In this document: positions 1 through 64,000 of the stretch, piece after piece | Position numbering within the stretch: position 1 is the stretch's first letter | How the letters are laid out: each line of letters starts with the position of its first letter | Assembly: GCF_029201565.1 (NCBI RefSeq) | Contig: NZ_CP104002.1 | Span: forward strand, 3,117,001-3,181,000 | Direction of reading: 5' to 3' | From: Devosia sp. SD17-2 | GTDB taxonomy: Bacteria > Pseudomonadota > Alphaproteobacteria > Rhizobiales > Devosiaceae | Length of the DNA: 64,000 nucleotides | Made by a program: the position numbers and the translations under genes | Notes under the pieces: model-generated | Database searches by the model: none | Told to the model about the DNA's origin: nothing | Seen by the model: the letters and a program-made list of their open reading frames with translations, nothing else

Positions 1-365
1 TTGTCGGCGCCGTAGGTCTCATCATGGGCTATGCCGGTGACCAGTAGTTCGGACCCACTGTCCAGCGCCGCCGAAGTCACCAGGTCATAAGCATCGCCAT
101 TCTTGACGATCAGCGACGCGCCGGCCGCAGGCCAATCGGGGTATTCACGTGCCAGTTTACGCTGGGCTACCGCCACCGGATCATAGCGGCGCCAGGAGGG
201 TCCTTGGCTCCAATAGGCATACTGAAATGCCTCGACAGCATGAACGATCTGGATCTGCGCCTGCCAGTCCCGGGCAAGCGCCATTGCACGATCATAGGCG
301 CGATCGCTGCGCGCACTCAGGTCGGTAGCCAGCGTGATCTGCCGGGGCACAGACGGTTTGCTCAT
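1..365 (-). CDS. Universal stress protein (UspA family), 3' part outside window
   Basis: The open frame starts at ATG 365 and runs off the left edge, so only about the first 121 residues are present. The protein begins MSKPSVPRQITLATDLSARS, the usual first beta strand of a UspA fold with the T-D-L-S nucleotide-contact turn. It continues with an alpha helix rich in Ala and Arg and a strand reading QIQIVHAVEAF. A Shine-Dalgarno-like CAGGAGA lies about 10 nt upstream of the ATG. It sits downstream of a second Usp gene on the same strand, so the two probably act together as cytosolic stress or ATP-binding proteins. The C-terminal ATP-binding motif lies beyond the window. Family assignment is by fold pattern; the specific role is unknown. 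Confidence 0.75.
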   Translation of the reverse strand, partial: MSKPSVPRQITLATDLSARSDRAYDRAMALARDWQAQIQIVHAVEAFQYAYWSQGPSWRRYDPVAVAQRKLAREYPDWPAAGASLIVKNGDAYDLVTSAALDSGSELLVTGIAHDETYGAD

Positions 366-443
366 CGAAAAGGGTCTCCTGTTGCTCCTTGGGAGCGAGG
401 CCGGCCATCGCTGCAGCGGCGAAGTGTTAGGGGTGGTGCTGGC

Positions 444-890
444 CTAGCGAACGACCAGAACCGGGATGGTGGTATGGGCCAGCACTTCCGATGTCTGGCT
501 GCCGAGCAGCACCTTTTGCACGCCACGACGACCATGCGAGGACATCACGATCAGGTCACACCCATTGAGCTTGGCATATCTTACAATGGCCTCGGCAGGC
601 GAGATGTCGATCTCATGGGCAAGCTCGGCCGCAATGCCATATTCGGAGCCGCGTTGCGCGATGGAGGCAAACCGATCCTTCATGATCGCTTCTATCTGCT
701 GGTCATAGCGGGTGACGGGATCATCGATGCCGCCCATGCGCGCTGCACTCGCCATGTCCTGGCGCAGCGGTTCTGAAACGGACAGCACCGTGACTTTGGC
801 ATTGAGCGGCTTGGCCAGGGCCAGGCCCTGTTCAAGGCCCTTCTCGGCCAGTTCGGAACCATCGGTGGCGATCAAAATATGGGTATACAT
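444..890 (-). CDS. Universal stress protein, UspA family
   Basis: A 148-residue single-domain Usp of typical length. It opens MYTHILIATDGSELAEKG, giving the conserved A-T-D-G-S turn, and ends with the ATP-binding segment SSHGRRGVQKVLLGS followed by the strand IPVLVV. The usual first Gly of the G-x2-G-x9-G-S motif is Ser here. An in-frame upstream TTG would add 11 residues, but ATG 890 has GAGGAG about 7 nt upstream and matches family N-termini. It lies between a c-type cytochrome gene (separated by a terminator) and another Usp gene. Such pairs are common in oxygen-limitation regulons of alphaproteobacteria, which is inference here. Confidence 0.88.
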   Translation of the reverse strand: MYTHILIATDGSELAEKGLEQGLALAKPLNAKVTVLSVSEPLRQDMASAARMGGIDDPVTRYDQQIEAIMKDRFASIAQRGSEYGIAAELAHEIDISPAEAIVRYAKLNGCDLIVMSSHGRRGVQKVLLGSQTSEVLAHTTIPVLVVR

Positions 891-941
891 CGGCTTCTCC
901 TCGCTAAAGAACTGGTACGGCATGCTGCAGCTACTGGTCTG

Positions 942-963
942 AAAACAAGGGCAGACGCTGCCC
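942..963 (-). terminator. Rho-independent terminator after the cytochrome gene
   Basis: On the minus strand, immediately after the cytochrome c stop codon, GGGCAG-CGT-CTGCCC forms a 6-bp stem and is followed by TTGTTTT. It would end the P-type ATPase/cytochrome transcript before the Usp genes. Confidence 0.6.
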
Positions 964-1299
964 TTAGGGTTCGAACGACTTGAGATAGGCGATGATTGCG
1001 GCGGCCTGCTCGGGGTCGAATTCGAATTCAGGCATGTCCGGATGGGCCGTCAGGCCTTCGACCAGCGCCTCGCTCAGCAATTCCACATCATAGCGCAGCT
1101 GCAGTTCCCGAAACGGCGGCGCGGGCGGAAACGGGCTCTGGCCGGTGGCCGCGATGGCATGGCAGTCCGCGCAGTACATGCCCACCAGCTCCTGTCCCAT
1201 TTCCACGGGATCATATGGCTGCGCGGCGCCTGGGCCCGCGACGGCGAAACTGCCCATGGCCACAAGCACGGGGAGCATGGCGCGCAACAACAATCTCAT
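964..1299 (-). CDS. Small periplasmic c-type cytochrome (class I)
   Basis: 111 residues. Residues 1-26 form a Sec signal peptide (MRLLLRAMLPVLVAMGSFAV) ending in an A-A-Q cleavage region. The haem motif is C43-A-D-C46-H47 in MYCADCHAIA. The likely axial Met is M89 in AHPDMPEF, and the C-terminal helix is AAAIIAYLKSFEP. This is the layout of a mono-haem class I cytochrome c of roughly 85 mature residues. Its ATG overlaps the stop codon of the upstream metal ATPase (ATGA), so the two are translationally coupled. It probably carries electrons in the periplasm; its partner oxidase or reductase is not in the window. Confidence 0.88.
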   Translation of the reverse strand: MRLLLRAMLPVLVAMGSFAVAGPGAAQPYDPVEMGQELVGMYCADCHAIAATGQSPFPPAPPFRELQLRYDVELLSEALVEGLTAHPDMPEFEFDPEQAAAIIAYLKSFEP

Positions 1300-3167
1300 G
1301 TTCTGGGTTCTCCTATTGGCAAGGCGGATGACCGGGGCGTTATACGCAGCGCCCGCAACGCATTCAAAATAACCGCCACGTCGATTGCTTCCTGCAGCAA
1401 TGCCCCCTGCACCGGCGTCAGATAGCCAAAGGCGGCGGCAATCATCCCCAGCACCGACAGGCCAATGCCGGCCACGACGCTCTCCAGCGCAATCCGGCGC
1501 GCGCCCTGCGCGATTTCGACGCCGGGCAGCAGGCGATTAAGATGATCGACCAACAGCACGACATCGGCCGCTTCCGCCGATGCAGCCGCCCCGCGCGCAC
1601 CCATGGCCACCCCCACATCGGCGGCAGCGAGAGCCGGCGCATCGTTGACCCCGTCGCCGACCATCATAATGGGGCCACGCTCACGCTCCGCCAGCACCAG
1701 CGCCACCTTCTGGTCTGGCGTCAGCTCGGCGTGGATGGCATCGAGCTCCAGGCCCTGGGTGACCGCTTCTGCCACCGCCTGCCGATCGCCGGTTGCCAGC
1801 ACGATACGACTAATTCCCACGCCACGCAGCCCCGCCAACAGGCCCGGCGTTCCAGCCCGCAGGGCATCGGCCATGACGATATGCCCGGCCAGCTGACCGT
1901 CGATGGCCACCGCCACGAGGGCCGAGCCTACCGCCATGATCTGGCTTTCGGGTGGGAGGGTTCCGATATGCGATGCGACAAATACTGCGCTGCCCGCGAT
2001 CACCTGGCGGGAGCCAACCATCCCGACCAAACCTTCACCAGGGACCTCCATGACCTGCTGGGGAACTTGCAGAGCAGCGCCGCGTGCGCGGGCGGCGCTG
2101 ACAATCGCCCGCGCCATCGGATGCTTGGAAGCCTGTTCGAGCGAGGCGGCCAGACAGAGCACCTCATCGTCCAACATCGCCTGTAGCGGCTCAATGGAGA
2201 CGATCTGGGGACGCCCGTCGGTCAGCGTGCCCGTCTTGTCCAGTACCAGGACCTTAATGAGCGCCAGGGCTTCGAGCGGTTTTGCCCCCTTGATCAGCAC
2301 GCCATAATGTGCGGCGCGAGACATGCCCGCGGCCAAGGCCACCGGGACGGCCAGGATAAGCGGACAGGGGGTTGCCACCACCAGAACGGCCACAGCGCGG
2401 ATCGGATCGCCGCTCGACCACCATGCAGCCGTGGCAATGACGACCGTGACAGCGAGGAAAAGCAACGAGTAACGGTCCGCCAGTCGCGCCATCGGCGCTT
2501 TTGAGGTTTGTGCTGCCTCGACCAGCCGGATAATACCTGCATAAGTGCTTTCCGAAGCGCGCCGCGTGACGCGCAGGTCAAAGGCTTCGCCAATGTTCGT
2601 TGAGCCGCTCATGACCTCCCCACCGTCGCCCAGGCGCACTGGCATGGATTCACCCGTCAGTGCCGACTGGTCCAGTAAGGCCCTCTGGCTCTCGACTATT
2701 CCATCGACCGGCGCCACGTCTCCCTGCCGGATCAGCAGCAGATCGTTGGGCGTTATGTCGTCCAGCACTACCTCTTCGAGCGCGCCAGCACGATGCCGGG
2801 TCGCTGTGCGCGGGACCCGCGAGAGCAGATCGGTCATCTCCCGGCGGGCGCGGCCTTCGGCGAAACTCTCAAGGAAAGTCCCGCCGGAATACATCAAGGC
2901 AACAACGGCGGCTGCCAGTGTTTCGCCGAAGAGCAAGGCAGCGGACATCGATAGAGCGGCCACGATGTCCAGACCGACCTCGCCCTTGGCAAGGCTCCGC
3001 ACAATTTCCGCCAGTAGTGCGGCGAGGATAGGGAGTACGCCGGCAGACCACGCCAGAGCGGCCAGTTGAGCCTGCCCCGCCAGCATCAGTGCCAATCCGC
3101 TGGCCAACCCAGTAAGGGCGATGATCAGCAGGGCTGCGTCGAGCCGGTCGTGCAGTGTTTGCGGCAA
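1296..3167 (-). CDS. Heavy-metal-transporting P1B-type ATPase with TPC motif
   Basis: 623 residues and no N-terminal HMA domain. About four hydrophobic helices lie before residue 105. The actuator motif TGES is at 171-174, and the transmembrane metal-site motif V-A-T-P-C-P-L is near 264-270. The phosphorylation motif DKTGTLTDG starts at residue 310, followed by a hinge GDGVNDAPALA and two C-terminal helices (the last around QEAIDVAVILNALRAL). In the classification of Arguello and colleagues, TPC defines subgroup P1B-5, whose studied member, Nia of Sinorhizobium meliloti, handles Ni and Fe. The usual C-terminal haemerythrin-like extension is absent, but a cytochrome c is encoded next door. The start codon is TTG, with AGGAA about 7 nt upstream. 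Metal specificity is inferred only. Confidence 0.9.
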   Translation of the reverse strand: MPQTLHDRLDAALLIIALTGLASGLALMLAGQAQLAALAWSAGVLPILAALLAEIVRSLAKGEVGLDIVAALSMSAALLFGETLAAAVVALMYSGGTFLESFAEGRARREMTDLLSRVPRTATRHRAGALEEVVLDDITPNDLLLIRQGDVAPVDGIVESQRALLDQSALTGESMPVRLGDGGEVMSGSTNIGEAFDLRVTRRASESTYAGIIRLVEAAQTSKAPMARLADRYSLLFLAVTVVIATAAWWSSGDPIRAVAVLVVATPCPLILAVPVALAAGMSRAAHYGVLIKGAKPLEALALIKVLVLDKTGTLTDGRPQIVSIEPLQAMLDDEVLCLAASLEQASKHPMARAIVSAARARGAALQVPQQVMEVPGEGLVGMVGSRQVIAGSAVFVASHIGTLPPESQIMAVGSALVAVAIDGQLAGHIVMADALRAGTPGLLAGLRGVGISRIVLATGDRQAVAEAVTQGLELDAIHAELTPDQKVALVLAERERGPIMMVGDGVNDAPALAAADVGVAMGARGAAASAEAADVVLLVDHLNRLLPGVEIAQGARRIALESVVAGIGLSVLGMIAAAFGYLTPVQGALLQEAIDVAVILNALRALRITPRSSALPIGEPRT

Positions 3168-3261
3168 GCGGTTGATTCCTCTTGACGGCGCGCTGGCAGT
3201 GGCCGGCCGCAGACAAGGTTAGGTCACTGAAAGCCACCGCAGCATATGGTAGATTTATTAC

Positions 3262-4584
3262 TCAATCTAGCATGACAATGCGACCGCGTCCGGCTCTCTT
3301 GGCCGCATAACACGCGGCATCAGCGCGGGCTAGGGCGGTGCCGAAATCCATTTCGGACGAAAGGCCGACGATACCGACGCTGACACCAAATGTTGGCAAA
3401 TCACCGGCCGGTACCTGACCGACTGTGATGGAGCGGATCGCTTCGGAAACGGTCTTAGCGATCTCATAGACCTTAGTCTTATCAGTATGGTTGAGAAGAA
3501 CCGCGAATTCATCGCCACCAATACGGGCAGCCGCGTCGGTCGGCAGGATGTAATGACGCAGAACACGACCAACTTCGACCAGCACGTTATCCCCTGCCGC
3601 GTGACCTAGGGCATCGTTGATCGGCTTGAAGTGGTCGAGATCAAGAAAGACCAAATAGCTACTCGCGAGACCGGCGAGGGCCGTCTCGACGGAAGTCTGG
3701 AACGCTGGTCTGTTGAAAAGCTGGGTCAAACTGTCATGAGACGCAGCGTGCGCCAGGCGAGCTTCGATCTTCTTGAGATGAGTTATGTCTGTATCGGTTC
3801 CAACCGTGCGCAAGACATTACCATTCTCATCCCACTCCACAGGTTTGCCGCGACTGAGAATCCAAATGTAGTGCCCGTCACGATGACGCTCACGATATTC
3901 CAGAATGTCGTACCCCTGCTCCCCCTTGTTTTGACGGGAAACGTTCGGCCTAATGCGGTCACGATCGTCGGGATGAACGCGCTCCAGCCAAGCTTCCTGA
4001 TCATCATCGACTGCCTCATCGTGTGGGATACCGCGCATGATGCGCCACATCGGTGAGTAGAACATGCGTCCGGTTCGGGCGTTGTGATCCCAGACCCCCT
4101 GCCTGGCAGCCTCAAGAGCGAAATGCCAGCGACTCTCGCTTTCGGCAAGCGCACTTTCCACTTGCTTGCGACGGTCAATGCTGCCGACCTGGACTATTAC
4201 ATAGATAGGCTCGCCCGTGGTGTCAGATTTTAGCACTGACACCGCTATCAGTGCCCAAATCATCTTACCACCGTGCCCCCGGCACAGGTGTTCGCCATCG
4301 TAACCTTCATTCCGACCCGCGAAGACGTTCGAGAGCGCCGAAATTACGTCTAGATCCCGAGGATCGAAGAACCCATGAAGTATGGAGGCTGAAGTTGAAC
4401 GGTCGAGCGCGAACTCGCGCTCGAATGCGCTGTTAGTATAGACCACGACCCCGTCCATACCCGTCACGGCCATACCTATGGCAGCGCGATCGACGATCTT
4501 GCGTAACATATTATAGCTTCGGCCGAACAAAAAAGTTCCAGCATCCTCTGCAGTGGCGGCTACTTTTGTCATTGCCTCCACCAC
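3262..4584 (-). CDS. PAS-PAS-GGDEF diguanylate cyclase
   Basis: 440 residues. A PAS domain spans about 25-135 and a second PAS/PAC about 150-272 (with HPDDRDRI). A GGDEF domain spans 280-440, with the active-site motif R-I-G-G-D-E-F at 354-360. It should convert two GTP to cyclic-di-GMP in the cytosol. The product-inhibition I-site (R-x-x-D five residues upstream) reads L-P-T-D, so the Arg is missing and feedback inhibition is probably lost. No transmembrane segment is visible. The chosen start is GTG 4584, with GGGGGA 6 nt before it; an in-frame ATG at 4572 is possible. It lies 50 bp downstream of a GGDEF-EAL gene on the same strand. Confidence 0.9.
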   Translation of the reverse strand: MVEAMTKVAATAEDAGTFLFGRSYNMLRKIVDRAAIGMAVTGMDGVVVYTNSAFEREFALDRSTSASILHGFFDPRDLDVISALSNVFAGRNEGYDGEHLCRGHGGKMIWALIAVSVLKSDTTGEPIYVIVQVGSIDRRKQVESALAESESRWHFALEAARQGVWDHNARTGRMFYSPMWRIMRGIPHDEAVDDDQEAWLERVHPDDRDRIRPNVSRQNKGEQGYDILEYRERHRDGHYIWILSRGKPVEWDENGNVLRTVGTDTDITHLKKIEARLAHAASHDSLTQLFNRPAFQTSVETALAGLASSYLVFLDLDHFKPINDALGHAAGDNVLVEVGRVLRHYILPTDAAARIGGDEFAVLLNHTDKTKVYEIAKTVSEAIRSITVGQVPAGDLPTFGVSVGIVGLSSEMDFGTALARADAACYAAKRAGRGRIVMLD

Positions 4585-4634
4585 TCATATTCCCCCAAAA
4601 CGACCATAGCGTCCCTCAACTTTCCGTGCAGCTT

Positions 4635-7199
4635 TCAGCGCCCCGATCTACGATAGGAGTTATCGACAACTATATTAGTTGCTCTTTTTAGGGCGTACTC
4701 ACTGGCCGCTTCAAAGCTCATAGGCTTCCCGAACAAATAGCCCTGCCCGTAGTCGCAGCCCCACTCCCTCAGCACGCGTGCTTCCGCATCCGCCTCGATG
4801 CCTTCGGCAACTGTGGTGAGATTGAGCGCCTTAGCCAGCCCAAGCATTGCCCTGACAATTTCGCCTTTATTATTGTTTGTTCCAAGCCCGTACACAAACG
4901 ACCGGTCGATCTTTATTTCATCCACTGGAAGAGACTGCAGGTGAATCAGAGAGGCATACCCGGTGCCGAAGTCGTCCAAGGAGATGCCCACGCCGCTTTC
5001 CCGCAGTCGTGCGAGATTTTCGACAACTGATTCACCAACCTCAGCCATCAGAACGCGCTCGGTGATTTCAAGCTTGATAGCGCTGTGGGGCAAGCCTTTT
5101 TGATCAAGCATGCCGAGAACACTGGTCACGAAGGCTGCATTGACGATGTTCTCTGTCGCCAAATTTATAGAAACTTGCCCGAAGGCAAGGCCTTCGGCAG
5201 CACAGAGCCCCAAGTTTTCAATGACCACTTGAGCCATTCGGAGACCTATGCTGTCTGCCAAACGGGGGTCATCGAAGGCATCGTCAATAACGCTTGGGGA
5301 TAGAAGGCCTTCTTCAGGGTGATTGATGCGCAGCAGCGCCTCAAAGCCCCGCAGGCAATGATGGTTGAGGCTAAGTATGGGCTGATAGTAGGGTTCGATC
5401 CAGTCTTCCCGCAAAGCGGTTCTTGCGAGCTCCAAAGCTCGACTGCGTTTCGATGCCGCGTTTCGGATAGCAGGGTTGAACAGCTGAACAGTGCCTTTCC
5501 CCGCGGATTTGGCTGCGTAAAGAGCGAGATCGGCGCGCTTGAAGACTTCATCGGGGTTTTCTCCACGCTGACCCACCGCGCAGCCTATGCTCGGCCGCAA
5601 TGACCGCGCCTTCTTGATGCCCTTGAGGGATGCCTCGAGCTTGGCTTCTATGGACTGCGCGCGCTCGACCAGACAGACATCATCAGAGATATGACGGCAG
5701 ATGATGGCAAACTCATCGCCACTCAACCTTGCCACAAACTCATTAGGCTCCACGATGCGCTGAAGATACCGCGCGAACAAGCGCAGTACAGCATCGCCAG
5801 TGAGGTGCCCATACCGATCATTGACGAGTTTGAAGTCGTCCATGTCCAGGACCATCAAGCCAATGGGATCATGTGTCGAGGCAAGGCGGCGTCTCAGCTC
5901 CTCGACAAAACGACGCCGGTTCGGCAAGCCCGTCAGTTCATCTTCATAGACCTGACGTCTAAGCTTTTCTGCGGCGAGATGGTGTTCATGGATATCTTCG
6001 ACAGCGCCGTACCACTTAATGATCGTACCAAGCTCATTTCGGCGTGCAGTTGCTCTCGCCCGTGCCCACCGATATTGGCCTGTGCTGAGGCGGATTCGAT
6101 AGGTGAAGTCCACGGGTTCCCCGCTCGCCTGTCCTTCCGCCCACTTTTCAACAGTTGGCGCGACATCGTCGGGGTGGAGCGCCTGAAGCCATCCGTTTCC
6201 TAAAGCATCAGTCTGAGAAATGCCCGTCATCTCTGCCCAACGTGATGACACGCTAAGGATTTGTCCCCGCGGGTCAGCGGTCCACGGTATCTGCGGGTTC
6301 TGCTCGACGGTATAGCGATAGTGTTCTTCGCTTTCTCGCAAAGCTTCAAACATACGGGCGCGCTCGATTGCCAGAGAGGCCAGTCCGCGAAGACGTGTTA
6401 ACTCTTGAAGCTCTGCAGGGCTGGGGCCTCGCTTATCGCGAAAATAGAACCCAAAAGAAGCAATGACATCGCCATTGGCAGCGAAAACCGGCTTAGACCA
6501 ACAAGCTTGAAAACCCAAAGGCAAGACCAACTGCCGCCAGCTGTCCCAGAGCGGATCGCTGCCAATATCTGTGCTGATCACGTCGCGTTTTTCAAAGGCC
6601 GCGGTGCCACAGGAACCCACCCCGGTCGCAATTTTTATATTCGGGACCGCAGCCATCAATCCGTTCGGCAAGTTGGGTGCAAAACCTGCGGTAAAGCGTC
6701 CGCCGACTGCGTCAACCAGCAGGATACTGCAGGTGGCACCCGGTACCTGACGCTCCGCAGCTTTGCATAGCTCTGCAAGCAGGTGCGGAAGCGCGACACC
6801 CCCAATGACCATTTCGAGGATATTGCCTTGGGTCGCATCCCTTAATTCCGCGGTCAGCCATTCATGCGCATCGATTGCGCAGCCCACCCACTTTCCATCG
6901 CCGACATGACGAACGTTCAAGAGGTGACGGTGATACACGCCGTCGTACCGTCGAACGCGCATTTCCGCTTGAACATTCTCGAAGGCATCCGGATGCATGG
7001 GCAGCTGCGCCCGAAAGGCGGCAGCGTCAGCCGGGTGAATGCTGTCGAGCCAACCCAAGCCCAGGCCTTTCTCCTGCGGTAAGCCGGTGAACTCAGACCA
7101 CTGCGCGTTGTTGAACTCCACGTGGCCCTGAGCATCGGAAACCCAAACTAGACCCGGCACTGCTAGGGTGAGCGTTTCAAAAAGCTGACTGACACTCAT
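4635..7199 (-). CDS. PAS-GAF-PAS-GGDEF-EAL protein, probable c-di-GMP phosphodiesterase
   Basis: 854 residues and soluble. PAS covers about 8-115 and GAF about 130-285 (signature GVGSCGTAAF). A second PAS lies at 290-405, GGDEF at 412-575 and EAL at 590-840. The GGDEF motif is altered to S-G-D-E-F (493-497) and has no I-site, so cyclase activity is doubtful and the domain may only bind GTP. The EAL domain keeps E-A-L-L-R (620-624), the metal-binding EITERVLM strand and DDFGTGYASL, so hydrolysis of c-di-GMP to pGpG is likely. It is encoded just upstream of a PAS-GGDEF cyclase, which suggests an opposing enzyme pair responding to small ligands or redox state. The start is ATG 7199. Confidence 0.9.
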   Translation of the reverse strand: MSVSQLFETLTLAVPGLVWVSDAQGHVEFNNAQWSEFTGLPQEKGLGLGWLDSIHPADAAAFRAQLPMHPDAFENVQAEMRVRRYDGVYHRHLLNVRHVGDGKWVGCAIDAHEWLTAELRDATQGNILEMVIGGVALPHLLAELCKAAERQVPGATCSILLVDAVGGRFTAGFAPNLPNGLMAAVPNIKIATGVGSCGTAAFEKRDVISTDIGSDPLWDSWRQLVLPLGFQACWSKPVFAANGDVIASFGFYFRDKRGPSPAELQELTRLRGLASLAIERARMFEALRESEEHYRYTVEQNPQIPWTADPRGQILSVSSRWAEMTGISQTDALGNGWLQALHPDDVAPTVEKWAEGQASGEPVDFTYRIRLSTGQYRWARARATARRNELGTIIKWYGAVEDIHEHHLAAEKLRRQVYEDELTGLPNRRRFVEELRRRLASTHDPIGLMVLDMDDFKLVNDRYGHLTGDAVLRLFARYLQRIVEPNEFVARLSGDEFAIICRHISDDVCLVERAQSIEAKLEASLKGIKKARSLRPSIGCAVGQRGENPDEVFKRADLALYAAKSAGKGTVQLFNPAIRNAASKRSRALELARTALREDWIEPYYQPILSLNHHCLRGFEALLRINHPEEGLLSPSVIDDAFDDPRLADSIGLRMAQVVIENLGLCAAEGLAFGQVSINLATENIVNAAFVTSVLGMLDQKGLPHSAIKLEITERVLMAEVGESVVENLARLRESGVGISLDDFGTGYASLIHLQSLPVDEIKIDRSFVYGLGTNNNKGEIVRAMLGLAKALNLTTVAEGIEADAEARVLREWGCDYGQGYLFGKPMSFEAASEYALKRATNIVVDNSYRRSGR

Positions 7200-7275
7200 G
7201 AGTAATCGCTGCCAAGGGAACTTGAGTTCGACGAAATGTAACCTCGAAATTCCTTAATTACTCGCCGCGGCACGA

Positions 7276-7515
7276 TCACTTTTTGGAGTCACCCGTATTT
7301 TGAGATCTCATATTGAGCCTCACTTTTGACGGGTGATTCCGAACGTGCGCCGAGAAACTGAATACGTTGCCGGACTCGTTGGACAGGTGCTCAATGCGCA
7401 GCACCGTTTCGGCGATATGATCCAAGACAAGGGCAAGGTGTCGATCGACCTCGTCACTGTCATCCAAAAGGCACTTGGCGTCCTGGAGGTGGGAGCGGAT
7501 TTGTCTGTATTTCAT
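7276..7515 (-). CDS. Small protein of unknown function (79 aa)
   Basis: 79 residues with no family I recognise. The first 50 residues are helical and acidic (LLDDSDEVDRHLALVLDHIA), and the tail is basic and polar. A strong ribosome site, CGGAGAT, stands 5-6 nt before ATG 7515, which favours a real gene. It reads in the same direction as the GGDEF-EAL gene about 80 bp downstream and could be its upstream partner. There is no signal peptide, membrane segment or cysteine motif. Confidence 0.55.
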   Translation of the reverse strand: MKYRQIRSHLQDAKCLLDDSDEVDRHLALVLDHIAETVLRIEHLSNESGNVFSFSAHVRNHPSKVRLNMRSQNTGDSKK

Positions 7516-7663
7516 CTTGATCTCCGTAGCCCCATTTCACCCTATGGCGCCAAGATCGCCCGAAGCTTAAACTATTTGCCCCAATTGTATTCATTCAAAG
7601 GAGCACTTTCGCTGTCATGAACAATGTAGGGATGCAACGACAGCCATGAATTTTGACCCGACC

Positions 7664-8521
7664 TAGGCGGTGTGGACGAAGTGGATTCCCAAATCAGCTA
7701 ATCGCTGATTCAACGCTGTTCTTTGCGGAGAGCAGCGTTGGTTCGGGGTTTGATGTCAGATGCAGAGTGGGCCTTCTTCGAACCGTTCGTGGTGGAGAAG
7801 GGTCCGAGACGAGGTCGGCGGCCGCGTGATCATCGGCTGGTGCTGGATGGGGTGTTCTGGATAGCCCGCACGGGAACCGCCTGGCGGGATCTGCACAGCC
7901 ATTTTGGCCCATGGAACTCAGTCTATCGCCAGTTCCGGCGTTGGACGCAGGCGGGGATCTGGGATGTGATGCTGGAGGCCTTGAACGAGACGGGAGCGGG
8001 TAACGATAGCGTTCAGATGATCGACTCTACCATCATCCGCGCCCATCAGCACGCCGCCGGCGCGCTAAAAAAGGGGATGCGGACCAAAGTCTTGGCCGCT
8101 CTCGTGGTGGTTTCTCGACCAAGATCCACCTCCGCAGCAACGCTCTCGGCCTCCCTGTCGCGGTCACGCTGAGCGGCGGACAGGTCTCCGACGTGAAAGG
8201 CTACGTGCCGATCATGGACCAGCCCGGTCCGAGACCCTGCGTGCTGCTCGCCGACAAGGGATACGACGCCGACTTCATCCTGGCTGACCTGGAGGCCCGC
8301 GGCGTGGCCGCTGTCATCCCGGCCAAACGAAACCGCAAGGTTCAGTCCGTTATCGACGGCCATATCTATGCCTTGAGAAACCTCGTCGAGCGATGCTTCT
8401 CAAAGCTCAAGCACAGCCGCCGCTTAGCCACGCGATACGACAAAACCGCCGATAGCTTCCTCGGCTTCGTTCTCGTCGCGTCGATCCGGTTGTGGGTCAG
8501 ACACTTTGTCCACACAACCTA
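7664..8521 (+). mobile_element. IS5-family (IS427-group-like) insertion sequence
   Basis: The element occupies 7666-8519 (854 bp) and is flanked by TA at 7664-7665 and 8520-8521. The terminal inverted repeats read GGCGGTGTGGACGAAGTG on the left and GGTTGTGTGGACAAAGTG on the right (complement), 15 of 18 matching. Its size, TA duplication and two-frame transposase fit the IS427 group of IS5. Its right end abuts the next IS through a single TA. Confidence 0.9.
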
Positions 8522-8522
8522 G
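7753..8522 (+). CDS. IS5-family transposase, made by -1 ribosomal frameshift
   Basis: The first frame begins near ATG 7753 (an in-frame TTG at 7723 is also possible). It carries the N-terminal part (GVFWIARTGTAWRDL, then MIDSTIIRAHQHAAGA with the first catalytic Asp). At 8067-8073 the sequence is the canonical slippery heptamer A-AAA-AAG. Slipping one base back leads into a second frame (GRSRGGFSTKI, then LLADKGYDADFI, then RNLVERCFSKLKHSRRLATRYDK) holding the other DDE residues. The fused product is about 256 residues, normal for the group. The stop TAG uses the flanking TA plus the first base of the neighbouring IS. Confidence 0.85.
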
Positions 8523-9366
8523 GGTCCAAACCCAATCAGGTTGTTGAATAGGGGCTGCAAATCAGATTCTCTGGCTTCGGATAAGCCGGAGGCATTGATG
8601 AGCAGACTGTTTTGGTTGAGTGACGAAGCCTGGGTGGCCATTGAGCCCCACCTTCCCAAGAACCAGCCTGGAGCCCGACGGGTTGATGACCGGCGGGTGA
8701 TTTCGGGGATCATTCACATGCTCAAATGCGGCGGGCGCTGGGCTGATTGCCCTGGCGAGTATGGTCCTTCGACCACCATCTACAATCGTTGGAACCGTTG
8801 GAGCCGCCGCGGTATATGGGCACGCATTCTTGCGGCTCTGACCGAACAGGGCTGGATTGCCGAGACCGCCCAGATCGACAGCAGCTATATCAAGGCCCAT
8901 CGTTGTGCAGGTGGGGGAAAAGGGGGGCGCGAGCCAATGCCATTGGCATCTCGCGTGGTGGCCGGACCACCAAGGTCCATGCGCTTGTCGACGTTATCGG
9001 CAGACCACTCTGCCTCGTCCTGACACCCGGCAATGCCTCGGACATGAAGGGAGCAGATCTGCTCATCGCCCACACAACGGGTATGAAGAGGATTATCGCG
9101 GACCGGGGCTATGATGCCAACCGTCTTCGCTCCACTCTTCGAAGTCAAAACACCATCCCGGTGATCCCCGGCCGCAAGAACCGCAAGCGCAAAATCCGAT
9201 ACGATGAGAAACGCTACAAGGACCGCTGGCGCGTTGAGGCCATGTTCTGCCGCCTCAAGGATTTCCGCCGCGTCGCCACACGGTACGACAAGCTCGCTCG
9301 GAATTATCTATCTGCCGTCATGCTCGCAGCAGCAGTTGCGTACTGGCTATGATTGAGTCTCAACCC
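8522..9366 (+). mobile_element. Second IS5-family insertion sequence, abutting the first
   Basis: 845 bp, starting GGGTCCAAACCCAATCAG and ending in the complement of GGGTTGAGACTCAATCAT (13 of 18 matching). TA flanks it at 8520-8521 and 9367-9368. The left TA is also the right flank of the preceding IS. The termini differ from those of the first element, so this is a different IS rather than a tandem copy. Confidence 0.85.
8598..9352 (+). CDS. IS5-family transposase, two-frame (slippage)
   Basis: The first frame from ATG 8598 (MSRLFWLSDEAWVAIEPHLP) carries the domain with QIDSSYIKAHR. The sequence GGGGGAAAAGGGGGG at 8913-8927 includes G-GGA-AAA at 8915-8921, a plausible -1 slip site. The second frame supplies GISRGGRTTKVHALVD, IIADRGYDANRLR and VEAMFCRLKDFRRVATRYDK, containing the DDE transposase core, and ends at 9352. 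A fused protein of about 250 residues is expected. Without slippage neither half would be an active transposase. No disabling stop is seen in either half. Confidence 0.8.
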
Positions 9367-9368
9367 TA

Positions 9369-10032
9369 GGAATAGCGAGTACGGGTGCTCCATTCGCGCC
9401 TCATGCCTCGACCCACCCATGCAGCTGCCTTAAACGTGTTGTTCGTCAGGCCCTCTGCAAAACAGGGAAGGTCAGGACGGGTTGATCAACGCCCCATATC
9501 TTACATTGCTGCCGAGTTGGTGTTGCGTGTCCCTGGGCGCTTGGATGCATAAAGACTGGATGCGGCACTATTCTCAGATGGGCTCAGCCGTTACCCTATG
9601 GTGGTCAGCTTGACCATTGGCCACCAGCGTGGTCCACTGCCCCTGTTGGCCGCCCAAAAACCCCGGTTTTCGGCGTCTTTCGGGCAACATTTAGTTTTGC
9701 TGCGAATCCAGGTTCCCCAGCCAATTTCTTCAAAAAAAAATCAAAATGTCGCTGCTCAGCCATCGAGCAATGTTAACGCATTGGCCTCAGGTTCTGGAGG
9801 CGAATGAATGCGCGCGCGTTCATGCGTACGCATTCGAGGTTCGTTTCCAGTTTATTCAGGTGCCTTCCTCTGGCGCGTCCGCCTCTCCGATTTCGGTTTC
9901 GGCAATTTGGAAGTCGCACTGCAGCTGGGATGTCGTACGCAGCCCACTTCGCGCAGCTGCACAGTCCAGAACTAGCATCCCAGCTTCATAGGCGCGTTCT
10001 GCATGACATGTGGTCAGAATACTCCCGCACAG
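9369..10032 (+). other. Gene-poor stretch between IS elements
   Basis: About 660 bp of lower GC content between the IS5 pair and the IS66 element. No convincing complete gene is seen. The only frame of note is on the minus strand, 9856-10032, the tail of an ORF that is interrupted by the IS66 element (see the pseudogene entry). A run of nine A is at 9732-9740. Confidence 0.4.
9856..10032 (-). pseudogene. Possible 3' part of an ORF split by the IS66 element
   Basis: On the minus strand a frame enters from the IS66 target duplication and encodes 58 residues ending QIAETEIGEADAPEEGT before a stop at 9856. When the IS66 element and one copy of its duplication are removed, this frame joins without a shift to the frame at 12834-13166, giving 169 residues. 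I recognise no family. Codon choice (about half GC at third positions) is unlike the neighbouring genes, so it may be foreign DNA or simply non-coding. Confidence 0.25.
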
Positions 10033-10040
10033 TTCGGAAT
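10033..10040. repeat. Left 8-bp target-site duplication of the IS66 element
   Basis: TTCGGAAT directly precedes the element and is repeated exactly at 12834-12841. Eight-base duplications are typical of IS66. Confidence 0.9.
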
Positions 10041-10124
10041 GTAAGCGCTGTCCCACCCCCATCTTCTGCCATGCTGTGAGCCATGAGATTGCGCACTGAT
10101 TGATGTCAGTGCGGGAGTTTCTCC

Positions 10125-10517
10125 ATGGACGCTCCAATGGAGCTTCTCACAAGTGGCGGGAGGCGGCGTCGCAATCGGCAGTGGCCTGATGAGGTGAAGG
10201 CGCGGATTGTCGCCGAGACGTTGCGACCGGGGGCGACCGTCAGTGAAGTTGCGGATCGGCATGGGCTGAAGGCCAACCATGTCTCCTCTTGGCGAACCCT
10301 TGCGCGGAACGGGAAACTGGTGCTGCCGGCACCAGAGGATGCGGTGGAGTTTGCGACGCTGATGGTCGATCCCGTTGATGAGGCACTTGCGGCGGCGGAG
10401 CCGGCGGTATCGGCTGGGCCGGAGGTCGTTGTGGGTTCAGTGACCATCCGGCTGGAGCCAGGCGCTTCGGCGGCCCGGATTGCCTCGGTGGTCCACGCGC
10501 TGATGGCGGCCTCATGA
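10125..10517 (+). CDS. tnpA: IS66 accessory protein TnpA
   Basis: 130 residues. The N-terminal half is a helix-turn-helix of the transposase-8 type (RNRQWPDEVKARIVAETLRP, then ADRHGLKANHVSSWR). The second half is acidic and Val/Ala-rich, ending in GASAARIASVVHAL. In IS66 elements this protein helps the TnpC transposase. The stop overlaps the start of tnpB by four bases, a sign of coupled translation. The start is ATG 10125; a second in-frame ATG lies five codons later. Confidence 0.9.
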   Translation: MDAPMELLTSGGRRRRNRQWPDEVKARIVAETLRPGATVSEVADRHGLKANHVSSWRTLARNGKLVLPAPEDAVEFATLMVDPVDEALAAAEPAVSAGPEVVVGSVTIRLEPGASAARIASVVHALMAAS

Positions 10518-10867
10518 TCTTACCCTCCAACCGAGTGCGGATCATGGTGGCGACCAAGCCGATCGACTTCCGCAAGGGCCACGACAGCCTGGCGGCGTTG
10601 GTGAAGAACGAGCTGCACAAGGACCCGTTCACCGGCACGGTCTTTGTGTTCCGCGCCAAGAAGACCGACCGGCTGAAGCTGCTCTACTGGGATGGCACCG
10701 GGTTGGTGATGGCCTACAAGCGGCTCGAAGAGCATGAGTTCACCTGGCCTGCAGTGAAGGACGGGCTGATGACGCTTAGCCACGCGCAGTTCGAGGCCCT
10801 GTTCTCCGGGCTCGACTGGCGGCGGGTTCGGGCCGTGGAAGCGCGGGCTCCAGAAGCCGTCGAATGA
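10514..10867 (+). CDS. tnpB: IS66 accessory protein TnpB
   Basis: 117 residues, the standard IS66 Orf2 length. It contains the family core ATKPIDFRKGHDSLAALV, then GTVFVFRAKKTDRLKLLYWD and LEEHEFTWP. It is required with TnpA and TnpC for transposition in studied IS66 elements; its biochemical role is not settled. It starts at ATG 10514 within the tnpA stop region. Confidence 0.92.
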   Translation: MILPSNRVRIMVATKPIDFRKGHDSLAALVKNELHKDPFTGTVFVFRAKKTDRLKLLYWDGTGLVMAYKRLEEHEFTWPAVKDGLMTLSHAQFEALFSGLDWRRVRAVEARAPEAVE

Positions 10868-10936
10868 CTGCGGCAGGATGACTCAGGGCTTCTCTTTTTG
10901 CGGGAGTGGCGGCGCCTGATCTGGTAGATTCCGGTC

Positions 10937-12481
10937 ATGCTCGATACCGCCGAACTCCCCGACGACATTGCCGCCCTCAAGGCGATGCTTGTCGCTGCGG
11001 CGTTGCGCGATCAGCGCAAGGACGAGCGGATCGCCCAGTTGGAAAAGCTGGTTGCCGCGTTCAAGCAAGCGGCCTTCGGGCGCCGATCGGAAAAGAGCGA
11101 TCCGGACCAATTCGAGCTGGCGCTGGAAGATCTGGAAACGGCCATCGCGGCCGTCCACGCCGAGGACGAAGCCGAGGATCGCGCCGCCCGCCGGCCGGCC
11201 AAGCGGCGCAGCGCCAATCGTGGTTCGCTCCCCAAGCACTTACCGCGGATCGAGGAGATCATTGAACCCGAAAGCCTGGTCTGTGGCTGCGGCGGCGGTC
11301 TGCATTGCATTGGCGAGGACGTGTCCGAGCGGCTCGACGTGATCCCGGCCCAGTTCCGGGTGATCGTCACCCGCCGCCCCAAATATGCCTGCCGCTCATG
11401 CACCGACGGGGTGGTGCAGGCGCCGGCGCCGGCTCGGCTGGTCCCGGGCGGGCTGCCGACCGAGGCCATGGTCGCCCATGTCCTGGTCAGCAAATATGCC
11501 GATCACCTCCCGCTCTATCGCCAGGCGCAGATCTACAGCCGTCAGGGTGTTGATCTGGATAGATCAACGCTGGCCGACTGGGTCGGTCGGGCCGCATTCG
11601 AGCTGCGTCCGGTCTACGATGCCCTGATGGCGGACCTGAAACGGTCATCGAAGCTATTCATGGACGAAACCCGCGCGCCGGTGCTCGATCCTGGGGCGCG
11701 AAAAACCAAGACCGGATATTTCTGGGCTTTGGCCCGCGATGATCGTCCCTGGAATGGCACCGCACCACCCGGTGTGGCCTTCACCTATGCTCCGGGCCGA
11801 GGTGGCCTTCATGCCGAACGGATATTGCAGGGCTTTGGCGGCATTCTGCAGGTCGACGGTTATGCCGGCTACAATCGGCTGATCGCGCCCGGCCGCGTCG
11901 GCCCGGGTATCCAGCTCGCCTATTGTTGGGCCCATGCTCGGCGCAAGCTGGTTGAGATCACACGCGCCGGCACTGCCCCGATTGCAGAAGAGGGTGTGCG
12001 GCTCATCGGCGAGCTCTATGCCATTGAAGCCGATATCCGAGGCTTGTGTCCGGATGACCGCCTCGCCGCTCGCCAGCAGCGATCAGCACCGGGCGCCGCA
12101 CGAATAAGAGAATGGCTCGACTATCATCGCGCCCGCGTCTCCGCAAAAGCGCCGCTCGGGGAGGCACTCAGCTACATCGCCAAATACTGGGCCGGGCTCG
12201 AGTTGTTCCTGACCGATGGCCGCATCGAGCTCGACAACAATGCTGTCGAGCGGACCATCCGTCCGATTGCGCTGAACCGGAAGAACGCGCTCTTTGCCGG
12301 TCACGACGCCGGTGCCGAGAACTGGGCCGTCATCGCCTCGCTGATCGAAACCTGCAAGCTGAACGGCGTGGATCCTCACGCTTGGCTGGCCGCGACACTC
12401 CATGCCATCGTCACCGGACATAGGCAGAGCCTGATCAACGAACTGCTCCCGTGGAACTATCCTGCAAGCCTGGGTGATTGA
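10937..12481 (+). CDS. tnpC: IS66-family transposase TnpC (DDE)
   Basis: 514 residues. There is a coiled-coil leucine-zipper-like N-terminus at about 10-50, then the basic ARRPAKRRSANRGSLP segment. A zinc-binding stretch follows with cysteines in LVCGCGGGLHC and YACRSC. The DDE catalytic core has MDETRAPVLDPG and LQVDGYAGYNRL, and then IELDNNAVERTIRPIALNRK with the terminal Glu. The family C-terminal domain ends near HRQSLINELLPWNYPA. Length and motifs are complete, so it is probably active. It starts at ATG 10937, 69 bp after tnpB. Confidence 0.95.
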   Translation: MLDTAELPDDIAALKAMLVAAALRDQRKDERIAQLEKLVAAFKQAAFGRRSEKSDPDQFELALEDLETAIAAVHAEDEAEDRAARRPAKRRSANRGSLPKHLPRIEEIIEPESLVCGCGGGLHCIGEDVSERLDVIPAQFRVIVTRRPKYACRSCTDGVVQAPAPARLVPGGLPTEAMVAHVLVSKYADHLPLYRQAQIYSRQGVDLDRSTLADWVGRAAFELRPVYDALMADLKRSSKLFMDETRAPVLDPGARKTKTGYFWALARDDRPWNGTAPPGVAFTYAPGRGGLHAERILQGFGGILQVDGYAGYNRLIAPGRVGPGIQLAYCWAHARRKLVEITRAGTAPIAEEGVRLIGELYAIEADIRGLCPDDRLAARQQRSAPGAARIREWLDYHRARVSAKAPLGEALSYIAKYWAGLELFLTDGRIELDNNAVERTIRPIALNRKNALFAGHDAGAENWAVIASLIETCKLNGVDPHAWLAATLHAIVTGHRQSLINELLPWNYPASLGD

Positions 12482-12532
12482 CGCTGTTGGCTCTGGCGGC
12501 ATAGTCAGAAAACCACCAGCAACGAGGCCCCC

Positions 12533-12805
12533 ATGAACGATCAAGACGACCCCAACCTGGTCACATCAGGAAAAAGCCAGCGGGTAGTGGTCGATGGTTA
12601 TGCCTTCTTGATCAATATCCATCGGCTCGAAACGGATGAGACCTGGACCCTTGAGGTTGTGGATCACCAGAACGACAGCCACGTCTGGGACAATCAGTTC
12701 CAGACCGACAGCGAGGCGCGTGATGCTGCCTTGGCCACACTGAAAAGCGAGGGAGCCATCGCCTTTATGCGCGGCAACAACGTCGTGCAGTTCCCGCGAC
12801 CCTGA
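12533..12805 (+). CDS. Small passenger protein inside the IS66 element (90 aa)
   Basis: 90 residues starting MNDQDDPNLVTSGKSQRVVV and ending GNNVVQFPRP. It is acidic, with no signal or membrane segment and an alternating strand/helix pattern. It lies between tnpC and the right terminal repeat, so it travels with the element. Similar short ORFs follow tnpC in some IS66 relatives, but I know no function. A purine-rich ACGAGG stands about 8 nt before the ATG. Confidence 0.65.
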   Translation: MNDQDDPNLVTSGKSQRVVVDGYAFLINIHRLETDETWTLEVVDHQNDSHVWDNQFQTDSEARDAALATLKSEGAIAFMRGNNVVQFPRP

Positions 12806-12833
12806 ACCTACGTGGCCGCAGAACACCGCTTAC

Positions 12834-12841
12834 TTCGGAAT
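12834..12841. repeat. Right 8-bp target-site duplication of the IS66 element
   Basis: TTCGGAAT, an exact copy of 10033-10040. Confidence 0.9.
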
Positions 12842-13166
12842 GCTCGCACCGATACCATGCTGGACTATCCCGCCTCGCACTCCAGCAGCGGTCACCGCAG
12901 CAATGGGAAGACCTGAGCGCTTTTCTACCCATTCGGAAATTTTCTAGGGCGGCCTTAGTCGCGAAAGCGATCAAAAGGATCTCATGGAGATCGCGACTGC
13001 TGTACGTACTGGATCCGCGACCTTTCTTGGCCAGACTTGAACGCGTTAATTGCCTTGGCTCTCTGGCGCCTCTGCTTGAATGACAAAGCCGCCGAATGTC
13101 GCGATAACGGGATGCATCCGGCCCAGTCGCCGTCGGGCTGATTTTGGACAGCAGCGCGACTTTCAT
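12834..13166 (-). pseudogene. Possible 5' part of an ORF split by the IS66 element
   Basis: A minus-strand frame from ATG 13166 encodes 111 residues up to the target duplication and then continues, in frame, into 10032-9856 if the IS66 element is removed. It contains DLHEILLIAFATKAALENFR, which looks protein-like, but other parts are Arg/Ser-rich and resemble out-of-frame reading. An overlapping minus frame is also open here. No family is recognised. The rest of 12842-13349 shows no other gene and must hold the promoter of the downstream peptidase. Confidence 0.25.
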
Positions 13167-13349
13167 TCTTTCTTCTCTCGATGCCCATTCGGTCAGCCGT
13201 CGTTAGGATAGCGCAGGCACACATTTGCGTTGGAAATGTGCGCCTTCAATTCCGATTGTATATTTGCTGAATGTATTACAAACTTTCCATTCAAGGCGGG
13301 GGGAAGATCCTCGCTGGCTCGTTCTGTTTCAGCTGATTGGAAAGACCCC

Positions 13350-15026
13350 ATGGGCAAGGTCGATATCGCGTTCGACACCTACTACACGTATGAAGAGATG
13401 ACGGAGCATCTCAAGGCGCTGGCGGCGGCTTATCCCAAGCTGGCCAAGTTGAAATCGGTCGCAAAGTCGCATCGCGGGCGCGATGTTTGGCTGATGGAAA
13501 TTACCAATCCGGACACTGGTCCGGGCCTTGAAAAGCCGGGCTTCTACATCGACGCGCAGATCCATGCCGAGGAGCACGCGACGAGCGCAACGGCGCTTTA
13601 TGGCATCTGGTATCTGCTGACCAATTATGGGACCGACGAGGAAGTCACCCGGCTTGTCGACAGCCAAGTGTTTTACGTGCTGCCACGGATCAATCCCGAT
13701 GGTGCCGAACTCTCCCTGCTCGAGCCCTATCACCCCTGGTGCGGCAATGGCCGGTTCCTGCCGGGTGAAGACCGCATCGAGGGACTGATCCCGCAGGACA
13801 TCAATGGCGATGGCTATATCGTCAATATGCGCGTGCCTGACCCTCTCGGCGAATGGAAGAAGTCGGAGGCCGATCCGCGTCTGATGGTGCAGCGCGAGCC
13901 TGGCGAGGAGGGCGGCGAGTATTTCCGCATCTATCCCGAGGGGCTGATCCGCAATTACGATGGCGTGCATGTTCCGATCGAAAAGCAGCAAGACGGGAAC
14001 ATGAACCGCAACTTCCCAACCAACTGGTCGCCGCAGGAATATGGCGCAGGCGAATATCCGTTCTCCGAGCCGGAAGCCATGGCGATGGGCCGGCTGGTGC
14101 TGGACCACCCCAATATCTGCGGCATGTGCGCTTATCACACCCATGGCGGCATCATCCTGCGTCCTTCGATGATGAAGTACGACGCCGACATGAGCCCGCG
14201 CGATCTGGCGCTCTACAAGGATCTGGGCAATGTCGGCACGCGCCTGACCGGCTACCCGACCATCTCGACCTATGAGGACTTCACCCCCAACAAGTCCATG
14301 GCGCGCCACGGCAGCCTCAAGGACTGGGTCTATGAAGAGATGGGCATCATCTGCTTTTCGACCGAACTGTGGGATATCGAAACCGCCGCCGGCGTCGAGA
14401 AGAAGGGCTATCTCAATTTCGGCCCGCGCGATGCCGAGACCCAGCAGAAGCTCTTCAACTGGGTTCTGGAAAATGTCGGCGAGCATGGCTTCCGGGACTG
14501 GGAGAAGTTCGATCATCCGCAGCTGGGCGAGGTCGAAGTCGGCGGCATGGTCTATATCTGGAGCTACCGCAATCCGCCGGGCAAGTTGCTGGAAGAAATC
14601 TGCCACAACAACACGATGTTCAACCTCCGCCATGCCGCTGCGGCGCCGCAGGTGAAGATCGACGCGTTCGAGGTCGAGGCGCTCGGCTCGGACCTCTACA
14701 AGGTGTCCGCTGTCGTCGCCAACCACGGCTATCTGCCGACGAACCTCTCGGATGTGGCGATCGAGAACAAGGTCGCCAAGCCGGTGACGATTGCGCTCGA
14801 GCTAGACAACGCCGAAGTGATCATCAATTCGCAGAAGCAGGTTCTGGGCAATCTCGCCGGCCGCAACGAACGCAAGGCCGAGTTTTCGAACTGGCTGCCG
14901 CAGTGGTCCCCGACCAAGAAGCGCGCGGAGTGGCTGGTCAAGGCCAAGGGCCCCGGCGCCAAGGTCACCGCTGTTTCCGTATCGGAAAAGGGCGGCACCC
15001 ACCGCATCAGCGAAGTTCTCGCCTGA
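13350..15026 (+). CDS. M14-family zinc carboxypeptidase
   Basis: 558 residues. The zinc-binding H-x-x-E is H72-A-E-E75 in DAQIHAEEHATS. Further family landmarks are RINPDGAE (substrate Arg region), GNMNRNFPTNW, the second zinc His in CAYHTHGG, and the catalytic Glu in CFSTELWD. These support an active metallocarboxypeptidase that removes C-terminal residues from peptides. About 170 C-terminal residues form an additional beta-rich region. No signal peptide is visible, so it may act in the cytosol. The frame is open 40 codons upstream, but ATG 13350 has GGAAAG 6 nt before it and fits the family N-terminus (YYTYEEMTEHLKAL). It ends at a terminator shared with the convergent oxidoreductase gene. 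Confidence 0.9.
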   Translation: MGKVDIAFDTYYTYEEMTEHLKALAAAYPKLAKLKSVAKSHRGRDVWLMEITNPDTGPGLEKPGFYIDAQIHAEEHATSATALYGIWYLLTNYGTDEEVTRLVDSQVFYVLPRINPDGAELSLLEPYHPWCGNGRFLPGEDRIEGLIPQDINGDGYIVNMRVPDPLGEWKKSEADPRLMVQREPGEEGGEYFRIYPEGLIRNYDGVHVPIEKQQDGNMNRNFPTNWSPQEYGAGEYPFSEPEAMAMGRLVLDHPNICGMCAYHTHGGIILRPSMMKYDADMSPRDLALYKDLGNVGTRLTGYPTISTYEDFTPNKSMARHGSLKDWVYEEMGIICFSTELWDIETAAGVEKKGYLNFGPRDAETQQKLFNWVLENVGEHGFRDWEKFDHPQLGEVEVGGMVYIWSYRNPPGKLLEEICHNNTMFNLRHAAAAPQVKIDAFEVEALGSDLYKVSAVVANHGYLPTNLSDVAIENKVAKPVTIALELDNAEVIINSQKQVLGNLAGRNERKAEFSNWLPQWSPTKKRAEWLVKAKGPGAKVTAVSVSEKGGTHRISEVLA

Positions 15027-15048
15027 CACTTTTCCAATCAGCCAAAAG

Positions 15049-15074
15049 AGAGGGCCGGCTCGCACCGGCCCTCT
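15049..15074. terminator. Hairpin between convergent genes
   Basis: AGAGGGCCGG, loop CTCGCA, then CCGGCCCTCT form a perfect 10-bp stem between the peptidase and oxidoreductase stop codons. It is flanked by AAAAG on the left and a short pyrimidine run on the right, so it probably works in both directions. Confidence 0.7.
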
Positions 15075-15092
15075 TCATCTCTCCAGCAGCGA

Positions 15093-16136
15093 TCAGGCGA
15101 GCAGTCTGGACAGACCGTTTCGCTCGTAGAATTCAGCCATGTTGATGGCCTGACCATTCTGGCTGCTCTCAATGCCGGCAAAGCAGAGGCTTAGGGAGCG
15201 AAGGTGGTCGCGGCCGTCGCAGGGCGCAGGCGTCCCATTGCGCACAGCAGCGATGAACTCTGCCAACAGAGCAACGCTGTCGTCATAATAGGGAGCGGCG
15301 TCCGGCGTAGCGATATCGATCAGCTCGGGATCGGCGCTATTGGCATAGGCGAGATCGGAATGCAGCTTGCGCTGCACCAGAATACCGTCCGCACAATCGA
15401 CCCGCCATTCGAAATTGTAGACGTTCCAGCCGCCGGACCACGTGCCGTGATAGTTCACCTCAACACCGCCTTCGAGGCCGAGGAGACAATTCACATTGGC
15501 CTCGTGGGCATACATGCTCCAGGGCGGGTTCCATTCGCGGCAGGCAATGGTCTCGACCTCGCGACCATGCACGAAGCGGATGAGATCGAGGTGGTGGATC
15601 GTCTGCTCGAGCATCATCGGATGCTCCATGACGAGGGGATAGCGATTTATCCCCGGACGCTTGCCGTTGCGGTTGGTACGATAGTTGAACTGGCCAAAGC
15701 CCACCTGCCCCAGCTTTTCACCGGTCAGCCATTGGCGCATGGTCTGGTTGACGGGCAGATAGCGGAAATTGAGGCCGACGCTCATCGGCAGGCCACTGGC
15801 ATCTGCCATGTCAACGATCGCCGCCGCATCGGCCAGCGTGGTCGCAAGAGGCTTTTCAGCCAGGATTGGCAGGCCGGCATCAAACAGGCGGCGCATCTGC
15901 TCAAAATGCCCATCCGGCGGCGTCACGAGAATAACGGCATCAAACTGGGCTGATGCCAACGCGGCCCTAAGATCGGTGAAGGCCGGCGTTTCCGGATTTT
16001 CGGCGCTGTAGAGATCAAGCGAGGCCTGGCTCGGGTCGACAATTGCGGCCGTCAGCACATTGTCCGACATCTTGGCCACTTTCCCCCACATGCGCCCGCG
16101 GGTGCCTGCCCCCAATTGCAGAATACGAAATGTCAC
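15093..16136 (-). CDS. Gfo/Idh/MocA-family NAD(P)-dependent oxidoreductase
   Basis: 347 residues. The N-terminal Rossmann fold has the motif LQLGAGTRGRMWG. The family signature E-K-P-L-A follows in LPILAEKPLATTLADAAA. The C-terminal alpha/beta domain includes LEQTIHHLDLIRFVHG with the conserved catalytic His region. Members oxidise sugars, inositols or sugar acids; the substrate cannot be told from sequence. It stands alone between the M14 peptidase and the B12-type transporter, with 255 bp of sequence upstream (16137-16391) in which I see no gene. Confidence 0.88.
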   Translation of the reverse strand: MTFRILQLGAGTRGRMWGKVAKMSDNVLTAAIVDPSQASLDLYSAENPETPAFTDLRAALASAQFDAVILVTPPDGHFEQMRRLFDAGLPILAEKPLATTLADAAAIVDMADASGLPMSVGLNFRYLPVNQTMRQWLTGEKLGQVGFGQFNYRTNRNGKRPGINRYPLVMEHPMMLEQTIHHLDLIRFVHGREVETIACREWNPPWSMYAHEANVNCLLGLEGGVEVNYHGTWSGGWNVYNFEWRVDCADGILVQRKLHSDLAYANSADPELIDIATPDAAPYYDDSVALLAEFIAAVRNGTPAPCDGRDHLRSLSLCFAGIESSQNGQAINMAEFYERNGLSRLLA

Positions 16137-16391
16137 GGTGTCCCCCTTCCAGCGGCATCAACCCGCACTAAGGGACTGCCGCACCGAAGGGAGATTAGTG
16201 TCTGATTGTAATACTGTCGACAGGCTCCTCGAGTCCCCTGCCGAATTGTGTCAGACCATTGTGGCAAGCGCGCTTGGCTCCATCTCAAAGTAGATCAGCC
16301 AACGCATCGACATGGTCGCCTCCACGCCATTGTCCAACCAGACCTGCAGTGTAACCTCCCGCACGATGCCGAGGGTAACCCTGCGCAAATA

Positions 16392-17450
16392 TTACCGGGG
16401 TTTGCGTTTTCGGGTCAGGGCGACGAAGAAAATGCCGCCGACGAGGCCGGTTATGACGCCTATCGGGATGTCTTGGGGCGGGATGATGATGCGGGCGGCG
16501 ATGTCGGCAAGGACAAGGAAGATGGCGCCGACGAGAGCCGAGAACGGCAGCACGCGGCGGTAGTCGCCACCTACGACCATGCGGACAATGTGCGGAATCA
16601 TAAGGCCGACGAATGAGATAACGCCTGCGAAGGCGACGGCGGCGCCCGTAAGAAGGGCACAGACGACGAAGACGACCATGCGGAAACGGCGGGCCGGGAT
16701 GCCGAGCGTGGTGGCGGACTCATCGCCCAAGGTCATCGCATTGAGGTTTCTGGCGTTCGCGAAAAGGTAACACCCGCAGAACAGCAGTGCCAAAAGCGGA
16801 TATGGCAACTGGCCCCATTGTGAGAGCCCCAGGCCGCCGAGCATCCAGAAGATAACGGTGTGCGCGGCACGGGGATCGCCGAGGAAAATACCGACGCTGC
16901 CGAGTGAGGTGACCACGAAGGAAATGGCGACGCCGGTCAGCACGAGGCGACTGGCATCAGTGGCGTCGGACAGATTGGCGACGAAGACCACGAGCGCGGT
17001 GGTCACCAGGGCACCGGCGAAGGCGAAAAGCGGCACGGTGGCAAGACCGAGGAACATGCCGGTGTGCAGCAGCACGACGACCGCGCCGAGAGCGGCGCCG
17101 GAGGAAATGCCGAGCAGGTGCGGATCGGCGAGCTGATTGCGGGTGATGGCCTGCAGCGCCGCACCGACGAGCGCCAGGCTCGCGCCGATGGTGGCGCCAA
17201 GGATCACCCGCGGCAGACGCACTTCCCAGACGATATTGTCCCGACCAGGCGACCAGGTGACCTCGACGCTGCCGGGGAAGATGTGATGGGCGATCACGCC
17301 CCACACCGTCTCGAGGGGGATTGCGACGGCGCCAAGACTGACAGCCGCGACCATGGTCGCGACAAGCAGAACGGCCAGCCCCACCAGAATGAGGGGGAGC
17401 TGATGCAGGATGGCGTGCCGGGGACCGGAAACGAGATGGTGATGGGACAT
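16392..17450 (-). CDS. FecCD/BtuC-family ABC transporter permease
   Basis: 352 residues and highly hydrophobic, with about 9-10 transmembrane helices. Family motifs are EVRLPRVILGATIGASLALVGA near residue 80 and the ATPase-coupling segment GLMIPHIVRMVVGGDYRRVLP near the C-terminus. It forms the membrane channel of an importer with the binding protein 37 bp upstream and the ATPase before that, all on the minus strand. A cobalamin riboswitch heads the operon, so a corrinoid substrate is far more likely than a siderophore. Confidence 0.9.
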   Translation of the reverse strand: MSHHHLVSGPRHAILHQLPLILVGLAVLLVATMVAAVSLGAVAIPLETVWGVIAHHIFPGSVEVTWSPGRDNIVWEVRLPRVILGATIGASLALVGAALQAITRNQLADPHLLGISSGAALGAVVVLLHTGMFLGLATVPLFAFAGALVTTALVVFVANLSDATDASRLVLTGVAISFVVTSLGSVGIFLGDPRAAHTVIFWMLGGLGLSQWGQLPYPLLALLFCGCYLFANARNLNAMTLGDESATTLGIPARRFRMVVFVVCALLTGAAVAFAGVISFVGLMIPHIVRMVVGGDYRRVLPFSALVGAIFLVLADIAARIIIPPQDIPIGVITGLVGGIFFVALTRKRKPR

Positions 17451-17487
17451 GGCAAAACGGACCGGCCCCTAGGGACCGGCCCTACTT

Positions 17488-18432
17488 TCAGCTTGGGTTG
17501 AACGCGGTGGCGAGGCGCTCGATAGCCGCGATATTGCGCGGGCCCGGCGTGGCCTCGACATATTCGAGGACGACGAAACGGTCGTTCTGGACGGCAGGAA
17601 TGTCCTTGAAGGCCGGATTATCCTTCATGAAGGCGATCTTCTGCTCGGCAGTGACTTCGCCGTAATTGACGATCACCACAATGTCCGGATTGCGCTCGAT
17701 GACGGCTTCCCAGCCGAGTTCGACCCAGCCGGCCTCAACGTCGTCCAAGATATTGGTGCCACCAGCCGCTTCGATCAGCGCGGTGGGCATGGCATAGCGG
17801 CCGGCGGTGAAGGGCTTGTTCTCGCCAGAGTCGTAGATGAAGACGCTGGGCTTGTCGCCCGTCGGCAATGTGGTGGCGAACGCGGCCAGCTCCTCGCGAT
17901 AGGAAGCGACCAAGGCCTCAGCCTTGTCCTCGACGCCAAAGATCCGGCCAAGGTTGAGCAGGTCGACATACATATCGTCGATCGAGGATTTCGGCCGGTC
18001 CATGACATGGATGCAGCTTTCGGTCAGCTCATAGACAGCAATGTCAAACGGCGCCAGGGTTTCGGGCGTCACCTCGCCTCCCACCCGCATGCCATAGTTC
18101 CAGCCCGCGAAGAAGAAGTCGGCATCGGCGCCGAGCAGGACTTCGCGCGTGGGGTAGTCGGGCGAAAGTTCGGGCAGTTCGGCAACACCAACGCGCAGTG
18201 TCTCGTCGAGGGTCTTCCACTCGGACACGCCGGTGTAACCGACCATGCGTTCCGTCAGGCCAAGGGCCAGCATCATTTCGGTGAGGTTGACATCATTGGA
18301 GATCGCCCGCGATGGCGGCGCGTCGAAGGTAACTTCCCGGTCGCAACTATTGACGGTGACGGGGTAGGCCAATGCGGTCGCGGCGCCGGCGGCGAGCAGC
18401 AGGGGCGCCATAAGGGCGGAAGCAAATTTCAT
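17488..18432 (-). CDS. Periplasmic substrate-binding protein of B12-type ABC importer
   Basis: 314 residues. The signal peptide is MKFASALMAPLLLAAGAATA with cleavage after ALA. The mature part has two Rossmann-like lobes typical of BtuF/FhuD proteins (VTVNSCDREVTFDAPPSRAI, then EMMLALGLTERMVGYTG, and in lobe two NPDIVVIVNYGE). The ATG overlaps the stop of the ATPase gene (ATGA). Riboswitch control points to cobalamin or a precursor as ligand; distant likeness to proteins annotated for iron or F420-0 uptake is the alternative. Confidence 0.85.
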   Translation of the reverse strand: MKFASALMAPLLLAAGAATALAYPVTVNSCDREVTFDAPPSRAISNDVNLTEMMLALGLTERMVGYTGVSEWKTLDETLRVGVAELPELSPDYPTREVLLGADADFFFAGWNYGMRVGGEVTPETLAPFDIAVYELTESCIHVMDRPKSSIDDMYVDLLNLGRIFGVEDKAEALVASYREELAAFATTLPTGDKPSVFIYDSGENKPFTAGRYAMPTALIEAAGGTNILDDVEAGWVELGWEAVIERNPDIVVIVNYGEVTAEQKIAFMKDNPAFKDIPAVQNDRFVVLEYVEATPGPRNIAAIERLATAFNPS

Positions 18433-19274
18433 GATGGGGTCTCGGTATTCTCATCAAGATGAAAGGAAAAACGGGGGCGCCCGGTGACCGGATGGGTGTC
18501 GATGGCGACGCCAACCGCGAATGTCTGGTTGACCGACTGCGGGGTCAGCGCTTCTGTCGGGGAGCCCAGCTGCACCTGATGCCCATGATCGAGCACGAGG
18601 ACAGTGTCTGCATGGGCCGACGCCAGCGCCAGATCGTGGAGGGAGACGATGACGGTGATGCCCAGCCGCGACAACAACTCGAGCACTTCGAGCTGATGGC
18701 GGATGTCGAGGTGATTGGTCGGCTCATCGAGGATGAGTAGGTCCGGCCCCTGCAGCAGGGCACGGGCGATCATCACCCGCTGTTTTTCGCCGCCGGACAG
18801 GGTGGCGAAATCCCGGGATGCGAGGGCGGAAAGGCCCATCAGACTGAGGACATCGCTGATGCGGCGCCAGTCCGGCCGCCCGAAGCGTGTCAGATGCGGG
18901 GTCAGACCCAGCTCGACGATTTCGGCCACGGAGAGACCAAAATCCACCGCCGGTTCCTGCAGCACGGTGGCAATGCGCCGCGCATAGTCTTTGGGTGGGA
19001 CTGACCAGATATCCCTGCCGTCGATCCGGATCTGACCCGAACTTGGGCGATTGTAGCGGTAAAGACAGCGCAGGAGCGATGATTTGCCGGCACCATTGGG
19101 GCCGACGACAGCCAGCATGGTTCCGGGCGCAACCTCGAAAGAGATGTCTGAGACAAGATTGCGGTGGCCCTTGGGGCCCCAGCTCAGCTTCTCTACCGCC
19201 AAGGTAGCAGGACGCACTGGACGCCGCGCACCGGCAAACTGCTGCAACCGCGCGCTAAAGGCGGGAAGGCTCAT
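18429..19274 (-). CDS. ABC transporter ATPase, BtuD/FecE family
   Basis: 281 residues. Walker A is VGPNGAGKSSLLR, the signature is LSGGEKQRVMIARAL, Walker B is LLILDEPTNHLD, and the switch His is in VIVSLHDLALA. It powers the importer made by the next two genes. The frame extends to a TTG at 19289, but ATG 19274 has GGAG 8 nt before it. The start codon lies inside a 31-codon leader ORF that ends 20 nt further on, suggesting coupled translation. It is the first gene after a cobalamin riboswitch. Confidence 0.9.
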   Translation of the reverse strand: MSLPAFSARLQQFAGARRPVRPATLAVEKLSWGPKGHRNLVSDISFEVAPGTMLAVVGPNGAGKSSLLRCLYRYNRPSSGQIRIDGRDIWSVPPKDYARRIATVLQEPAVDFGLSVAEIVELGLTPHLTRFGRPDWRRISDVLSLMGLSALASRDFATLSGGEKQRVMIARALLQGPDLLILDEPTNHLDIRHQLEVLELLSRLGITVIVSLHDLALASAHADTVLVLDHGHQVQLGSPTEALTPQSVNQTFAVGVAIDTHPVTGRPRFSFHLDENTETPS

Positions 19275-19350
19275 CGACTTGCTCCGCAAATGCGGGACGC
19301 AATGCGGGCAAAATCAGATCGAGCTTTTTCAAATAGACTGCAAGCGCCAT
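19255..19350 (-). CDS. Putative 31-aa leader ORF between riboswitch and ATPase
   Basis: On the minus strand three ATG codons follow one another after GGAG; the third (19350) has ideal spacing of about 7 nt. The product begins MALAVYLKKLDLILPALRPA and ends EPSRL at 19255. The ORF overlaps the first 20 nt of the ATPase gene in another frame, so ribosomes finishing it could restart at ATG 19274. It occupies the expression platform of the riboswitch. It is seen in sequence only; translation is unproven. Confidence 0.4.
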   Translation of the reverse strand: MALAVYLKKLDLILPALRPAFAEQVDEPSRL

Positions 19351-19391
19351 CATCATTCTCCGCGGCACACCCCGGCCGGGTTGAAAGGAAT

Positions 19392-19584
19392 GTCGATGGC
19401 AGGTCTCCTGGCTCACGGGTCAACGCGCTTCCGACCTTCCCGACCCCATGGGGTCAGTGGATTATTCGGAAGAACTCGCCGTCTACAGTTGCGGGGGCAG
19501 CCACGGTATTGCGTCCTGATGGATACGTCGCACCGTGTTCCCTTTTAATCCCCGTTGGCAGTTGCCGCCGGGGAACCTACGACG
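19392..19584 (-). ncRNA. Cobalamin (B12) riboswitch
   Basis: Read on the minus strand, the conserved elements occur in order: GTAGGTTCC at the 5' side, TTAAAAGGGAACACGGTG, the B12-box region GCTGCCCCCGCAACTGTA, and the closing GAGCCAGGAGACCTGCC. Spacing suits a full-length aptamer of about 190 nt. It lies about 118 nt before the ATPase start of the downstream ABC importer, so corrinoid binding should reduce importer expression. Confidence 0.95.
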
Positions 19585-19708
19585 CCTTTGGACCTATTGA
19601 CCCCAGCCCACGACGTCAAGCCCCTCCCCCATATTGTCCCGACCGGCTGCACTTGGTTGGGTCACGGACGCGTGATAATGTCACGCGGGGATATCAGGGA
19701 GCTCAAGC

Positions 19709-20182
19709 ATGGATAATCAGACTGCGCTGTTGCGCGAGGCGATTGCACTCTCGAAGTCCGCCGTCGACCATGGAAACGAGCCGTTTGGCGCGGTTCTGGT
19801 GAAGGACGGAGAGATCATCCTGCGCGCAGAAAACAGCGTTTTCGGAGGCCGCGACATGACCAACCATGCCGAGATGAACCTCGTGAAGCTGGCCGCGCAG
19901 CACTACGACCCTGCGTTTCTGGCCGACTGCACGCTCTATTCCAACACCGAACCCTGCGCCATGTGCGCCGGAGCGATCTACTGGTCCGGAATCGGGCATC
20001 TAGTTTTTGCCTGTTCGGAACAGCGGCTGGGTGAAATTGCTGGCATTGGCCTCGCGGTGCCCTCACGCTCTGTGCTGGAAACAGGCGCCCGCAGCGTCAC
20101 GGTCATTGGTCCGACGGAGCTCGAGGAAGAGGCCGCAGAAGTGCACAAGGCCTTCTGGCCCAAGCATCTGGGCAAGGATTGA
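19709..20182 (+). CDS. Nucleoside/nucleobase deaminase (cytidine-deaminase fold)
   Basis: 157 residues, one CDA-fold domain. The zinc and catalytic motifs are T-N-H-A-E-M-N and T-E-P-C-A-M-C-A, the pattern of guanine deaminase and tRNA adenosine deaminase relatives. The C-terminal extension (EVHKAFWPKHLG) and the N-terminal HGNEPFGAVLVKDGEI resemble guanine-deaminase-like enzymes more than TadA. It probably hydrolyses a free purine or pyrimidine base. GGGAG lies 8 nt before the ATG. It is divergent from the B12 operon, and its stop is 10 bp from the stop of a convergent gene. Confidence 0.85.
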   Translation: MDNQTALLREAIALSKSAVDHGNEPFGAVLVKDGEIILRAENSVFGGRDMTNHAEMNLVKLAAQHYDPAFLADCTLYSNTEPCAMCAGAIYWSGIGHLVFACSEQRLGEIAGIGLAVPSRSVLETGARSVTVIGPTELEEEAAEVHKAFWPKHLGKD

Positions 20183-20191
20183 GCCTTTGCC

Positions 20192-22336
20192 CTACTGCAC
20201 CACGACATAGTGCGAGACATAGCGATCGTTGGCCACGAACGGCTTTTCCGGGTGTTGGGTCAGAGCGAGCAGGACGGGCGGAAGATCGGGCCGCGTATTC
20301 TCGAGCACGCGCATGGCCCGCAGCACGTCGCGCTGTCGCGTGGCGGCATAGCGAGTGAGCATGACCACAGCATCGGCAAACTGCATGGCATAGGCGGCGT
20401 CCACCACCTCGGTCAGCGGTGGCGTATCGAGGATGATGTAGTCGAAGGTGTCGCGGGCCGCGACCACCAGATTGCGAAAGAGCTCACCTACAAGCAGATG
20501 CTCGGTGGGGCCGGCGCCGGGGCGGGTGTTCACCACCGCCGAGATAGCGCTGAGTGGATCGGTCTTGATCGCGGTGGGAAAGCGCTCGGGGGGAAGCTTT
20601 CCGGTGAGATATTCGACAAGTCCAGCCGCGGGGGCCGCGTCGAGGTGGATAAAGAGCGATGGCCGGCGCAGATCGGCATCGATGATGAGCACGCGACGAC
20701 CAGAGAGAGCATAGGTGCGCGCCAGGGCAAGGGCTGTCGTCGTCTTGCCCTCGTCCACCACCGCCGAGGTCACGAGAATGACGCGTCCTCTGCCCCCGCC
20801 GCTGCCGGAATAGGGTGACGGCAGGCGCAGATCGAGGCCAAGCCGCAGCCGGCGGAGGCTTTCCGAAAAGCTGGAAAGAGGGGTGCGGACCACGGCATCG
20901 GCCATGCTCGACGACGTGCCACTGTCGCGCTGCCACGACGGCGTGATCGCGGGGATTGCGGTGGTAACCTCCCTGCCCGTCAGCAGCGCTAATTGCTCGA
21001 GCGTGACGACGCCGCTCATATAGCTTTCGCGGAACAGCGCGGCGCCGACCCCGAGCCCGACGCCGAGGAAGGCGGACACGGAAAGGATGAACGGCAGGCC
21101 GCGGGATGAGGGCTGTTGCGGCGGCGTCGCAGCAACGACAAGTCGGCTGTCGGCCTGTTGCAGTTCGGACCGAAGCTGCAGGTCATCGAGCCGGGCCAGC
21201 AATTGATCATGCTGGGTCCGAGCGAGTTCGTTGCCGCGTTGCAGGATGTGGAGGCGTTCCTCAACGGCCGGCGGCAAAGACCCGTCGTCCAGCCCGTCCA
21301 GTACGACGTCCCGCCGCGAAGCGATCTCCGCGTCGAGCGGCAGGAGCTGCGCCTTCAACAGGTCCAATTCCGCGTGCACCGCGGCGAGGAGACGTCCTTC
21401 GAGATTGACCAGATCTGTCTCGATCGCCGAAATTTCCGGGCCGACCAGAGGAAGCTGAGCCGAGCGCGCCAGCATTCCTTCGCGTTCGATCACCATGTCG
21501 TCTATGGGCTGGGACGCGAGCGCCTGGGAAACAGCAGCGAGATCGCCTTCATCGAGCGCGGTTTGCGCATGGGTGATGCGCCCCCGCAAATCGCGCGCGG
21601 CGCTCACCGAGGCAAGATGGGCTTCAACCTCGGCCGACAGCTGGCCGCTCGCCAACGGCATGGCGAAAAGGCGGATATTTTCATCGACAAAGGCATCGAC
21701 GGCCTCGCGGCGGAGCGCCAGCGCGGCTGAGACTATTGCAAGCTGGGGCGAGAGCGTCTCGATAGCGTCGGCAATGGCCGCCATCTTGGCCTCCCGCTGC
21801 AAATCTATATGAGCCGACACCACCGCATTGGCGAGAAGCGCTGCGCCATCCGGGCTATCCGTCGTCGCCGTTGCAGCAATGATGTAGGTTGACCCGCGCC
21901 GGTCAAACGTAACGGCGTCTTCAAGCCGCCCCAGCAGATGAAGCGGTCCGAGCGCAGGTGCCGACGGTTCACCCATGCCAATGAAGGCGCGGGCATGCTC
22001 GGCAATGCCCGGTCGGTCAGGAAAGATGGTGCCGATGTCGATAGCGGCATTGTCGATGATCCGCAGGAAGGTCGGGGCGGAGCGCATGATCTCCACCTCG
22101 CTGTCGATGCGAGCATTTTCGGTAGCAAGGGAAAGCGGCCGAGCCGTTTGAGGATCGAGGAGATCATCCTGTCGCGGATCGACCCGCACCAGCGCGGTGG
22201 CGGAGTATTGCGTCGGCGAGAGTAGCGCAACCCAGATGCCGACGATAAGGCAGACACCGACGACCAGCGCGATAAGGCGCGCCTGCCTTACAAGAACAGC
22301 CAGAAAAGCTCGGAGATCAACTTCATGGTCATCCAT
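20192..22336 (-). CDS. Polysaccharide co-polymerase / tyrosine autokinase (Wzz-BY-kinase)
   Basis: 714 residues. An N-terminal Wzz domain has a transmembrane helix at about 20-42 (LIALVVGVCLIVGIWVALL). A long periplasmic coiled-coil region is closed by a second helix (LPFILSVSAFLGVGLGVGAAL). The cytosolic BY-kinase has a Walker A variant TSAVVDEGKTTTALALA, Walker A' VLIIDADLRRPS and Walker B DYIILDTPP. The C-terminal tail has only two Tyr (DRYVSHYVVVQ) rather than the usual cluster. It governs chain length and export of an exopolysaccharide. ATG 22336 has GAGG 5 nt upstream and is preferred over TTG 22360. It is divergent from the sugar transferase gene. Confidence 0.9.
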   Translation of the reverse strand: MDDHEVDLRAFLAVLVRQARLIALVVGVCLIVGIWVALLSPTQYSATALVRVDPRQDDLLDPQTARPLSLATENARIDSEVEIMRSAPTFLRIIDNAAIDIGTIFPDRPGIAEHARAFIGMGEPSAPALGPLHLLGRLEDAVTFDRRGSTYIIAATATTDSPDGAALLANAVVSAHIDLQREAKMAAIADAIETLSPQLAIVSAALALRREAVDAFVDENIRLFAMPLASGQLSAEVEAHLASVSAARDLRGRITHAQTALDEGDLAAVSQALASQPIDDMVIEREGMLARSAQLPLVGPEISAIETDLVNLEGRLLAAVHAELDLLKAQLLPLDAEIASRRDVVLDGLDDGSLPPAVEERLHILQRGNELARTQHDQLLARLDDLQLRSELQQADSRLVVAATPPQQPSSRGLPFILSVSAFLGVGLGVGAALFRESYMSGVVTLEQLALLTGREVTTAIPAITPSWQRDSGTSSSMADAVVRTPLSSFSESLRRLRLGLDLRLPSPYSGSGGGRGRVILVTSAVVDEGKTTTALALARTYALSGRRVLIIDADLRRPSLFIHLDAAPAAGLVEYLTGKLPPERFPTAIKTDPLSAISAVVNTRPGAGPTEHLLVGELFRNLVVAARDTFDYIILDTPPLTEVVDAAYAMQFADAVVMLTRYAATRQRDVLRAMRVLENTRPDLPPVLLALTQHPEKPFVANDRYVSHYVVVQ

Positions 22337-22490
22337 GGAGGCCTCAGCAATTCCATTCAATGTTTAGTAAATAACAGCCTCCAGAAAGGAACGCCACTCA
22401 ATACCATTTGGAGGTGCGCAAATAGAACTCTGGAAAGTGCCCAAACAAAGTGATTAACTTAGTATTAACCACATTGGGGCTGGGCAGAGC

Positions 22491-23195
22491 ATGGGCGCAA
22501 GTGCACCCTTCGAGGCGTTGAATGTCACTGTCAGCGAGGCGGGGTCAGCACTCGGGCGCGACCACGAAGGCGCCAACTGGAGGCCAAGGCGCCGCCGAAC
22601 ACTTGCGGTGAAACGGGCGATGGACGTCATCGGCGCGGCCTTTGGTCTGGTACTATTCAGCCCCCTGCTGCTGATGGTGGGCGTCTGGATCGTCGTCGTT
22701 GACGACAATTCACCAATCTTTCGCCAGGAGCGCGTCGGGCTCGGTGGAAGGCGTTTCGTGATCTACAAGTTTCGAACGGTCTATACGCGCTTTTGCGATC
22801 CGACGGGGCGGACGATCTTTGGTCCGGCTGACAACCGCCTACTGCCCTCGGGTCGCTTCCTGCGCAGCTCACGCATCGACGAGTTGCCGCAGCTGCTCAA
22901 CATCCTGCGCGGAGAAATGTCGCTGGTTGGGCCCCGACCGCATATTGCGGATATGCTGGTCGAAGGGCGGCAGTACGCCAGCCTCGCGCCGGGCTATGAC
23001 CAGCGCGCCGACATGCTGCCGGGGCTGACGGGCTGGGCGCAGTGCCACGGCCTGCATGGTACGCTGCGGACGACGGACGAGGCGATCGCCCGTCTTGAGC
23101 ACGACCTCACCTATGTCCGGGATTTCTCGATTCTGCTGGATCTCAAAATTCTGGCGAGGACCGTGTTTCATGTCCTCGCCATTCTCAGATCGTGA
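22491..23195 (+). CDS. Initiating sugar-phosphate transferase (bacterial sugar transferase family)
   Basis: 234 residues, the short monotopic form. One hydrophobic segment (AAFGLVLFSPLLLMVGVWIVVV, about 50-70) is preceded by K-R-A-M-D-V. The catalytic region reads IFRQERVGLGGRRFVIYKFRT, then RIDELPQLLNILRGEMSLVGPRP and PGLTGWAQCHG. It should move a sugar-1-phosphate to undecaprenyl phosphate, the first step of exopolysaccharide assembly. It sits divergently opposite the Wzz/BY-kinase gene, which supports a shared polysaccharide pathway; the remaining glycosyltransferases are not in this window. The sugar is unknown. Confidence 0.9.
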   Translation: MGASAPFEALNVTVSEAGSALGRDHEGANWRPRRRRTLAVKRAMDVIGAAFGLVLFSPLLLMVGVWIVVVDDNSPIFRQERVGLGGRRFVIYKFRTVYTRFCDPTGRTIFGPADNRLLPSGRFLRSSRIDELPQLLNILRGEMSLVGPRPHIADMLVEGRQYASLAPGYDQRADMLPGLTGWAQCHGLHGTLRTTDEAIARLEHDLTYVRDFSILLDLKILARTVFHVLAILRS

Positions 23196-23210
23196 CTGAC
23201 ACGCAGCCTG

Positions 23211-23735
23211 TCAGCGGGCGAAGGGCACCTTGGCGGTGAGAACATCGCCGGAATTGTTGAATTCGACCTCGAAATTGACAACGATATTGTTGTTGGACAG
23301 CACGATGTTGGAGCCGATGCGGACATCGCTGCCGCCGCGGTCGCGCTGATTTTCGCTGAGGTCGAAGCTGATCGAGTTGCCACGGTTCTGGCCGATGGCC
23401 ATGCCGGTAAAACCGGCGTTGGAGCTCATGGCAGCCTCATAGCGCCGCGATGAATCATTATAGGCGATGGTACCGCTAATGGAGAGCGTCGTGTCCACCA
23501 AGGTGCAGCGGCCGGTATAGTTGATGCGCTGCTGATTGCCCTTGGCGACGTTGAGGCGGCAGCGGAAAGCTTCCGGCTTGTCGCCTCCGACAAGGGCGCC
23601 TTCGCCGCGCCACTGGCCGATATAGGTGCTGAGCAGCGCCAGTTCGGCCTCGCCCGCCTGTGCCGTTGCGCTCAGCGCCTGAGGCGACAGAGCGAGAAGC
23701 GTCACCAGAATCATTTTTTTCAATGCGAACTTCAA
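23211..23735 (-). CDS. Secreted protein of unknown function (174 aa)
   Basis: 174 residues. The N-terminus MKFALKKMILVTLLALSPQA is a Sec signal peptide with cleavage near ATAQA. The mature part is about 150 residues, rich in beta strands and Asn/Ser/Gly (RINYTGRCTLVDTTLSISGT), with two Cys that could pair (FRCRLN and GRCTL). The likely start is TTG 23735, with GGGAGG 6 nt upstream. It is convergent with the sugar transferase gene. I recognise no named family; a periplasmic or surface role is inferred only. Confidence 0.7.
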   Translation of the reverse strand: MKFALKKMILVTLLALSPQALSATAQAGEAELALLSTYIGQWRGEGALVGGDKPEAFRCRLNVAKGNQQRINYTGRCTLVDTTLSISGTIAYNDSSRRYEAAMSSNAGFTGMAIGQNRGNSISFDLSENQRDRGGSDVRIGSNIVLSNNNIVVNFEVEFNNSGDVLTAKVPFAR

Positions 23736-23940
23736 AGTCGACCTCCCAAGCCGCGCCAAGGGCACTTCGCGCCCTGCAGAATAGTTGCATAACAGCGAAT
23801 GACTGCCACGCTACCCCCGAATTACAAAATAATCGGTGATTATCCAGTCTGGACGCAGGAAACTGTCTTCATAAGTTTGTCAGACGTGACAGCATGGCAC
23901 CACTCGACGGGGACGTTGGGAAGACCACAAGCTCAAAGGG

Positions 23941-24657
23941 ATGGGTGAATTGCGGGAAGCTCGATCGCCACTGATTTCGGCGCACGAAGTCGACTACACC
24001 CTGGATGTTGCCGGGCGTCCCCTGAACATCTTGCGCAAGGTTTCGCTTGAAGTCGCCCCTTCCGAGGTGGTGGCCATAGTCGGGCCCTCGGGCAGTGGCA
24101 AGACATCACTGCTGATGTTGCTGGCCGGCCTCGAGCAGGCTGCTGGCGGCAAGATCACGGTCAACGGCCACGACCTTGGCAAGCTGGGCGAAGACGATCT
24201 GGCTCGCTTCCGCCGCAAGACGCTGGGCATTGTGTTCCAGAGCTTCCACCTTATTCCCTCGCTGACGGCGATCGACAATGTCGGGCTGGCGCTTGAGATC
24301 GCCCGGCCGGACCTGAGCATGGCCGAGGTGCGTGCGCGCGCGGCCAAGGCGCTAGAGGCCGTGGGCCTCGGCAGCCGGCTCGATCACCGGCCGACCGCAC
24401 TCTCGGGTGGCGAACAGCAGCGCGTCGGTCTCGCCCGCGCGATCGTTGCCGAACCCAAGCTGCTCCTTGCCGACGAGCCCACGGGCAATCTTGACCAGAA
24501 GACCGGCAAGGCCATTGCCGACCTCATGTTCAGCATCACCCGCGACCTCGGCACGGCGCTGGTGATGATCACCCATGATCCCCTGCTCGCAGCGCGGGCG
24601 GACCGCATGCTGACCATGAGCCAGGGCGAACTGAGCGAAAACCTGGTGGCCGGCTGA
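23941..24657 (+). CDS. ABC transporter ATPase, LolD/YbbA type
   Basis: 238 residues. Walker A is VGPSGSGKTSLLMLLAGL, the signature is LSGGEQQRVGLARAI, Walker B is LLLADEPTGNLD, and the H-loop is MITHDPLLAARADR. The pattern, including the ADEPTGNLD box, marks the MacB/LolD/YbbA class that drives mechanotransmission rather than solute transport. Its stop overlaps the start of the large permease by one base (TGATG). In Escherichia coli ybbA-ybbP the partner lipase tesA is adjacent; none is present here. Confidence 0.9.
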   Translation: MGELREARSPLISAHEVDYTLDVAGRPLNILRKVSLEVAPSEVVAIVGPSGSGKTSLLMLLAGLEQAAGGKITVNGHDLGKLGEDDLARFRRKTLGIVFQSFHLIPSLTAIDNVGLALEIARPDLSMAEVRARAAKALEAVGLGSRLDHRPTALSGGEQQRVGLARAIVAEPKLLLADEPTGNLDQKTGKAIADLMFSITRDLGTALVMITHDPLLAARADRMLTMSQGELSENLVAG

Positions 24658-27203
24658 TGGGAAACATCTGGCCCAAGCTGCGTATCGGGCTCCTTGATAT
24701 GCGCGGCGATCTGCGGCGCTTTGTGCTGCTGGTTGTCACCATGGCCGTCGGTACGGCGCTAATCGCCGGCGTGAGCTCAGTGGGCGCGGTCATTGATCGG
24801 GCCATGCTGCGCGAGGCTGCGCAATTGATGGGCGGCGACATCGAGCTATCGCGCGCCGACCGCGCGGCCAGCGACGCAGACCGGGTGTTGTTCTCCGGCT
24901 ATGGCGCGGTTGTCGAGACCGTCGACTCCAATCTGCGGGCGCAGGCGGGCGAGAATGACGCCTTTGTCGACCTCAGCGTTGTCGGCCCGGGCTATCCGCT
25001 GCTGGGCCAGATCCGAAGCCCGCAGGTCGCGCCGGGCACCGATATCCAGGCGTTTCTGGCCGAAACCGAAAACGGTCATGGCGCGCTTGTCGCGCCGCTG
25101 ATGCTCGACCAGCTCGGTATTACTGTCGGCGACAGCTTTGAGCTGGGCGGCACGAGTTTTGAAGTGCGCGGGGCGCTTGACGGTATACCGGACGATCAGG
25201 TGCGCGGCTTCCGACTCGGCCTGCCCGCACTCGTCACCATTGATGGTTTCGCCACCGTCTCGGACCGAACCTCTCCCCTCCCCGGCCTCGGCACCTGGTT
25301 CCGCTACAAGATTCTGCTCGACGGGCAGTCAGCGGACGATGCCAAGGCGCAGCTGAGTGAAGAGCTTAGCGGCAGCGTCTGGACCATCCGCACATCGCGC
25401 GAAGGTCTCGGTGAGATGGTGCGCTACTATGATCTCTTCATGCGCTTCCTGCTCATTGTCGGGCTCGGCTCCCTCTTGATCGGGGGCGTCAGCGTCTGGA
25501 GCGGGATGAACGCCTATGTCGGCGAACGCTCTGGGGTCATTGCGGTTTTACGCAGTCTCGGTGCCACCACGGGACGCGTGTTCACCCATTTCTTCGTACA
25601 GGTTGCGGCGCTGACCGCCGTCGGTGTCGGCATCGGCATTATCACCGGCGCCTCGATCGCGCTGCTGATCCTGCCGACGATTGGCGATGCCGTTGGCATT
25701 GCCCTGGCTCCGACGCTCGACGCGCGCGCCCTTTTGGTTGCGGCCAGCGCGGGCGTGATCATTGCGCTTGCTTTCGCCTATCTGCCGCTCCTGCAGGCCC
25801 AGACCATCCGTCCGGCTGAGCTCTTCCGCTCGCAGCGCCAGGCACTGCCGCCGGTGGACTGGCGTGTCGTGCTTCTCTCCTGGCGCGCGCTGCCCCTCGC
25901 CGTCGCGGCACTCCTCTTCTTCCTCCTCGCCCTTGCGATGACCGGAGACGCAGGTCTTGTGGCCTTGTTCATCGGCGCAGCGGCGCTGGCAACTATTCTC
26001 TTTGAGCTTGTCATCCAGTTGATGCAGTTCGTGTTCAAGCGACTGCCGGACGTACCGTCCCTGACCTTGCGGCGGGCGCTCCGGGCAATCACCGGCTCAA
26101 AGAGCGCCACCATGGCGGTGGTTGTATCCATCGGACTGGCACTCAGCATGCTCGTGGTGATCATCGTGCTGCAGAATAATCTGCGGCAGGAGTATCTTGG
26201 CGCGTCTGTGTTTGATGCACCGACCCTTGTGGCTTCGGATCTTTTTGATGACGAAGTGGCCGATCTCGAGGCCATGGCAACGGCCGGATCGGGCATGACC
26301 AAGCTGGTGGTGACCCCCATGCTGCGGGCGACCCTGAGCGCGGTGAACGGCGTCGATGTCGCGCAGGTCCGCACCGATGGCCCCGAGGCCAGCTTCCTCC
26401 TCGGCGGGGAAGTGCCGATCACCTATCGCACTGTTTTGCCGAGCTCCTCGCAAGTGACGCGCGGCGACTGGTGGCCGGCCGATTATGCTGGCCCGGGCCT
26501 TGTTTCCCTCCACCAGAGCCTCCGCAACGGGCTGGACGTCGATATTGGCGACACGCTGACGTTCGATGCCTTTGGCGAAAAGTTCGAGGCGCAGGTGTCC
26601 AATTTCCGGGACTATTCCTGGCAGGGCGGCACTGATTTTCTCGCCACCTTCTCTCCAGGCGTCCTGGAGAATTATCCCTCGACGCTGTTCGCTGCGGTGA
26701 CGGCGGCTTCGGGGCGCGAGACCGAGGTGGAGCGCCTTCTGGCGAGCAGCCTGCCCGATATTCGCTTCATTGCCATTGGCGATACGCTCAAGCAGGTGAC
26801 CGAAGCCCTGTCGCAACTGACCCTTGCCGTGGTGCTGGTGGGCAGTCTTGCCGTGGGCAATGGCCTGCTGGTGCTGATCGGCAGCCTTGCAGCCGGACGG
26901 CGGCAGCGCCAGGCGGATGCGGTGATCACCAAGGTACTGGGCGCGACACGCAAACAATTGCTGGGCGGCGATTTTCTGCAGTTCCTGATCCTGTCGCTCG
27001 CCGCTGCAATCCCTGCGCTGGGCCTTGGCCTGGGGCTCGGCTGGCTGGCCAGCATGATGCTGCTCAATGTGCAGTTTTCCATTGACGGATCGGCACTTGC
27101 CATCGTTCTGGCGGTCGCCGTGCTGATGACGGCGCTGCTTGGATGCGTAACGATCCTGAGGGCTGTATCGGTGCGCCCTGCCCGGCTGTTGCGCGATCTC
27201 TAG
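24657..27203 (+). CDS. YbbP/FtsX-type ABC permease, duplicated FtsX domains
   Basis: 848 residues. An N-terminal helix near 25-45 precedes a large periplasmic domain (about 50-250). A first FtsX three-helix set follows at about 265-380 with ERSGVIAVLRSLGATTGRVF, then two helices near 410-450. Next are a second periplasmic domain at about 490-710 and a second FtsX set at about 715-845 with RRQRQADAVITKVLGATRKQ. The duplicated layout is that of YbbP and LolC/E-like permeases. With the ATPase in front it may extract or move a lipid or lipoprotein at the inner membrane; the substrate is unknown. Confidence 0.9.
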   Translation: MGNIWPKLRIGLLDMRGDLRRFVLLVVTMAVGTALIAGVSSVGAVIDRAMLREAAQLMGGDIELSRADRAASDADRVLFSGYGAVVETVDSNLRAQAGENDAFVDLSVVGPGYPLLGQIRSPQVAPGTDIQAFLAETENGHGALVAPLMLDQLGITVGDSFELGGTSFEVRGALDGIPDDQVRGFRLGLPALVTIDGFATVSDRTSPLPGLGTWFRYKILLDGQSADDAKAQLSEELSGSVWTIRTSREGLGEMVRYYDLFMRFLLIVGLGSLLIGGVSVWSGMNAYVGERSGVIAVLRSLGATTGRVFTHFFVQVAALTAVGVGIGIITGASIALLILPTIGDAVGIALAPTLDARALLVAASAGVIIALAFAYLPLLQAQTIRPAELFRSQRQALPPVDWRVVLLSWRALPLAVAALLFFLLALAMTGDAGLVALFIGAAALATILFELVIQLMQFVFKRLPDVPSLTLRRALRAITGSKSATMAVVVSIGLALSMLVVIIVLQNNLRQEYLGASVFDAPTLVASDLFDDEVADLEAMATAGSGMTKLVVTPMLRATLSAVNGVDVAQVRTDGPEASFLLGGEVPITYRTVLPSSSQVTRGDWWPADYAGPGLVSLHQSLRNGLDVDIGDTLTFDAFGEKFEAQVSNFRDYSWQGGTDFLATFSPGVLENYPSTLFAAVTAASGRETEVERLLASSLPDIRFIAIGDTLKQVTEALSQLTLAVVLVGSLAVGNGLLVLIGSLAAGRRQRQADAVITKVLGATRKQLLGGDFLQFLILSLAAAIPALGLGLGLGWLASMMLLNVQFSIDGSALAIVLAVAVLMTALLGCVTILRAVSVRPARLLRDL

Positions 27204-27333
27204 CCGTTTGCAATCGCTTCGGGGTCCGGGCGCGCGTCCGGACCAGATCACAAGATCGGATTGAACGAAAAAGCGCCGCTTTCGGGCCTCTGCGGGCATC
27301 GGTTCTCACGAAGGGTTGAATGCTTCAGACTTC

Positions 27334-27359
27334 GTGATAGACAATATACCCCCTATCAC
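27334..27359 (+). promoter_or_regulatory. Perfect inverted repeat, probable operator of the ArsR-type gene
   Basis: GTGATAG, 12 bases, then CTATCAC: a perfect 7+7 palindrome ending 21 bp before the regulator start codon. Size and place fit an autoregulatory ArsR-family operator; its AT-rich centre (ACAATATACC) may be the -10 region. Confidence 0.6.
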
Positions 27360-27379
27360 TCGCAACGAAGCCATCTGTC

Positions 27380-28309
27380 ATGAGCCGCAATTTCCTGGTC
27401 GTCGACCCAGAAGAAGACCTCGAAGTGCTCAAGGGACTGGCTTCGCCCATTCGCGTGCGCATTCTGAAACTGCTGCATATCGAGGGCCCGCTTAACGGGA
27501 ATGACATTGCCGACAAGCTCTCCCTGCCGCAGTCGACTGTCTCGACCAATCTGCAAATTCTCGAAGGCGCAGGGCTGATCCGGACGGAAACGCAGAAGGC
27601 GCGCAAGGGCAACCAGAAGATCTGCCACTCGACCTTTGACGAAGTGCTGGTGATGTTCAAGGAAGACATCGCACCGCTTAAGTCGAACGCGATCGAGGTT
27701 GCAATGCCGCTGGGGCTTTATACCAGCTGCGAAGTCTCCGCGCCCTGCGGGCTCTGCTCTGCCGACGGGATCATCGGCCTACTGGACGTGCCCAATACTT
27801 TCCTCGACCCCGAACGGATGAAGGCGGGCCTCATCTGGTTCACCCAAGGCTATCTCGAATATCAGTTCCCCAATAACGCCAAGCTGGCCCAGAACACCAT
27901 TGAAGCCATGGAGTTTTCGATGGAGCTGAGCTCGGAAGTGCCGGGCACCTCTGCTGATTGGCCAAGCGACATTACGCTATCGGTCAATGGCACCGAGATC
28001 GGCACCTGGACCAGCCCGGGAGATTTTGGCGACAAGCGAGGGGTTTACACGCCGAGCTGGTGGAAGCTGAAGGGCAGCCAGTATGGCAAGCTCAAGAGCT
28101 GGCGGGTGACGATGGACGGGACTTATGTCGACGGTCTCAAGATTTCGCCGATCTCGCTGATCGATCTCGACCTTGCCAATCACCACTCGATCCGGTTGCG
28201 GATTGCGGTCAAGCCGGATGCTAAACACCCGGGCGGCATCAATATTTTCGGCCGCGGCTTCGGCAATTACGACCAGGACATCATCCTGCGGTTGCAGACC
28301 GAACGCTGA
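27380..28309 (+). CDS. ArsR-type transcriptional regulator with large C-terminal domain
   Basis: 309 residues. Residues 10-95 form a winged helix (LASPIRVRILKLLHIEGPLN, then LPQSTVSTNLQILEGAGLIR). The remaining 200 residues are beta-rich, with WPSDITLSVNGTEIGTWTSP and YTPSWWKLKGSQYG, and resemble a carbohydrate-binding jelly-roll seen in regulators beside glycosidase genes. A Cys cluster (SCEVSAPCGLCSADG) sits at the joint at about residues 115-130 and might bind metal. It lies 171 bp before an arabinofuranosidase gene on the same strand and is likely its regulator. The fused domain architecture is unlike the ~110-residue metal-sensing ArsR proteins. Confidence 0.8.
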   Translation: MSRNFLVVDPEEDLEVLKGLASPIRVRILKLLHIEGPLNGNDIADKLSLPQSTVSTNLQILEGAGLIRTETQKARKGNQKICHSTFDEVLVMFKEDIAPLKSNAIEVAMPLGLYTSCEVSAPCGLCSADGIIGLLDVPNTFLDPERMKAGLIWFTQGYLEYQFPNNAKLAQNTIEAMEFSMELSSEVPGTSADWPSDITLSVNGTEIGTWTSPGDFGDKRGVYTPSWWKLKGSQYGKLKSWRVTMDGTYVDGLKISPISLIDLDLANHHSIRLRIAVKPDAKHPGGINIFGRGFGNYDQDIILRLQTER

Positions 28310-28440
28310 CCGCCCGCCAGCGCCGATGGGGCCTTCGGCCGGACTACGACTTTTGTAGGGACCCGACTGCGCCAAAAATCATACAAAAGAGCCTCGGGGC
28401 GGCTTGCGCGCGCCCGACTTTCCCATGTACAACCGATTTA

Positions 28441-28454
28441 CTGATACAAATCAG
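28441..28454 (+). promoter_or_regulatory. Short palindrome before the arabinofuranosidase gene
   Basis: CTGAT-ACAA-ATCAG, a perfect palindrome 26 bp before the start codon. It differs from the GTGATAG operator upstream of the regulator, and it is close in layout to FNR/FixK boxes (TTGAT-N4-ATCAA), though both outer bases differ. It may be an operator or promoter element for 28481. Confidence 0.35.
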
Positions 28455-28480
28455 AATATCGGAACGTATGGGAGGGTCCA

Positions 28481-29992
28481 GTGAAGGCGTCCGTTATCGC
28501 AAATAAGGATTTTACGATCTCGCAAATCGATGATCGTGTCTACGGGGCTTTTCTCGAGCATCTGGGCCGCGCCATCTATGAGGGCATCTACGAGCCGGAC
28601 CATCCGACCGCAGACGCCGATGGCATGCGCGGCGACGTGGCCAAGCTGGTCAAGGACCTTAATGTACCGGTGGTTCGCTACCCCGGGGGTAACTTCGTGT
28701 CCGCCTATAACTGGGAAGACGGCATCGGCCCGCGTGAGGAGCGCCCGACCCGCCTGGACCTGGCCTGGCACACGTCGGAAAGCAATGCCGTCGGCATCCA
28801 CGAATTCGCCGACTGGTGCACCACCGTCGGCACCGAGATGATGCTGGCCGTCAATCTCGGCTCGCGCGGCGTCGATGATGCGCGCAATTTCCTTGAATAT
28901 GTGAACCATCCGGGCGGCTCCTACTGGAGCGATCTGCGCATCAAGAACGGCCGCAAGGAACCGTGGAACGTCAAGATGTGGTGCCTCGGCAACGAGATGG
29001 ACGGCCCCTGGCAGGTCGGCCACAAGGACGCCGATGAATATGGCAAGCTCGCCGCCAACACGGCGCGCGCCATGCGCATGTTCGACAAGAACCTCGAGCT
29101 GATCGTCTGCGGTTCGTCGCATTCGGAAATGCCGAGCTTCCCGGACTGGGAGCGCATCGTACTGGAGCACACATATGATCACGTCGATCATATCAGCCTG
29201 CACATGTACTTCGCCAATCGGGACGACGACACGCCGAACTATCTCGGCCTCAGCCACAAGCTGGACCGGTATATCGAGACCGTTGCCTCGACGATCCGGC
29301 AGGTAAAGCACAAGAAGCGCTCCAAGAAGGACGTCTATATCTCCTTCGACGAATGGAACGTCTGGTACCATTCCAACAAGAAGGATCGCGAGATCCTGGA
29401 TGGTGGCAGCGGCTGGCCGCATGCGCCGGGCCTGCTTGAGGACATCTACAATTTCGAAGACGTGCTGATGGTGGGGCTGATCCTCAACACCTTCATCCGA
29501 CGCTCGGATGTGGTGAAGATCGCCTGTATCGCCCAGCTGGTGAACGTGATCGCTCCGATCATGACCGAAAAGGGCGGCCCGGCCTGGGCCCAGACCATCT
29601 ACTACCCCTACTACTTCGCGTCGGTTTACGGCCGCGGCACCGCGCTGCAGCTGGTGACCAATTCGCCGGGCTACGAGACCACCCACGCCAAGGACACCCC
29701 GTTCGTCGACGTGTCGGGCGTGCACAATGAAGAAGAGGGCACGCTGACCTTCTTCCTCGTCAACCGGCACACCACCGACAGCCTTGAGACCGAAGTGAGC
29801 CTGCAGGGCTTTGGCACGGGGTCGATCATCGACCACCAGGTCATGACCCACCCCGACCTCAAGGCCGCCAACACGGCCAAGAACCAGGACGAGGTCAAGC
29901 CGCGCAAGGGTGACGGCGCCAAGATCGGCGGCGATAAACTCAGCGTGACCCTGCCGCCCTACTCCTACCAGATGGTGCGGGTGAAGGTTTAA
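28481..29992 (+). CDS. abfA: Alpha-L-arabinofuranosidase, GH51
   Basis: 503 residues, the usual length for cytosolic GH51 enzymes. The acid/base Glu is E172 in CLGNEMDGPW and the nucleophile is E291 in ISFDEWNVWY. Other family features are DRVYGAFLEHLGRAIYEGIY near the N-terminus and VVRYPGGNFVSAYNWEDGIG. It removes terminal arabinofuranose from arabinan or arabinoxylan fragments after uptake. The start is GTG with GGAGGG 4-5 nt upstream. It follows a regulator with an operator palindrome and precedes an ABC importer, forming a sugar-use locus. No signal peptide is present, consistent with intracellular action. Confidence 0.95.
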   Translation: MKASVIANKDFTISQIDDRVYGAFLEHLGRAIYEGIYEPDHPTADADGMRGDVAKLVKDLNVPVVRYPGGNFVSAYNWEDGIGPREERPTRLDLAWHTSESNAVGIHEFADWCTTVGTEMMLAVNLGSRGVDDARNFLEYVNHPGGSYWSDLRIKNGRKEPWNVKMWCLGNEMDGPWQVGHKDADEYGKLAANTARAMRMFDKNLELIVCGSSHSEMPSFPDWERIVLEHTYDHVDHISLHMYFANRDDDTPNYLGLSHKLDRYIETVASTIRQVKHKKRSKKDVYISFDEWNVWYHSNKKDREILDGGSGWPHAPGLLEDIYNFEDVLMVGLILNTFIRRSDVVKIACIAQLVNVIAPIMTEKGGPAWAQTIYYPYYFASVYGRGTALQLVTNSPGYETTHAKDTPFVDVSGVHNEEEGTLTFFLVNRHTTDSLETEVSLQGFGTGSIIDHQVMTHPDLKAANTAKNQDEVKPRKGDGAKIGGDKLSVTLPPYSYQMVRVKV

Positions 29993-30010
29993 TCTGCACC
30001 CTTGGGGGAC

Positions 30011-30047
30011 ACCCCTCCTAGCCTCCCCCTGATAGGGGGAGGGACTG
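30011..30047. repeat. Dispersed palindromic repeat, copy A
   Basis: CCTCCCCCTGATAGGGGGAGG forms the palindromic core, preceded by ACCCCTCCTAG. A shorter related piece (CTCCCCGTGATAGGGGGCGAG) follows at 30057-30077. It belongs to the family listed at 36316, 36391, 46346, 47466 and 58191. Confidence 0.75.
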
Positions 30048-30232
30048 GTTCGGTGGCTCCCCGTGATAGGGGGCGAGACAGTTTCGGCGGCTTACAGGAG
30101 CGCGTGCGCAGGCATTCGCATGTGGGCCGAGTTGGTTAGCAGACTGTTAGCATTGAGATCGCGAAACCGCGAAAATGGGGGCGTGCCGGCAACGGCGCGC
30201 CCCTGCGCATTCTATATCATGCTTTCCGATTT

Positions 30233-30279
30233 ACATCACGATGTGCATTGACAACGAATGCGGTGCCGCTAAGTATTAC
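30233..30279 (+). promoter_or_regulatory. Candidate promoter and operator of the ABC importer operon
   Basis: ACATC-AC-GATGT (30233-30244) is a perfect palindrome directly before a TTGACA -35 box (30248-30253). A weak -10, AAGTAT, follows 17 bases later (30271-30276). It lies about 70 bp before the binding-protein gene. Confidence 0.4.
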
Positions 30280-30346
30280 TTATGGGCGCCGTGAGGTGTC
30301 TAGAAGCGAAGTGCGGGAGGCTCTTCGCCATGGGAGGATATAATTA

Positions 30347-32266
30347 ATGGATAGACGCAGTTTTCTCATCGGGTCGACCGCGATCGGCGCCATCCTTGCC
30401 GCAGGCAATGGCATGGTCTTCGCCCAGGACGCAGGTTCGGCCCCCGATCTCGCTCAATTTCCGCGCAAGGAAACCCTGATCATCCATAACCCTGAAGGGG
30501 TTATCCGTAATCCGGCATGGTTCAACAACTGGGTTATCGGCTCGGGCGCAGGCCTGTCCAACGGCCTGCACCAGCTGACAACCGACACGTTCTGGTTCGT
30601 CGATCCCGATGCGGGCATCCCGGGCGCCAGCGAAAACGCCATCTACAACTCGCTCGCCGACGATCTCTGGCAGTATAATGACGACTTCACGGAAATGACC
30701 GTGAAGCTCAAGAAGGGCATCTACTGGAGCGACGGCAACGAGTTCACCGCCGACGACGTCGTGTTCACGGTCGAAAAGCACAAGGCGACGCCGGGCCTTG
30801 CCCAGAATGGCGCCTATAATGCCCAGGTCGAGAGCGTTGAAGCCGTCGACCCCTACACCGTCCACTTCAAGCTCAAGGGTTCGAACTCCCGCTTCCACAC
30901 GCTGTTCTCGATCCGTTGGGGCGGCGCCTGGATCATGTCCAAGGCCCAGTTCGAAGGCGTGGATGACATCCTCAGCTTCACCAATGATCCTCCGGTGAGC
31001 CTCGGGCCCTATACGCTGCACTCCTATGATCCGAACGGCACCTGGTTCATCTGGCAGCGCCGCGAAGACTGGCAGCGCACCGCCATGGGCATGATCGCAG
31101 AGCCCAAGCCCAAGTTCATCATCTATCGCAACAACATCTCGCCCGACGCGCGCCTCATCGAAATGCGCAACGGCAATCTGGACATGGTGCACGATCTGTC
31201 GCCGGAAGCGACATTCTCGATCCTGCAGCAGGACCCGCAGATTCAGGGCTGGTTCCCGGGCTTCCCCTATGCCCACCCCGATCCGACCCTCGTCATGGCG
31301 ATCTTCAACCTCAAGAAGGATCTGTTCACCGACAAACGCGTCCGCTGGGCGCTGGCGCTCATGCTCGATGCACGCGCCATGTCGATGGCTTCCTACCGTG
31401 GTGCGGCGACCCTATCGGCAATTTCGGTTCCGCCGACCGGCACCCATCCGCGCGACTATCACGGCCCGCTGCAGGACTTCCTCATCGACTACGAGATCGA
31501 CACCGGCAGCCGCAAGATCAAGCCATACGATCCGAATGTGGGCCTGCAGATCGCCGACATGGTGCGTGGTCAGTTCCCCGACGCGCCGACCGACGAAGCC
31601 GCAATCCGCAACGCTTTCGGCTATGGCTGGTGGCGCCAGGATTCCCAGGCAGCAGAAGAACTGCTGATTTCGGCCGGCTTCACCAAGAATGGCAACCAGT
31701 GGATGATGCCCGACGGCCAGCCCTTCCGCTTCAGCGTGATGGTGCCGACCGATGGCGTGGTCAACCGCCTCGGCTCGATCATTGCCCAGCAGTGGGCACA
31801 GAACGGCATTGGTGCGGAACTGGAAGCAGCCTCGGATACCTGGGATCGTCAGCGCGTCGGCAATTACGACGTCAACATCTCCTGGGCCGTGGAATCCTGG
31901 GGCGGTCACCCCGACCTCAGCTTCTTCCTCGACAGCTATCACTCCGAGTATGTCCGCCCGCTTGGCGAAAGCCAGCCGGACCGCAACTGGATGCGCTGGG
32001 AAGATCCGCGGCTTGACGAGATCATCGAGAAGGTTCGCGCCAGCGACTTCAACGATCCCGCCGGCATCGAATACGGTCATGAGTTCGTCAAGCTTCACCT
32101 CGAAGAAATGCCGAACATTCCGATCATGGCCTACAACGTGTTCTCGGTGCAGTCTAACCGCTACTGGACCGGTTGGCCGAACGCGGACAACCCGTATGCG
32201 AACCCGGTGACGAACTGGTCGAACGGCCGGTACATCTTCACCCAGATCACGCCAGTCGAGAGCTGA
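30347..32266 (+). CDS. ABC importer substrate-binding protein, family 5 (Opp/Dpp type)
   Basis: 639 residues, longer than most DppA-like proteins. The N-terminus M-D-R-R-S-F-L-I-G-S is a Tat-type signal with cleavage after the FAQD region. Family-5 motifs include LADDLWQYNDDFTEMTVKLK, then GIYWSDGNEFTADDVVFTVE and LFTDKRVRWALALMLDA. It binds the solute for the two permeases and two ATPases that follow. Family-5 proteins carry peptides or oligosaccharides; with GH51 upstream and a GH43-like gene downstream, arabinose-containing oligosaccharides are the best inference. Confidence 0.9.
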   Translation: MDRRSFLIGSTAIGAILAAGNGMVFAQDAGSAPDLAQFPRKETLIIHNPEGVIRNPAWFNNWVIGSGAGLSNGLHQLTTDTFWFVDPDAGIPGASENAIYNSLADDLWQYNDDFTEMTVKLKKGIYWSDGNEFTADDVVFTVEKHKATPGLAQNGAYNAQVESVEAVDPYTVHFKLKGSNSRFHTLFSIRWGGAWIMSKAQFEGVDDILSFTNDPPVSLGPYTLHSYDPNGTWFIWQRREDWQRTAMGMIAEPKPKFIIYRNNISPDARLIEMRNGNLDMVHDLSPEATFSILQQDPQIQGWFPGFPYAHPDPTLVMAIFNLKKDLFTDKRVRWALALMLDARAMSMASYRGAATLSAISVPPTGTHPRDYHGPLQDFLIDYEIDTGSRKIKPYDPNVGLQIADMVRGQFPDAPTDEAAIRNAFGYGWWRQDSQAAEELLISAGFTKNGNQWMMPDGQPFRFSVMVPTDGVVNRLGSIIAQQWAQNGIGAELEAASDTWDRQRVGNYDVNISWAVESWGGHPDLSFFLDSYHSEYVRPLGESQPDRNWMRWEDPRLDEIIEKVRASDFNDPAGIEYGHEFVKLHLEEMPNIPIMAYNVFSVQSNRYWTGWPNADNPYANPVTNWSNGRYIFTQITPVES

Positions 32267-32279
32267 TCCCTCCCCGCCT

Positions 32280-32307
32280 GGCGGTCCGGCCTACGGGCCG
32301 GGCCGCC
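32280..32307 (+). promoter_or_regulatory. Intercistronic hairpin after the binding-protein gene
   Basis: GGCGGTCCGGC, loop CTACGG, then GCCGGGCCGCC form an 11-bp stem (one G-U pair) with no T run. Such hairpins after binding-protein genes usually stabilise the upstream mRNA and lower expression of the permease genes. The rest of 32267-32482 shows no gene. Confidence 0.55.
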
Positions 32308-32482
32308 GGGTGGTGGCGCCTCTCAAAGCCTGCTCCCGCCACAGTCGCGTGCGGAGCTCACGCTCCTCCTCGGCGGATGCAGGCACAGGTTCGAGCGGGA
32401 ATTCGCACTCCCCCAAAGCTCAACCTGACCGGTTCATTCTCTCGCCGGACCTCACCGAGAGTGACACGCGCAAGGAGCTCTG

Positions 32483-33487
32483 ATGCAGGGTTATCTGTGG
32501 TTCGTGAGCAAGCGTTTACTACAACTGCTTGCCGTTATCTTTTGCGGGATATCCGCAACATTCCTCGTCACCCATCTGTCGCCGATCGATCCGGTGGAAC
32601 AGGTGCTGGGCCGGCTGTCCGGGCGCTCGAACCTGCCGCCCGAGGCAATCGAGGCGACACGCGTGGCGCTGACCGAAATGTACGGCACCAACGAACCCAT
32701 CCTGCAGCAATATATCAATTTCTGGCTGCGCCTCGTGCGCGGCGACCTTGGCCCCTCGCTGCTGGCCTTCCCGACCCCGGCCATGGAACTGGTGGGCCGG
32801 GCCATGCCCTGGACGCTGGGCCTGCTGACGACCTCGACGCTGATCACCTTCATCGTCGGCAATCTGATGGGCGCGCTCGCCGGCTATAACCCGGACAACA
32901 AGTTCCTCAAGGCGTTTGGCCTCATCTCCATGGGCATCCAGCCGGTGCCCTATTATGTGGTGGCCTTCATCCTCCTCATCATCTTCGGATATTTCCTGCC
33001 CATCCTGCCGATCAATGGCGGTTTTGCCATGGATGTGCGGCCCGGGTTCAGCTGGCCCTTCATCAGCTCTGTGCTGCAGCACTCGATCCTGCCGGCGACA
33101 TCGCTGGTGCTGGTCGGCTTCGGCGGCTGGTTTCTGGGCATGCGGGCGCTGGTCAGCAATGTGGTCAATGATGACTATGTGACCTATGCCGAACTGGCCG
33201 GCGTCAAGCGCGAGACCATCGTCGGCGGTTACGTCATCCGCAACGCCATGGTGCCGCAGCTTACGGCGCTGGCCATGGCGCTGGGCGGGGTGTTTTCCGG
33301 CACCATCATCACCGAGCAGGTGTTCAACTATCCCGGTATCGGCTCGCTTCTCGTCGATGCGGTGAACTGGGGCGACTATTCGCTCGTGCTGGCGGTTTCA
33401 ACCGTCTCCATTACGGCGGTTGCTGGCGCGATCTTCATCGTGGACCTCATCCATCCGCTTCTCGATCCTCGTGTGCGTGCGGAGTAG
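32483..33487 (+). CDS. ABC permease, DppB/OppB type
   Basis: 334 residues, about six transmembrane helices. The N-terminus is a membrane segment (LLAVIFCGISATFLVTHLSP) followed by a periplasmic loop. The EAA coupling loop lies near YAELAGVKRETIVGGYVIRN. The terminal part (TIITEQVFNYPGIGSLLVDAV) is a DppB hallmark. The start ATG has AAGGAG 5 nt upstream. It pairs with the next permease 3 bp downstream. Confidence 0.92.
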   Translation: MQGYLWFVSKRLLQLLAVIFCGISATFLVTHLSPIDPVEQVLGRLSGRSNLPPEAIEATRVALTEMYGTNEPILQQYINFWLRLVRGDLGPSLLAFPTPAMELVGRAMPWTLGLLTTSTLITFIVGNLMGALAGYNPDNKFLKAFGLISMGIQPVPYYVVAFILLIIFGYFLPILPINGGFAMDVRPGFSWPFISSVLQHSILPATSLVLVGFGGWFLGMRALVSNVVNDDYVTYAELAGVKRETIVGGYVIRNAMVPQLTALAMALGGVFSGTIITEQVFNYPGIGSLLVDAVNWGDYSLVLAVSTVSITAVAGAIFIVDLIHPLLDPRVRAE

Positions 33488-33490
33488 GCC

Positions 33491-34348
33491 ATGTTTTCCG
33501 TCTTTCGCGACCTTATCCGCTACAATCTCGAATTTGCCATCGGCATGGTGCTGGTCACCATCGTCGTGGTGTTTGCGGCGCTCAGCTTCATTTCGCCGGT
33601 CGATCCGACGCTGATCTACATGTCGATGCCCGACCAGCCGCCATCGGCGGAATACTGGTTCGGCACCAATTCGCGCGGGCAGGACCTGTTCTGGCAGCTG
33701 TCCGCCGCGTTCCGGAACAGCTTGATCTTCGGCATTACCGTGGCAGTGCTGAGCCGTATCATCTCGATCGCGGTGGGCTTGGCCTCAGGCTATATCGGCG
33801 GCTGGGTTGACCGGGTGCTGATGTTCATCAACGATATTTTCGTTGCCGTGCCGATTTTCCCGATCCTCGTGCTGTTCTACTTCGTGCTGCGCAACAATAT
33901 GGACAGCTTCACCCTGGCGCTGATCATGGCGTGCTTCGGCTGGCCGTTCGACGCGCGTCTCATCCGCTCGGTGGCGGTGGGGCTCAAGCATCGCGAGTTC
34001 ACCCGGCATGCGGTGTTCTCGGGCATGTCGACGCGAAAAGTGCTGCTCGAGGAGCACCTGCCCTATGTGATGCCGATCGTGTTCGCGACCTTCATGAACA
34101 ACATGCTGTGGTCGATCGGGCTCGAGGTGACGCTGGCGGTGCTGGGCTTCACCAATCTGAACAACCCGACCATCGGCACGGTGCTCTACTGGGCCAATTC
34201 GCACTCGGCCATGGTGGTGGGCGTGTGGTGGTGGATCGTCATTCCGGTGGTTTTGATCGTCATGACGTTCCTGGGACTGTTCCTGCTGGCCGTCAGCATG
34301 AACGAATATATCGACCCGCGCAGCCGCCTGCGCCGCATGGGAGCCTAA
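33491..34348 (+). CDS. ABC permease, DppC/OppC type
   Basis: 285 residues with about six helices. The first helix is FAIGMVLVTIVVVFAALSFI, then the DppC-type motif WFGTNSRGQDLFWQLSAAFR. The coupling loop reads FTRHAVFSGMSTRKVLLEEH, and the end is YIDPRSRLRRMG. It follows the DppB-like gene by 3 bp and is followed 3 bp later by the first ATPase, so all are one transcript. It forms the second half of the membrane pore. Confidence 0.92.
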   Translation: MFSVFRDLIRYNLEFAIGMVLVTIVVVFAALSFISPVDPTLIYMSMPDQPPSAEYWFGTNSRGQDLFWQLSAAFRNSLIFGITVAVLSRIISIAVGLASGYIGGWVDRVLMFINDIFVAVPIFPILVLFYFVLRNNMDSFTLALIMACFGWPFDARLIRSVAVGLKHREFTRHAVFSGMSTRKVLLEEHLPYVMPIVFATFMNNMLWSIGLEVTLAVLGFTNLNNPTIGTVLYWANSHSAMVVGVWWWIVIPVVLIVMTFLGLFLLAVSMNEYIDPRSRLRRMGA

Positions 34349-34351
34349 GCC

Positions 34352-35392
34352 ATGACCCGAGACACATCGAACGACCTGCTGACGGTCGAAGGGCTCAAGG
34401 CCTATTACCAGATGAGCTATTTCGGCGTGAACCGCGAAGTGCGGGCCGTCGACGACATCACCATGACCATCAAGCGCAACGAGGTCTATGGCATTGCCGG
34501 GGAAAGCTCGTCGGGCAAGACCAGTTTCATCAAGGTGCTGGCGGCGGCGATGCGGCCACCGCTGCGCATTGTTGACGGGTCGGTGAAGTACCAGTTCAAG
34601 GACCGCAAGGTCGATATCGCCACGGCCACCGACAAAGAAATCGAAGCCATCCGCTGGAGCCACCTCTCCTACATCATGCAGGGGTCGATGAGCGTGCTCA
34701 ATCCGGTGCGGCGCATCGGCAAGACGTTCCATGATTTTGCGGCCAAGCCGCTGGGGCTGTCGGGCAAGGCGTTCGAAGACCGGGTGATCGCGCATCTGGC
34801 GCGGCTGAAACTGCCGCCGGAAGTGCTAAGGGCCTATCCGCATGAGCTTTCGGGCGGCATGCGGCAGCGCGTGACCATCGGGCTGGCGACAGTGTGCCAT
34901 CCCGAATTCATCATTGCCGACGAGCCGACGACGGCGCTCGACGTGGTGGTGCAGAAGGAGGTGCTCAACCTCATCCGCGACATCCAGAAAGAAATGGGCG
35001 CCTCGGTGATCTTCGTCACCCACGACATGAGCGTGCATGCCAATGTCGCCGACCGCGTGGGCATCATCTATGCCGGGCGGCTGGTCGAGGAAGGGCCGAC
35101 GCGCGAGATGTTCTTTGCGCCAAAGCATCCCTATACCGCCCATCTCGTGGCAAGCCTGCCGCGCATTGGTGACACGACGCAGCGCCCTGCCCTTGAAGGA
35201 CGGCCGCCGAACCTTTCCGATCCGCCGGCCGGATGCCGGTTTCATCCGCGCTGCCCGCTGGCCATCGACAAGTGCAAGAAGGAAGTGCCGCCCATGGAAA
35301 CGGTGGGGCCGGAGCATCGCACCGCCTGCTGGCGCTGGCGCGACGTGGAGCCACTGGTCAAGGCTGCAGCACCGCATGGAGTAATGGCATGA
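34352..35392 (+). CDS. ABC ATPase, DppD/OppD type
   Basis: 346 residues. Walker A is GESSSGKTSFIK, the signature is LSGGMRQRVTIGLA, Walker B is FIIADEPTTALD, and the H-loop is IFVTHDMSV. The C-terminal oligopeptide/dipeptide domain is present with its cysteines (GCRFHPRCPLAIDKCKKEVPP), which in relatives can hold an Fe-S cluster. The stop overlaps the next ATPase start (ATGA). Confidence 0.92.
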   Translation: MTRDTSNDLLTVEGLKAYYQMSYFGVNREVRAVDDITMTIKRNEVYGIAGESSSGKTSFIKVLAAAMRPPLRIVDGSVKYQFKDRKVDIATATDKEIEAIRWSHLSYIMQGSMSVLNPVRRIGKTFHDFAAKPLGLSGKAFEDRVIAHLARLKLPPEVLRAYPHELSGGMRQRVTIGLATVCHPEFIIADEPTTALDVVVQKEVLNLIRDIQKEMGASVIFVTHDMSVHANVADRVGIIYAGRLVEEGPTREMFFAPKHPYTAHLVASLPRIGDTTQRPALEGRPPNLSDPPAGCRFHPRCPLAIDKCKKEVPPMETVGPEHRTACWRWRDVEPLVKAAAPHGVMA

Positions 35393-36309
35393 CAACGCTT
35401 CTCGATGTGCGCGGCGTATCCAAGAGCTTTACGATGGGCGGGCTGTTCGGCCGCAAGATCGTGCCGGCAGTGCAGGATGCAAGTTTTTCGCTGTCTTCGG
35501 AAAATCCCGAGATTTTCACCATTATCGGCGAGAGTGGCTCGGGCAAGACGACGCTGGCGCGCATGATCCTGGGGCTCGAGGACGTCACGGAAGGCGAAAT
35601 CCTGTTCCGCGGGGAAAAGGTCGATCGTCACGCCGGCAAGGACAAGCGGCACGAATTCATGAGCCATGTGCAGCCGGTGTTCCAGAACCCGTTTGAAGCG
35701 TTCAATCCGCTGAAAAAGATCGAGCGCTATCTCGAGAGCACGGCGCGGCAGTTTCTCAAGACCACCGACAAGGCTGTCATCGACCGGGCGATGGACGAGG
35801 CGCTGCAGAAGGTGGGGCTGAGCCTTGTCGAGGTGCGCGGACGCTTTCCGCATGAGATGAGCGGCGGGCAGCTGCAGCGCGCGGCAATTGCGCGGGCGCT
35901 GATCCCCAATCCACCGCTGCTGATTGCCGACGAGCCGGTGTCCATGGTCGACGCCTCGCTGCGCATGAGCATCGTCAATCTGCTCAAAAGCCTGCGCGAC
36001 GATCTGAAAGTCTCGGTGATCTACATCACCCACGACCTGGCGACGGCCTACTACATTTCCAACCGGCTGATCATCATGCAGCGCGGGCGGATCGTGGAAA
36101 TGGGTGATGCGCGGACCGTGCTGGACAATCCGGAACATCCGTATTCGCGGCTGCTGAAGGCGTCGGTTCTGTCGACGGATGATGCCGGCGACGGCAAGCT
36201 TATTACCGACCCGGAAATGGTGCGGCTGGCGACTGAGCTGGTGGCGCGACCGGGCAAGCTGGTGACGCGGGCGGATGGGCGCGCGGTTCGGGTTTACGAG
36301 GCGGCTTGA
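35389..36309 (+). CDS. ABC ATPase, DppF/OppF type
   Basis: 306 residues. Walker A is GESGSGKTTLARM, the signature is MSGGQLQRAAIARAL, Walker B is LLIADEPVSMVD, and the H-loop is IYITHDLATAYY. The Cys-rich C-terminal extension of the DppD partner is lacking. The frame is open further upstream, but ATG 35389, overlapping the preceding stop, fits the family N-terminus (MTTLLDVRGVSKSF). It closes the five-gene importer operon, followed by two palindromic repeats and a GH43-like gene. Confidence 0.92.
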   Translation: MTTLLDVRGVSKSFTMGGLFGRKIVPAVQDASFSLSSENPEIFTIIGESGSGKTTLARMILGLEDVTEGEILFRGEKVDRHAGKDKRHEFMSHVQPVFQNPFEAFNPLKKIERYLESTARQFLKTTDKAVIDRAMDEALQKVGLSLVEVRGRFPHEMSGGQLQRAAIARALIPNPPLLIADEPVSMVDASLRMSIVNLLKSLRDDLKVSVIYITHDLATAYYISNRLIIMQRGRIVEMGDARTVLDNPEHPYSRLLKASVLSTDDAGDGKLITDPEMVRLATELVARPGKLVTRADGRAVRVYEAA

Positions 36310-36315
36310 GACAAG

Positions 36316-36353
36316 ACCCCCACCTAACCTCCCCCTGCCAGGGGGAGGGACGG
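36316..36353. repeat. Dispersed palindromic repeat, copy B
   Basis: ACCCCCACCTAA then CCTCCCCCTGCCAGGGGGAGG, followed by GACGG. It is nearly identical to copy E at 47466. Confidence 0.8.
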
Positions 36354-36390
36354 ATCGAGGTTGGGGAGCGGCCGGTGGTTTTACCGACAG

Positions 36391-36430
36391 AACCCCCTCC
36401 TAGCCTCCCCCTTGCTAGAAGGGAGGAATG
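36391..36430. repeat. Dispersed palindromic repeat, copy C (diverged)
   Basis: AACCCCCTCCTAG, then CCTCCCCCTTGCTAGAAGGG and AGGAATGG. The right arm is degenerate. It lies 38 bp after copy B, in direct orientation. Confidence 0.65.
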
Positions 36431-36465
36431 GATCGGGGCTGCGGTGAGTATGAGGGACCAAAAGA

Positions 36466-37416
36466 ATGAGTGCGCCGGTATATCGGGATCCGATTCAGGA
36501 TGGGGCGGCGGATCCGACGGTGATCCGTCGGGAAGGCACCAATGAATGGTGGATGTTTTATACCAATCGCCGGGCCAATGCCGGGGGCGACGGGTTTTCG
36601 TGGATCCATGGTTCGCCGATCGGGGTCGCGGTTTCGACCGATGACGGAGTGAGCTGGACCTACAAGGGCACGGTGAAGGGGCTCGATGCGCCGGGGGATG
36701 ACGGGCTCAATACGCATTGGGCGCCGGAGGTGATCTTCGCCGAGGGGCGCTATCACATGTTCCTCAGCTATATCAAAGGGGTGCCGACCCATTGGAAGGT
36801 GCCGCGCACCATCACCCATTTCGTCAGCGATGATCTCGAAAACTGGGAGCGGGTGGGACCGCTCAAGCTTTCGAGCTCGAACTGCATCGACGCCTGTGTG
36901 TTCCGCTCGCCGGAGGGGATCTGGCGGATGTGGTATAAGGACGAGGGCCAGGGTTCGAGCACCTGGAGCGCCACCAGCCCGAATATGATGGACTGGACGC
37001 TGGAAGGCGAAGTGCTGCCGGGATCGCCTGAGGCGCCGCCGCATGAAGGGCCGAACGTCTTCGAAATGGGCGGGTTCTATTGGCTGATTACGGATGAATG
37101 GCGGGGCCAAGCGGTCTACCGGTCGGACGATACGCTCAAATGGACGCGGCAGGGGACTATCGCCGGGGAGCCGGGCGAGGACCCGCTGGACCAGAAGTTT
37201 GCGCGGCATGCCGACGTGGTGGTCACTGGCGAGAGTGCGGTGATGTATTATTTCACCCATGCCGAATGGGACGAGACCAAGAACCCATCGGCCGGGCCGC
37301 CGGATGCGCGCTCGCGTGCCACCGCCGTGCATCAGGCGCGGCTTTGGGTCGAGGACGGCGTGCTCAAATGCGACCGGAATATCCCCTTGGGGCAGCCGGT
37401 TCTGGCGGGTGGCTAA
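36466..37416 (+). CDS. GH43-like five-bladed beta-propeller glycosidase
   Basis: 316 residues. The N-terminal DPIQDGAADPTVIRREG holds the Asp expected for a GH43-type nucleophilic-water base. Blade motifs follow: NEWWMFYTNRR, then LNTHWAPEVIFAEGRYHMFL and DACVFRSPEGIWRMWYKDE. Clan GH-F families (GH43) and related propellers act on arabinan, xylan or galactan. It has no signal peptide, so it would act on imported fragments. GAGGGA is 8 nt before the ATG. It follows the importer operon and shares substrate logic with the GH51 enzyme. Its stop codon interlocks with that of the convergent haemoglobin gene. Confidence 0.8.
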   Translation: MSAPVYRDPIQDGAADPTVIRREGTNEWWMFYTNRRANAGGDGFSWIHGSPIGVAVSTDDGVSWTYKGTVKGLDAPGDDGLNTHWAPEVIFAEGRYHMFLSYIKGVPTHWKVPRTITHFVSDDLENWERVGPLKLSSSNCIDACVFRSPEGIWRMWYKDEGQGSSTWSATSPNMMDWTLEGEVLPGSPEAPPHEGPNVFEMGGFYWLITDEWRGQAVYRSDDTLKWTRQGTIAGEPGEDPLDQKFARHADVVVTGESAVMYYFTHAEWDETKNPSAGPPDARSRATAVHQARLWVEDGVLKCDRNIPLGQPVLAGG

Positions 37417-37907
37417 CTCTCAGTCGGCGTCCAACCGGGACTGGGCTCGCGCTTGAGCGGGCCCATCGTTGTGATGTCATCGCCCCGGCGCATGGAAATG
37501 TTCATGCGGAAGGAATTGCCGATGCGCTCGGAGCGTTCGACGAAGAGCGCGGCGATGTCAGGCGGGCAGAGTTCTTCGGCGGTCTCGCGGAAGAGGCGCA
37601 GCCAGCGCATGAAATGGGCGTCGTCCAGCTCGGGGATGGCCAGATGCTTGGGCATGGGGCGGCCATTATAGGTGCCGGTGCCGAGCAGCATGGAATTCCA
37701 GAATTCGGTGATGAGATCGATGTGCGCCGGCCAGTGGTCGGCCGGAATTTTGCTGTTAAACACCGGGCCGATCAGGGGGTCGTGGCGGGCGCGACCATAA
37801 AAGGCTTCAACGACGGCGCGGACCATGGGCTGGTCGAGGCCTTCAGGCGTTTCCCAGCCGATGCGGGTAAGACGCGTGCCTATCGGGGGACGATCGGGGA
37901 CGCTCAT
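37413..37907 (-). CDS. Group III truncated haemoglobin
   Basis: 164 residues. The group III pattern is clear: VRAVVEAFYGRARHDPLIGPVF, then FWNSMLLGTGTYNGRPMPKH and LDDAHFMRWLRLFRETAEELC, with the proximal His in the HF region. It is a small cytosolic haem protein thought to deal with O2, NO or peroxide. Its ATG overlaps the stop codon of the regulator gene (ATGA), so the two form a coupled pair. The minus-strand TAG stop overlaps the TAA of the GH43-like gene. Confidence 0.92.
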   Translation of the reverse strand: MSVPDRPPIGTRLTRIGWETPEGLDQPMVRAVVEAFYGRARHDPLIGPVFNSKIPADHWPAHIDLITEFWNSMLLGTGTYNGRPMPKHLAIPELDDAHFMRWLRLFRETAEELCPPDIAALFVERSERIGNSFRMNISMRRGDDITTMGPLKREPSPGWTPTES

Positions 37908-38572
37908 GACGCTGGCTCTTCGGTGATGGTGTAAGTGCAGCGCCGGCCACCGCTGACGATGTGCTCGCTGCGCTCGACCGTGGCACCGGGGCCAATGACC
38001 GACCGAAACACGTCAAGCTCGGCGCGGCAAAAACCCTGGCAGGCGGTGGCGGCAGCGCAGATGGGGCAATGGTTTTCGATGAGCAGCAGCGAGCCGTCGG
38101 GCTGCTCGGACCACTCGGCCATATAGCCTTCGCGGCTGCGCAGATCAGCCAGCGCGGCGACGCCCGCCTTGAGATCGGTGGCGGTGGAAACCGCCTGCTC
38201 ATAGGCGCTGCGGGTGTCGGATTCGCGCGCGGAGATGATGGTATCAAGGGCCGCTTCGCCGAGCTGGGCGCGCACAATGTCGAGCAATTGCACGGTCAGC
38301 GCCGCATGGGTATCGGGAAAACGCGACTGGGCGGCGGGCGTGAGGCTCCATTGCTGGGTCGGGCGACCGACACCGGCAGAGAGGCTGCGTGCCTCGACAA
38401 GCCCCTCCTCGGCGAGCCGCAGCACTTGCTGACGGGCGGCTTCTCCGGTGGTGCCCAACATTTTCCCCAGCGCGGCCGACGACAGGGCGCCATGCATCTT
38501 GAGCAGCATGAGAATGCGCTCGGCCGGGCTGCGCGGCGACCAGGACTGGGATTGGGGCAGTGCGTTTTCCAA
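37904..38572 (-). CDS. SufR-like transcriptional regulator with Cys motif
   Basis: 222 residues. A winged helix lies at about 15-75 (ERILMLLKMHGALSSAALGK, then TTGEAARQQVLRLAEEGLVE), followed by a helical dimer region. A C-terminal domain holds ENHCPICAAATACQGFCRAE at about residues 167-186. Four cysteines in that segment match the cluster-binding part of SufR-type repressors, suggesting Fe-S sensing. The start codon is TTG with AAGG upstream. It is translationally coupled to a truncated haemoglobin gene and divergent from superoxide dismutase, so a redox, NO or iron signal is likely. Confidence 0.85.
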   Translation of the reverse strand: MENALPQSQSWSPRSPAERILMLLKMHGALSSAALGKMLGTTGEAARQQVLRLAEEGLVEARSLSAGVGRPTQQWSLTPAAQSRFPDTHAALTVQLLDIVRAQLGEAALDTIISARESDTRSAYEQAVSTATDLKAGVAALADLRSREGYMAEWSEQPDGSLLLIENHCPICAAATACQGFCRAELDVFRSVIGPGATVERSEHIVSGGRRCTYTITEEPAS

Positions 38573-38677
38573 GATGGACCTTGACTAAATGGCGCTAAGG
38601 GTTTTCAAAGTCAGTACTTGGAAATTAGACCGGACTGCGCCGCAAGGCAAGCCGGCGCACTGCGAAAGGTTATTGAG

Positions 38678-39280
38678 ATGAGCTTTACGCTACCCGCCCT
38701 GCCCTATTCCGTATCTGCTCTGGCCGACGCCGGGATGAGCCAGGAGACGCTTGAGCTGCACCATGGCAAGCATCACCAGGCCTATGTGACGGCGCTGAAC
38801 GGCTTTGTCGAAAAATACCCCGAGCTCGCCGGCAAGTCGCTTGAGGAGATCGTGCTGTTCGCCAAGGACAAGGCCGACATGGCCCCGGTGTTCAACAATG
38901 CCGGCCAGCACTGGAACCACATCCATTTCTGGAATGCGCTGTCGCCGACCGGTGGCAAGCTGCCGGGCAAGCTCGAAGCCAAGATCGTGGAAGATTTCGG
39001 CTCGGTCGACGCCTTCAAGGAAAGCTTCAAGACTGCCGCCACCACCCAGTTCGGGTCGGGCTGGGCCTGGTTGGTGCTGGGCGAGGACGGCAAGCTCAAG
39101 ACCTCAAAGACCGCCAATGGCTCCAACCCGCTGGCGTCAGGCGAAGGCAAGGCGCTGCTCGGGCTCGACGTGTGGGAACACAGCTATTACGTCGATTTCC
39201 GTAATCGTCGCCCCGACTATGTGAGCAACTTCCTCGACAAGCTGGCGAACTATGAGTTTGCCGAAGCCAATCTGGGCTAA
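38678..39280 (+). CDS. sodB: Superoxide dismutase, Fe-type
   Basis: 200 residues. The metal ligands by alignment to E. coli SodB are H28 (LELHHGKHH), H81 (QHWNHIHFW), D164 and H168 (LDVWEHSYYVDF). Gln77 in NNAGQHWNH is the outer-sphere residue typical of Fe-dependent enzymes. It converts superoxide to peroxide and oxygen in the cytosol. The frame is open 20 codons upstream, but ATG 38678 with AAAGG upstream matches the family start MSFTLPALPY. The 105-bp region shared with the divergent SufR-like regulator may carry its operator. Confidence 0.95.
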   Translation: MSFTLPALPYSVSALADAGMSQETLELHHGKHHQAYVTALNGFVEKYPELAGKSLEEIVLFAKDKADMAPVFNNAGQHWNHIHFWNALSPTGGKLPGKLEAKIVEDFGSVDAFKESFKTAATTQFGSGWAWLVLGEDGKLKTSKTANGSNPLASGEGKALLGLDVWEHSYYVDFRNRRPDYVSNFLDKLANYEFAEANLG

Positions 39281-39409
39281 GTCGCTCCACCGCGCCCGAT
39301 CCCCAGGATCGGGCGCCCCGAGCATTGCATTCGGCGGCGCTTCCGGGCGATGCTGGGTGATTGATTTTGACCGTTGATGTCCCGACATGACGGGCATGAG
39401 GTCTCGAGT

Positions 39410-39961
39410 ATGACAATGGCTGATTTCGACCTTCCCGACACCATGGCCCTGCGCCCCAGCCGCCGGCCACCGGTGGGAAGGAGCGAGTTCCGCGCCGTGA
39501 TGGCGGGCATGGCGTCGACCGTCTGCGTGGTTTCGGCCAAGCGTGGCGACGAAATGGTGGGGCGGACCGTGACCTCGGTGCTGTCGCTGTCAGCGACGCC
39601 GCCTGCCCTGCTGATCTCCATCGACATCGTCAGCCGGCTTGCCGATCTGATCGCCAAGACCGGTGGGTTCTCGCTGGCGATGCTGGCGACAGAGCAGACA
39701 GAGATTGCCGACGCCTTTGCCGGCAAGCTGGAAGCCGAGCACAGATTTGGCCTTGGACGATGGGGCAAATGGCCCTCGGGCCACCCCAAACTGCTCGACG
39801 CGGTGACGACGCTCGAATGCGACGTGATCGGGTCCATGGAAACGGGAACGCATGTGCTGTTTGCCGGCGCCATTGTCGAAGCGGAGACCAGTACCGACCG
39901 GATGCCGCTCATCTGGCAGCGGCATGGCTATCATGGGCTGAGCGCCCACGAGGACAAATAA
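39410..39961 (+). CDS. Flavin reductase-like FMN-binding protein
   Basis: 183 residues of the flavin reductase (DIM6/NTAB-type) fold. The core reads FRAVMAGMASTVCVVSAKRG, then GRTVTSVLSLSATPPALLIS and LAMLATEQTEIADAFAGK. Such proteins supply reduced FMN to a monooxygenase or act alone on flavin. No monooxygenase is adjacent. ATG 39410 with GAGG 8 nt upstream is preferred over an ATG 12 codons earlier. The conserved C-terminal WQRHGYHGL matches short family members. Confidence 0.85.
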   Translation: MTMADFDLPDTMALRPSRRPPVGRSEFRAVMAGMASTVCVVSAKRGDEMVGRTVTSVLSLSATPPALLISIDIVSRLADLIAKTGGFSLAMLATEQTEIADAFAGKLEAEHRFGLGRWGKWPSGHPKLLDAVTTLECDVIGSMETGTHVLFAGAIVEAETSTDRMPLIWQRHGYHGLSAHEDK

Positions 39962-40084
39962 GGCTCTGGCGGCGCGACGGAAAACCGGCCAAGCTGCCAG
40001 AGGAATGCCGCAATGATTGTCACACCGGGCAATGGTGCAACCCCTGGCCGCGGGGCCCGTTTACAGTGTGACCAGGAGGCGAAG

Positions 40085-40363
40085 GTGCCGCGCTTTTTCT
40101 TTCACTACCGTACCGATGATGAGCTGATCCGCGACGAGGCGGGCAGCGAGCATCCGGATCTGGAAGCGGCCGAGCACAATGCTGCCGAGATTGGCAAGGC
40201 GATCATGGACAAGCTGGCGGGCGAAGGCGGGGAAACCGGCATGCCGCGCAGTATCGAGATCACCGATGCCGAAGGGCACGAGCTGCTGTATGTGGTGTTC
40301 TGGGTGGGCCCCAAGATCGGCGCCGTTCCCGGCACGCCCATAACACCCGCCAGCGTGCACTAG
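40085..40363 (+). CDS. DUF6894-type small protein
   Basis: 92 residues beginning MPRFFFHYRTDDELIRDEAG, the hallmark N-terminus of DUF6894 proteins common in rhizobia and relatives, followed by LEAAEHNAAEIGKAIMDKL and a C-terminal ELLYVVFWVG strand. The function is unknown. The start is GTG with a perfect AGGAGG 6 nt upstream. An IS5 element begins exactly at the stop codon: TA of the stop is the IS target and the G comes from the IS end, so the coding sequence is unharmed. Confidence 0.85.
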   Translation: MPRFFFHYRTDDELIRDEAGSEHPDLEAAEHNAAEIGKAIMDKLAGEGGETGMPRSIEITDAEGHELLYVVFWVGPKIGAVPGTPITPASVH

Positions 40364-41129
40364 GTGACCGACTCATAACTTCGCAACCAGATACGGATTG
40401 AAGCGAGTTGGACTGATGCCAGGAAATTGTCGTCTCGCTTGTCGTATCGGGTTGCGATTGCCCTGAAGTGTTTGAGTTTGTTGAAGTAACGTTCGACAGC
40501 GTTGCGCTGGCGATAGACCCAGTGGCTGAATGGGAAGGTTTGCACGCGGTTGGGCATGGCGCGGATATTGGCCCATGCACCGCGCTCGGCCATGGTGCTG
40601 CGCAGGGCATCACTGTCGTAGGCTCGGTCTGCGAGCAGGATATTTCCAGCGGACAGGGTGGCAAACATGTCCGCTGCTGATCGCCCATCATGGGCCTGGC
40701 CTTCGGTCAGTTTGAGCTGGATCGGCCGCCCCTGGGCATCGACCAGCGCATGGATCTTGGTGGTCAGGCCGCCGCGCGAACGACCCATGCAACGGGATCG
40801 CTCGTCTTTTTTTGACCGTTGGCGGCGTGCTGGTGAACCCGGATCGAGGACGAGTCGATCATCTGCACGTCGCCATTGTAAGCGGCTGATACAGCGTCAA
40901 GAATGCGCGCCCAGTGGCCGGCCCTGCGCCACCGGTTGAAGCGGTTCACGCAGGTCGTGTGCGGGCCATACCGCGTCGGGATGTCGGCCCAGGGCGCGCC
41001 CGTGCGAAGCCGCCAGAAGATGCCGTTCAGAACACGCCGGTCATCGGCGCGCGGAACGCCGCGCACCTTCGTCGGAAGCAGCGGCTGGATCACAGACCAC
41101 TCAAAATCCGTAAGATCAAAACGCGCCAT
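40360..41129 (-). CDS. IS5-family transposase, made by -1 frameshift
   Basis: The first frame starts at ATG 41129 (MARFDLTDFEWSVIQPLLP), with GGAGG 5 nt upstream, and includes MIDSSSIRVHQHAANG. Seven A residues read CAA-AAA-AAG, giving the slippery heptamer A-AAA-AAG at 40812-40806. The -1 frame continues with GRSRGGLTTKIHALVD, ILLADRAYDSDALR and RNAVERYFNKLKHFRAIATR, supplying the rest of the DDE core. The stop TAG uses the flanking TA. The fused length of about 256 residues is normal for the IS427 group. Confidence 0.85.
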
Positions 41130-41206
41130 CATCACCTCCTGTCCACCAAAGGGAAGGAATCACAACAGCAGCACTTTGGGAATCCCGTTAATGGGTATGT
41201 GACCTA
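40361..41206 (-). mobile_element. Third IS5-family element, inserted at a stop codon
   Basis: The element is 40363-41204 (842 bp) with TA at 40361-40362 and 41205-41206. Ends are GGTGACCGACTCATAA on the left and GGTCACATACCCATTA on the right (complement), about 10-11 of 16 matching. The transposase reads on the minus strand. Confidence 0.85.
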
Positions 41207-41306
41207 GGCGCGGCCCAGCCGAATTTTCGACAGAGACAGACGCTTTCCATGCGGGGCATTAGCCTGTGCACGGAACTGCTTTGCTATGGGCAGGCGAGAT
41301 CAGGGA

Positions 41307-41402
41307 CTAGAAAAGAGGCCCGGCATGGGCGGTGACCACGAAGCCCAGAATGAGGGCGGCGGCCAGAGCCGCATAGGAAACCATCAGATAGATCTTCGAC
41401 AT
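41307..41402 (-). CDS. Putative 31-residue membrane peptide
   Basis: The minus strand encodes MSKIYLMVSYAALAAALILG followed by FVVTAHAGPLF and stop: one transmembrane helix with a short polar start. Ribosome-site evidence is weak (CCGGGG about 6 nt upstream). It lies alone in the 418-bp space between an IS and the glutamate dehydrogenase gene, where nothing else is visible apart from the latter's promoter region. Composition is protein-like, but the ORF is short. Confidence 0.4.
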   Translation of the reverse strand: MSKIYLMVSYAALAAALILGFVVTAHAGPLF

Positions 41403-41624
41403 CGGGAACCCCGGAGATTGATCTATCGAAAGACTACCAGATCAATCGAGTTTAACAAGAGGTAAACGCGCGGCTGAGGCGGGGTGATGCGAAAAGCTTT
41501 GCCTGATTGTGACGATATTATGAAATGGCGTGCTCAATTAGGCCCGGAAGCACAGGCTTGTCAGGAGGGGAGACAGGACTGTTTGGCCTGCTAAGCTAGG
41601 GGACGGAACTGGAGGGGGATAAGC

Positions 41625-44600
41625 ATGGCGGACATGCGGCTGCGGGAATTCGTCGAGGCCGGGAAACGGCTTGCAGGGGAAGACGAGAGCCTTGCGCGCT
41701 TTCTCGAGGCAGCACTGCGCGCCACCGACCCCGATGACTTGGCGCGGCAGGAACCGAGCCACTTTCTCGAGGTGTTGCGCCGCAGCCATGAGCGGTTGAT
41801 CAAAGGGGGCCCAGAGGAGACGCGGATTTTCGCCACGCCTCCGGCCGATCCCGGGGCGCCGCTGGTGCTCGACGTGATTTCTCCCGACATGCCGTTCATC
41901 GTCGACAGCGTGCTGGCCGCCCTGCGGGCCATGGGTGGCGCCATCCGGCTGCTCGCCCATCCTGTGGTGCATCTGGGCAGCGACGGGGTGAACGACAATG
42001 GCGGGGCTGCGCTGAGCGTTCTGCATATCCACAGCGATCCGGTGGCCGATGCCGAGGCGCTGCGGGGCGAAATCGCCCTTGCGCTGCGCGATGTGGCGCG
42101 GGCCGTCAATGACTGGCGCCCCATGCTGGAGGCGGTGCGCGGGGCGATGGGTGGGCTCGGAGGCCTGCGCGCCGATGTGCGCGACGAGTCCCTGCGCTAT
42201 CTCGAATGGCTGACCGAGCATAATTTTACGTTCCTGGGGGCGTGCGAGTTCCGGCTGGACGGCGAGAGCCTGGTGCCGCGGCCCGAGACGGCGCTGGGGA
42301 TTTTGCGCGATCCGGAGCTGAAGGTCCTGCGGCTGGAGGACAGCTATGTCGACAGCACGCCGCAGCTGGTGGATTTCCTCAAGACGGCCGAGCCGCTGCT
42401 GGTCACCAAGGCCAATGTGCGCAGCCGCGTGCATCGGCGAGTGCACATGGATTATCTCGGGATCAAGCGCTATGGCGCCGACGGGCAAGTGGTCGGGGAA
42501 TTGCGCGTTGTGGGGCTGTTTACCGCCCAGGCGCTGGCAACACCGCATACCGATGTGCCGCTGATCCGGCGCAAGATTGCCGAGGTGATGCGCAAGTCGG
42601 GGCTCGATCCGCGCAGCCATGCGGGGCGGACACTGCTGAGCGCGCTCGACAGCTATCCGCGCGACGAGCTGTTCCAGATCGAAGTGGAGCAGCTGGCAGA
42701 ATTCGCCGAGGCGATCGCGGCGCTTTATGACCGGCCCAAGGTGCGGGTTCTGCCGCGCATCGACCGGTTTGACAATTTCGTCTCGGTGCTCGTTTTCGTG
42801 CGGCGCGACCGCTATGACAGCGCCGTGCGCTCGCGGATCACGCGGACCCTTGCGCAGATCTACGAGGGCCGGGTTTCGGCCTATTACCCGAATTTCCCCG
42901 AAGGGGAGCTGGTGCGCCTCCATGTCATCATCGGGCGCATTCACGGCAAGACGCCGAACCCGTCGCAGGCAGAGCTTGAGGCGCGGATCGAGGCGTTGAC
43001 GCGGGACTTTTCGGATTTGCTGGTGGCCGAGGCGCCGGACCCGGGTGCAATCAGCGATTATCGCGGGGCGTTTTCGCAGGCCTATCAATCGCGAAAAAGC
43101 GTTGGCGAGGCGCTGGAGGATATTTCGGTCTTCCAGGGTCTGGGCGAGAGCGGCGGGATCGCCATTCGCCTGCAGCAGCGGGAGGCGTCCGAAGGGGCGC
43201 TGGCGATCAAGTTCTACAAGGCCGGCGGGGCCATTGCGCTCAGCGAGCGCGTGCCGATGCTGGAGCACTTTGGGTTCCGGGTAATCGACGAGCGCACCTA
43301 TACGCTGGTGCCGCGCGACGGGGTGGAGCGGTATCTGCATGACATGGTGCTGGAGCCGGCCAATGGCGCGGCGCTCGATGTGGCGGCGCGGGCCAACGCC
43401 ATCGAGAGCGGGCTGATGGCGGTGTGGACCGGGGCGGCCGAGAGCGACCAGCTCAATAGTCTCGTCACCCAGGCGGGGCTCAGCTGGACCGACGCGGCGC
43501 TGCTGCGGGCGCTGTCGCGCTATCTGCGGCAGGTGGGGACCTCCTATTCGCAGCGCTATATCGCCCAGGTGATGGTGACCCAGGCCGCGTCGGCCCGGGC
43601 GTTGGTGGCGCTGTTCAACGCGCTGCACGATCCTGCGGTGACGGATCGGGAGGCGGCGGCGGATGCGGCGCGGGCGGAAATAGCGGCGCAGCTCGAGACG
43701 ATCTCGTCGCTGGATGAAGACACGATCATAAGGCGGTTCCAGAACCTCATCGAAGCGGTGCTGCGCACCAATGCCTTCCAGCGCGACGAGAGCGGCAATC
43801 GCCGGCCGGCGCTGGCGCTGAAGTTCGACAGCGGCAAGGTGGAAGGCATGGCCGCGCCTCGGCCCTATCGCGAGATTTCGGTCTATTCGCCGCGCGTCGA
43901 GGGCGTGCATTTGCGCTTTGGCGCGATTGCGCGCGGGGGTCTGCGCTGGTCGGATCGGCCGGAGGATTTCCGCACCGAAGTGCTGGGGCTGGTGAAGGCT
44001 CAGCAGGTGAAGAATGCCGTGATTGTTCCAGTGGGTGCCAAGGGCGGGTTCGTGCCCAAGCGACTGGTGCCGGGGATGGCGCGAGAGGCCTTTATGGCCG
44101 AGGGGACGGAGAGCTATCGGATCTTCATCGGCTCGCTGCTGGATGTGACCGATAATCTTGTCGACGGTGCCGTGGAGCCGCCCCAAAATGTGGTGCGGCG
44201 CGATGGGGATGATCCTTATCTCGTGGTGGCGGCGGACAAGGGCACGGCGAGCTTTTCCGATCTGGCGAATTCGATCGCGCTGGAGCGCGGCTTCTGGCTG
44301 GGCGATGCCTTCGCCTCGGGCGGGTCGGCCGGTTATGACCACAAGGGCATGGGGATTACCGCGCGCGGCGGCTGGGAGGCGGTGAAGCGCCATTTCCGCG
44401 AGAGGAACCGGGATATCCAGCGCGAGCCCTTTACCGTGGCCGGTGTGGGCGACATGAGCGGGGACGTGTTCGGCAATGGCATGTTGCTCAGCCAGCAGAT
44501 CCGTTTGCAGGCGGCGTTTGACCACCGCGATATCTTTATTGATCCCGATCCGGACCCGGCCAGCAGCTTTGCCGAGCGGCAGCGGCTCTTCGCCCTGCCC

Positions 44601-46304
44601 CGTTCGAGCTGGCAGGATTATGAGACCGCGCTGATCTCGAGGGGTGGCGGGGTGTTTTCGCGGAGTTTGAAGTCCATTCCGCTCAGCGCCGAGATGAAGG
44701 CGCTGCTGGGATTGGAGGCGGATCACGCGACGCCCGCGGAGGTGATGCGGGCGATATTGATTGCGCCGGTGGACCTTCTCTGGTTCGGCGGGATCGGCAC
44801 CTATATCCGCGGCACCGACGAGGACAATGCCAGTGTTGGCGACCGCGCCAATGATGCCATCCGCGTCACCGGCGCCGAGGTGCGCGCCAAGGTGGTGGGC
44901 GAAGGCGCCAATCTTGGCGTGACGCAGAAGGGGCGCATTGCGTTCGCCCAGAAGGGTGGGCGGATCGACACCGACGCCATCGACAATTCGGCCGGGGTGA
45001 ATTCCTCGGACCTTGAGGTCAATATCAAGGTCGCGCTGGCACCGGTGGTGGCGTCTGGAGCGCTGGATGGTGAGGCGCGGCGAGCATTCCTGGCCCGCAT
45101 GACCGACGAAGTGGCGGCGCTGTGCCTCCGGAACAATTATCTGCAGACGCTGGCCCTGTCGCTGGCCGAACTTGCAGGAGCTGGCGACTTGCCCAGCCAC
45201 AGGGCGCTGATCGAGACGTTGGAAGCGCGCGGCCTGCTCGACCGGGCGGTGGAATTCCTTCCCAGCGACGCCACGCTCGATGCGCGGGCAGCGGAGGGCA
45301 AGGGGCTGGTGCGGCCCGAACTGGCGGTGATCCTGGCCTATGCCAAGCTGACGCTGTTCGATGATCTCCTCGCCAGCAGCGCCATCGACGAGCCCTATCT
45401 GGCCGGGGAGCTCTATCGGTATTTCCCCCAGACGCTGAACGCCACCTATTCCGAGGCGGTGAATGGGCACCGGCTGAAACGCGAGGTGATTGCGACCGTG
45501 CTCACCAATGCGATGATCAATCGGGGCGGGCCGGCATTTGTGACCGAACTGACGGCGGCGACGAGCGCCAGCGCCGGCGAAGTGGCGCTGGCCTATGCGG
45601 CGGTGCGCGATATCTATGGGCTGACGGCGCTGAATACGGCTGTCGATGCGCTCGATGGCGTGGTGCCGGGCGCGGTGCAGCTGGCGCTTTACGCCCAGAT
45701 TGCCGCGCTCATGCGGCGAGAAACGCTCTGGTTCCTGCGCAATGGCAATGTCGGCGCGGGGATCGCCGGGCTGGTGGAGCGGCATCAAGCGGGCGTGGCC
45801 CAGTTGCGGGCGGCCCGAGAGGCGATGACAGGGCCAGACGTTGCCGAAGCCATCGCGGCACGGGCAAGGGGCATGGTCGGGCACGGGGTCCCCGAGGATC
45901 TGGCGCTCCGCATTGCCGAGCTACCGGTGATCGGCAATGGCAGTGACATCGTGCTGGTGGCGGAACGGGCGGGCGTGGCGGTCGAGACCGCGGCCAAGGC
46001 CTATTTTGGAGTCGCGGGGCTCTTCGACATTTTCGGCATGGCAGAGGCCGGTCGCGGCATGGTGCTGGCAGACCGCTATGAGCGCATGGCGCTCGACCGG
46101 GCGCTGGCCAATCTCAACCGGGCACAGCGGGACCTCACGTCGGATGTGCTCGCCGCTGGCGGGCTGGAGACCTGGCGCGGCGCGCATGAGGCAGCGATCG
46201 CGCGGACGATGAGCGCGGTGACGGAGCTGACGGAGGGTTCGGCGAGTGTGTCGCGGCTGAGCGTGGCGGCGGGGTTGCTGGCGGATCTGGCGCTGGAGGC
46301 GTGA
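41625..46304 (+). CDS. gdhB: NAD-specific glutamate dehydrogenase, large (~180 kDa) type
   Basis: 1,559 residues, the size of the L-180 class found in proteobacteria. An N-terminal ACT-like regulatory part opens with MADMRLREFVEAGKRLAGED and includes DVISPDMPFIVDSVLAALRA. The catalytic dehydrogenase region has LRFGAIARGGLRWSDRPEDF, VIVPVGAKGGFVPKRL with the substrate Lys, and FGNGMLLSQQIRLQAAFDHR. It oxidises glutamate to 2-oxoglutarate and ammonia, mainly for catabolism. GGAGG lies 10-15 nt before the ATG. A very long antisense frame here is judged a codon-bias shadow. Confidence 0.95.
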   Translation: MADMRLREFVEAGKRLAGEDESLARFLEAALRATDPDDLARQEPSHFLEVLRRSHERLIKGGPEETRIFATPPADPGAPLVLDVISPDMPFIVDSVLAALRAMGGAIRLLAHPVVHLGSDGVNDNGGAALSVLHIHSDPVADAEALRGEIALALRDVARAVNDWRPMLEAVRGAMGGLGGLRADVRDESLRYLEWLTEHNFTFLGACEFRLDGESLVPRPETALGILRDPELKVLRLEDSYVDSTPQLVDFLKTAEPLLVTKANVRSRVHRRVHMDYLGIKRYGADGQVVGELRVVGLFTAQALATPHTDVPLIRRKIAEVMRKSGLDPRSHAGRTLLSALDSYPRDELFQIEVEQLAEFAEAIAALYDRPKVRVLPRIDRFDNFVSVLVFVRRDRYDSAVRSRITRTLAQIYEGRVSAYYPNFPEGELVRLHVIIGRIHGKTPNPSQAELEARIEALTRDFSDLLVAEAPDPGAISDYRGAFSQAYQSRKSVGEALEDISVFQGLGESGGIAIRLQQREASEGALAIKFYKAGGAIALSERVPMLEHFGFRVIDERTYTLVPRDGVERYLHDMVLEPANGAALDVAARANAIESGLMAVWTGAAESDQLNSLVTQAGLSWTDAALLRALSRYLRQVGTSYSQRYIAQVMVTQAASARALVALFNALHDPAVTDREAAADAARAEIAAQLETISSLDEDTIIRRFQNLIEAVLRTNAFQRDESGNRRPALALKFDSGKVEGMAAPRPYREISVYSPRVEGVHLRFGAIARGGLRWSDRPEDFRTEVLGLVKAQQVKNAVIVPVGAKGGFVPKRLVPGMAREAFMAEGTESYRIFIGSLLDVTDNLVDGAVEPPQNVVRRDGDDPYLVVAADKGTASFSDLANSIALERGFWLGDAFASGGSAGYDHKGMGITARGGWEAVKRHFRERNRDIQREPFTVAGVGDMSGDVFGNGMLLSQQIRLQAAFDHRDIFIDPDPDPASSFAERQRLFALPRSSWQDYETALISRGGGVFSRSLKSIPLSAEMKALLGLEADHATPAEVMRAILIAPVDLLWFGGIGTYIRGTDEDNASVGDRANDAIRVTGAEVRAKVVGEGANLGVTQKGRIAFAQKGGRIDTDAIDNSAGVNSSDLEVNIKVALAPVVASGALDGEARRAFLARMTDEVAALCLRNNYLQTLALSLAELAGAGDLPSHRALIETLEARGLLDRAVEFLPSDATLDARAAEGKGLVRPELAVILAYAKLTLFDDLLASSAIDEPYLAGELYRYFPQTLNATYSEAVNGHRLKREVIATVLTNAMINRGGPAFVTELTAATSASAGEVALAYAAVRDIYGLTALNTAVDALDGVVPGAVQLALYAQIAALMRRETLWFLRNGNVGAGIAGLVERHQAGVAQLRAAREAMTGPDVAEAIAARARGMVGHGVPEDLALRIAELPVIGNGSDIVLVAERAGVAVETAAKAYFGVAGLFDIFGMAEAGRGMVLADRYERMALDRALANLNRAQRDLTSDVLAAGGLETWRGAHEAAIARTMSAVTELTEGSASVSRLSVAAGLLADLALEA

Positions 46305-46345
46305 GCGGGGGCTTCGGCGGTAGACTGAAAGATCGGGGTCGTGGC

Positions 46346-46382
46346 ACACCCCACCCCAGCCCTCCCCATCAAGGGGAGGGAG
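46346..46382. repeat. Dispersed palindromic repeat, copy D
   Basis: ACACCCCACCCCAG, then CCTCCCCATCAAGGGGAGG. It has shorter arms than copies A, B, E and F. It follows the glutamate dehydrogenase gene, and the remainder of 46305-46517 holds no gene. Confidence 0.65.
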
Positions 46383-46517
46383 AAACTCAGCGTGTGGGGG
46401 GATATCTGGCGCAACTGAATCTCGATTTATGAGCCGTCACCCTCCCCTCACCCGAAAGTCTTTCTTGTGCCAACGGGCGGGTTGGGGAGATTGGGGGGAC
46501 GCAGAGGAGTTGCCCCT

Positions 46518-47465
46518 ATGACCAAACTTGCCCAGTGGCTCGAGACGCAGACTGATGACCGTGAACTGGCCAGCGTGCTCGTCAGCATGGCCCGATCCGG
46601 CGCGGAAATCGCCGAGGTGTTGCGGCAGGCGCCGATTTCCGGGCAGACCGGGCTGGCCGGGGCGACCAATGTGCAGGGCGAGCACCAGAAGGCGCTCGAC
46701 ATCATCTCGAACGACATTGTTCTCAAGCACATAGGCGAGAACACTGCGGTTTCGATTCTGATCTCGGAAGAGCTGGATGAAGCGGTTCAGTTCGAGACTC
46801 AAGGGCGGTTCATCGTTGCCACCGATCCGCTGGATGGGTCTTCAAACCTCGACGTAAACGTCACTGTGGGCACGATCTTTTCGGTGCTGCCGGCAGCGGG
46901 TGGGATGCTGCAGAAGGGGACCGCGCAGGTTGCTGCGGGTTATGTCGCCTATGGCCCGGCGACGAGCCTGGTGCTGCGGATCAACGGGCCGGTGGCGGTG
47001 TTTACGCTCGACGGTGCGGGCGAATGGGTGCTGACGGTTGAAGCGGCCAAGGTGCCGGAAGCCTCGGGCGAATTTGCTATCAATACCGCGCGCGAGCGGT
47101 TCTGGGATGCGGCGACGCGCGGCTATGTCAGCGAGAGCGTGGCGGGGGAAACCGGGCCGGCCGGCAAGCGCTACAACATGCGATGGGTGGGCTCGATGGT
47201 GGCCGACATCCACCGCATCCTGATGCGCGGCGGGATCTTTATGTATCCGCTCGACAGCGAGACCGTGAGCAAGGGCGGGCGGCTGCGGTTGCTCTATGAG
47301 GCGAACCCGATGGCGTGGCTGGTGGAGGGCGCTGGTGGGGCGTCGACCACGGGGACGCAGGGCATTCTGGAGGTGGCGCCGACGGGCATTCATCAGCGCG
47401 TGCCGGTGATTTTGGGCTCGGCCGAGGAAGTGCGGCGGGTTGAGGGGTTTTACGCCCGGGGGTAG
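46518..47465 (+). CDS. fbp: Fructose-1,6-bisphosphatase, class I
   Basis: 315 residues. The metal and phosphate site TDPLDGSSNLDVN is complete, preceded by LISEELDEAVQF. The C-terminal active site includes RYNMRWVGSMVADIHRIL and GGRLRLLYEANPMAWLVEGAGG. It hydrolyses fructose-1,6-bisphosphate to fructose-6-phosphate in gluconeogenesis. ATG 46518 has GAGGAG 7 nt upstream; the longer frame is unlikely. It stands next to glutamate dehydrogenase, consistent with growth on amino acids that needs gluconeogenesis. Confidence 0.95.
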   Translation: MTKLAQWLETQTDDRELASVLVSMARSGAEIAEVLRQAPISGQTGLAGATNVQGEHQKALDIISNDIVLKHIGENTAVSILISEELDEAVQFETQGRFIVATDPLDGSSNLDVNVTVGTIFSVLPAAGGMLQKGTAQVAAGYVAYGPATSLVLRINGPVAVFTLDGAGEWVLTVEAAKVPEASGEFAINTARERFWDAATRGYVSESVAGETGPAGKRYNMRWVGSMVADIHRILMRGGIFMYPLDSETVSKGGRLRLLYEANPMAWLVEGAGGASTTGTQGILEVAPTGIHQRVPVILGSAEEVRRVEGFYARG

Positions 47466-47504
47466 CACCCCCACCTAACCTCCCCCTGAAAAAGGGGGAG
47501 GGAC
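47466..47504. repeat. Dispersed palindromic repeat, copy E
   Basis: CACCCCCACCTAA, then CCTCCCCCTGAAAAAGGGGGAG, and GGAC. It directly follows the fbp stop codon and directly precedes the IS110-type element. Confidence 0.8.
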
Positions 47505-47519
47505 AGATCGCGTTTTGGG

Positions 47520-47758
47520 CGGGTGTGGTGCAGGGAACGCGCTCCCGTCCTCGTATTTCGGCATCACCCGGCTTGTGTGGAGGATCTGTGCTTTAGTGGT
47601 GGCATCAGCCGGGTTGCGCATCCCGGCTGATGCAGTCAGGAGGCCGTTTTGTCCGGCTGGTTTGTCACAGCCGAGGACGAGCAAGGCCCTGTCTGCTCCC
47701 TTTGACCCCGAACGGTTGATCGGGCTGTTGCCCGCACCACAAGCCTGGGAGCAAGGTC
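47520..47758 (+). ncRNA. Structured 5' non-coding region of the IS110 element (possible bridge RNA)
   Basis: About 240 bp without a plausible gene precede the recombinase. It includes a perfect 12-bp stem, GCATCAGCCGGG / CCCGGCTGATGC (47602-47613 and 47622-47633), with loop TTGCGCAT, and further complementary GC-rich stretches. In IS110 elements the non-coding end is known to encode a bridge or seek RNA that pairs with donor and target DNA. Assignment here rests on place and structure; the RNA ends are approximate. Confidence 0.45.
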
Positions 47759-48700
47759 ATGATACACGACACCCTCTTCGTTGGCATCGACGTTTCCAAG
47801 ACGCATCTGGACGTTCATACCCATCCCGCTGGCAAATCCTGGCGTTGCAGCACTGGACCGGAGGCGCTCGCCGAGCTGACGCAGCGCCTGGCCAGACTGG
47901 GGCCGTTGGCCATCGGGCTCGAAGCCTCGGGAGGCTATGAAGCCCGCGTGGCCGAGAGCCTGCATGCCGCTGGCCTTGAAGTGCATGTTCTAGCCCCGGC
48001 GCGGATCCGCAGTTACGCGCGGGGTATCGGCCAATTGGCCAAAACCGACAAGATCGATGCCGCTCTGATCGCGCGTTATCTGCAGGCCGTGCGCGCCAGC
48101 TTGACCCCTTATGTGTCTGATCCGATCCGACAAAGGCTGAGCGCGTTCACAGCCCATCGGCGGCGGATCGTTGCGGAAAAGAGCGGCCTTGTCAGTCAGC
48201 TCGATACCATCGACGAGCCGCTTGTGCGCAGCCTGATCGAGGAGCGTCTGGCGGCCATCGCCCTGGAGATCAAACGCATCGAAGCGGCCATCACTGCCCT
48301 TCTCGCCGACAATCGCCAGCTCCAGCAGCGCCAGGCGCGGCTGCGGCAGGTGACCGGCGTCGGTCCGGTTCTGGCGATCGCCTTACTGGCCGACATGCCC
48401 GAGCTCGGCAAGGTCTCCGCCAAGGTGGCCGCAGCACTCATCGGCGTTGCCCCTTATGCCCGCCAATCGGGCGCATCGGATCGCAACGGCCGCTGTCTTG
48501 GCGGACGAAAACATCTGCGCGATATCGCCTACATGGCCGTGCTCAGCGCCATCAAGGTGAAAGACCCCGTTCTCGGCGGCTTCTATCAAAGACTGCGCCT
48601 GCGCGGAAAACCCTTCAAACTCGCCATGATCGCAACGGTGAGAAAACTCATCACAATCCTCAACGCCATCGCCCGACAGGAACCGGCATTCCAACAGTGA
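47759..48700 (+). CDS. IS110-family recombinase (DEDD transposase)
   Basis: 313 residues. The RuvC-like N-terminal domain starts MIHDTLFVGIDVSKTHLDVH with the first Asp, then LAIGLEASGGYEARVAESLH with Glu, and LAKTDKIDAALIARYLQAV with the DxxD part. The C-terminal transposase-20 domain carries LRQVTGVGPVLAIALLADMP and the catalytic-Ser region IGVAPYARQSGASDRNGR, and ends KPFKLAMIATVRKLITILNA. The gene is intact. IS110 elements lack long inverted repeats, so I cannot set exact ends; the left end should lie between 47505 and 47600 and the right end between 48700 and 48890. Confidence 0.92.
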   Translation: MIHDTLFVGIDVSKTHLDVHTHPAGKSWRCSTGPEALAELTQRLARLGPLAIGLEASGGYEARVAESLHAAGLEVHVLAPARIRSYARGIGQLAKTDKIDAALIARYLQAVRASLTPYVSDPIRQRLSAFTAHRRRIVAEKSGLVSQLDTIDEPLVRSLIEERLAAIALEIKRIEAAITALLADNRQLQQRQARLRQVTGVGPVLAIALLADMPELGKVSAKVAAALIGVAPYARQSGASDRNGRCLGGRKHLRDIAYMAVLSAIKVKDPVLGGFYQRLRLRGKPFKLAMIATVRKLITILNAIARQEPAFQQ

Positions 48701-48893
48701 TGTCCACGGTTGCTTGTCCGGGTGATGTCGTTTTTGGGGAGATGGATTGCCGGGACGAGCCGGGCAATGGCGATGGAGGGGATGGGGATTGCGGAGACCG
48801 GGCACGATTTTCGGATAATGATTGCAACGTTGCAGGACGAGCGTCTTGGCGATAGAACGCGGGGAGCGGCGGAGAGGCCGGATGGGAGCGAGC

Positions 48894-50168
48894 ATGACCG
48901 AGACGAAATCCACCCTGCCCAAGACCAATGCCGGCCCGTGGCAGAGGCGCCCGTTTCATCGCCAATATCTGATGCGGCAGGCCAATGATCTCTTCGATTT
49001 CTTCGAAGCGGCCTCGATCAATCCCAAGGGCGGGTTCTTTGAGCTGGACGATGAGGGTTTTCCGCTCAATGAGGAAAATTCCACCCGCCAGATCCACGTC
49101 ACCTGCCGCATGATCCATTGCGCGGTGATCGGGAGCCTCCTCGGGCGGCCGGGATCGGACGAGATCGTCGACCACGGGATGCAATATCTCTGGCACCACC
49201 ATCGCGACACCAAGAACGGCGGCTATGTCTGGTCGCTGGATGACAATGGTGTGGTGGATGGGCTCAAGCAGGCCTATGGCCATGCCTTCGTACTGCTGGC
49301 CGGATCGAGCGCGAAACTGGTCGGGCATCCGCTCGCCGATCAGCTGATTGAAGACATCACGCAGGTCATCAATAGCCGCTTCTGGGATGAGGCCGCCGGG
49401 GCGGTGCGCGAGGAGTTCGATACGGACTGGTCGCCGATCAGCAGCTATCGCGGCCAGAACTCGAATATGCATCTCACCGAAGCGCTGATGGCGGCGTATG
49501 AGGCCACGGGCAAGGAAGACTATCTGCGCAAAGCCGAGCGCATCGCCCAACGCATCATTCGCGACAATGCGGTGCCTCTTGGGCATCGGGTGGCCGAGCA
49601 TTTCGACGAGAACTGGGGTCTCGACAAGAGCTACAAGCACGAGAACGAGATGTTCCGCCCGTCCGGGACGACGCCGGGGCACTGGCTGGAATGGGCGCGG
49701 CTGCTCTACCAGCTCTGGGTGCTGGGGCGGAAACAGCATGGCTGGATGACGGACGCGGCGCGCAATCTCTTCCGGACATCCATCGACCTCGGCTGGGACA
49801 ATGTCCATGGCGGGTTCTTCTATACGCTGGACTGGAATGACCAGCCGGCGATGCGCGAAAAACTGTGGTGGCCGGTGGCGGAGGCCATCGGGGCGGCGGC
49901 CTATATCTCGGCCTATGATCATGATGATTATTTCCAGACTTGGTATCGTAAGCTCTGGGACTTTGCCGAGAACCATGTGATCGACCATGATCGCGGCGGG
50001 TGGCTGAGCGAGCTCAAGGAAGATCTGACCCCGGCATCGAACCTGTTTGTCGGCAAGCCGGACCTTTACCACGCGCTGCAGGCCTGCCTCATTCCGCTCT
50101 ATCCGGCGACGGGGAGCCTGACCCAGGCCATCATCGAGGCGGACCACACCGAACGGCCGGTCCGCTAG
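48894..50168 (+). CDS. AGE-family sugar isomerase/epimerase
   Basis: 424 residues, an (alpha/alpha)6-barrel of the N-acylglucosamine 2-epimerase superfamily. Motifs include STRQIHVTCRMIHCAVIGSL, YGHAFVLLAGSSA, RGQNSNMHLTEALMAAYEAT and PSGTTPGHWLEWARLL, with His residues placed as in YihS-type aldose-ketose isomerases (mannose, sulfoquinovose). It interconverts a hexose and its ketose; the true substrate is unknown. The start is ATG 48894 with GGGAG upstream (an alternative ATG is at 48882). The 48701-48893 stretch before it holds the IS110 right end and no gene. It is followed by a strong terminator. Confidence 0.85.
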   Translation: MTETKSTLPKTNAGPWQRRPFHRQYLMRQANDLFDFFEAASINPKGGFFELDDEGFPLNEENSTRQIHVTCRMIHCAVIGSLLGRPGSDEIVDHGMQYLWHHHRDTKNGGYVWSLDDNGVVDGLKQAYGHAFVLLAGSSAKLVGHPLADQLIEDITQVINSRFWDEAAGAVREEFDTDWSPISSYRGQNSNMHLTEALMAAYEATGKEDYLRKAERIAQRIIRDNAVPLGHRVAEHFDENWGLDKSYKHENEMFRPSGTTPGHWLEWARLLYQLWVLGRKQHGWMTDAARNLFRTSIDLGWDNVHGGFFYTLDWNDQPAMREKLWWPVAEAIGAAAYISAYDHDDYFQTWYRKLWDFAENHVIDHDRGGWLSELKEDLTPASNLFVGKPDLYHALQACLIPLYPATGSLTQAIIEADHTERPVR

Positions 50169-50186
50169 AACCGATGTGAGTGAAAC

Positions 50187-50217
50187 GGGGCGCCCGGAAC
50201 GATTGGGCGCCCCTTTT
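50187..50217 (+). terminator. Rho-independent terminator after the isomerase gene
   Basis: GGGGCGCCC, loop GGAACGATT, GGGCGCCCC, then TTTT. A strong 9-bp GC stem. Confidence 0.85.
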
Positions 50218-50248
50218 GCGTTGAGCCTCCAACACATGGAGGCACGCA

Positions 50249-51034
50249 ATGAACAATCTGGATGGCAAGGTGGCGCTGGTGACCGGCGCTGGCTCGGGTA
50301 TTGGGGAGGCCGCAGCGCTGGCGCTCGGCAAGGCCGGAGCCATCGTGGTGGCGATGAGCCGTACGGCCGAAGAGGTCGAAGAGACGGCCAAGACGATCCG
50401 CGATGCGGGCGGACAGGCCAAGGCGATGACGGCCGACACGTCCGATGACGCGGCGATGAAGGCGCTGGTCGAGGGGCTGATTGCCGAATTCGGGCGGCTC
50501 GACATTGTGGTGGCCAATGCCGGGATCAATGGCATGTGGGCGCCGATCGACGACCTCACACCCGAGGAATGGGACAAGACAATCTCGGTCAATCTGCGCG
50601 GCACGTATCTGACCATCCACCACGCCGTGCCGCACTTGAAGAAGGCGGGCGGTGGCTCGATCATCATTATTTCCTCGATCAACGGGACGCGCACTTTCAC
50701 CAATCCCGGTGCGACCGCCTATTCGGTGACCAAGGCGGGACAGGTGGCGATGGCCCAGCAGCTTGCGGTGGAACTCGGGGAGCACCGGATCCGAGTCAAT
50801 GCGATCTGCCCGGGCGCGATCGAGTCCGAGATTTCCGACAATACCGAGGCGCGCAACACCGCAGAAGTTGAGGTACCGGTGGAGTTCCCCGAGGGCGATA
50901 TTCCGCTGACCGGCGGAGAGCCGGGCAAGGCCGAGGATGTCGCAGATCTCGTGCTGTTTCTGGCCTCGGATGGCTCGCGGCACATCACGGGTTCACCCAT
51001 CTGGATCGACGGGGCGCAGAGCCTCCTGCGCTAG
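50249..51034 (+). CDS. Short-chain dehydrogenase/reductase
   Basis: 261 residues, classical SDR. The cofactor motif T-G-A-G-S-G-I-G lies in VALVTGAGSGIGEAAALALG. N-A-G is at VVANAGINGMW, and the catalytic Ser and Y-x-x-x-K lie in IIIISSINGTRTF and AYSVTKAGQVAM. It oxidises or reduces a sugar or alcohol with NAD(P). Its position after an AGE isomerase hints at sugar metabolism, but a terminator separates the two. GGAGG lies about 7 nt before ATG 50249. Confidence 0.9.
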   Translation: MNNLDGKVALVTGAGSGIGEAAALALGKAGAIVVAMSRTAEEVEETAKTIRDAGGQAKAMTADTSDDAAMKALVEGLIAEFGRLDIVVANAGINGMWAPIDDLTPEEWDKTISVNLRGTYLTIHHAVPHLKKAGGGSIIIISSINGTRTFTNPGATAYSVTKAGQVAMAQQLAVELGEHRIRVNAICPGAIESEISDNTEARNTAEVEVPVEFPEGDIPLTGGEPGKAEDVADLVLFLASDGSRHITGSPIWIDGAQSLLR

Positions 51035-51104
51035 GGCAAAACATTGCCAGCGGGCGGGCGGAAGCGTAAAGCACGGGGAGGATTTCTTCTGCTTGTGATG
51101 TGCC

Positions 51105-51974
51105 ATGCTCGCCCTGCCCGCCCAGCTTCCGCGCCATCTTGTCGAGAGCGCCGTTCTCAATGCCCTGGCTGAAGATCTGGGCCAGGCCGGTGACCTGACC
51201 AGCCAGGCGGTGCTGGCGCCCGATGCCTGGGCGGTGGCGAGCCTCTCGGCCCGCGAGATGGGGATCATTGCTGGTCTCGATCTGGCGGCAGCGGCGTTTC
51301 GGCTGGTCGGCGACGGGATCAGCTTTGAGCCGCAGCTCAGCGATGGGGATCGCGTGGAAGTCGGCGGCGTCGTGGCACTGGTGTCGGGCCCTGCCCGGCT
51401 GGTGATGTCGGCGGAGCGCGTGGCGCTCAATTTTGTCAATCATCTGAGCGGGATTGCCACGCTGACCCGGCGCTATGCGGACGAGGTCGCGGGGACCTCT
51501 GCAAAGATCTGTGACACGCGCAAGACCACTCCGGGGCTGCGGGCCTTCGAGAAATATGCCGTGCGCTGCGGCGGCGGAGCGAACCACCGCTATGCGCTCA
51601 ATGACGCCATCCTGATCAAGGATAATCACATTGCCGTCGCGGGCAGCGTCACCGCAGCCTACAAGGCGGCGGAAGCCTTTGCCGGTCATCTTGTCGCCAT
51701 CGAAATCGAAGTGCAGACCCTTGCGGAGCTGGAGGAAGCACTGGCGGCCGGGGCAAGCATCGTGATGCTCGACAATATGGACAATGATCTGCTGCGGCAG
51801 GCGGTAGCGATTAACGCCGGGCGGGCGAAGCTCGAGGCTTCGGGTGGGGTGAAGCTCGACCGGGTGCGTTCGATTGCCGAGACCGGCGTCGACTATATTT
51901 CCACCAGCCAGATCACCATGGGGTCGAAGCCCCTCGACCTCGGTCTCGACGTAACCATTGGCGGTGGCGAATGA
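51105..51974 (+). CDS. nadC: Quinolinate phosphoribosyltransferase (NadC)
   Basis: 289 residues. Family motifs are LAEDLGQAGDLTSQAVLAPD, then NFVNHLSGIATLTRRY, KICDTRKTTPGLRAFEKYAV and RCGGGANHRYALNDAILIKD, with the Arg and Lys residues that bind quinolinate and PRPP. It makes nicotinate mononucleotide in de novo NAD synthesis. nadA and nadB are not in the window. The stop overlaps the cysQ start by four bases (ATGA). Confidence 0.95.
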   Translation: MLALPAQLPRHLVESAVLNALAEDLGQAGDLTSQAVLAPDAWAVASLSAREMGIIAGLDLAAAAFRLVGDGISFEPQLSDGDRVEVGGVVALVSGPARLVMSAERVALNFVNHLSGIATLTRRYADEVAGTSAKICDTRKTTPGLRAFEKYAVRCGGGANHRYALNDAILIKDNHIAVAGSVTAAYKAAEAFAGHLVAIEIEVQTLAELEEALAAGASIVMLDNMDNDLLRQAVAINAGRAKLEASGGVKLDRVRSIAETGVDYISTSQITMGSKPLDLGLDVTIGGGE

Positions 51975-52798
51975 GCGTTTCGCCCAGTCTGGCGACCCGT
52001 TCGCTGACCGAGATTGCCGTTGAGGCCGCCATTGCAGCGGCAGAAGTGATCATGGCGGTCTACGCCCGCCCGATCCATGCCGTGGCGAAATCGGACGGAT
52101 CGCCGGTGACCGAAGCCGATGCGGCGGCCGAAGCGATCATCATCGAACATCTGGCGCCGACCGGCCTGCCGATCCTGGGCGAAGAAAGCGTGGCGGCTGG
52201 GATCATACCGGTTCTGGGCGAGCGCTATTTCGTGGTCGATCCGCTGGATGGGACCAAGGAATTCATCAAGCGGAACGGCGAGTTCACGGTCAATATCGGG
52301 CTGATCGAACATGGCACGCCGGTGATGGGCGTGGTGCTGGCGCCGGTGACGGGCGAGCTATTCGTTGGCGACCGGGACGGCGCCTGGTCGGGTGTTATCC
52401 GCAACGGCGTGCTGCAGGAGCGGCAGACGATCGAAGTGGGCTCGCGGGCGCGGTTGCGGATTGTCGCCAGCCGTTCGCATGGGCACGAGGCGCTGGACCA
52501 GCTTTGCCGCACGCTCGATGTCGAGGCGGATGTGTCGGTCGGCTCGTCGCTGAAGTTCTGCCTTCTCGCGCGTGGAGACGCACAGCTTTACCCGCGCTTT
52601 ACGCCAACTTGCGAATGGGACACCGCGGCGGGCCAGGCAGTGCTAGAAGCTGCAGGGGGAAGCGTTGTGACGCTGGATGGCCAGCCGATGCGCTATGGCA
52701 AGCACGAGCTGGGATTTCTCAATCCCTATTTCGTGGCGGCGAACAGCATGACGCTGGCGCAGCGAGCCGCAGAAGAGATGCGCAGCCTTTTGGGATGA
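51971..52798 (+). CDS. cysQ: 3'(2'),5'-bisphosphate nucleotidase (CysQ)
   Basis: 275 residues of the inositol-monophosphatase fold. Metal-site motifs are LPILGEESVAAG, VVDPLDGTKEFIKRNGEFTV and CEWDTAAGQAVLEAAGG. D-P-L-D-G-T-K-E-F is the CysQ signature. It removes the 3'-phosphate from PAP made during sulfate assimilation. Translational coupling to nadC is suggested by the ATGA overlap; the metabolic link between them is not obvious. Confidence 0.93.
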   Translation: MSVSPSLATRSLTEIAVEAAIAAAEVIMAVYARPIHAVAKSDGSPVTEADAAAEAIIIEHLAPTGLPILGEESVAAGIIPVLGERYFVVDPLDGTKEFIKRNGEFTVNIGLIEHGTPVMGVVLAPVTGELFVGDRDGAWSGVIRNGVLQERQTIEVGSRARLRIVASRSHGHEALDQLCRTLDVEADVSVGSSLKFCLLARGDAQLYPRFTPTCEWDTAAGQAVLEAAGGSVVTLDGQPMRYGKHELGFLNPYFVAANSMTLAQRAAEEMRSLLG

Positions 52799-52868
52799 GG
52801 CATGCACGCCGCGCTTAACTGATCTGCAAACACGTTTTCGGGCCCCCGCTTGCGTCCGTGTCGGCCGG

Positions 52869-52891
52869 GATATATAGCCCGAGCATATATC
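52869..52891 (+). promoter_or_regulatory. Inverted repeat before the PadR gene, possible operator
   Basis: GATATAT, nine bases, ATATATC: a perfect 7+7 inverted repeat 26 bp before the PadR start. PadR-type repressors commonly bind AT-rich palindromes in their own promoters. Confidence 0.5.
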
Positions 52892-52917
52892 GAACCGAAA
52901 TATGCCGGGACGTGCCA

Positions 52918-53466
52918 ATGAATGTCAGGACGCTGTGCCTGTCGATCCTCTACGAGGGCGAGGCTACGGGATATGATATCCGCCGCCTGAGTGTGGACGG
53001 CGAGTTTGCCTATTTCGTCGAAGCCAGCTTCGGCTCGATCTACCCTGCCCTGGCCAAGCTGGAGCAGGAAGGGCTGGTGACCAGCCGCACCGTGCCGCAG
53101 CCGGGAAAGCCGGCGCGCAAGATCTACTCCATTACCGATGCGGGTCGCGCAGAGTTTGCCGAAGAGCTGCTGGGGCCGCTTGGCGACGACGTCTACCGCA
53201 GCCCGTTCCTGCTTCTGGCCCGGTTCGCGCGGATTTTACCGAAAGAACTCGTCGAGCAACGCGCAAATGAACATTTAAAGCGTCTGAGCGAGAGCCGACA
53301 GAAGCTTGACGACGTATCAACTAACGACGGCTGCACAGCTGCAGACCGCTGGGTGATCAACTACGGACGCAGTGTATTGGACGTTGCGGAGACCTATCTG
53401 CGCACCCATATGCACGAACTAACTGAACTTGCGAAGGCCGATCCCCGTAAGGACGCGGCGGAATAG
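52918..53466 (+). CDS. PadR-family transcriptional regulator of the efflux operon
   Basis: 182 residues. The winged-helix PadR domain covers residues 1-80 (MNVRTLCLSILYEGEATGYD, then FGSIYPALAKLEQEGLVTSR, with the beta-wing KPARKIYSITDAGRAEF). A C-terminal helical domain of about 100 residues follows. The likely start is ATG 52918; the frame runs further upstream through the palindrome. It stands 15 bp before the adaptor gene of an RND pump and is presumably its repressor, released by the pump's substrates. Confidence 0.9.
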   Translation: MNVRTLCLSILYEGEATGYDIRRLSVDGEFAYFVEASFGSIYPALAKLEQEGLVTSRTVPQPGKPARKIYSITDAGRAEFAEELLGPLGDDVYRSPFLLLARFARILPKELVEQRANEHLKRLSESRQKLDDVSTNDGCTAADRWVINYGRSVLDVAETYLRTHMHELTELAKADPRKDAAE

Positions 53467-53481
53467 AGGGGCGACTACTCG

Positions 53482-54747
53482 ATGCGTGCACTGTTTTCTT
53501 ACGGCCTGGCCTTCCTGATCCTGTTGGGCGCGGGCGCGTGGCTCGCGACCGGGACGCTCGTCATCGGCGGAAACGGCCCGGGGAACGGCGAAAAGCCCAT
53601 CATCTCGGTCATCGAAGGTGAAGAGCACGGGCCCCTCCACAATGCGCTGGCCGATGCCGGCGTTCTGGCCGAGCACCCCGAACCGGCAACCGATCCGCGC
53701 CTGTCGATCGCCGAGCGCAATGCCGAAGCCTCCGGTGTGAATGCGACGCTGCCCAATGTGCGCGTGCAGATGTTCACCGCCCAGCCGATGCCGCTCGAAG
53801 TTCCGCTGCGCGGCCGCACCCAGGCCAAGGCGGCGGTGACCGCCGTCGCCGAAACCGCCGGCACGGTCGACGTGGTGCATGTCACCAAGGGACAGCGCGT
53901 CGAAGTCGGCGATCAATTGTGCACGCTCGATCAGGGCACGCGCGCCGCCGCCGTCTCTCAGGCCGAAGCCGGTCTGGCACAGGCCGAGGCGGGTCTGGCT
54001 CAGGCACAGCTCAACTATGACACCAATGTCGACCTGCGCTCGCGCGGCGTCGCCGCGGCCAATACGGCCAATGCGGTGGAAGTGGCCCTTAGCGGGGCCA
54101 AGGCAGCCGTTTCCTCGGCACAGGCCGGGCTCGACAATGCAAGGGCGGAACTTGCCCGCACGGAAATCCGCGCCAAGGTGCCGGGGCTCGTGCAGGATCC
54201 GCTGGCGCTCGCCGGTTCGATGCTGGCGGCAGGCAGCCCCTGCGCCACGATTATCCAGCTCGACCCGATCGTCTTTGCCGGCATGGTGCCCGAAGCCCAT
54301 ATCGGCCTCGCCCGGCTCGGGCTCGACGCCACCATCAAGACGGTGACGGGCCAGACTGTCGAAGGCAAGGTGACCTATATCGCCTCGCGCGCCGACAATG
54401 CCACCCGCGCCTTCCCGGTCGAAATCGAACTGCCGAACGCCGACTTCGCCATCCGCGACGGCGTGACGGCGGAAGCCGTCGTCAATCTGGGAACTGCGCC
54501 TGGGCACCTGCTGCCGCAATCGACCCTGACGCTGGACGATGACGGGAAGCTGGGCGTGCGCACCGTCGAGGACGGCGTCGTGGCCTTCTATCCCGTGACT
54601 ATCGTCAGCGACACCCGTCAGGGCGTCTGGGTGACCGGCCTGCCGGTGATCGCCAACGTGATCACCGTTGGACAGGAAAGTGTGACCGCCGGACAGGCCG
54701 TGAAGGCCAGCCCGGCTGACGTGCCGGCCCAAGCGCAAGCCAGCTGA
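53482..54747 (+). CDS. RND efflux membrane-fusion (adaptor) protein
   Basis: 421 residues. The N-terminal membrane anchor is LFSYGLAFLILLGAGAWLAT, followed by an unusual ~70-residue acidic spacer. The adaptor core begins near residue 95 (VQMFTAQPMPLEVPLRGRTQ). The lipoyl half-motif is TAGTVDVVHVTKGQRVEVGD, a short coiled-coil hairpin has AEAGLAQAEAGLAQAQLNYD, and then come beta-barrel and membrane-proximal domains. It links the inner-membrane pump to an outer-membrane channel, which is not encoded here. The ATG is 11 bp from the pump gene at the other end. Confidence 0.9.
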   Translation: MRALFSYGLAFLILLGAGAWLATGTLVIGGNGPGNGEKPIISVIEGEEHGPLHNALADAGVLAEHPEPATDPRLSIAERNAEASGVNATLPNVRVQMFTAQPMPLEVPLRGRTQAKAAVTAVAETAGTVDVVHVTKGQRVEVGDQLCTLDQGTRAAAVSQAEAGLAQAEAGLAQAQLNYDTNVDLRSRGVAAANTANAVEVALSGAKAAVSSAQAGLDNARAELARTEIRAKVPGLVQDPLALAGSMLAAGSPCATIIQLDPIVFAGMVPEAHIGLARLGLDATIKTVTGQTVEGKVTYIASRADNATRAFPVEIELPNADFAIRDGVTAEAVVNLGTAPGHLLPQSTLTLDDDGKLGVRTVEDGVVAFYPVTIVSDTRQGVWVTGLPVIANVITVGQESVTAGQAVKASPADVPAQAQAS

Positions 54748-54758
54748 GGACAGCTCAC

Positions 54759-57700
54759 ATGCTCGACTTCATCGAGAAAATCCTGAGAATGCCGCGCGTG
54801 GTGCTCACGGTCATGGCCGTGGTGCTGGTGGCGGGCACGAGCGCCTATCTCTCCATGCCCAAGGAGAGCTTTCCGGCCATCGACGTTCCCTATCTCTACG
54901 TCTCGATAAACCAGACGGGCGTGTCGCCGCGCGACGCGGAGAACCTCCTCGTCAAGCCGGCTGAAGAAGAGTTGGCCAATCTGCCGGGGCTGCAGAACAT
55001 CAGCTCCACCGCGACCACTGGGCACGGCTCGGTGTTCCTCGAATTCGATATCAATACCGACAAGGATCAGGCGCTGGCGGATACCCGCGCCAAGATGGAT
55101 GCCATCAAGGCCAAGCTGCCCGATGACGCCAATGATCCGACCGTCAATGAAATCGACATTGTCGGCCAGCCGATCATTTCCGTGGCCGTCTATGGCACGG
55201 CGCCGGAAAAGGAACTGGTGCGCCGGGCCGAGATGCTGCAGGACGCGCTCGAGGGCATTCCCGAGGTGCGCGAAGCCAAGCTTTCGGGCGCCCGCAAGGA
55301 GCAGCTCGAAGTGCGGATCGACCTCTTGCGGCTCGAAGCCTATGGGCTGACCGCCGGGCAGCTGTTCGACGCGCTCAGCCGCAACAACATGGTGGTCCCG
55401 GGCGGTACGCTCAACACCGGACAGGGCTCGTTCAACATTGAAGTACCGGGGCTGATCACCACGGCCGAGGACGTCTACAGCCTGCCGATCAAGACCGACG
55501 GAAATACCGTTGTGACCTTCGGCGATGTGGCGACCATTACCCGGACGCTGGCGGACGCAACCGAATATACCCAGGTCAATGGCTCGCCAGCCCTGATCCT
55601 TGGCATTTCCAAGAAGCTGGGCACCAATATCATCGATGTGTCGGACAAGGTCCGCGCAGTGACGGCGGAGGCCGCCAAGGACTGGCCAGGCGGGGTGAGC
55701 TACAGCTTCTTCCTCGACCAGGCCGAGACCACGACAAGCCTCTTCCGTTCGCTTGAGGCGGCAGTGCTGACCGCTGTGGCGCTGGTGCTGGTCACCTGTA
55801 TCGCCACCCTTGGCCTGCGCCCTGCCCTGATGATCGGGCTCTCCATCCCGCTGTCGTTCATGATGGCGTTCCTCGTGGCCGAAATGCTGGGCATGACCAT
55901 CAACATGATGGTGATGTTCGGGCTCGTGATCGCAGTGGGGGTGCTGGTGGACGACCCCGTTGTGGTGGTCGAATATGCCGAGCGAAAGCTGCAGGAGGGC
56001 GTTTCCAAGAAGGAGGCGTTTATCCTGGCGGTGCGGAAAATGTTCGTGCCGGTGCTGGGTGCGACGGCGACGACGCTGGGCGCCTTCGTGCCGCTGCTGT
56101 TCTGGCCGGGCATCATCGGCAAGTTCATGAGCTATCTGCCGACGATTGTGATCATCGTCATGATCGCCTCGCTGGTTTCGGCCCTGATCTTCATGCCGGT
56201 GATCGGCGCGGTGATCGCCTCGACCCATGTGGACGAGAAGGAAAAGGAAAAAGCCGACATCGTCATGTATCCCGATAAGTTCGACCCCAAAAAGGTCAGC
56301 GGGATCACCGGCGTCTATGTGCGCACGATGGAGCATCTGCTGCATTGGCCATTGCCGACGCTGGCGGTGGGGTTCGGGATTATCGCCACGATTTTCGTGA
56401 CCTATGCGATGAACCCGACGGGCACCGAGGCGTTTCCGGCGTCGGAGCCGGAATATGCGACAGTGGCAGTGGTCGGACAGGGCAATTTTTCGCCCCAGGA
56501 AGTCCGCTCCATGTTGATCGAGGTCGAACAGGAGCTGCTTGAAGTCCGCGGCATCCAGGACGTGATCATGCAGTTCGGCACGACCGGCGCATTCGGCACC
56601 ATGCCGCCCGATACAATCGGCAATTTCCAGCTGCAGCTGGTGAACTGGAACAATCGCGTTCCGGCCGAAAAGATTTTTGGCGATATCCGCCAGCGGGTCA
56701 GCCAGTTTGCCGGGCTCGATATTCAGGTGATCGCGGCCGAGAACGGGCCGCCGGCGGGCAAGGACATCAATCTGCGCGTCGAGAGCAGCAATTACGATGA
56801 CCTCGTGCCGACCGTGACCGCCATCCGCGACCATCTGGCCAGCTGGCCGGAAGTGGTGGATCTCGAGGACGGACGCCCCTCCCCCGGTATCGACTGGCAG
56901 ATCACCGTGGACCGGCCGGAAGCGGGCAAATATGGCATCGGCGTGCGCGAACTCGTGCCCTATGTGCAGCTGATCACCTCCGGCGTGAAGCTGGGAACAT
57001 ACCGCGATGCGGAAACCGGCGACGAGCTCGATATCCGTGTGCGCCTGCCGCAGGAAGAGCGCACATTCGACGCGCTCGACTCTATGCGGATCGCTACTGC
57101 CCAGGGCATGATCCCGGTGTCCAATTTCATCGATCGGACCCCTGTGCCCAAGGTCGCCAATATCCAGCGCCGCAACCAGGTCTATGCGATGAATGTCGCC
57201 GCAGGCCTTACCAATCTACCCGACGGCGTTTATGCCGCCGACAAGGTGCAGGAGCTGCAGAGCTGGATCAGCGCCCAGAACTTCCCGGATCGGGTGAGCG
57301 TCGCCTTTGGCGGTGCGGAAGAACAAATGGGCGACGCAAACGCCTTCATCGTCCAGGCTTTTGGCATGGCGATGGCGCTGATCTTCTTCATCCTGCTGCT
57401 TGAGTACAACAGCTTCTACCAGGTGATGGTGACCCTCTCGACGGTGATCATGTCGGTGGCGGGTGTCTTGCTCGGAATGCTGGCGACGGGAATGAGCTTC
57501 TCGGCGATCATGACCGGGCTCGGGATCGTGGCGCTGGCGGGCATTGTGGTGAAGAACGGCATCGTGCTGATCGACACCTACAATGACTACAATCGCCACC
57601 AGGCGGTGGAGCCGGTGAAGGCCATGTTGCTGACCGTGAGCCAGCGCGTGCGCCCGGTGTTGCTGACGGCGTTCCTTACGGCGCTGGGCGTGATCCCGAT

Positions 57701-58100
57701 GTGGGCGAACATAGAGTTCGACTTCATCCGCCGCGAGATCGTCATCGGCGGGCTGGCCGGATCATGGTTCATCCATCTCTCGGCGGCGCTGGTTTCGGGG
57801 CTCTTCTTCTCTACCGCGCTGACGCTTGTGATGGTGCCGGTGATGGTGACGGCGCCGAGCGTGATGTGGAAGCAGATCAAGGGCGTCGGCGCCTGGCTCA
57901 GCAGCATTGGGCACTCCATCGCCTCGCCGTTCCGTCCGAAGGCGGCAGTCGCGGCTCCAGCCGGATTTGACGGCATGGCCGTGGAAATTCCTGACGATGT
58001 GGACGGCGCCAAGCGCTTCATCGTCTCCAAGGATGCCGGGCTGGTAGAGCATGACACCAATGGTGTCACGATTGTCAGTCGCCGGGACGCTGCCGAATAG
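54759..58100 (+). CDS. RND-family efflux transporter, inner-membrane pump
   Basis: 1,113 residues, 12 helices in the usual 1+5 and 1+5 layout with two large periplasmic loops. Marks include the N-terminal FIEKILRMPRVVLTVMAVVL and the proton-relay Asp pair in VGVLVDDPVVVVEYAERKLQ (helix 4). The second-half helix set contains LLEYNSFYQVMVTLSTVIMS and GIVVKNGIVLIDTYNDYNRH. An extra cytosolic tail of about 80 residues follows the last helix. It expels drugs or other hydrophobic compounds using the proton gradient. Its type resembles HAE-1/MdtB-like pumps. It is the last gene of the operon. Confidence 0.93.
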   Translation: MLDFIEKILRMPRVVLTVMAVVLVAGTSAYLSMPKESFPAIDVPYLYVSINQTGVSPRDAENLLVKPAEEELANLPGLQNISSTATTGHGSVFLEFDINTDKDQALADTRAKMDAIKAKLPDDANDPTVNEIDIVGQPIISVAVYGTAPEKELVRRAEMLQDALEGIPEVREAKLSGARKEQLEVRIDLLRLEAYGLTAGQLFDALSRNNMVVPGGTLNTGQGSFNIEVPGLITTAEDVYSLPIKTDGNTVVTFGDVATITRTLADATEYTQVNGSPALILGISKKLGTNIIDVSDKVRAVTAEAAKDWPGGVSYSFFLDQAETTTSLFRSLEAAVLTAVALVLVTCIATLGLRPALMIGLSIPLSFMMAFLVAEMLGMTINMMVMFGLVIAVGVLVDDPVVVVEYAERKLQEGVSKKEAFILAVRKMFVPVLGATATTLGAFVPLLFWPGIIGKFMSYLPTIVIIVMIASLVSALIFMPVIGAVIASTHVDEKEKEKADIVMYPDKFDPKKVSGITGVYVRTMEHLLHWPLPTLAVGFGIIATIFVTYAMNPTGTEAFPASEPEYATVAVVGQGNFSPQEVRSMLIEVEQELLEVRGIQDVIMQFGTTGAFGTMPPDTIGNFQLQLVNWNNRVPAEKIFGDIRQRVSQFAGLDIQVIAAENGPPAGKDINLRVESSNYDDLVPTVTAIRDHLASWPEVVDLEDGRPSPGIDWQITVDRPEAGKYGIGVRELVPYVQLITSGVKLGTYRDAETGDELDIRVRLPQEERTFDALDSMRIATAQGMIPVSNFIDRTPVPKVANIQRRNQVYAMNVAAGLTNLPDGVYAADKVQELQSWISAQNFPDRVSVAFGGAEEQMGDANAFIVQAFGMAMALIFFILLLEYNSFYQVMVTLSTVIMSVAGVLLGMLATGMSFSAIMTGLGIVALAGIVVKNGIVLIDTYNDYNRHQAVEPVKAMLLTVSQRVRPVLLTAFLTALGVIPMWANIEFDFIRREIVIGGLAGSWFIHLSAALVSGLFFSTALTLVMVPVMVTAPSVMWKQIKGVGAWLSSIGHSIASPFRPKAAVAAPAGFDGMAVEIPDDVDGAKRFIVSKDAGLVEHDTNGVTIVSRRDAAE

Positions 58101-58125
58101 GTCGGTCAACAAACCAAAAATAAGA

Positions 58126-58151
58126 GGCCCGCAGCGATGCGGGCCTTTTTT
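58126..58151 (+). terminator. Rho-independent terminator of the efflux operon
   Basis: GGCCCGCA, loop GCGA, TGCGGGCC, then six T. A strong 8-bp stem 25 bp after the stop codon. Confidence 0.9.
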
Positions 58152-58190
58152 CGTGTCAGATGGTAGGCGCTGACGAGGTCGTAGCTCTCT

Positions 58191-58229
58191 GCCCCCCTCT
58201 CGGCCTCCCCCTGTCAGGGGGAGGAGAAG
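58191..58229. repeat. Dispersed palindromic repeat, copy F
   Basis: GCCCCCCTCTCGG, then CCTCCCCCTGTCAGGGGGAGG, and AGAAG. It lies between the efflux operon terminator and the convergent exporter gene. Confidence 0.75.
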
Positions 58230-58248
58230 AGGTGGATTGGATTGGGCG

Positions 58249-60144
58249 TTACTCGCCAGCAGGCGCGCCGCGTTTGACGAAGCCGTCGGGGTCTTCCTGG
58301 GTGCGGGCGAGGGCTTCTTCGGCCTCGGTGGCTTCGCGCTGACGGCTCCACATCTGGGCGTAGAGGCCTTCCTGGGCGAGGAGCGCGGCGTGGTTACCGC
58401 GTTCGGCGATCTGACCTTCGCGGAGCACGAGGATTTCATCGGCATTGACGACGGTGGAGAGCCGGTGGGCGATGACCACACTGGTGCGGTTGCGCGATAC
58501 GACGTCGAGGGCCGCCTGGATATCGCGCTCGGTCTTGGTGTCGAGAGCGGAAGTGGCCTCGTCAAGGATGAGGATCGACGGCGCCTTGAGGATGGTGCGG
58601 GCAATGGCCACGCGCTGCTTTTCACCGCCCGAAAGTTTCAGGCCACGCTCGCCGACGGGCGTATCATAGCCCTTGGGGAGCGAGGAGATGAAGTTGCCGA
58701 CCTGAGCCATGCGGGCCGCCTCTTCGACTTCAGCACGGCTGGCGCCGGGGCGGCCATATTCGATGTTGTAGCCGATGGTGTCGTTGAAGAGCACCGTATC
58801 CTGAGGGACCATGCCGATGGTCGAACGCAGGCTCTTCTGGGTGACGTCGCGCAGGTCCTGGCCATCAATGGTGATGCGGCCGCCAGTGACGTCGTAGAAG
58901 CGATAGAGGAGACGCGAAATGGTCGACTTGCCTGCCCCGGTGGGGCCGACGATGGCGACGGTCTTGCCGGCGGGCACCTCGAAGCTGACCCCCTTGAGGA
59001 TCGGACGGTCGGCGTCATAGTGGAAGGTGACGTCCTCGAAGCGCAGGGTCGGACCGGTTACGGCCAGCGGCTTGGCATCCGGCTTGTCGGTGATTTCCGG
59101 GGCCTGATCGAGCAGCTTGAACATCTCCTCGATGTCGGTGAGGCCCTGGCGCAGCTCGCGATAGACGAAGCCGATGAAATTGAGCGGGCGGTAGACCTGC
59201 ATGAGGAAGGTGTTGAGCAGGACGAAGTCGCCCAGCGTCAGCGTGCCATCCATGACGCCCATGATGGCCATAATGGAGATGGCGAGGAAGCCGGCATAGA
59301 AGATGACCGCCTGGCCGAAGTTGAGGAAACCCAGCGACGTCCAGATGCGGATGGCGGAGCGCTCATAACCGGCCATGGACCGATCGAAGCGCTCGGCTTC
59401 CATCTGCTCATTGGCGAAATACTTCACCGTCTCGTAGTTGAGCAGGCTGTCGATGGCCTTGCCGTTGGCGTCGGTGTCGCTCTCGTTCATCTGGCGGCGG
59501 ATGGTGATGCGCCAGTTGGAGGCCTTGATGGTGAAATAGAGATAGCCCCAGATCATCACCACCAGGACGCCGAGATAGCTCAGGCCAAACAGCCAGACAA
59601 AGACCACCGCCACGACGATGAATTCGACGATGGTGGGGGCAATGTTGAGGATGGCGAAGCGGACGACCGCTTCGATGCCCTTGGTGCCGCGCTCGATGAC
59701 ACGGCTCAACCCGCCGGTGCGGCGCGAGAGGTGGAAGCGCAGCGAGAGCGTATGCATGTGGTGGAAAGTCTGGAGGGCCAGCTTGCGGACGGCGTTCTGG
59801 CCGACACTGGCGAAGAGGACATCGCGCAATTGCTGGAAACCGGCATCGACGACATTGCCCAGCGCATAGGCGATGACCAGCACGATGGGAATGGCGAGGC
59901 CCAGCACCAGAGTATTGTCCGGCGCGCTGCCGTCGAGGCTGTCGATGATGCCCTTATAGGCGAAAGGAATGAGGGTGGTGGCGACCTTGCTCAGCAGCAG
60001 GGCACCAATGGCGAGGATGACGCGCAGGCGCAGATCAGGACGATCCGCCGGCCACATATAGGCCCAGAGATTGCGCACCGTCGCAAATACGGAACCTTCG
60101 TCCGCGCTAACGGACGGCTTCTTTTCAGTGGTGTCAGGGCGCAT
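58249..60144 (-). CDS. Atm1-type ABC exporter (half-transporter)
   Basis: 631 residues: an N-terminal cytosolic tail, six helices (about 45-330) and an ATPase domain (about 370-600). The loop YKGIIDSL, the matrix-side segment VIERGTKGIEAVVRFAILNI and NYETVKYFANEQMEAERFD are typical of Atm1/HMT1 exporters. The ATPase has Walker A VGPTGAGKSTISRLLYRFYD, signature LSGGEKQRVAIARTILKAPS and Walker B ILILDEATSALD. Bacterial Atm1 proteins export glutathione-bound metals or sulfur species. Its ATG overlaps the ArsR regulator's stop by one base, a link to metal sensing. Confidence 0.93.
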   Translation of the reverse strand: MRPDTTEKKPSVSADEGSVFATVRNLWAYMWPADRPDLRLRVILAIGALLLSKVATTLIPFAYKGIIDSLDGSAPDNTLVLGLAIPIVLVIAYALGNVVDAGFQQLRDVLFASVGQNAVRKLALQTFHHMHTLSLRFHLSRRTGGLSRVIERGTKGIEAVVRFAILNIAPTIVEFIVVAVVFVWLFGLSYLGVLVVMIWGYLYFTIKASNWRITIRRQMNESDTDANGKAIDSLLNYETVKYFANEQMEAERFDRSMAGYERSAIRIWTSLGFLNFGQAVIFYAGFLAISIMAIMGVMDGTLTLGDFVLLNTFLMQVYRPLNFIGFVYRELRQGLTDIEEMFKLLDQAPEITDKPDAKPLAVTGPTLRFEDVTFHYDADRPILKGVSFEVPAGKTVAIVGPTGAGKSTISRLLYRFYDVTGGRITIDGQDLRDVTQKSLRSTIGMVPQDTVLFNDTIGYNIEYGRPGASRAEVEEAARMAQVGNFISSLPKGYDTPVGERGLKLSGGEKQRVAIARTILKAPSILILDEATSALDTKTERDIQAALDVVSRNRTSVVIAHRLSTVVNADEILVLREGQIAERGNHAALLAQEGLYAQMWSRQREATEAEEALARTQEDPDGFVKRGAPAGE

Positions 60145-60461
60145 CAGGCCAGTTCCGTTTCCTGTGGGGTGGGGACAGGCGCAAGGCAGCCCAGAAGTCC
60201 CCCGAAGGCATCACCGACTTCAGACAGGCGATCCTGCCGGATGACGTAGCGATTGCGCGTACCGATTGGCTTGCGCTCGATCAACCCGGCATCGAGCAGG
60301 ACTTTAATGTGCTGGGACACGGTCGACTGGGCGAGCGGCAGGGATTCCGTGACATCGCCACAGCAGCAGTTTCCCTGCTGCGCAGAAAGGATGCGCAGAA
60401 TGTTGAGCCGGACCGGATGGCCCATGGCTCGCATGATCGTCGCTATGTCGTCGTCGCGCAT
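60144..60461 (-). CDS. ArsR-family metalloregulator
   Basis: 105 residues from ATG 60461 (an in-frame TTG lies four codons earlier). The winged helix has GHPVRLNILRILSAQQGNCC, then LPLAQSTVSQHIKVLLDAGL and RKPIGTRNRYVIR. Three adjacent cysteines, C32-C33-C34 in G-N-C-C-C-G-D, sit where ArsR/SmtB sensors carry their metal-binding ELCVCD-type motif, so thiophilic metal sensing is likely. It is coupled to the Atm1-type exporter gene and probably represses both. No strong Shine-Dalgarno site is seen, which fits a weakly expressed repressor. Confidence 0.88.
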   Translation of the reverse strand: MRDDDIATIMRAMGHPVRLNILRILSAQQGNCCCGDVTESLPLAQSTVSQHIKVLLDAGLIERKPIGTRNRYVIRQDRLSEVGDAFGGLLGCLAPVPTPQETELA

Positions 60462-60533
60462 GGGCCAGAACAAATGATCGGTGAATTGCGATGAACATGG
60501 TGAGGAACGGTGCCGAGGTCAATCCCCCAGACG

Positions 60534-60559
60534 AAAACGGCGCCTTGCGGCGCCGTTTT
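60534..60559. terminator. Bidirectional terminator between the LysM and ArsR genes
   Basis: AAAACGGCGCC, loop TTGC, GGCGCCGTTTT: a perfect 11-bp stem ending in T runs on both strands. On the minus strand it ends the citramalate synthase/LysM transcript. Confidence 0.88.
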
Positions 60560-60573
60560 GCAGAGATTTTGCG

Positions 60574-62658
60574 TCATTCCGTGGGCAGGTTGAACACCTG
60601 ACCGGGATAGATCCGATCCGGGTCGCGAATCTGGCCGGTGTTGGCCTCGTAGATAGTGGTGAACTTCATGCCCGTGCCATAGACGCGGCGGGCGATGGTC
60701 CAGAGATTGTCGCCACGCCGGATGATGGCCTTGCCGGCGGCAAAGCGCTGGGCATCGGCACCACCCATGGAGACGGCCACCATGGTTGGAATGGCCGGCG
60801 CCGCCTCGGCTTCCACGGCTGGGGCCTGGGCAACTGCGGGGGTTTCGGCGCTCGCGATTGCCGGCGTTGCAGGTTGGGCAACTTCGGTAGAAGTCGTTGA
60901 CGTTGGCTGGCTTGCAGGCGCGTCGACAGCTTGCGCCTCTGGTGCAGCGGGCTGCGTCACCGGAGTTTCAGCCACAGTAGCAGATGGTGCGGTCTCGCTC
61001 GTCGTGGCCGGAGGCACGGTGAGCGTTTCCACTGTTGCGCTGGCGGCGGGTTCACTGGTCTGGGCCGGTGTTTCAGCCGGAGTGGTTGCAGCGACGACAG
61101 GCTCTTCAGCCTCGGCAGTCGCCTGCGGGGATGCCTGTTCGGCCGTTGTTACGGCCGTCGGCTCGTCGCCGGGTGGCAGCTCGAGCACGAAATCGACCTC
61201 GGCGCGGCCGATGACGGTAGCCGTCCCACGCTGGAGAAGGTCGACGCGGATGCGCTGATTGGGCTTGGTCAGGACCGAGCCAGCCTCCACCAGCCAGCGC
61301 CCACCCTCGACCTGCGCGTCGGCGATGAAGGCGTTGTCGACATAGAGCCGGACAGTTGCCCCATCTGGGCCGGCACCGGCGAAGAAGGTACGATCACCCT
61401 CGATCTCGATGGCGTCGATGGTGGGTGGGACCGTGGCCGGGGCCGCAGCTTGCGTTTCGGCAGTGGTCGGCGCAGTCGGCTGTTCGACGGCAGCAACCTG
61501 GGTCTGCGGTTCTTCGGCCGGTTCGCTGGTCGCTGGCGCTGCGTCTGCCGGAGCGTCAGCGGTCTGCACGGCGGGAACGGTGGCCGCAGGCTCTTCCACG
61601 GCGGCTGCCGGCTCGGCCGGAGCTTCCGGCTGGGTTACTTCCGCAGTCTCGACGGGCTCGGCCACAGCTACGCCGTTCGCTGGCACGACTGGTGTCTCAG
61701 CCGGCGTGGCGGCTGGGGTAGCCTCAGGAGCGGGAGTCGTCTCAGCTGGAGCGGCAGGCTCTTCGGTCGCTGCTACCGCGTTTTCTGGTTCAGCGGTCTC
61801 CACAGGCGTCGGAGCATCAGGCTGCGCGGCCGGCACGTCGGTTGCGGTGACGCTCGGTTCGGCGCTCGCGGGTTCTGCCGGTTGGGCAGGAGCGGTTTCG
61901 ACGGCAGGATTTTCGGCAGGCGTCTGCGGCTGTTCCGCGCTGGCGGGGGCGGCTTCCGGCTGGGTTGTGGGTGTGGCCTCGGCGATCTGGGCTACTGCCG
62001 CAGTTTCGGGGCGTTCGAGACCCTGCAGGATGTCGCTGGCTTGGCCCGGCGTACTGGCGACGACGAGCGGCTGGCTCTTCTTGTCTTCGTTGATGACGAC
62101 GACGAAGGACTGCTCGGCCTGACCGGTCTTGCCCTTTTCACCAAGGGTGATTTCGAGCGGGCCAGCAGGCAGCGGGGCATCGGGCACGAGCACCCAGTCA
62201 CCGCTGGTTTCGACCGTGGCGCGGCCAAGGAGCGAGCCATTGGCATAGACTTCGATCTCGCTGCCCGGCGTGCCGCTGCCGGCGATGACGACAGAGCCAT
62301 CGGGCTCGGCGCGGAGCAGGCCAAAAGTTGCGGCAATGAGATTTTCAGGGACGGCGACCGCCGCTTCGGGCGGCGTGACGTCGAGCGCAGGCTCGGCAAT
62401 GGCCACTTCCGGCTCGACAACCGATTCGGATACGGCGCCGACAGCCTCCTCGCTATCGGCGACGACCGGTGGAGCGGGCGGGCGCGGCAAGAGGCCGACG
62501 TCGGCAAGGCGCGTCTGAACGCACTGACCAAAACCGTCGCTGCTGGAAAAGCAGTTGATGACCGTGGGACCGGTCAGCACGCCAACGACGGTAAGGAGAG
62601 TAACGCCTGCTGCCCCGATAGTCAGGGCAAGAGGTCGTTTCGGAGTGGTTTCGGCCAG
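60574..62658 (-). CDS. Envelope protein with Ig-like domains and C-terminal LysM, probable CTG start
   Basis: 694 residues if started at CTG 62658, which has GGGAGG 5 nt upstream and gives the anchor AETTPKRPLALTIGAAGVTL with one helix (GAAGVTLLTVVGVLTG). No ATG or TTG is suitably placed; GTG 62580 would remove most of the helix. An Ig-like domain (GSEIEVYANGSLLGRATVET) lies near 130-190. It is followed by a ~230-residue Ala/Pro/Glu/Thr/Val-rich low-complexity stretch, a second Ig-like domain (GATVRLYVDNAFIADAQVEG), another such stretch, and LysM at the end (RRGDNLWTIARRVYG, then DRIYPGQVFNLP). It probably spans the periplasm and binds peptidoglycan. It lies 20 bp after citramalate synthase. 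Confidence 0.85.
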   Translation of the reverse strand: MAETTPKRPLALTIGAAGVTLLTVVGVLTGPTVINCFSSSDGFGQCVQTRLADVGLLPRPPAPPVVADSEEAVGAVSESVVEPEVAIAEPALDVTPPEAAVAVPENLIAATFGLLRAEPDGSVVIAGSGTPGSEIEVYANGSLLGRATVETSGDWVLVPDAPLPAGPLEITLGEKGKTGQAEQSFVVVINEDKKSQPLVVASTPGQASDILQGLERPETAAVAQIAEATPTTQPEAAPASAEQPQTPAENPAVETAPAQPAEPASAEPSVTATDVPAAQPDAPTPVETAEPENAVAATEEPAAPAETTPAPEATPAATPAETPVVPANGVAVAEPVETAEVTQPEAPAEPAAAVEEPAATVPAVQTADAPADAAPATSEPAEEPQTQVAAVEQPTAPTTAETQAAAPATVPPTIDAIEIEGDRTFFAGAGPDGATVRLYVDNAFIADAQVEGGRWLVEAGSVLTKPNQRIRVDLLQRGTATVIGRAEVDFVLELPPGDEPTAVTTAEQASPQATAEAEEPVVAATTPAETPAQTSEPAASATVETLTVPPATTSETAPSATVAETPVTQPAAPEAQAVDAPASQPTSTTSTEVAQPATPAIASAETPAVAQAPAVEAEAAPAIPTMVAVSMGGADAQRFAAGKAIIRRGDNLWTIARRVYGTGMKFTTIYEANTGQIRDPDRIYPGQVFNLPTE

Positions 62659-62678
62659 TTTGTCCTCCCGGACTTTTG

Positions 62679-64000
62679 TCAGCCGGCAATCCGCGCCGGT
62701 TGATGCTGTTCCCCTCGTGTCGAATCCTGCGCCGCTTCAGTCTTCAACAGCTTGTATGTGATTGATTCATACAGAGCTTCAAACGAGGCATCAATGATAT
62801 TGGGCGAAACCCCGATGGTGACCCAGCGTTCGCCGCTGCCATCGCGACTTTCAACCAGCACACGGGTGACCGCGCCCGTGCCGCCGTCGAGGATACGCAC
62901 CTTGAAGTCGACCAGTTCGAGATCCTCGATGCGGGACGAATAGACGCCTAGATCTTTTCGCAAGGCGAGGTCGAGGGCGTTGACCGGGCCGTTGCCCTCG
63001 GCGACCGACATCAGCAGCTCGCCCTGAACGCGGAGTTTTACGACCGCCTCGGTGACGGTGATCTCCTCGCCCTGGGCGTTGTGGCGGCGCTCGACCATGG
63101 CACGGTAGTGCTCGACGTCGAAGAAATTCGGCAGCGTGCCGAGGACGCGGCGGGCCAGAACGGCAAAGGACGCATCGGCGCCATCATAGGAATAGCCGCG
63201 GGCTTCGCGCTCTTTCACAGTGGCGAGGAGCTTTTCGAGGCGCGGATCGTCTTTTTCGAGTGCGATATTGTGACGGGCGAGAGCGGTCAGCAGATTGGAC
63301 TTGCCGGCCTGCTGGCTGACCATGATGGAGCGTTCATTGCCGACGCTTTCGGGCGGCACATGCTCATAGGTGGAAAAATCCTTGAGCAGCGCCGAGGCGT
63401 GGATGCCGGCCTTGGTGGCGAAGGCCGAGGCGCCGACATAGGGCGCCTGGCGCGCCGGGGCGCGATTGAGGCGATCATCGAAGGCGCGCGAGATATGGGT
63501 CAGGCGTTCGAGATGGTCCGCGGTGATGCCGGTTTCAAAGCGCTGGGCATAAAAGGGTTTCAGAACCAGCGTCGGGATCAGCGTGATGAGATTGGTATTG
63601 CCGCAGCGTTCGCCCAGACCGTTGAGCGTGCCCTGCACCTGACGCACGCCGGCCTCGACGGCGGCGAGTGCATTGGCAACGGCCTGGCCGGTGTCGTCGT
63701 GCGGATGGATGCCGAGACGATCGCCGGGGGCGAATTTCAGCACTTTTCCGACAATCTCACGGACTTCGGACGGCATGGTGCCGCCATTGGTGTCGCAGAG
63801 CACGACCCAGCGGGCGCCGGCATTGAGCGCGGTGGTGATGCAGGTCAGCGCATATTCCGGGTTGGCCTTGAAGCCGTCGAAGAAGTGCTCGAGGTCGATG
63901 AGCACTTCCTTGCCGGCGGCGGCGGCATTGCGGACCGTGTCGGCGATGCCTTCGAGATGCTCGTCGGTTGTGGAGCCGAGCGCGAGCTCGACCTGATAGT
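62679..64000 (-). CDS. cimA: Citramalate synthase, 5' part outside window
   Basis: The frame stays open to the right edge; 440 codons are visible. The HMGL-like catalytic barrel includes VVLCDTNGGTMPSEVREIVG, then LGIHPHDDTGQAVANALAAV with the metal-binding H-x-H, and GTLNGLGERCGNTNLITLIP. The LeuA-type C-terminal regulatory domain begins near DLALRKDLGVYSSRIEDLEL. The layout matches the long CimA type rather than 2-isopropylmalate synthase. It condenses pyruvate and acetyl-CoA to citramalate for isoleucine synthesis. Residues before YQVELALGSTTDE are beyond the window. Confidence 0.92.
   Translation of the reverse strand, partial: YQVELALGSTTDEHLEGIADTVRNAAAAGKEVLIDLEHFFDGFKANPEYALTCITTALNAGARWVVLCDTNGGTMPSEVREIVGKVLKFAPGDRLGIHPHDDTGQAVANALAAVEAGVRQVQGTLNGLGERCGNTNLITLIPTLVLKPFYAQRFETGITADHLERLTHISRAFDDRLNRAPARQAPYVGASAFATKAGIHASALLKDFSTYEHVPPESVGNERSIMVSQQAGKSNLLTALARHNIALEKDDPRLEKLLATVKEREARGYSYDGADASFAVLARRVLGTLPNFFDVEHYRAMVERRHNAQGEEITVTEAVVKLRVQGELLMSVAEGNGPVNALDLALRKDLGVYSSRIEDLELVDFKVRILDGGTGAVTRVLVESRDGSGERWVTIGVSPNIIDASFEALYESITYKLLKTEAAQDSTRGEQHQPARIAG

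Follow-up and report, generated by a model that had tools for sequence, protein, structure and literature searches.

An IS621-like IS110 element of Devosia sits inside REP-like palindromes and carries a predicted bridge RNA whose guides change with the target

Introduction

Bridge RNAs of IS110 elements have already been described, as have the way they covary with targets, the insertion of such elements into REPs and their natural retargeting (PMC11208160, PMC11187229, PMC1525189 and PMC11208158). The locus analysed here raises the question of whether the non-coding DNA ahead of an IS110 recombinase gene encodes such an RNA and, if so, which sequences it would recognize. It lies in a 64,000-nucleotide stretch of the Devosia sp. 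SD17-2 genome (hereafter the window; positions 3117001-3181000 of a 4.23 Mb genome in one contig, G000). A previous reading of these letters alone (the sequence-only reading) had proposed that the structured region upstream of the recombinase gene is a bridge RNA. We find that the element is an IS621-like IS110 insertion sequence, and it looks like a new example of a known mechanism; we give the bridge-RNA mechanism as a whole a probability of roughly 93%. The element itself was not found in the literature on Devosia IS110 and palindromic insertion sequences, in a search outside which most subscription papers fell. Coordinates are those of the window, and features lie on its plus strand unless stated otherwise.

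Results

The element and its ends are fixed by 15 copies

The recombinase gene (47759-48700) encodes an intact protein of 313 amino acids, as the sequence-only reading had recognized, and matches Pfam DEDD_Tnp_IS110 (E 3.1e-19), Pfam Transposase_20 (E 2.7e-14) and NCBIfam IS110 (E 4.6e-54). A DEDD recombinase with a Transposase_20 domain and an SG motif is characteristic of the IS621-like group of the IS110 family. The only solved chains found for it were those of ISCro4 (E 5.6e-24) and IS621 (E 7e-22), and in the alignment with both chains residues D11, E55, D97, D100 and S237 line up with the GID, IEA, KTD..D and ESG residues of IS621, the catalytic residues of which are given as D11, E60, D102, D105 and S241 (PMC11208158).

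A DNA search of the element's own genome with window positions 47300-49000 as query returned 73 matches; these comprise 14 full copies, an internally deleted copy that accounts for two matches, REP fragments, and the hairpin matching itself. The full open frame is kept in 14 copies, and all 15 share the same junctions, with the left sequence GG-CT-TGTGTGGAGG and the right sequence ACGGTTG-CT-[TC]GTC. The base following the left CT is always T, while that following the right CT is T in 10 copies and C in 5. Since this T/C variation is confined to the right of CT, the crossover can be placed at CT, the IS621 core, next to which the IS621 top strands are cut according to PMC11208158. The element therefore runs from the core CT at 47572-47573 to that at 48713-48714 and measures 1,141 bp (47572-48712 if the core is counted at the left, 47574-48714 if at the right). 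Its long non-coding end, the leader (47574-47758), extends over 185 bp from the junction to the start codon, and its right end (48701-48714) over 14 bp including the core, an arrangement typical of the IS621-like group. Comparing copies, a route that the sequence-only reading had suggested, thus settled the ends and moved them from the 47505-48893 proposed there; the gene-free upstream DNA shrinks from some 240 bp to about 185 bp, and positions 48715-48893 are host DNA, comprising the right half of a split REP followed by an inverted REP.

The internally deleted copy (L015/L016; G000 4101332-4102263, minus strand) has 902 bases between anchors that are 1,134 bases apart in the full element, and has lost nothing of the leader or of either end. 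Such a copy might be non-autonomous and mobilized in trans.

The target is a split REP-like palindrome

The element is inserted inside a REP-like palindrome, type ATTGCCCGG-CTTGT-CCGGGCAAT, which it splits into the two halves that flank it. The left half (CATCACCCGG, 47562-47571) is the left arm of the split REP, a flank common to the 15 copies in four variants; the right arm (TGTCCGGGTGATG, 48715-48727) was delimited by the copy junctions. A draft genome of the same species (G054) has the uninterrupted site CATCACCCGGCTTGTCCGGGTGATG at this locus (L198). Insertion therefore took place at a short core without target duplication. In G054, ends of the same element were found in the neighbouring REP, which is inverted (48746-48769, minus strand), and there the element has the opposite direction (L198 end, L199 start).

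The genome of the window also contains 33 uninterrupted REPs matching the form CCSGGCYYGTCCSGG. The core is CC in 8 of these and CT in the rest, which divide into 15 with CCCGG and 10 with CCGGG. Fourteen of the 15 occupied sites fit this form, all of them CCCGG with CT; the remaining one (L008, GTCTGGG) was left out of the occupancy count. Occupancy was thus 14/29 for CCCGG REPs with core CT versus 0/18 for the others (one-sided P 0.0002, with REP classes that were defined after the list had been seen). The exact site CATTGCCCGGCTYGTCC is empty at 7 places and holds 11 of the 15 copies. A supposed extra site at G000 1824494, checked as a lone left end, proved to be only a REP variant. Targeting of CCCGG with CT is a preference, not a rule, because among six G054 left ends one is found in a REP of the CCGGG kind, which mismatches the left target guide described below.

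A different palindrome, CCTCCCCCTGAAAAAGGGGGAGG, lies to the left of the element (47479-47501). We took it to be the repeat that the sequence-only reading called copy E, as it stops short of the start coordinate given there, 47505. That reading was right in kind in linking the element to REP-like repeats; the neighbour belongs to another family, however, and the repeat named is probably not the target, the element being inside a different palindrome. The CCTCCCCCTGAAAAAGGGGGAGG family has four places in the window with both exact arms and one with an imperfect arm; this second palindromic family (CCTCCCCCT-GGGGGAGG) occurs at 30022, 36328, 36404, 47479 and 58204. In another genome of the genus (G014), an IS110 element with a recombinase 37% identical sits in palindromes of the second family: CCTCCCCCT stands on the left in 9/9 copies compared (copy L145, without the exact left-end string, was left out), and CAGGGGGAGG on the right in five of the nine, the other four being visible only to CTCA. 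Therefore, two IS110 elements of one genus use different palindrome families.

The leader has a conserved structure of the IS621 kind

The leader contains a perfect 12-bp hairpin at exactly 47602-47633, as had been noted from the letters alone, and positions 47596-47758 fold to -82 kcal/mol, better than 200/200 dinucleotide-preserving shuffles (z -4.13). Five leaders, namely those of the window, Devosia limi, G040 (partial), Shinella kummerowiae (L051) and a Novosphingobium MAG (L052), align almost without gaps. A five-helix structure, drawn by hand along IS621 lines and then scored on these leaders, had 98.8% of 173 cells paired and four pairs changed on both sides, each value being reached by 1/500 shuffles; when partners were slid by 1-3 columns no doubly changed pair remained. 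The count of further pair types did not exceed that of shuffles (91/500). In the drawn structure, the hairpin would form the 5' stem-loop of the predicted bridge RNA and holds three of the four doubly changed pairs (3 of its 12 pairs). It is followed by a predicted target-binding stem and loop (47635-47693), the stem of which, 47635-47645 with 47685-47693, has 97.8% of cells paired and no doubly changed pair; it hardly varies, and the copy in the window has one mismatch. A predicted donor-binding stem and loop (47694-47753) comes last, with an inner stem and an outer stem (47694-47700 with 47747-47753) that holds the fourth doubly changed pair. This order of 5' stem-loop, target loop and donor loop agrees only in part with the minimum-energy fold of the single sequence, in which the left target guide pairs with the right target guide and the first bases pair with the donor guide. 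An Rfam search of 47300-49000 at E up to 10 gave eight weak matches, all under their gathering scores, so the covariance-model route that had been suggested yielded no family at threshold.

The 3' arm of the donor stem, GGGAGCA (47747-47753; region 47747-47758), stands directly before the start codon. It may include the ribosome-binding site, which a folded bridge RNA could then mask in a longer transcript.

Four leader segments fit both sides of target and donor

Within the predicted loops, segments complementary to the junction sequences, which the sequence-only reading had proposed to look for, were found for both sides of target and donor in IS621 order. The left target guide (TTTTGTCCGGCT, 47647-47658) pairs with 9/10 bases left of the core in 14 copies and 10/10 in one, and the right target guide (GGACGAG, 47675-47681) pairs 7/7 with the right targets of 15/15 copies, wobble included. 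On the donor side, the left donor guide (ACGGTTG, 47712-47718) recurs exactly at the element's right end (48706-48712), and the right donor guide (CACCACAAG, 47735-47743) pairs discontiguously with its left end CTTGTGTGG. The donor loop thus pairs with both ends of its own element, and in G086 and G041 ACAGTTG appears in right end and leader alike; the donor-side fit was read from direct matches in these three elements. All four guide segments in order were seen in 0/20,000 shuffled leaders, a descriptive count rather than a test, as the motifs were set after the real ones had been seen.

The occupied targets of the 15 copies differ at six positions. At five of them (-8, -7 and -6 on the left, and bases 3 and 7 to the right of the core) the guide has U or G and both target variants pair; at the sixth, -9, the guide does not pair with both. 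A tentative extension, which we regard as rather doubtful, is that wobble-rich guides let one element occupy several host REP alleles and that retargeting among relatives follows the REP family of each host, IS110 guides thus recording host-repeat turnover.

Guides change with targets among relatives

One prediction of the bridge-RNA model is that the target loop pairs with both target halves and changes with the target. In close relatives the scaffold is kept while the left target guide changes with the target. The D. limi guide TCTTTACGGGCT goes with targets TGCCC[AG]CGGGCT (4/6 left ends) and CACCCTCGGGCT (2/6), and its right guide GGTCAAG with CTTGACC (5/5 right ends); the left guides of Shinella, TTCTTTCGGGCT, and G086, GATGGCCGGGCT, go with targets CATCCTCGGGCT and CATGGCCGGGCT, respectively, and that of Novosphingobium, TGGTATCGGACT, with TCGGCCCGGACT, the weakest fit (7/10). 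The G040 element (L190-L193, L202, L208) was seen in two kinds of REP, the TTGCCGGGCT-TGTCC and TCCTCGGGCT-TGACC types, with one intermediate guide.

When 11 distinct target-guide pairs, drawn from five types, were compared at fixed positions, agreement over the four bases nearest the core was seen in 11/11 own pairs and 12/44 swapped pairs. Of the 110 guide-target cells, which are not independent since the types are related, 61 were identical and 14 were transversions, and the others comprised 30 wobble cells and 5 of the reverse sense. That wobble cells outnumber the reverse ones (30 vs 5) is predicted by pairing with the bottom strand, and not by mere likeness. For the right guide, mismatches averaged 0.2 in own pairs (n=10) versus 1.06 with other guide sequences (n=36), and the own-pair mismatches were of one base each, in 1/4 G040 right targets and in the single Shinella right target.

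A place-free test was run on 16 hand-chosen types, whose left ends were fixed from multiple copies or from resemblance to elements having them, using 9/10 G014 copies; all four word lengths tried are given. Own pairs exceeded swapped pairs in 14/16 types at 7 nt and again at 8 nt plus the core C (0/20,000 permutations each), in 13/16 at 8 nt (P 0.00005) and in 10/16 at 10 nt (P 0.004). A cruder automatic survey of relatives, with ends set by a motif rule, showed no signal (own over swapped in 7/13, P 0.27): of its 137 loci, 18 were dropped for having no donor motif, 73 no left end and 7 for being too short, and the 39 kept included 26 redundant ones, leaving 13 non-redundant elements. Ends were also guessed from how well the right donor guide fitted (132 candidates, 72 rows), but many were visibly wrong and this approach was dropped. 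Sampling of the order (397 genomes) and of the class (385 genomes) revealed no relative beyond the own genome at E up to 1e-60; plasmid records gave no DNA match, and the 1,204 with protein matches were all below 60% identity.

These data are consistent with the leader acting as a bridge RNA, a role well supported by what can be read from the letters. Lack of a shared structure, or free variation of the non-coding region, had been named beforehand as speaking against such an RNA; the five leaders instead share the paired cells and doubly changed pairs given above, and the leader is conserved except for one stretch that changes with the target.

Joined ends would assemble a promoter-like sequence

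Joining of the right end, core and left end would read TTGCTT, 17 bases and TTTAGT, the latter a -10-like hexamer at 47592-47597 with a putative function in the circle; in the chromosome the first hexamer is CGGCTT. A -10-like hexamer (TTTAGT, TTTACT or TTAAGT) lies at 17 bases in 6/7 types, G086 being without it (ATAGGC). IS621 is described as having a promoter across its joined ends (PMC11208160), and we infer from the sequence that one may be assembled likewise here.

Discussion

The ends, core, target and uninterrupted site of this element, the matches of guides with target and donor and the change of guide with target are all observed. The remaining steps are modelled on IS621. Excision would join the right end, CT and the left end in a circle and thereby assemble the TTGCTT-17-TTTAGT promoter, from which the leader would be transcribed into a bridge RNA of about 155-165 nt. 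The donor loop would pair with the element's own joined ends, and the DEDD/Ser recombinase would then exchange strands at CT, so that the element enters the REP hairpin loop in one orientation and without target duplication. RNA production, the circle with its promoter and the chemistry of strand exchange are thus proposed by analogy.

Could the protein alone recognize the REP hairpin, through DNA structure or sequence, with the structured leader only regulating the recombinase gene, for example by hiding the ribosome-binding site of that gene? In favour of this, the palindromic target could itself form a hairpin, the last leader stem sits just ahead of the start codon, and ISPpu9, another IS110 element, is reportedly regulated by small RNAs and a 5'-UTR structure (PMC8450116). 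Such recognition leaves unexplained, however, why both target guides change with the target, why wobble is in excess and why there are donor guides at all; moreover, CCGGG REPs are equally palindromic and yet unoccupied in the own genome (0/10). We judge this explanation very improbable. Barely credible is the notion that the likeness of leader and target is a functionless relic of captured REP sequence. A 12-base resemblance between the left target guide and the left REP half would suit a relic, but the right target guide is the reverse complement of the right half and is placed after an inserted hairpin, two further segments fit the element's own ends in IS621 order, and the corresponding place holds different guides in relatives from other hosts. 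Recognition through a bridge RNA is therefore the reading that we retain.

The value of the locus lies in a natural experiment for bridge-RNA targeting, in which near-identical scaffolds from one genus (the window's genome, D. limi and G040), Shinella and Novosphingobium carry different guides and meet different targets. It adds 15 insertions into polymorphic sites together with a same-species uninterrupted site, allows the part played by wobble pairs in guide tolerance to be tested, and points to a further recombinase, one with a GC-rich REP target, that could be studied in the laboratory.

Among known systems, the closest is IS621 of Escherichia coli (IS110 group; PMC11208160 and PMC11208158), whose recombinase is homologous to the one found here over nearly the full length, the latter being shorter (313 versus 328 residues in the IS621 PDB chain). 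Following the account of IS621 in PMC11208160, both have a leader ahead of the gene (core to start codon spans 187 bp here; the left end there has 191 bp), a CT core, a REP target and, by description of the IS621 RNA, a 5' stem-loop, target loop and donor loop with a discontiguous right donor guide. The same account sets them apart in guide sequences, in the REP used and in the right target guide, longer here at 7 nt including the core, the 3' sides of the IS621 loops having 4-7 nt. The IS1111 group has a related recombinase family, but its long non-coding end is described as lying downstream of the gene and its subterminal inverted repeats as 7-17 bp long (PMC11208160), unlike the upstream leader and 14-bp right end found here; the one inverted match seen by eye was GTGGA/TCCAC, of 5 bp. 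In ISEc21, and in ISMch6, a relative of it that has been redirected, the non-coding DNA ahead of the gene is described as supplying guide bases for either strand of the target, and ISMch6 illustrates natural redirection through changed guide bases, but their target is linear and their transposase larger (PMC11187229). Insertion inside REPs, the likeness on which the comparison by description rests, is recorded in PMC1525189 for further IS110-family elements: ISRm19 of Sinorhizobium meliloti (4/4), ISPa11 of P. aeruginosa (6/6), and ISPpu9 and ISPpu10 of Pseudomonas putida (7/7 and 7/7).
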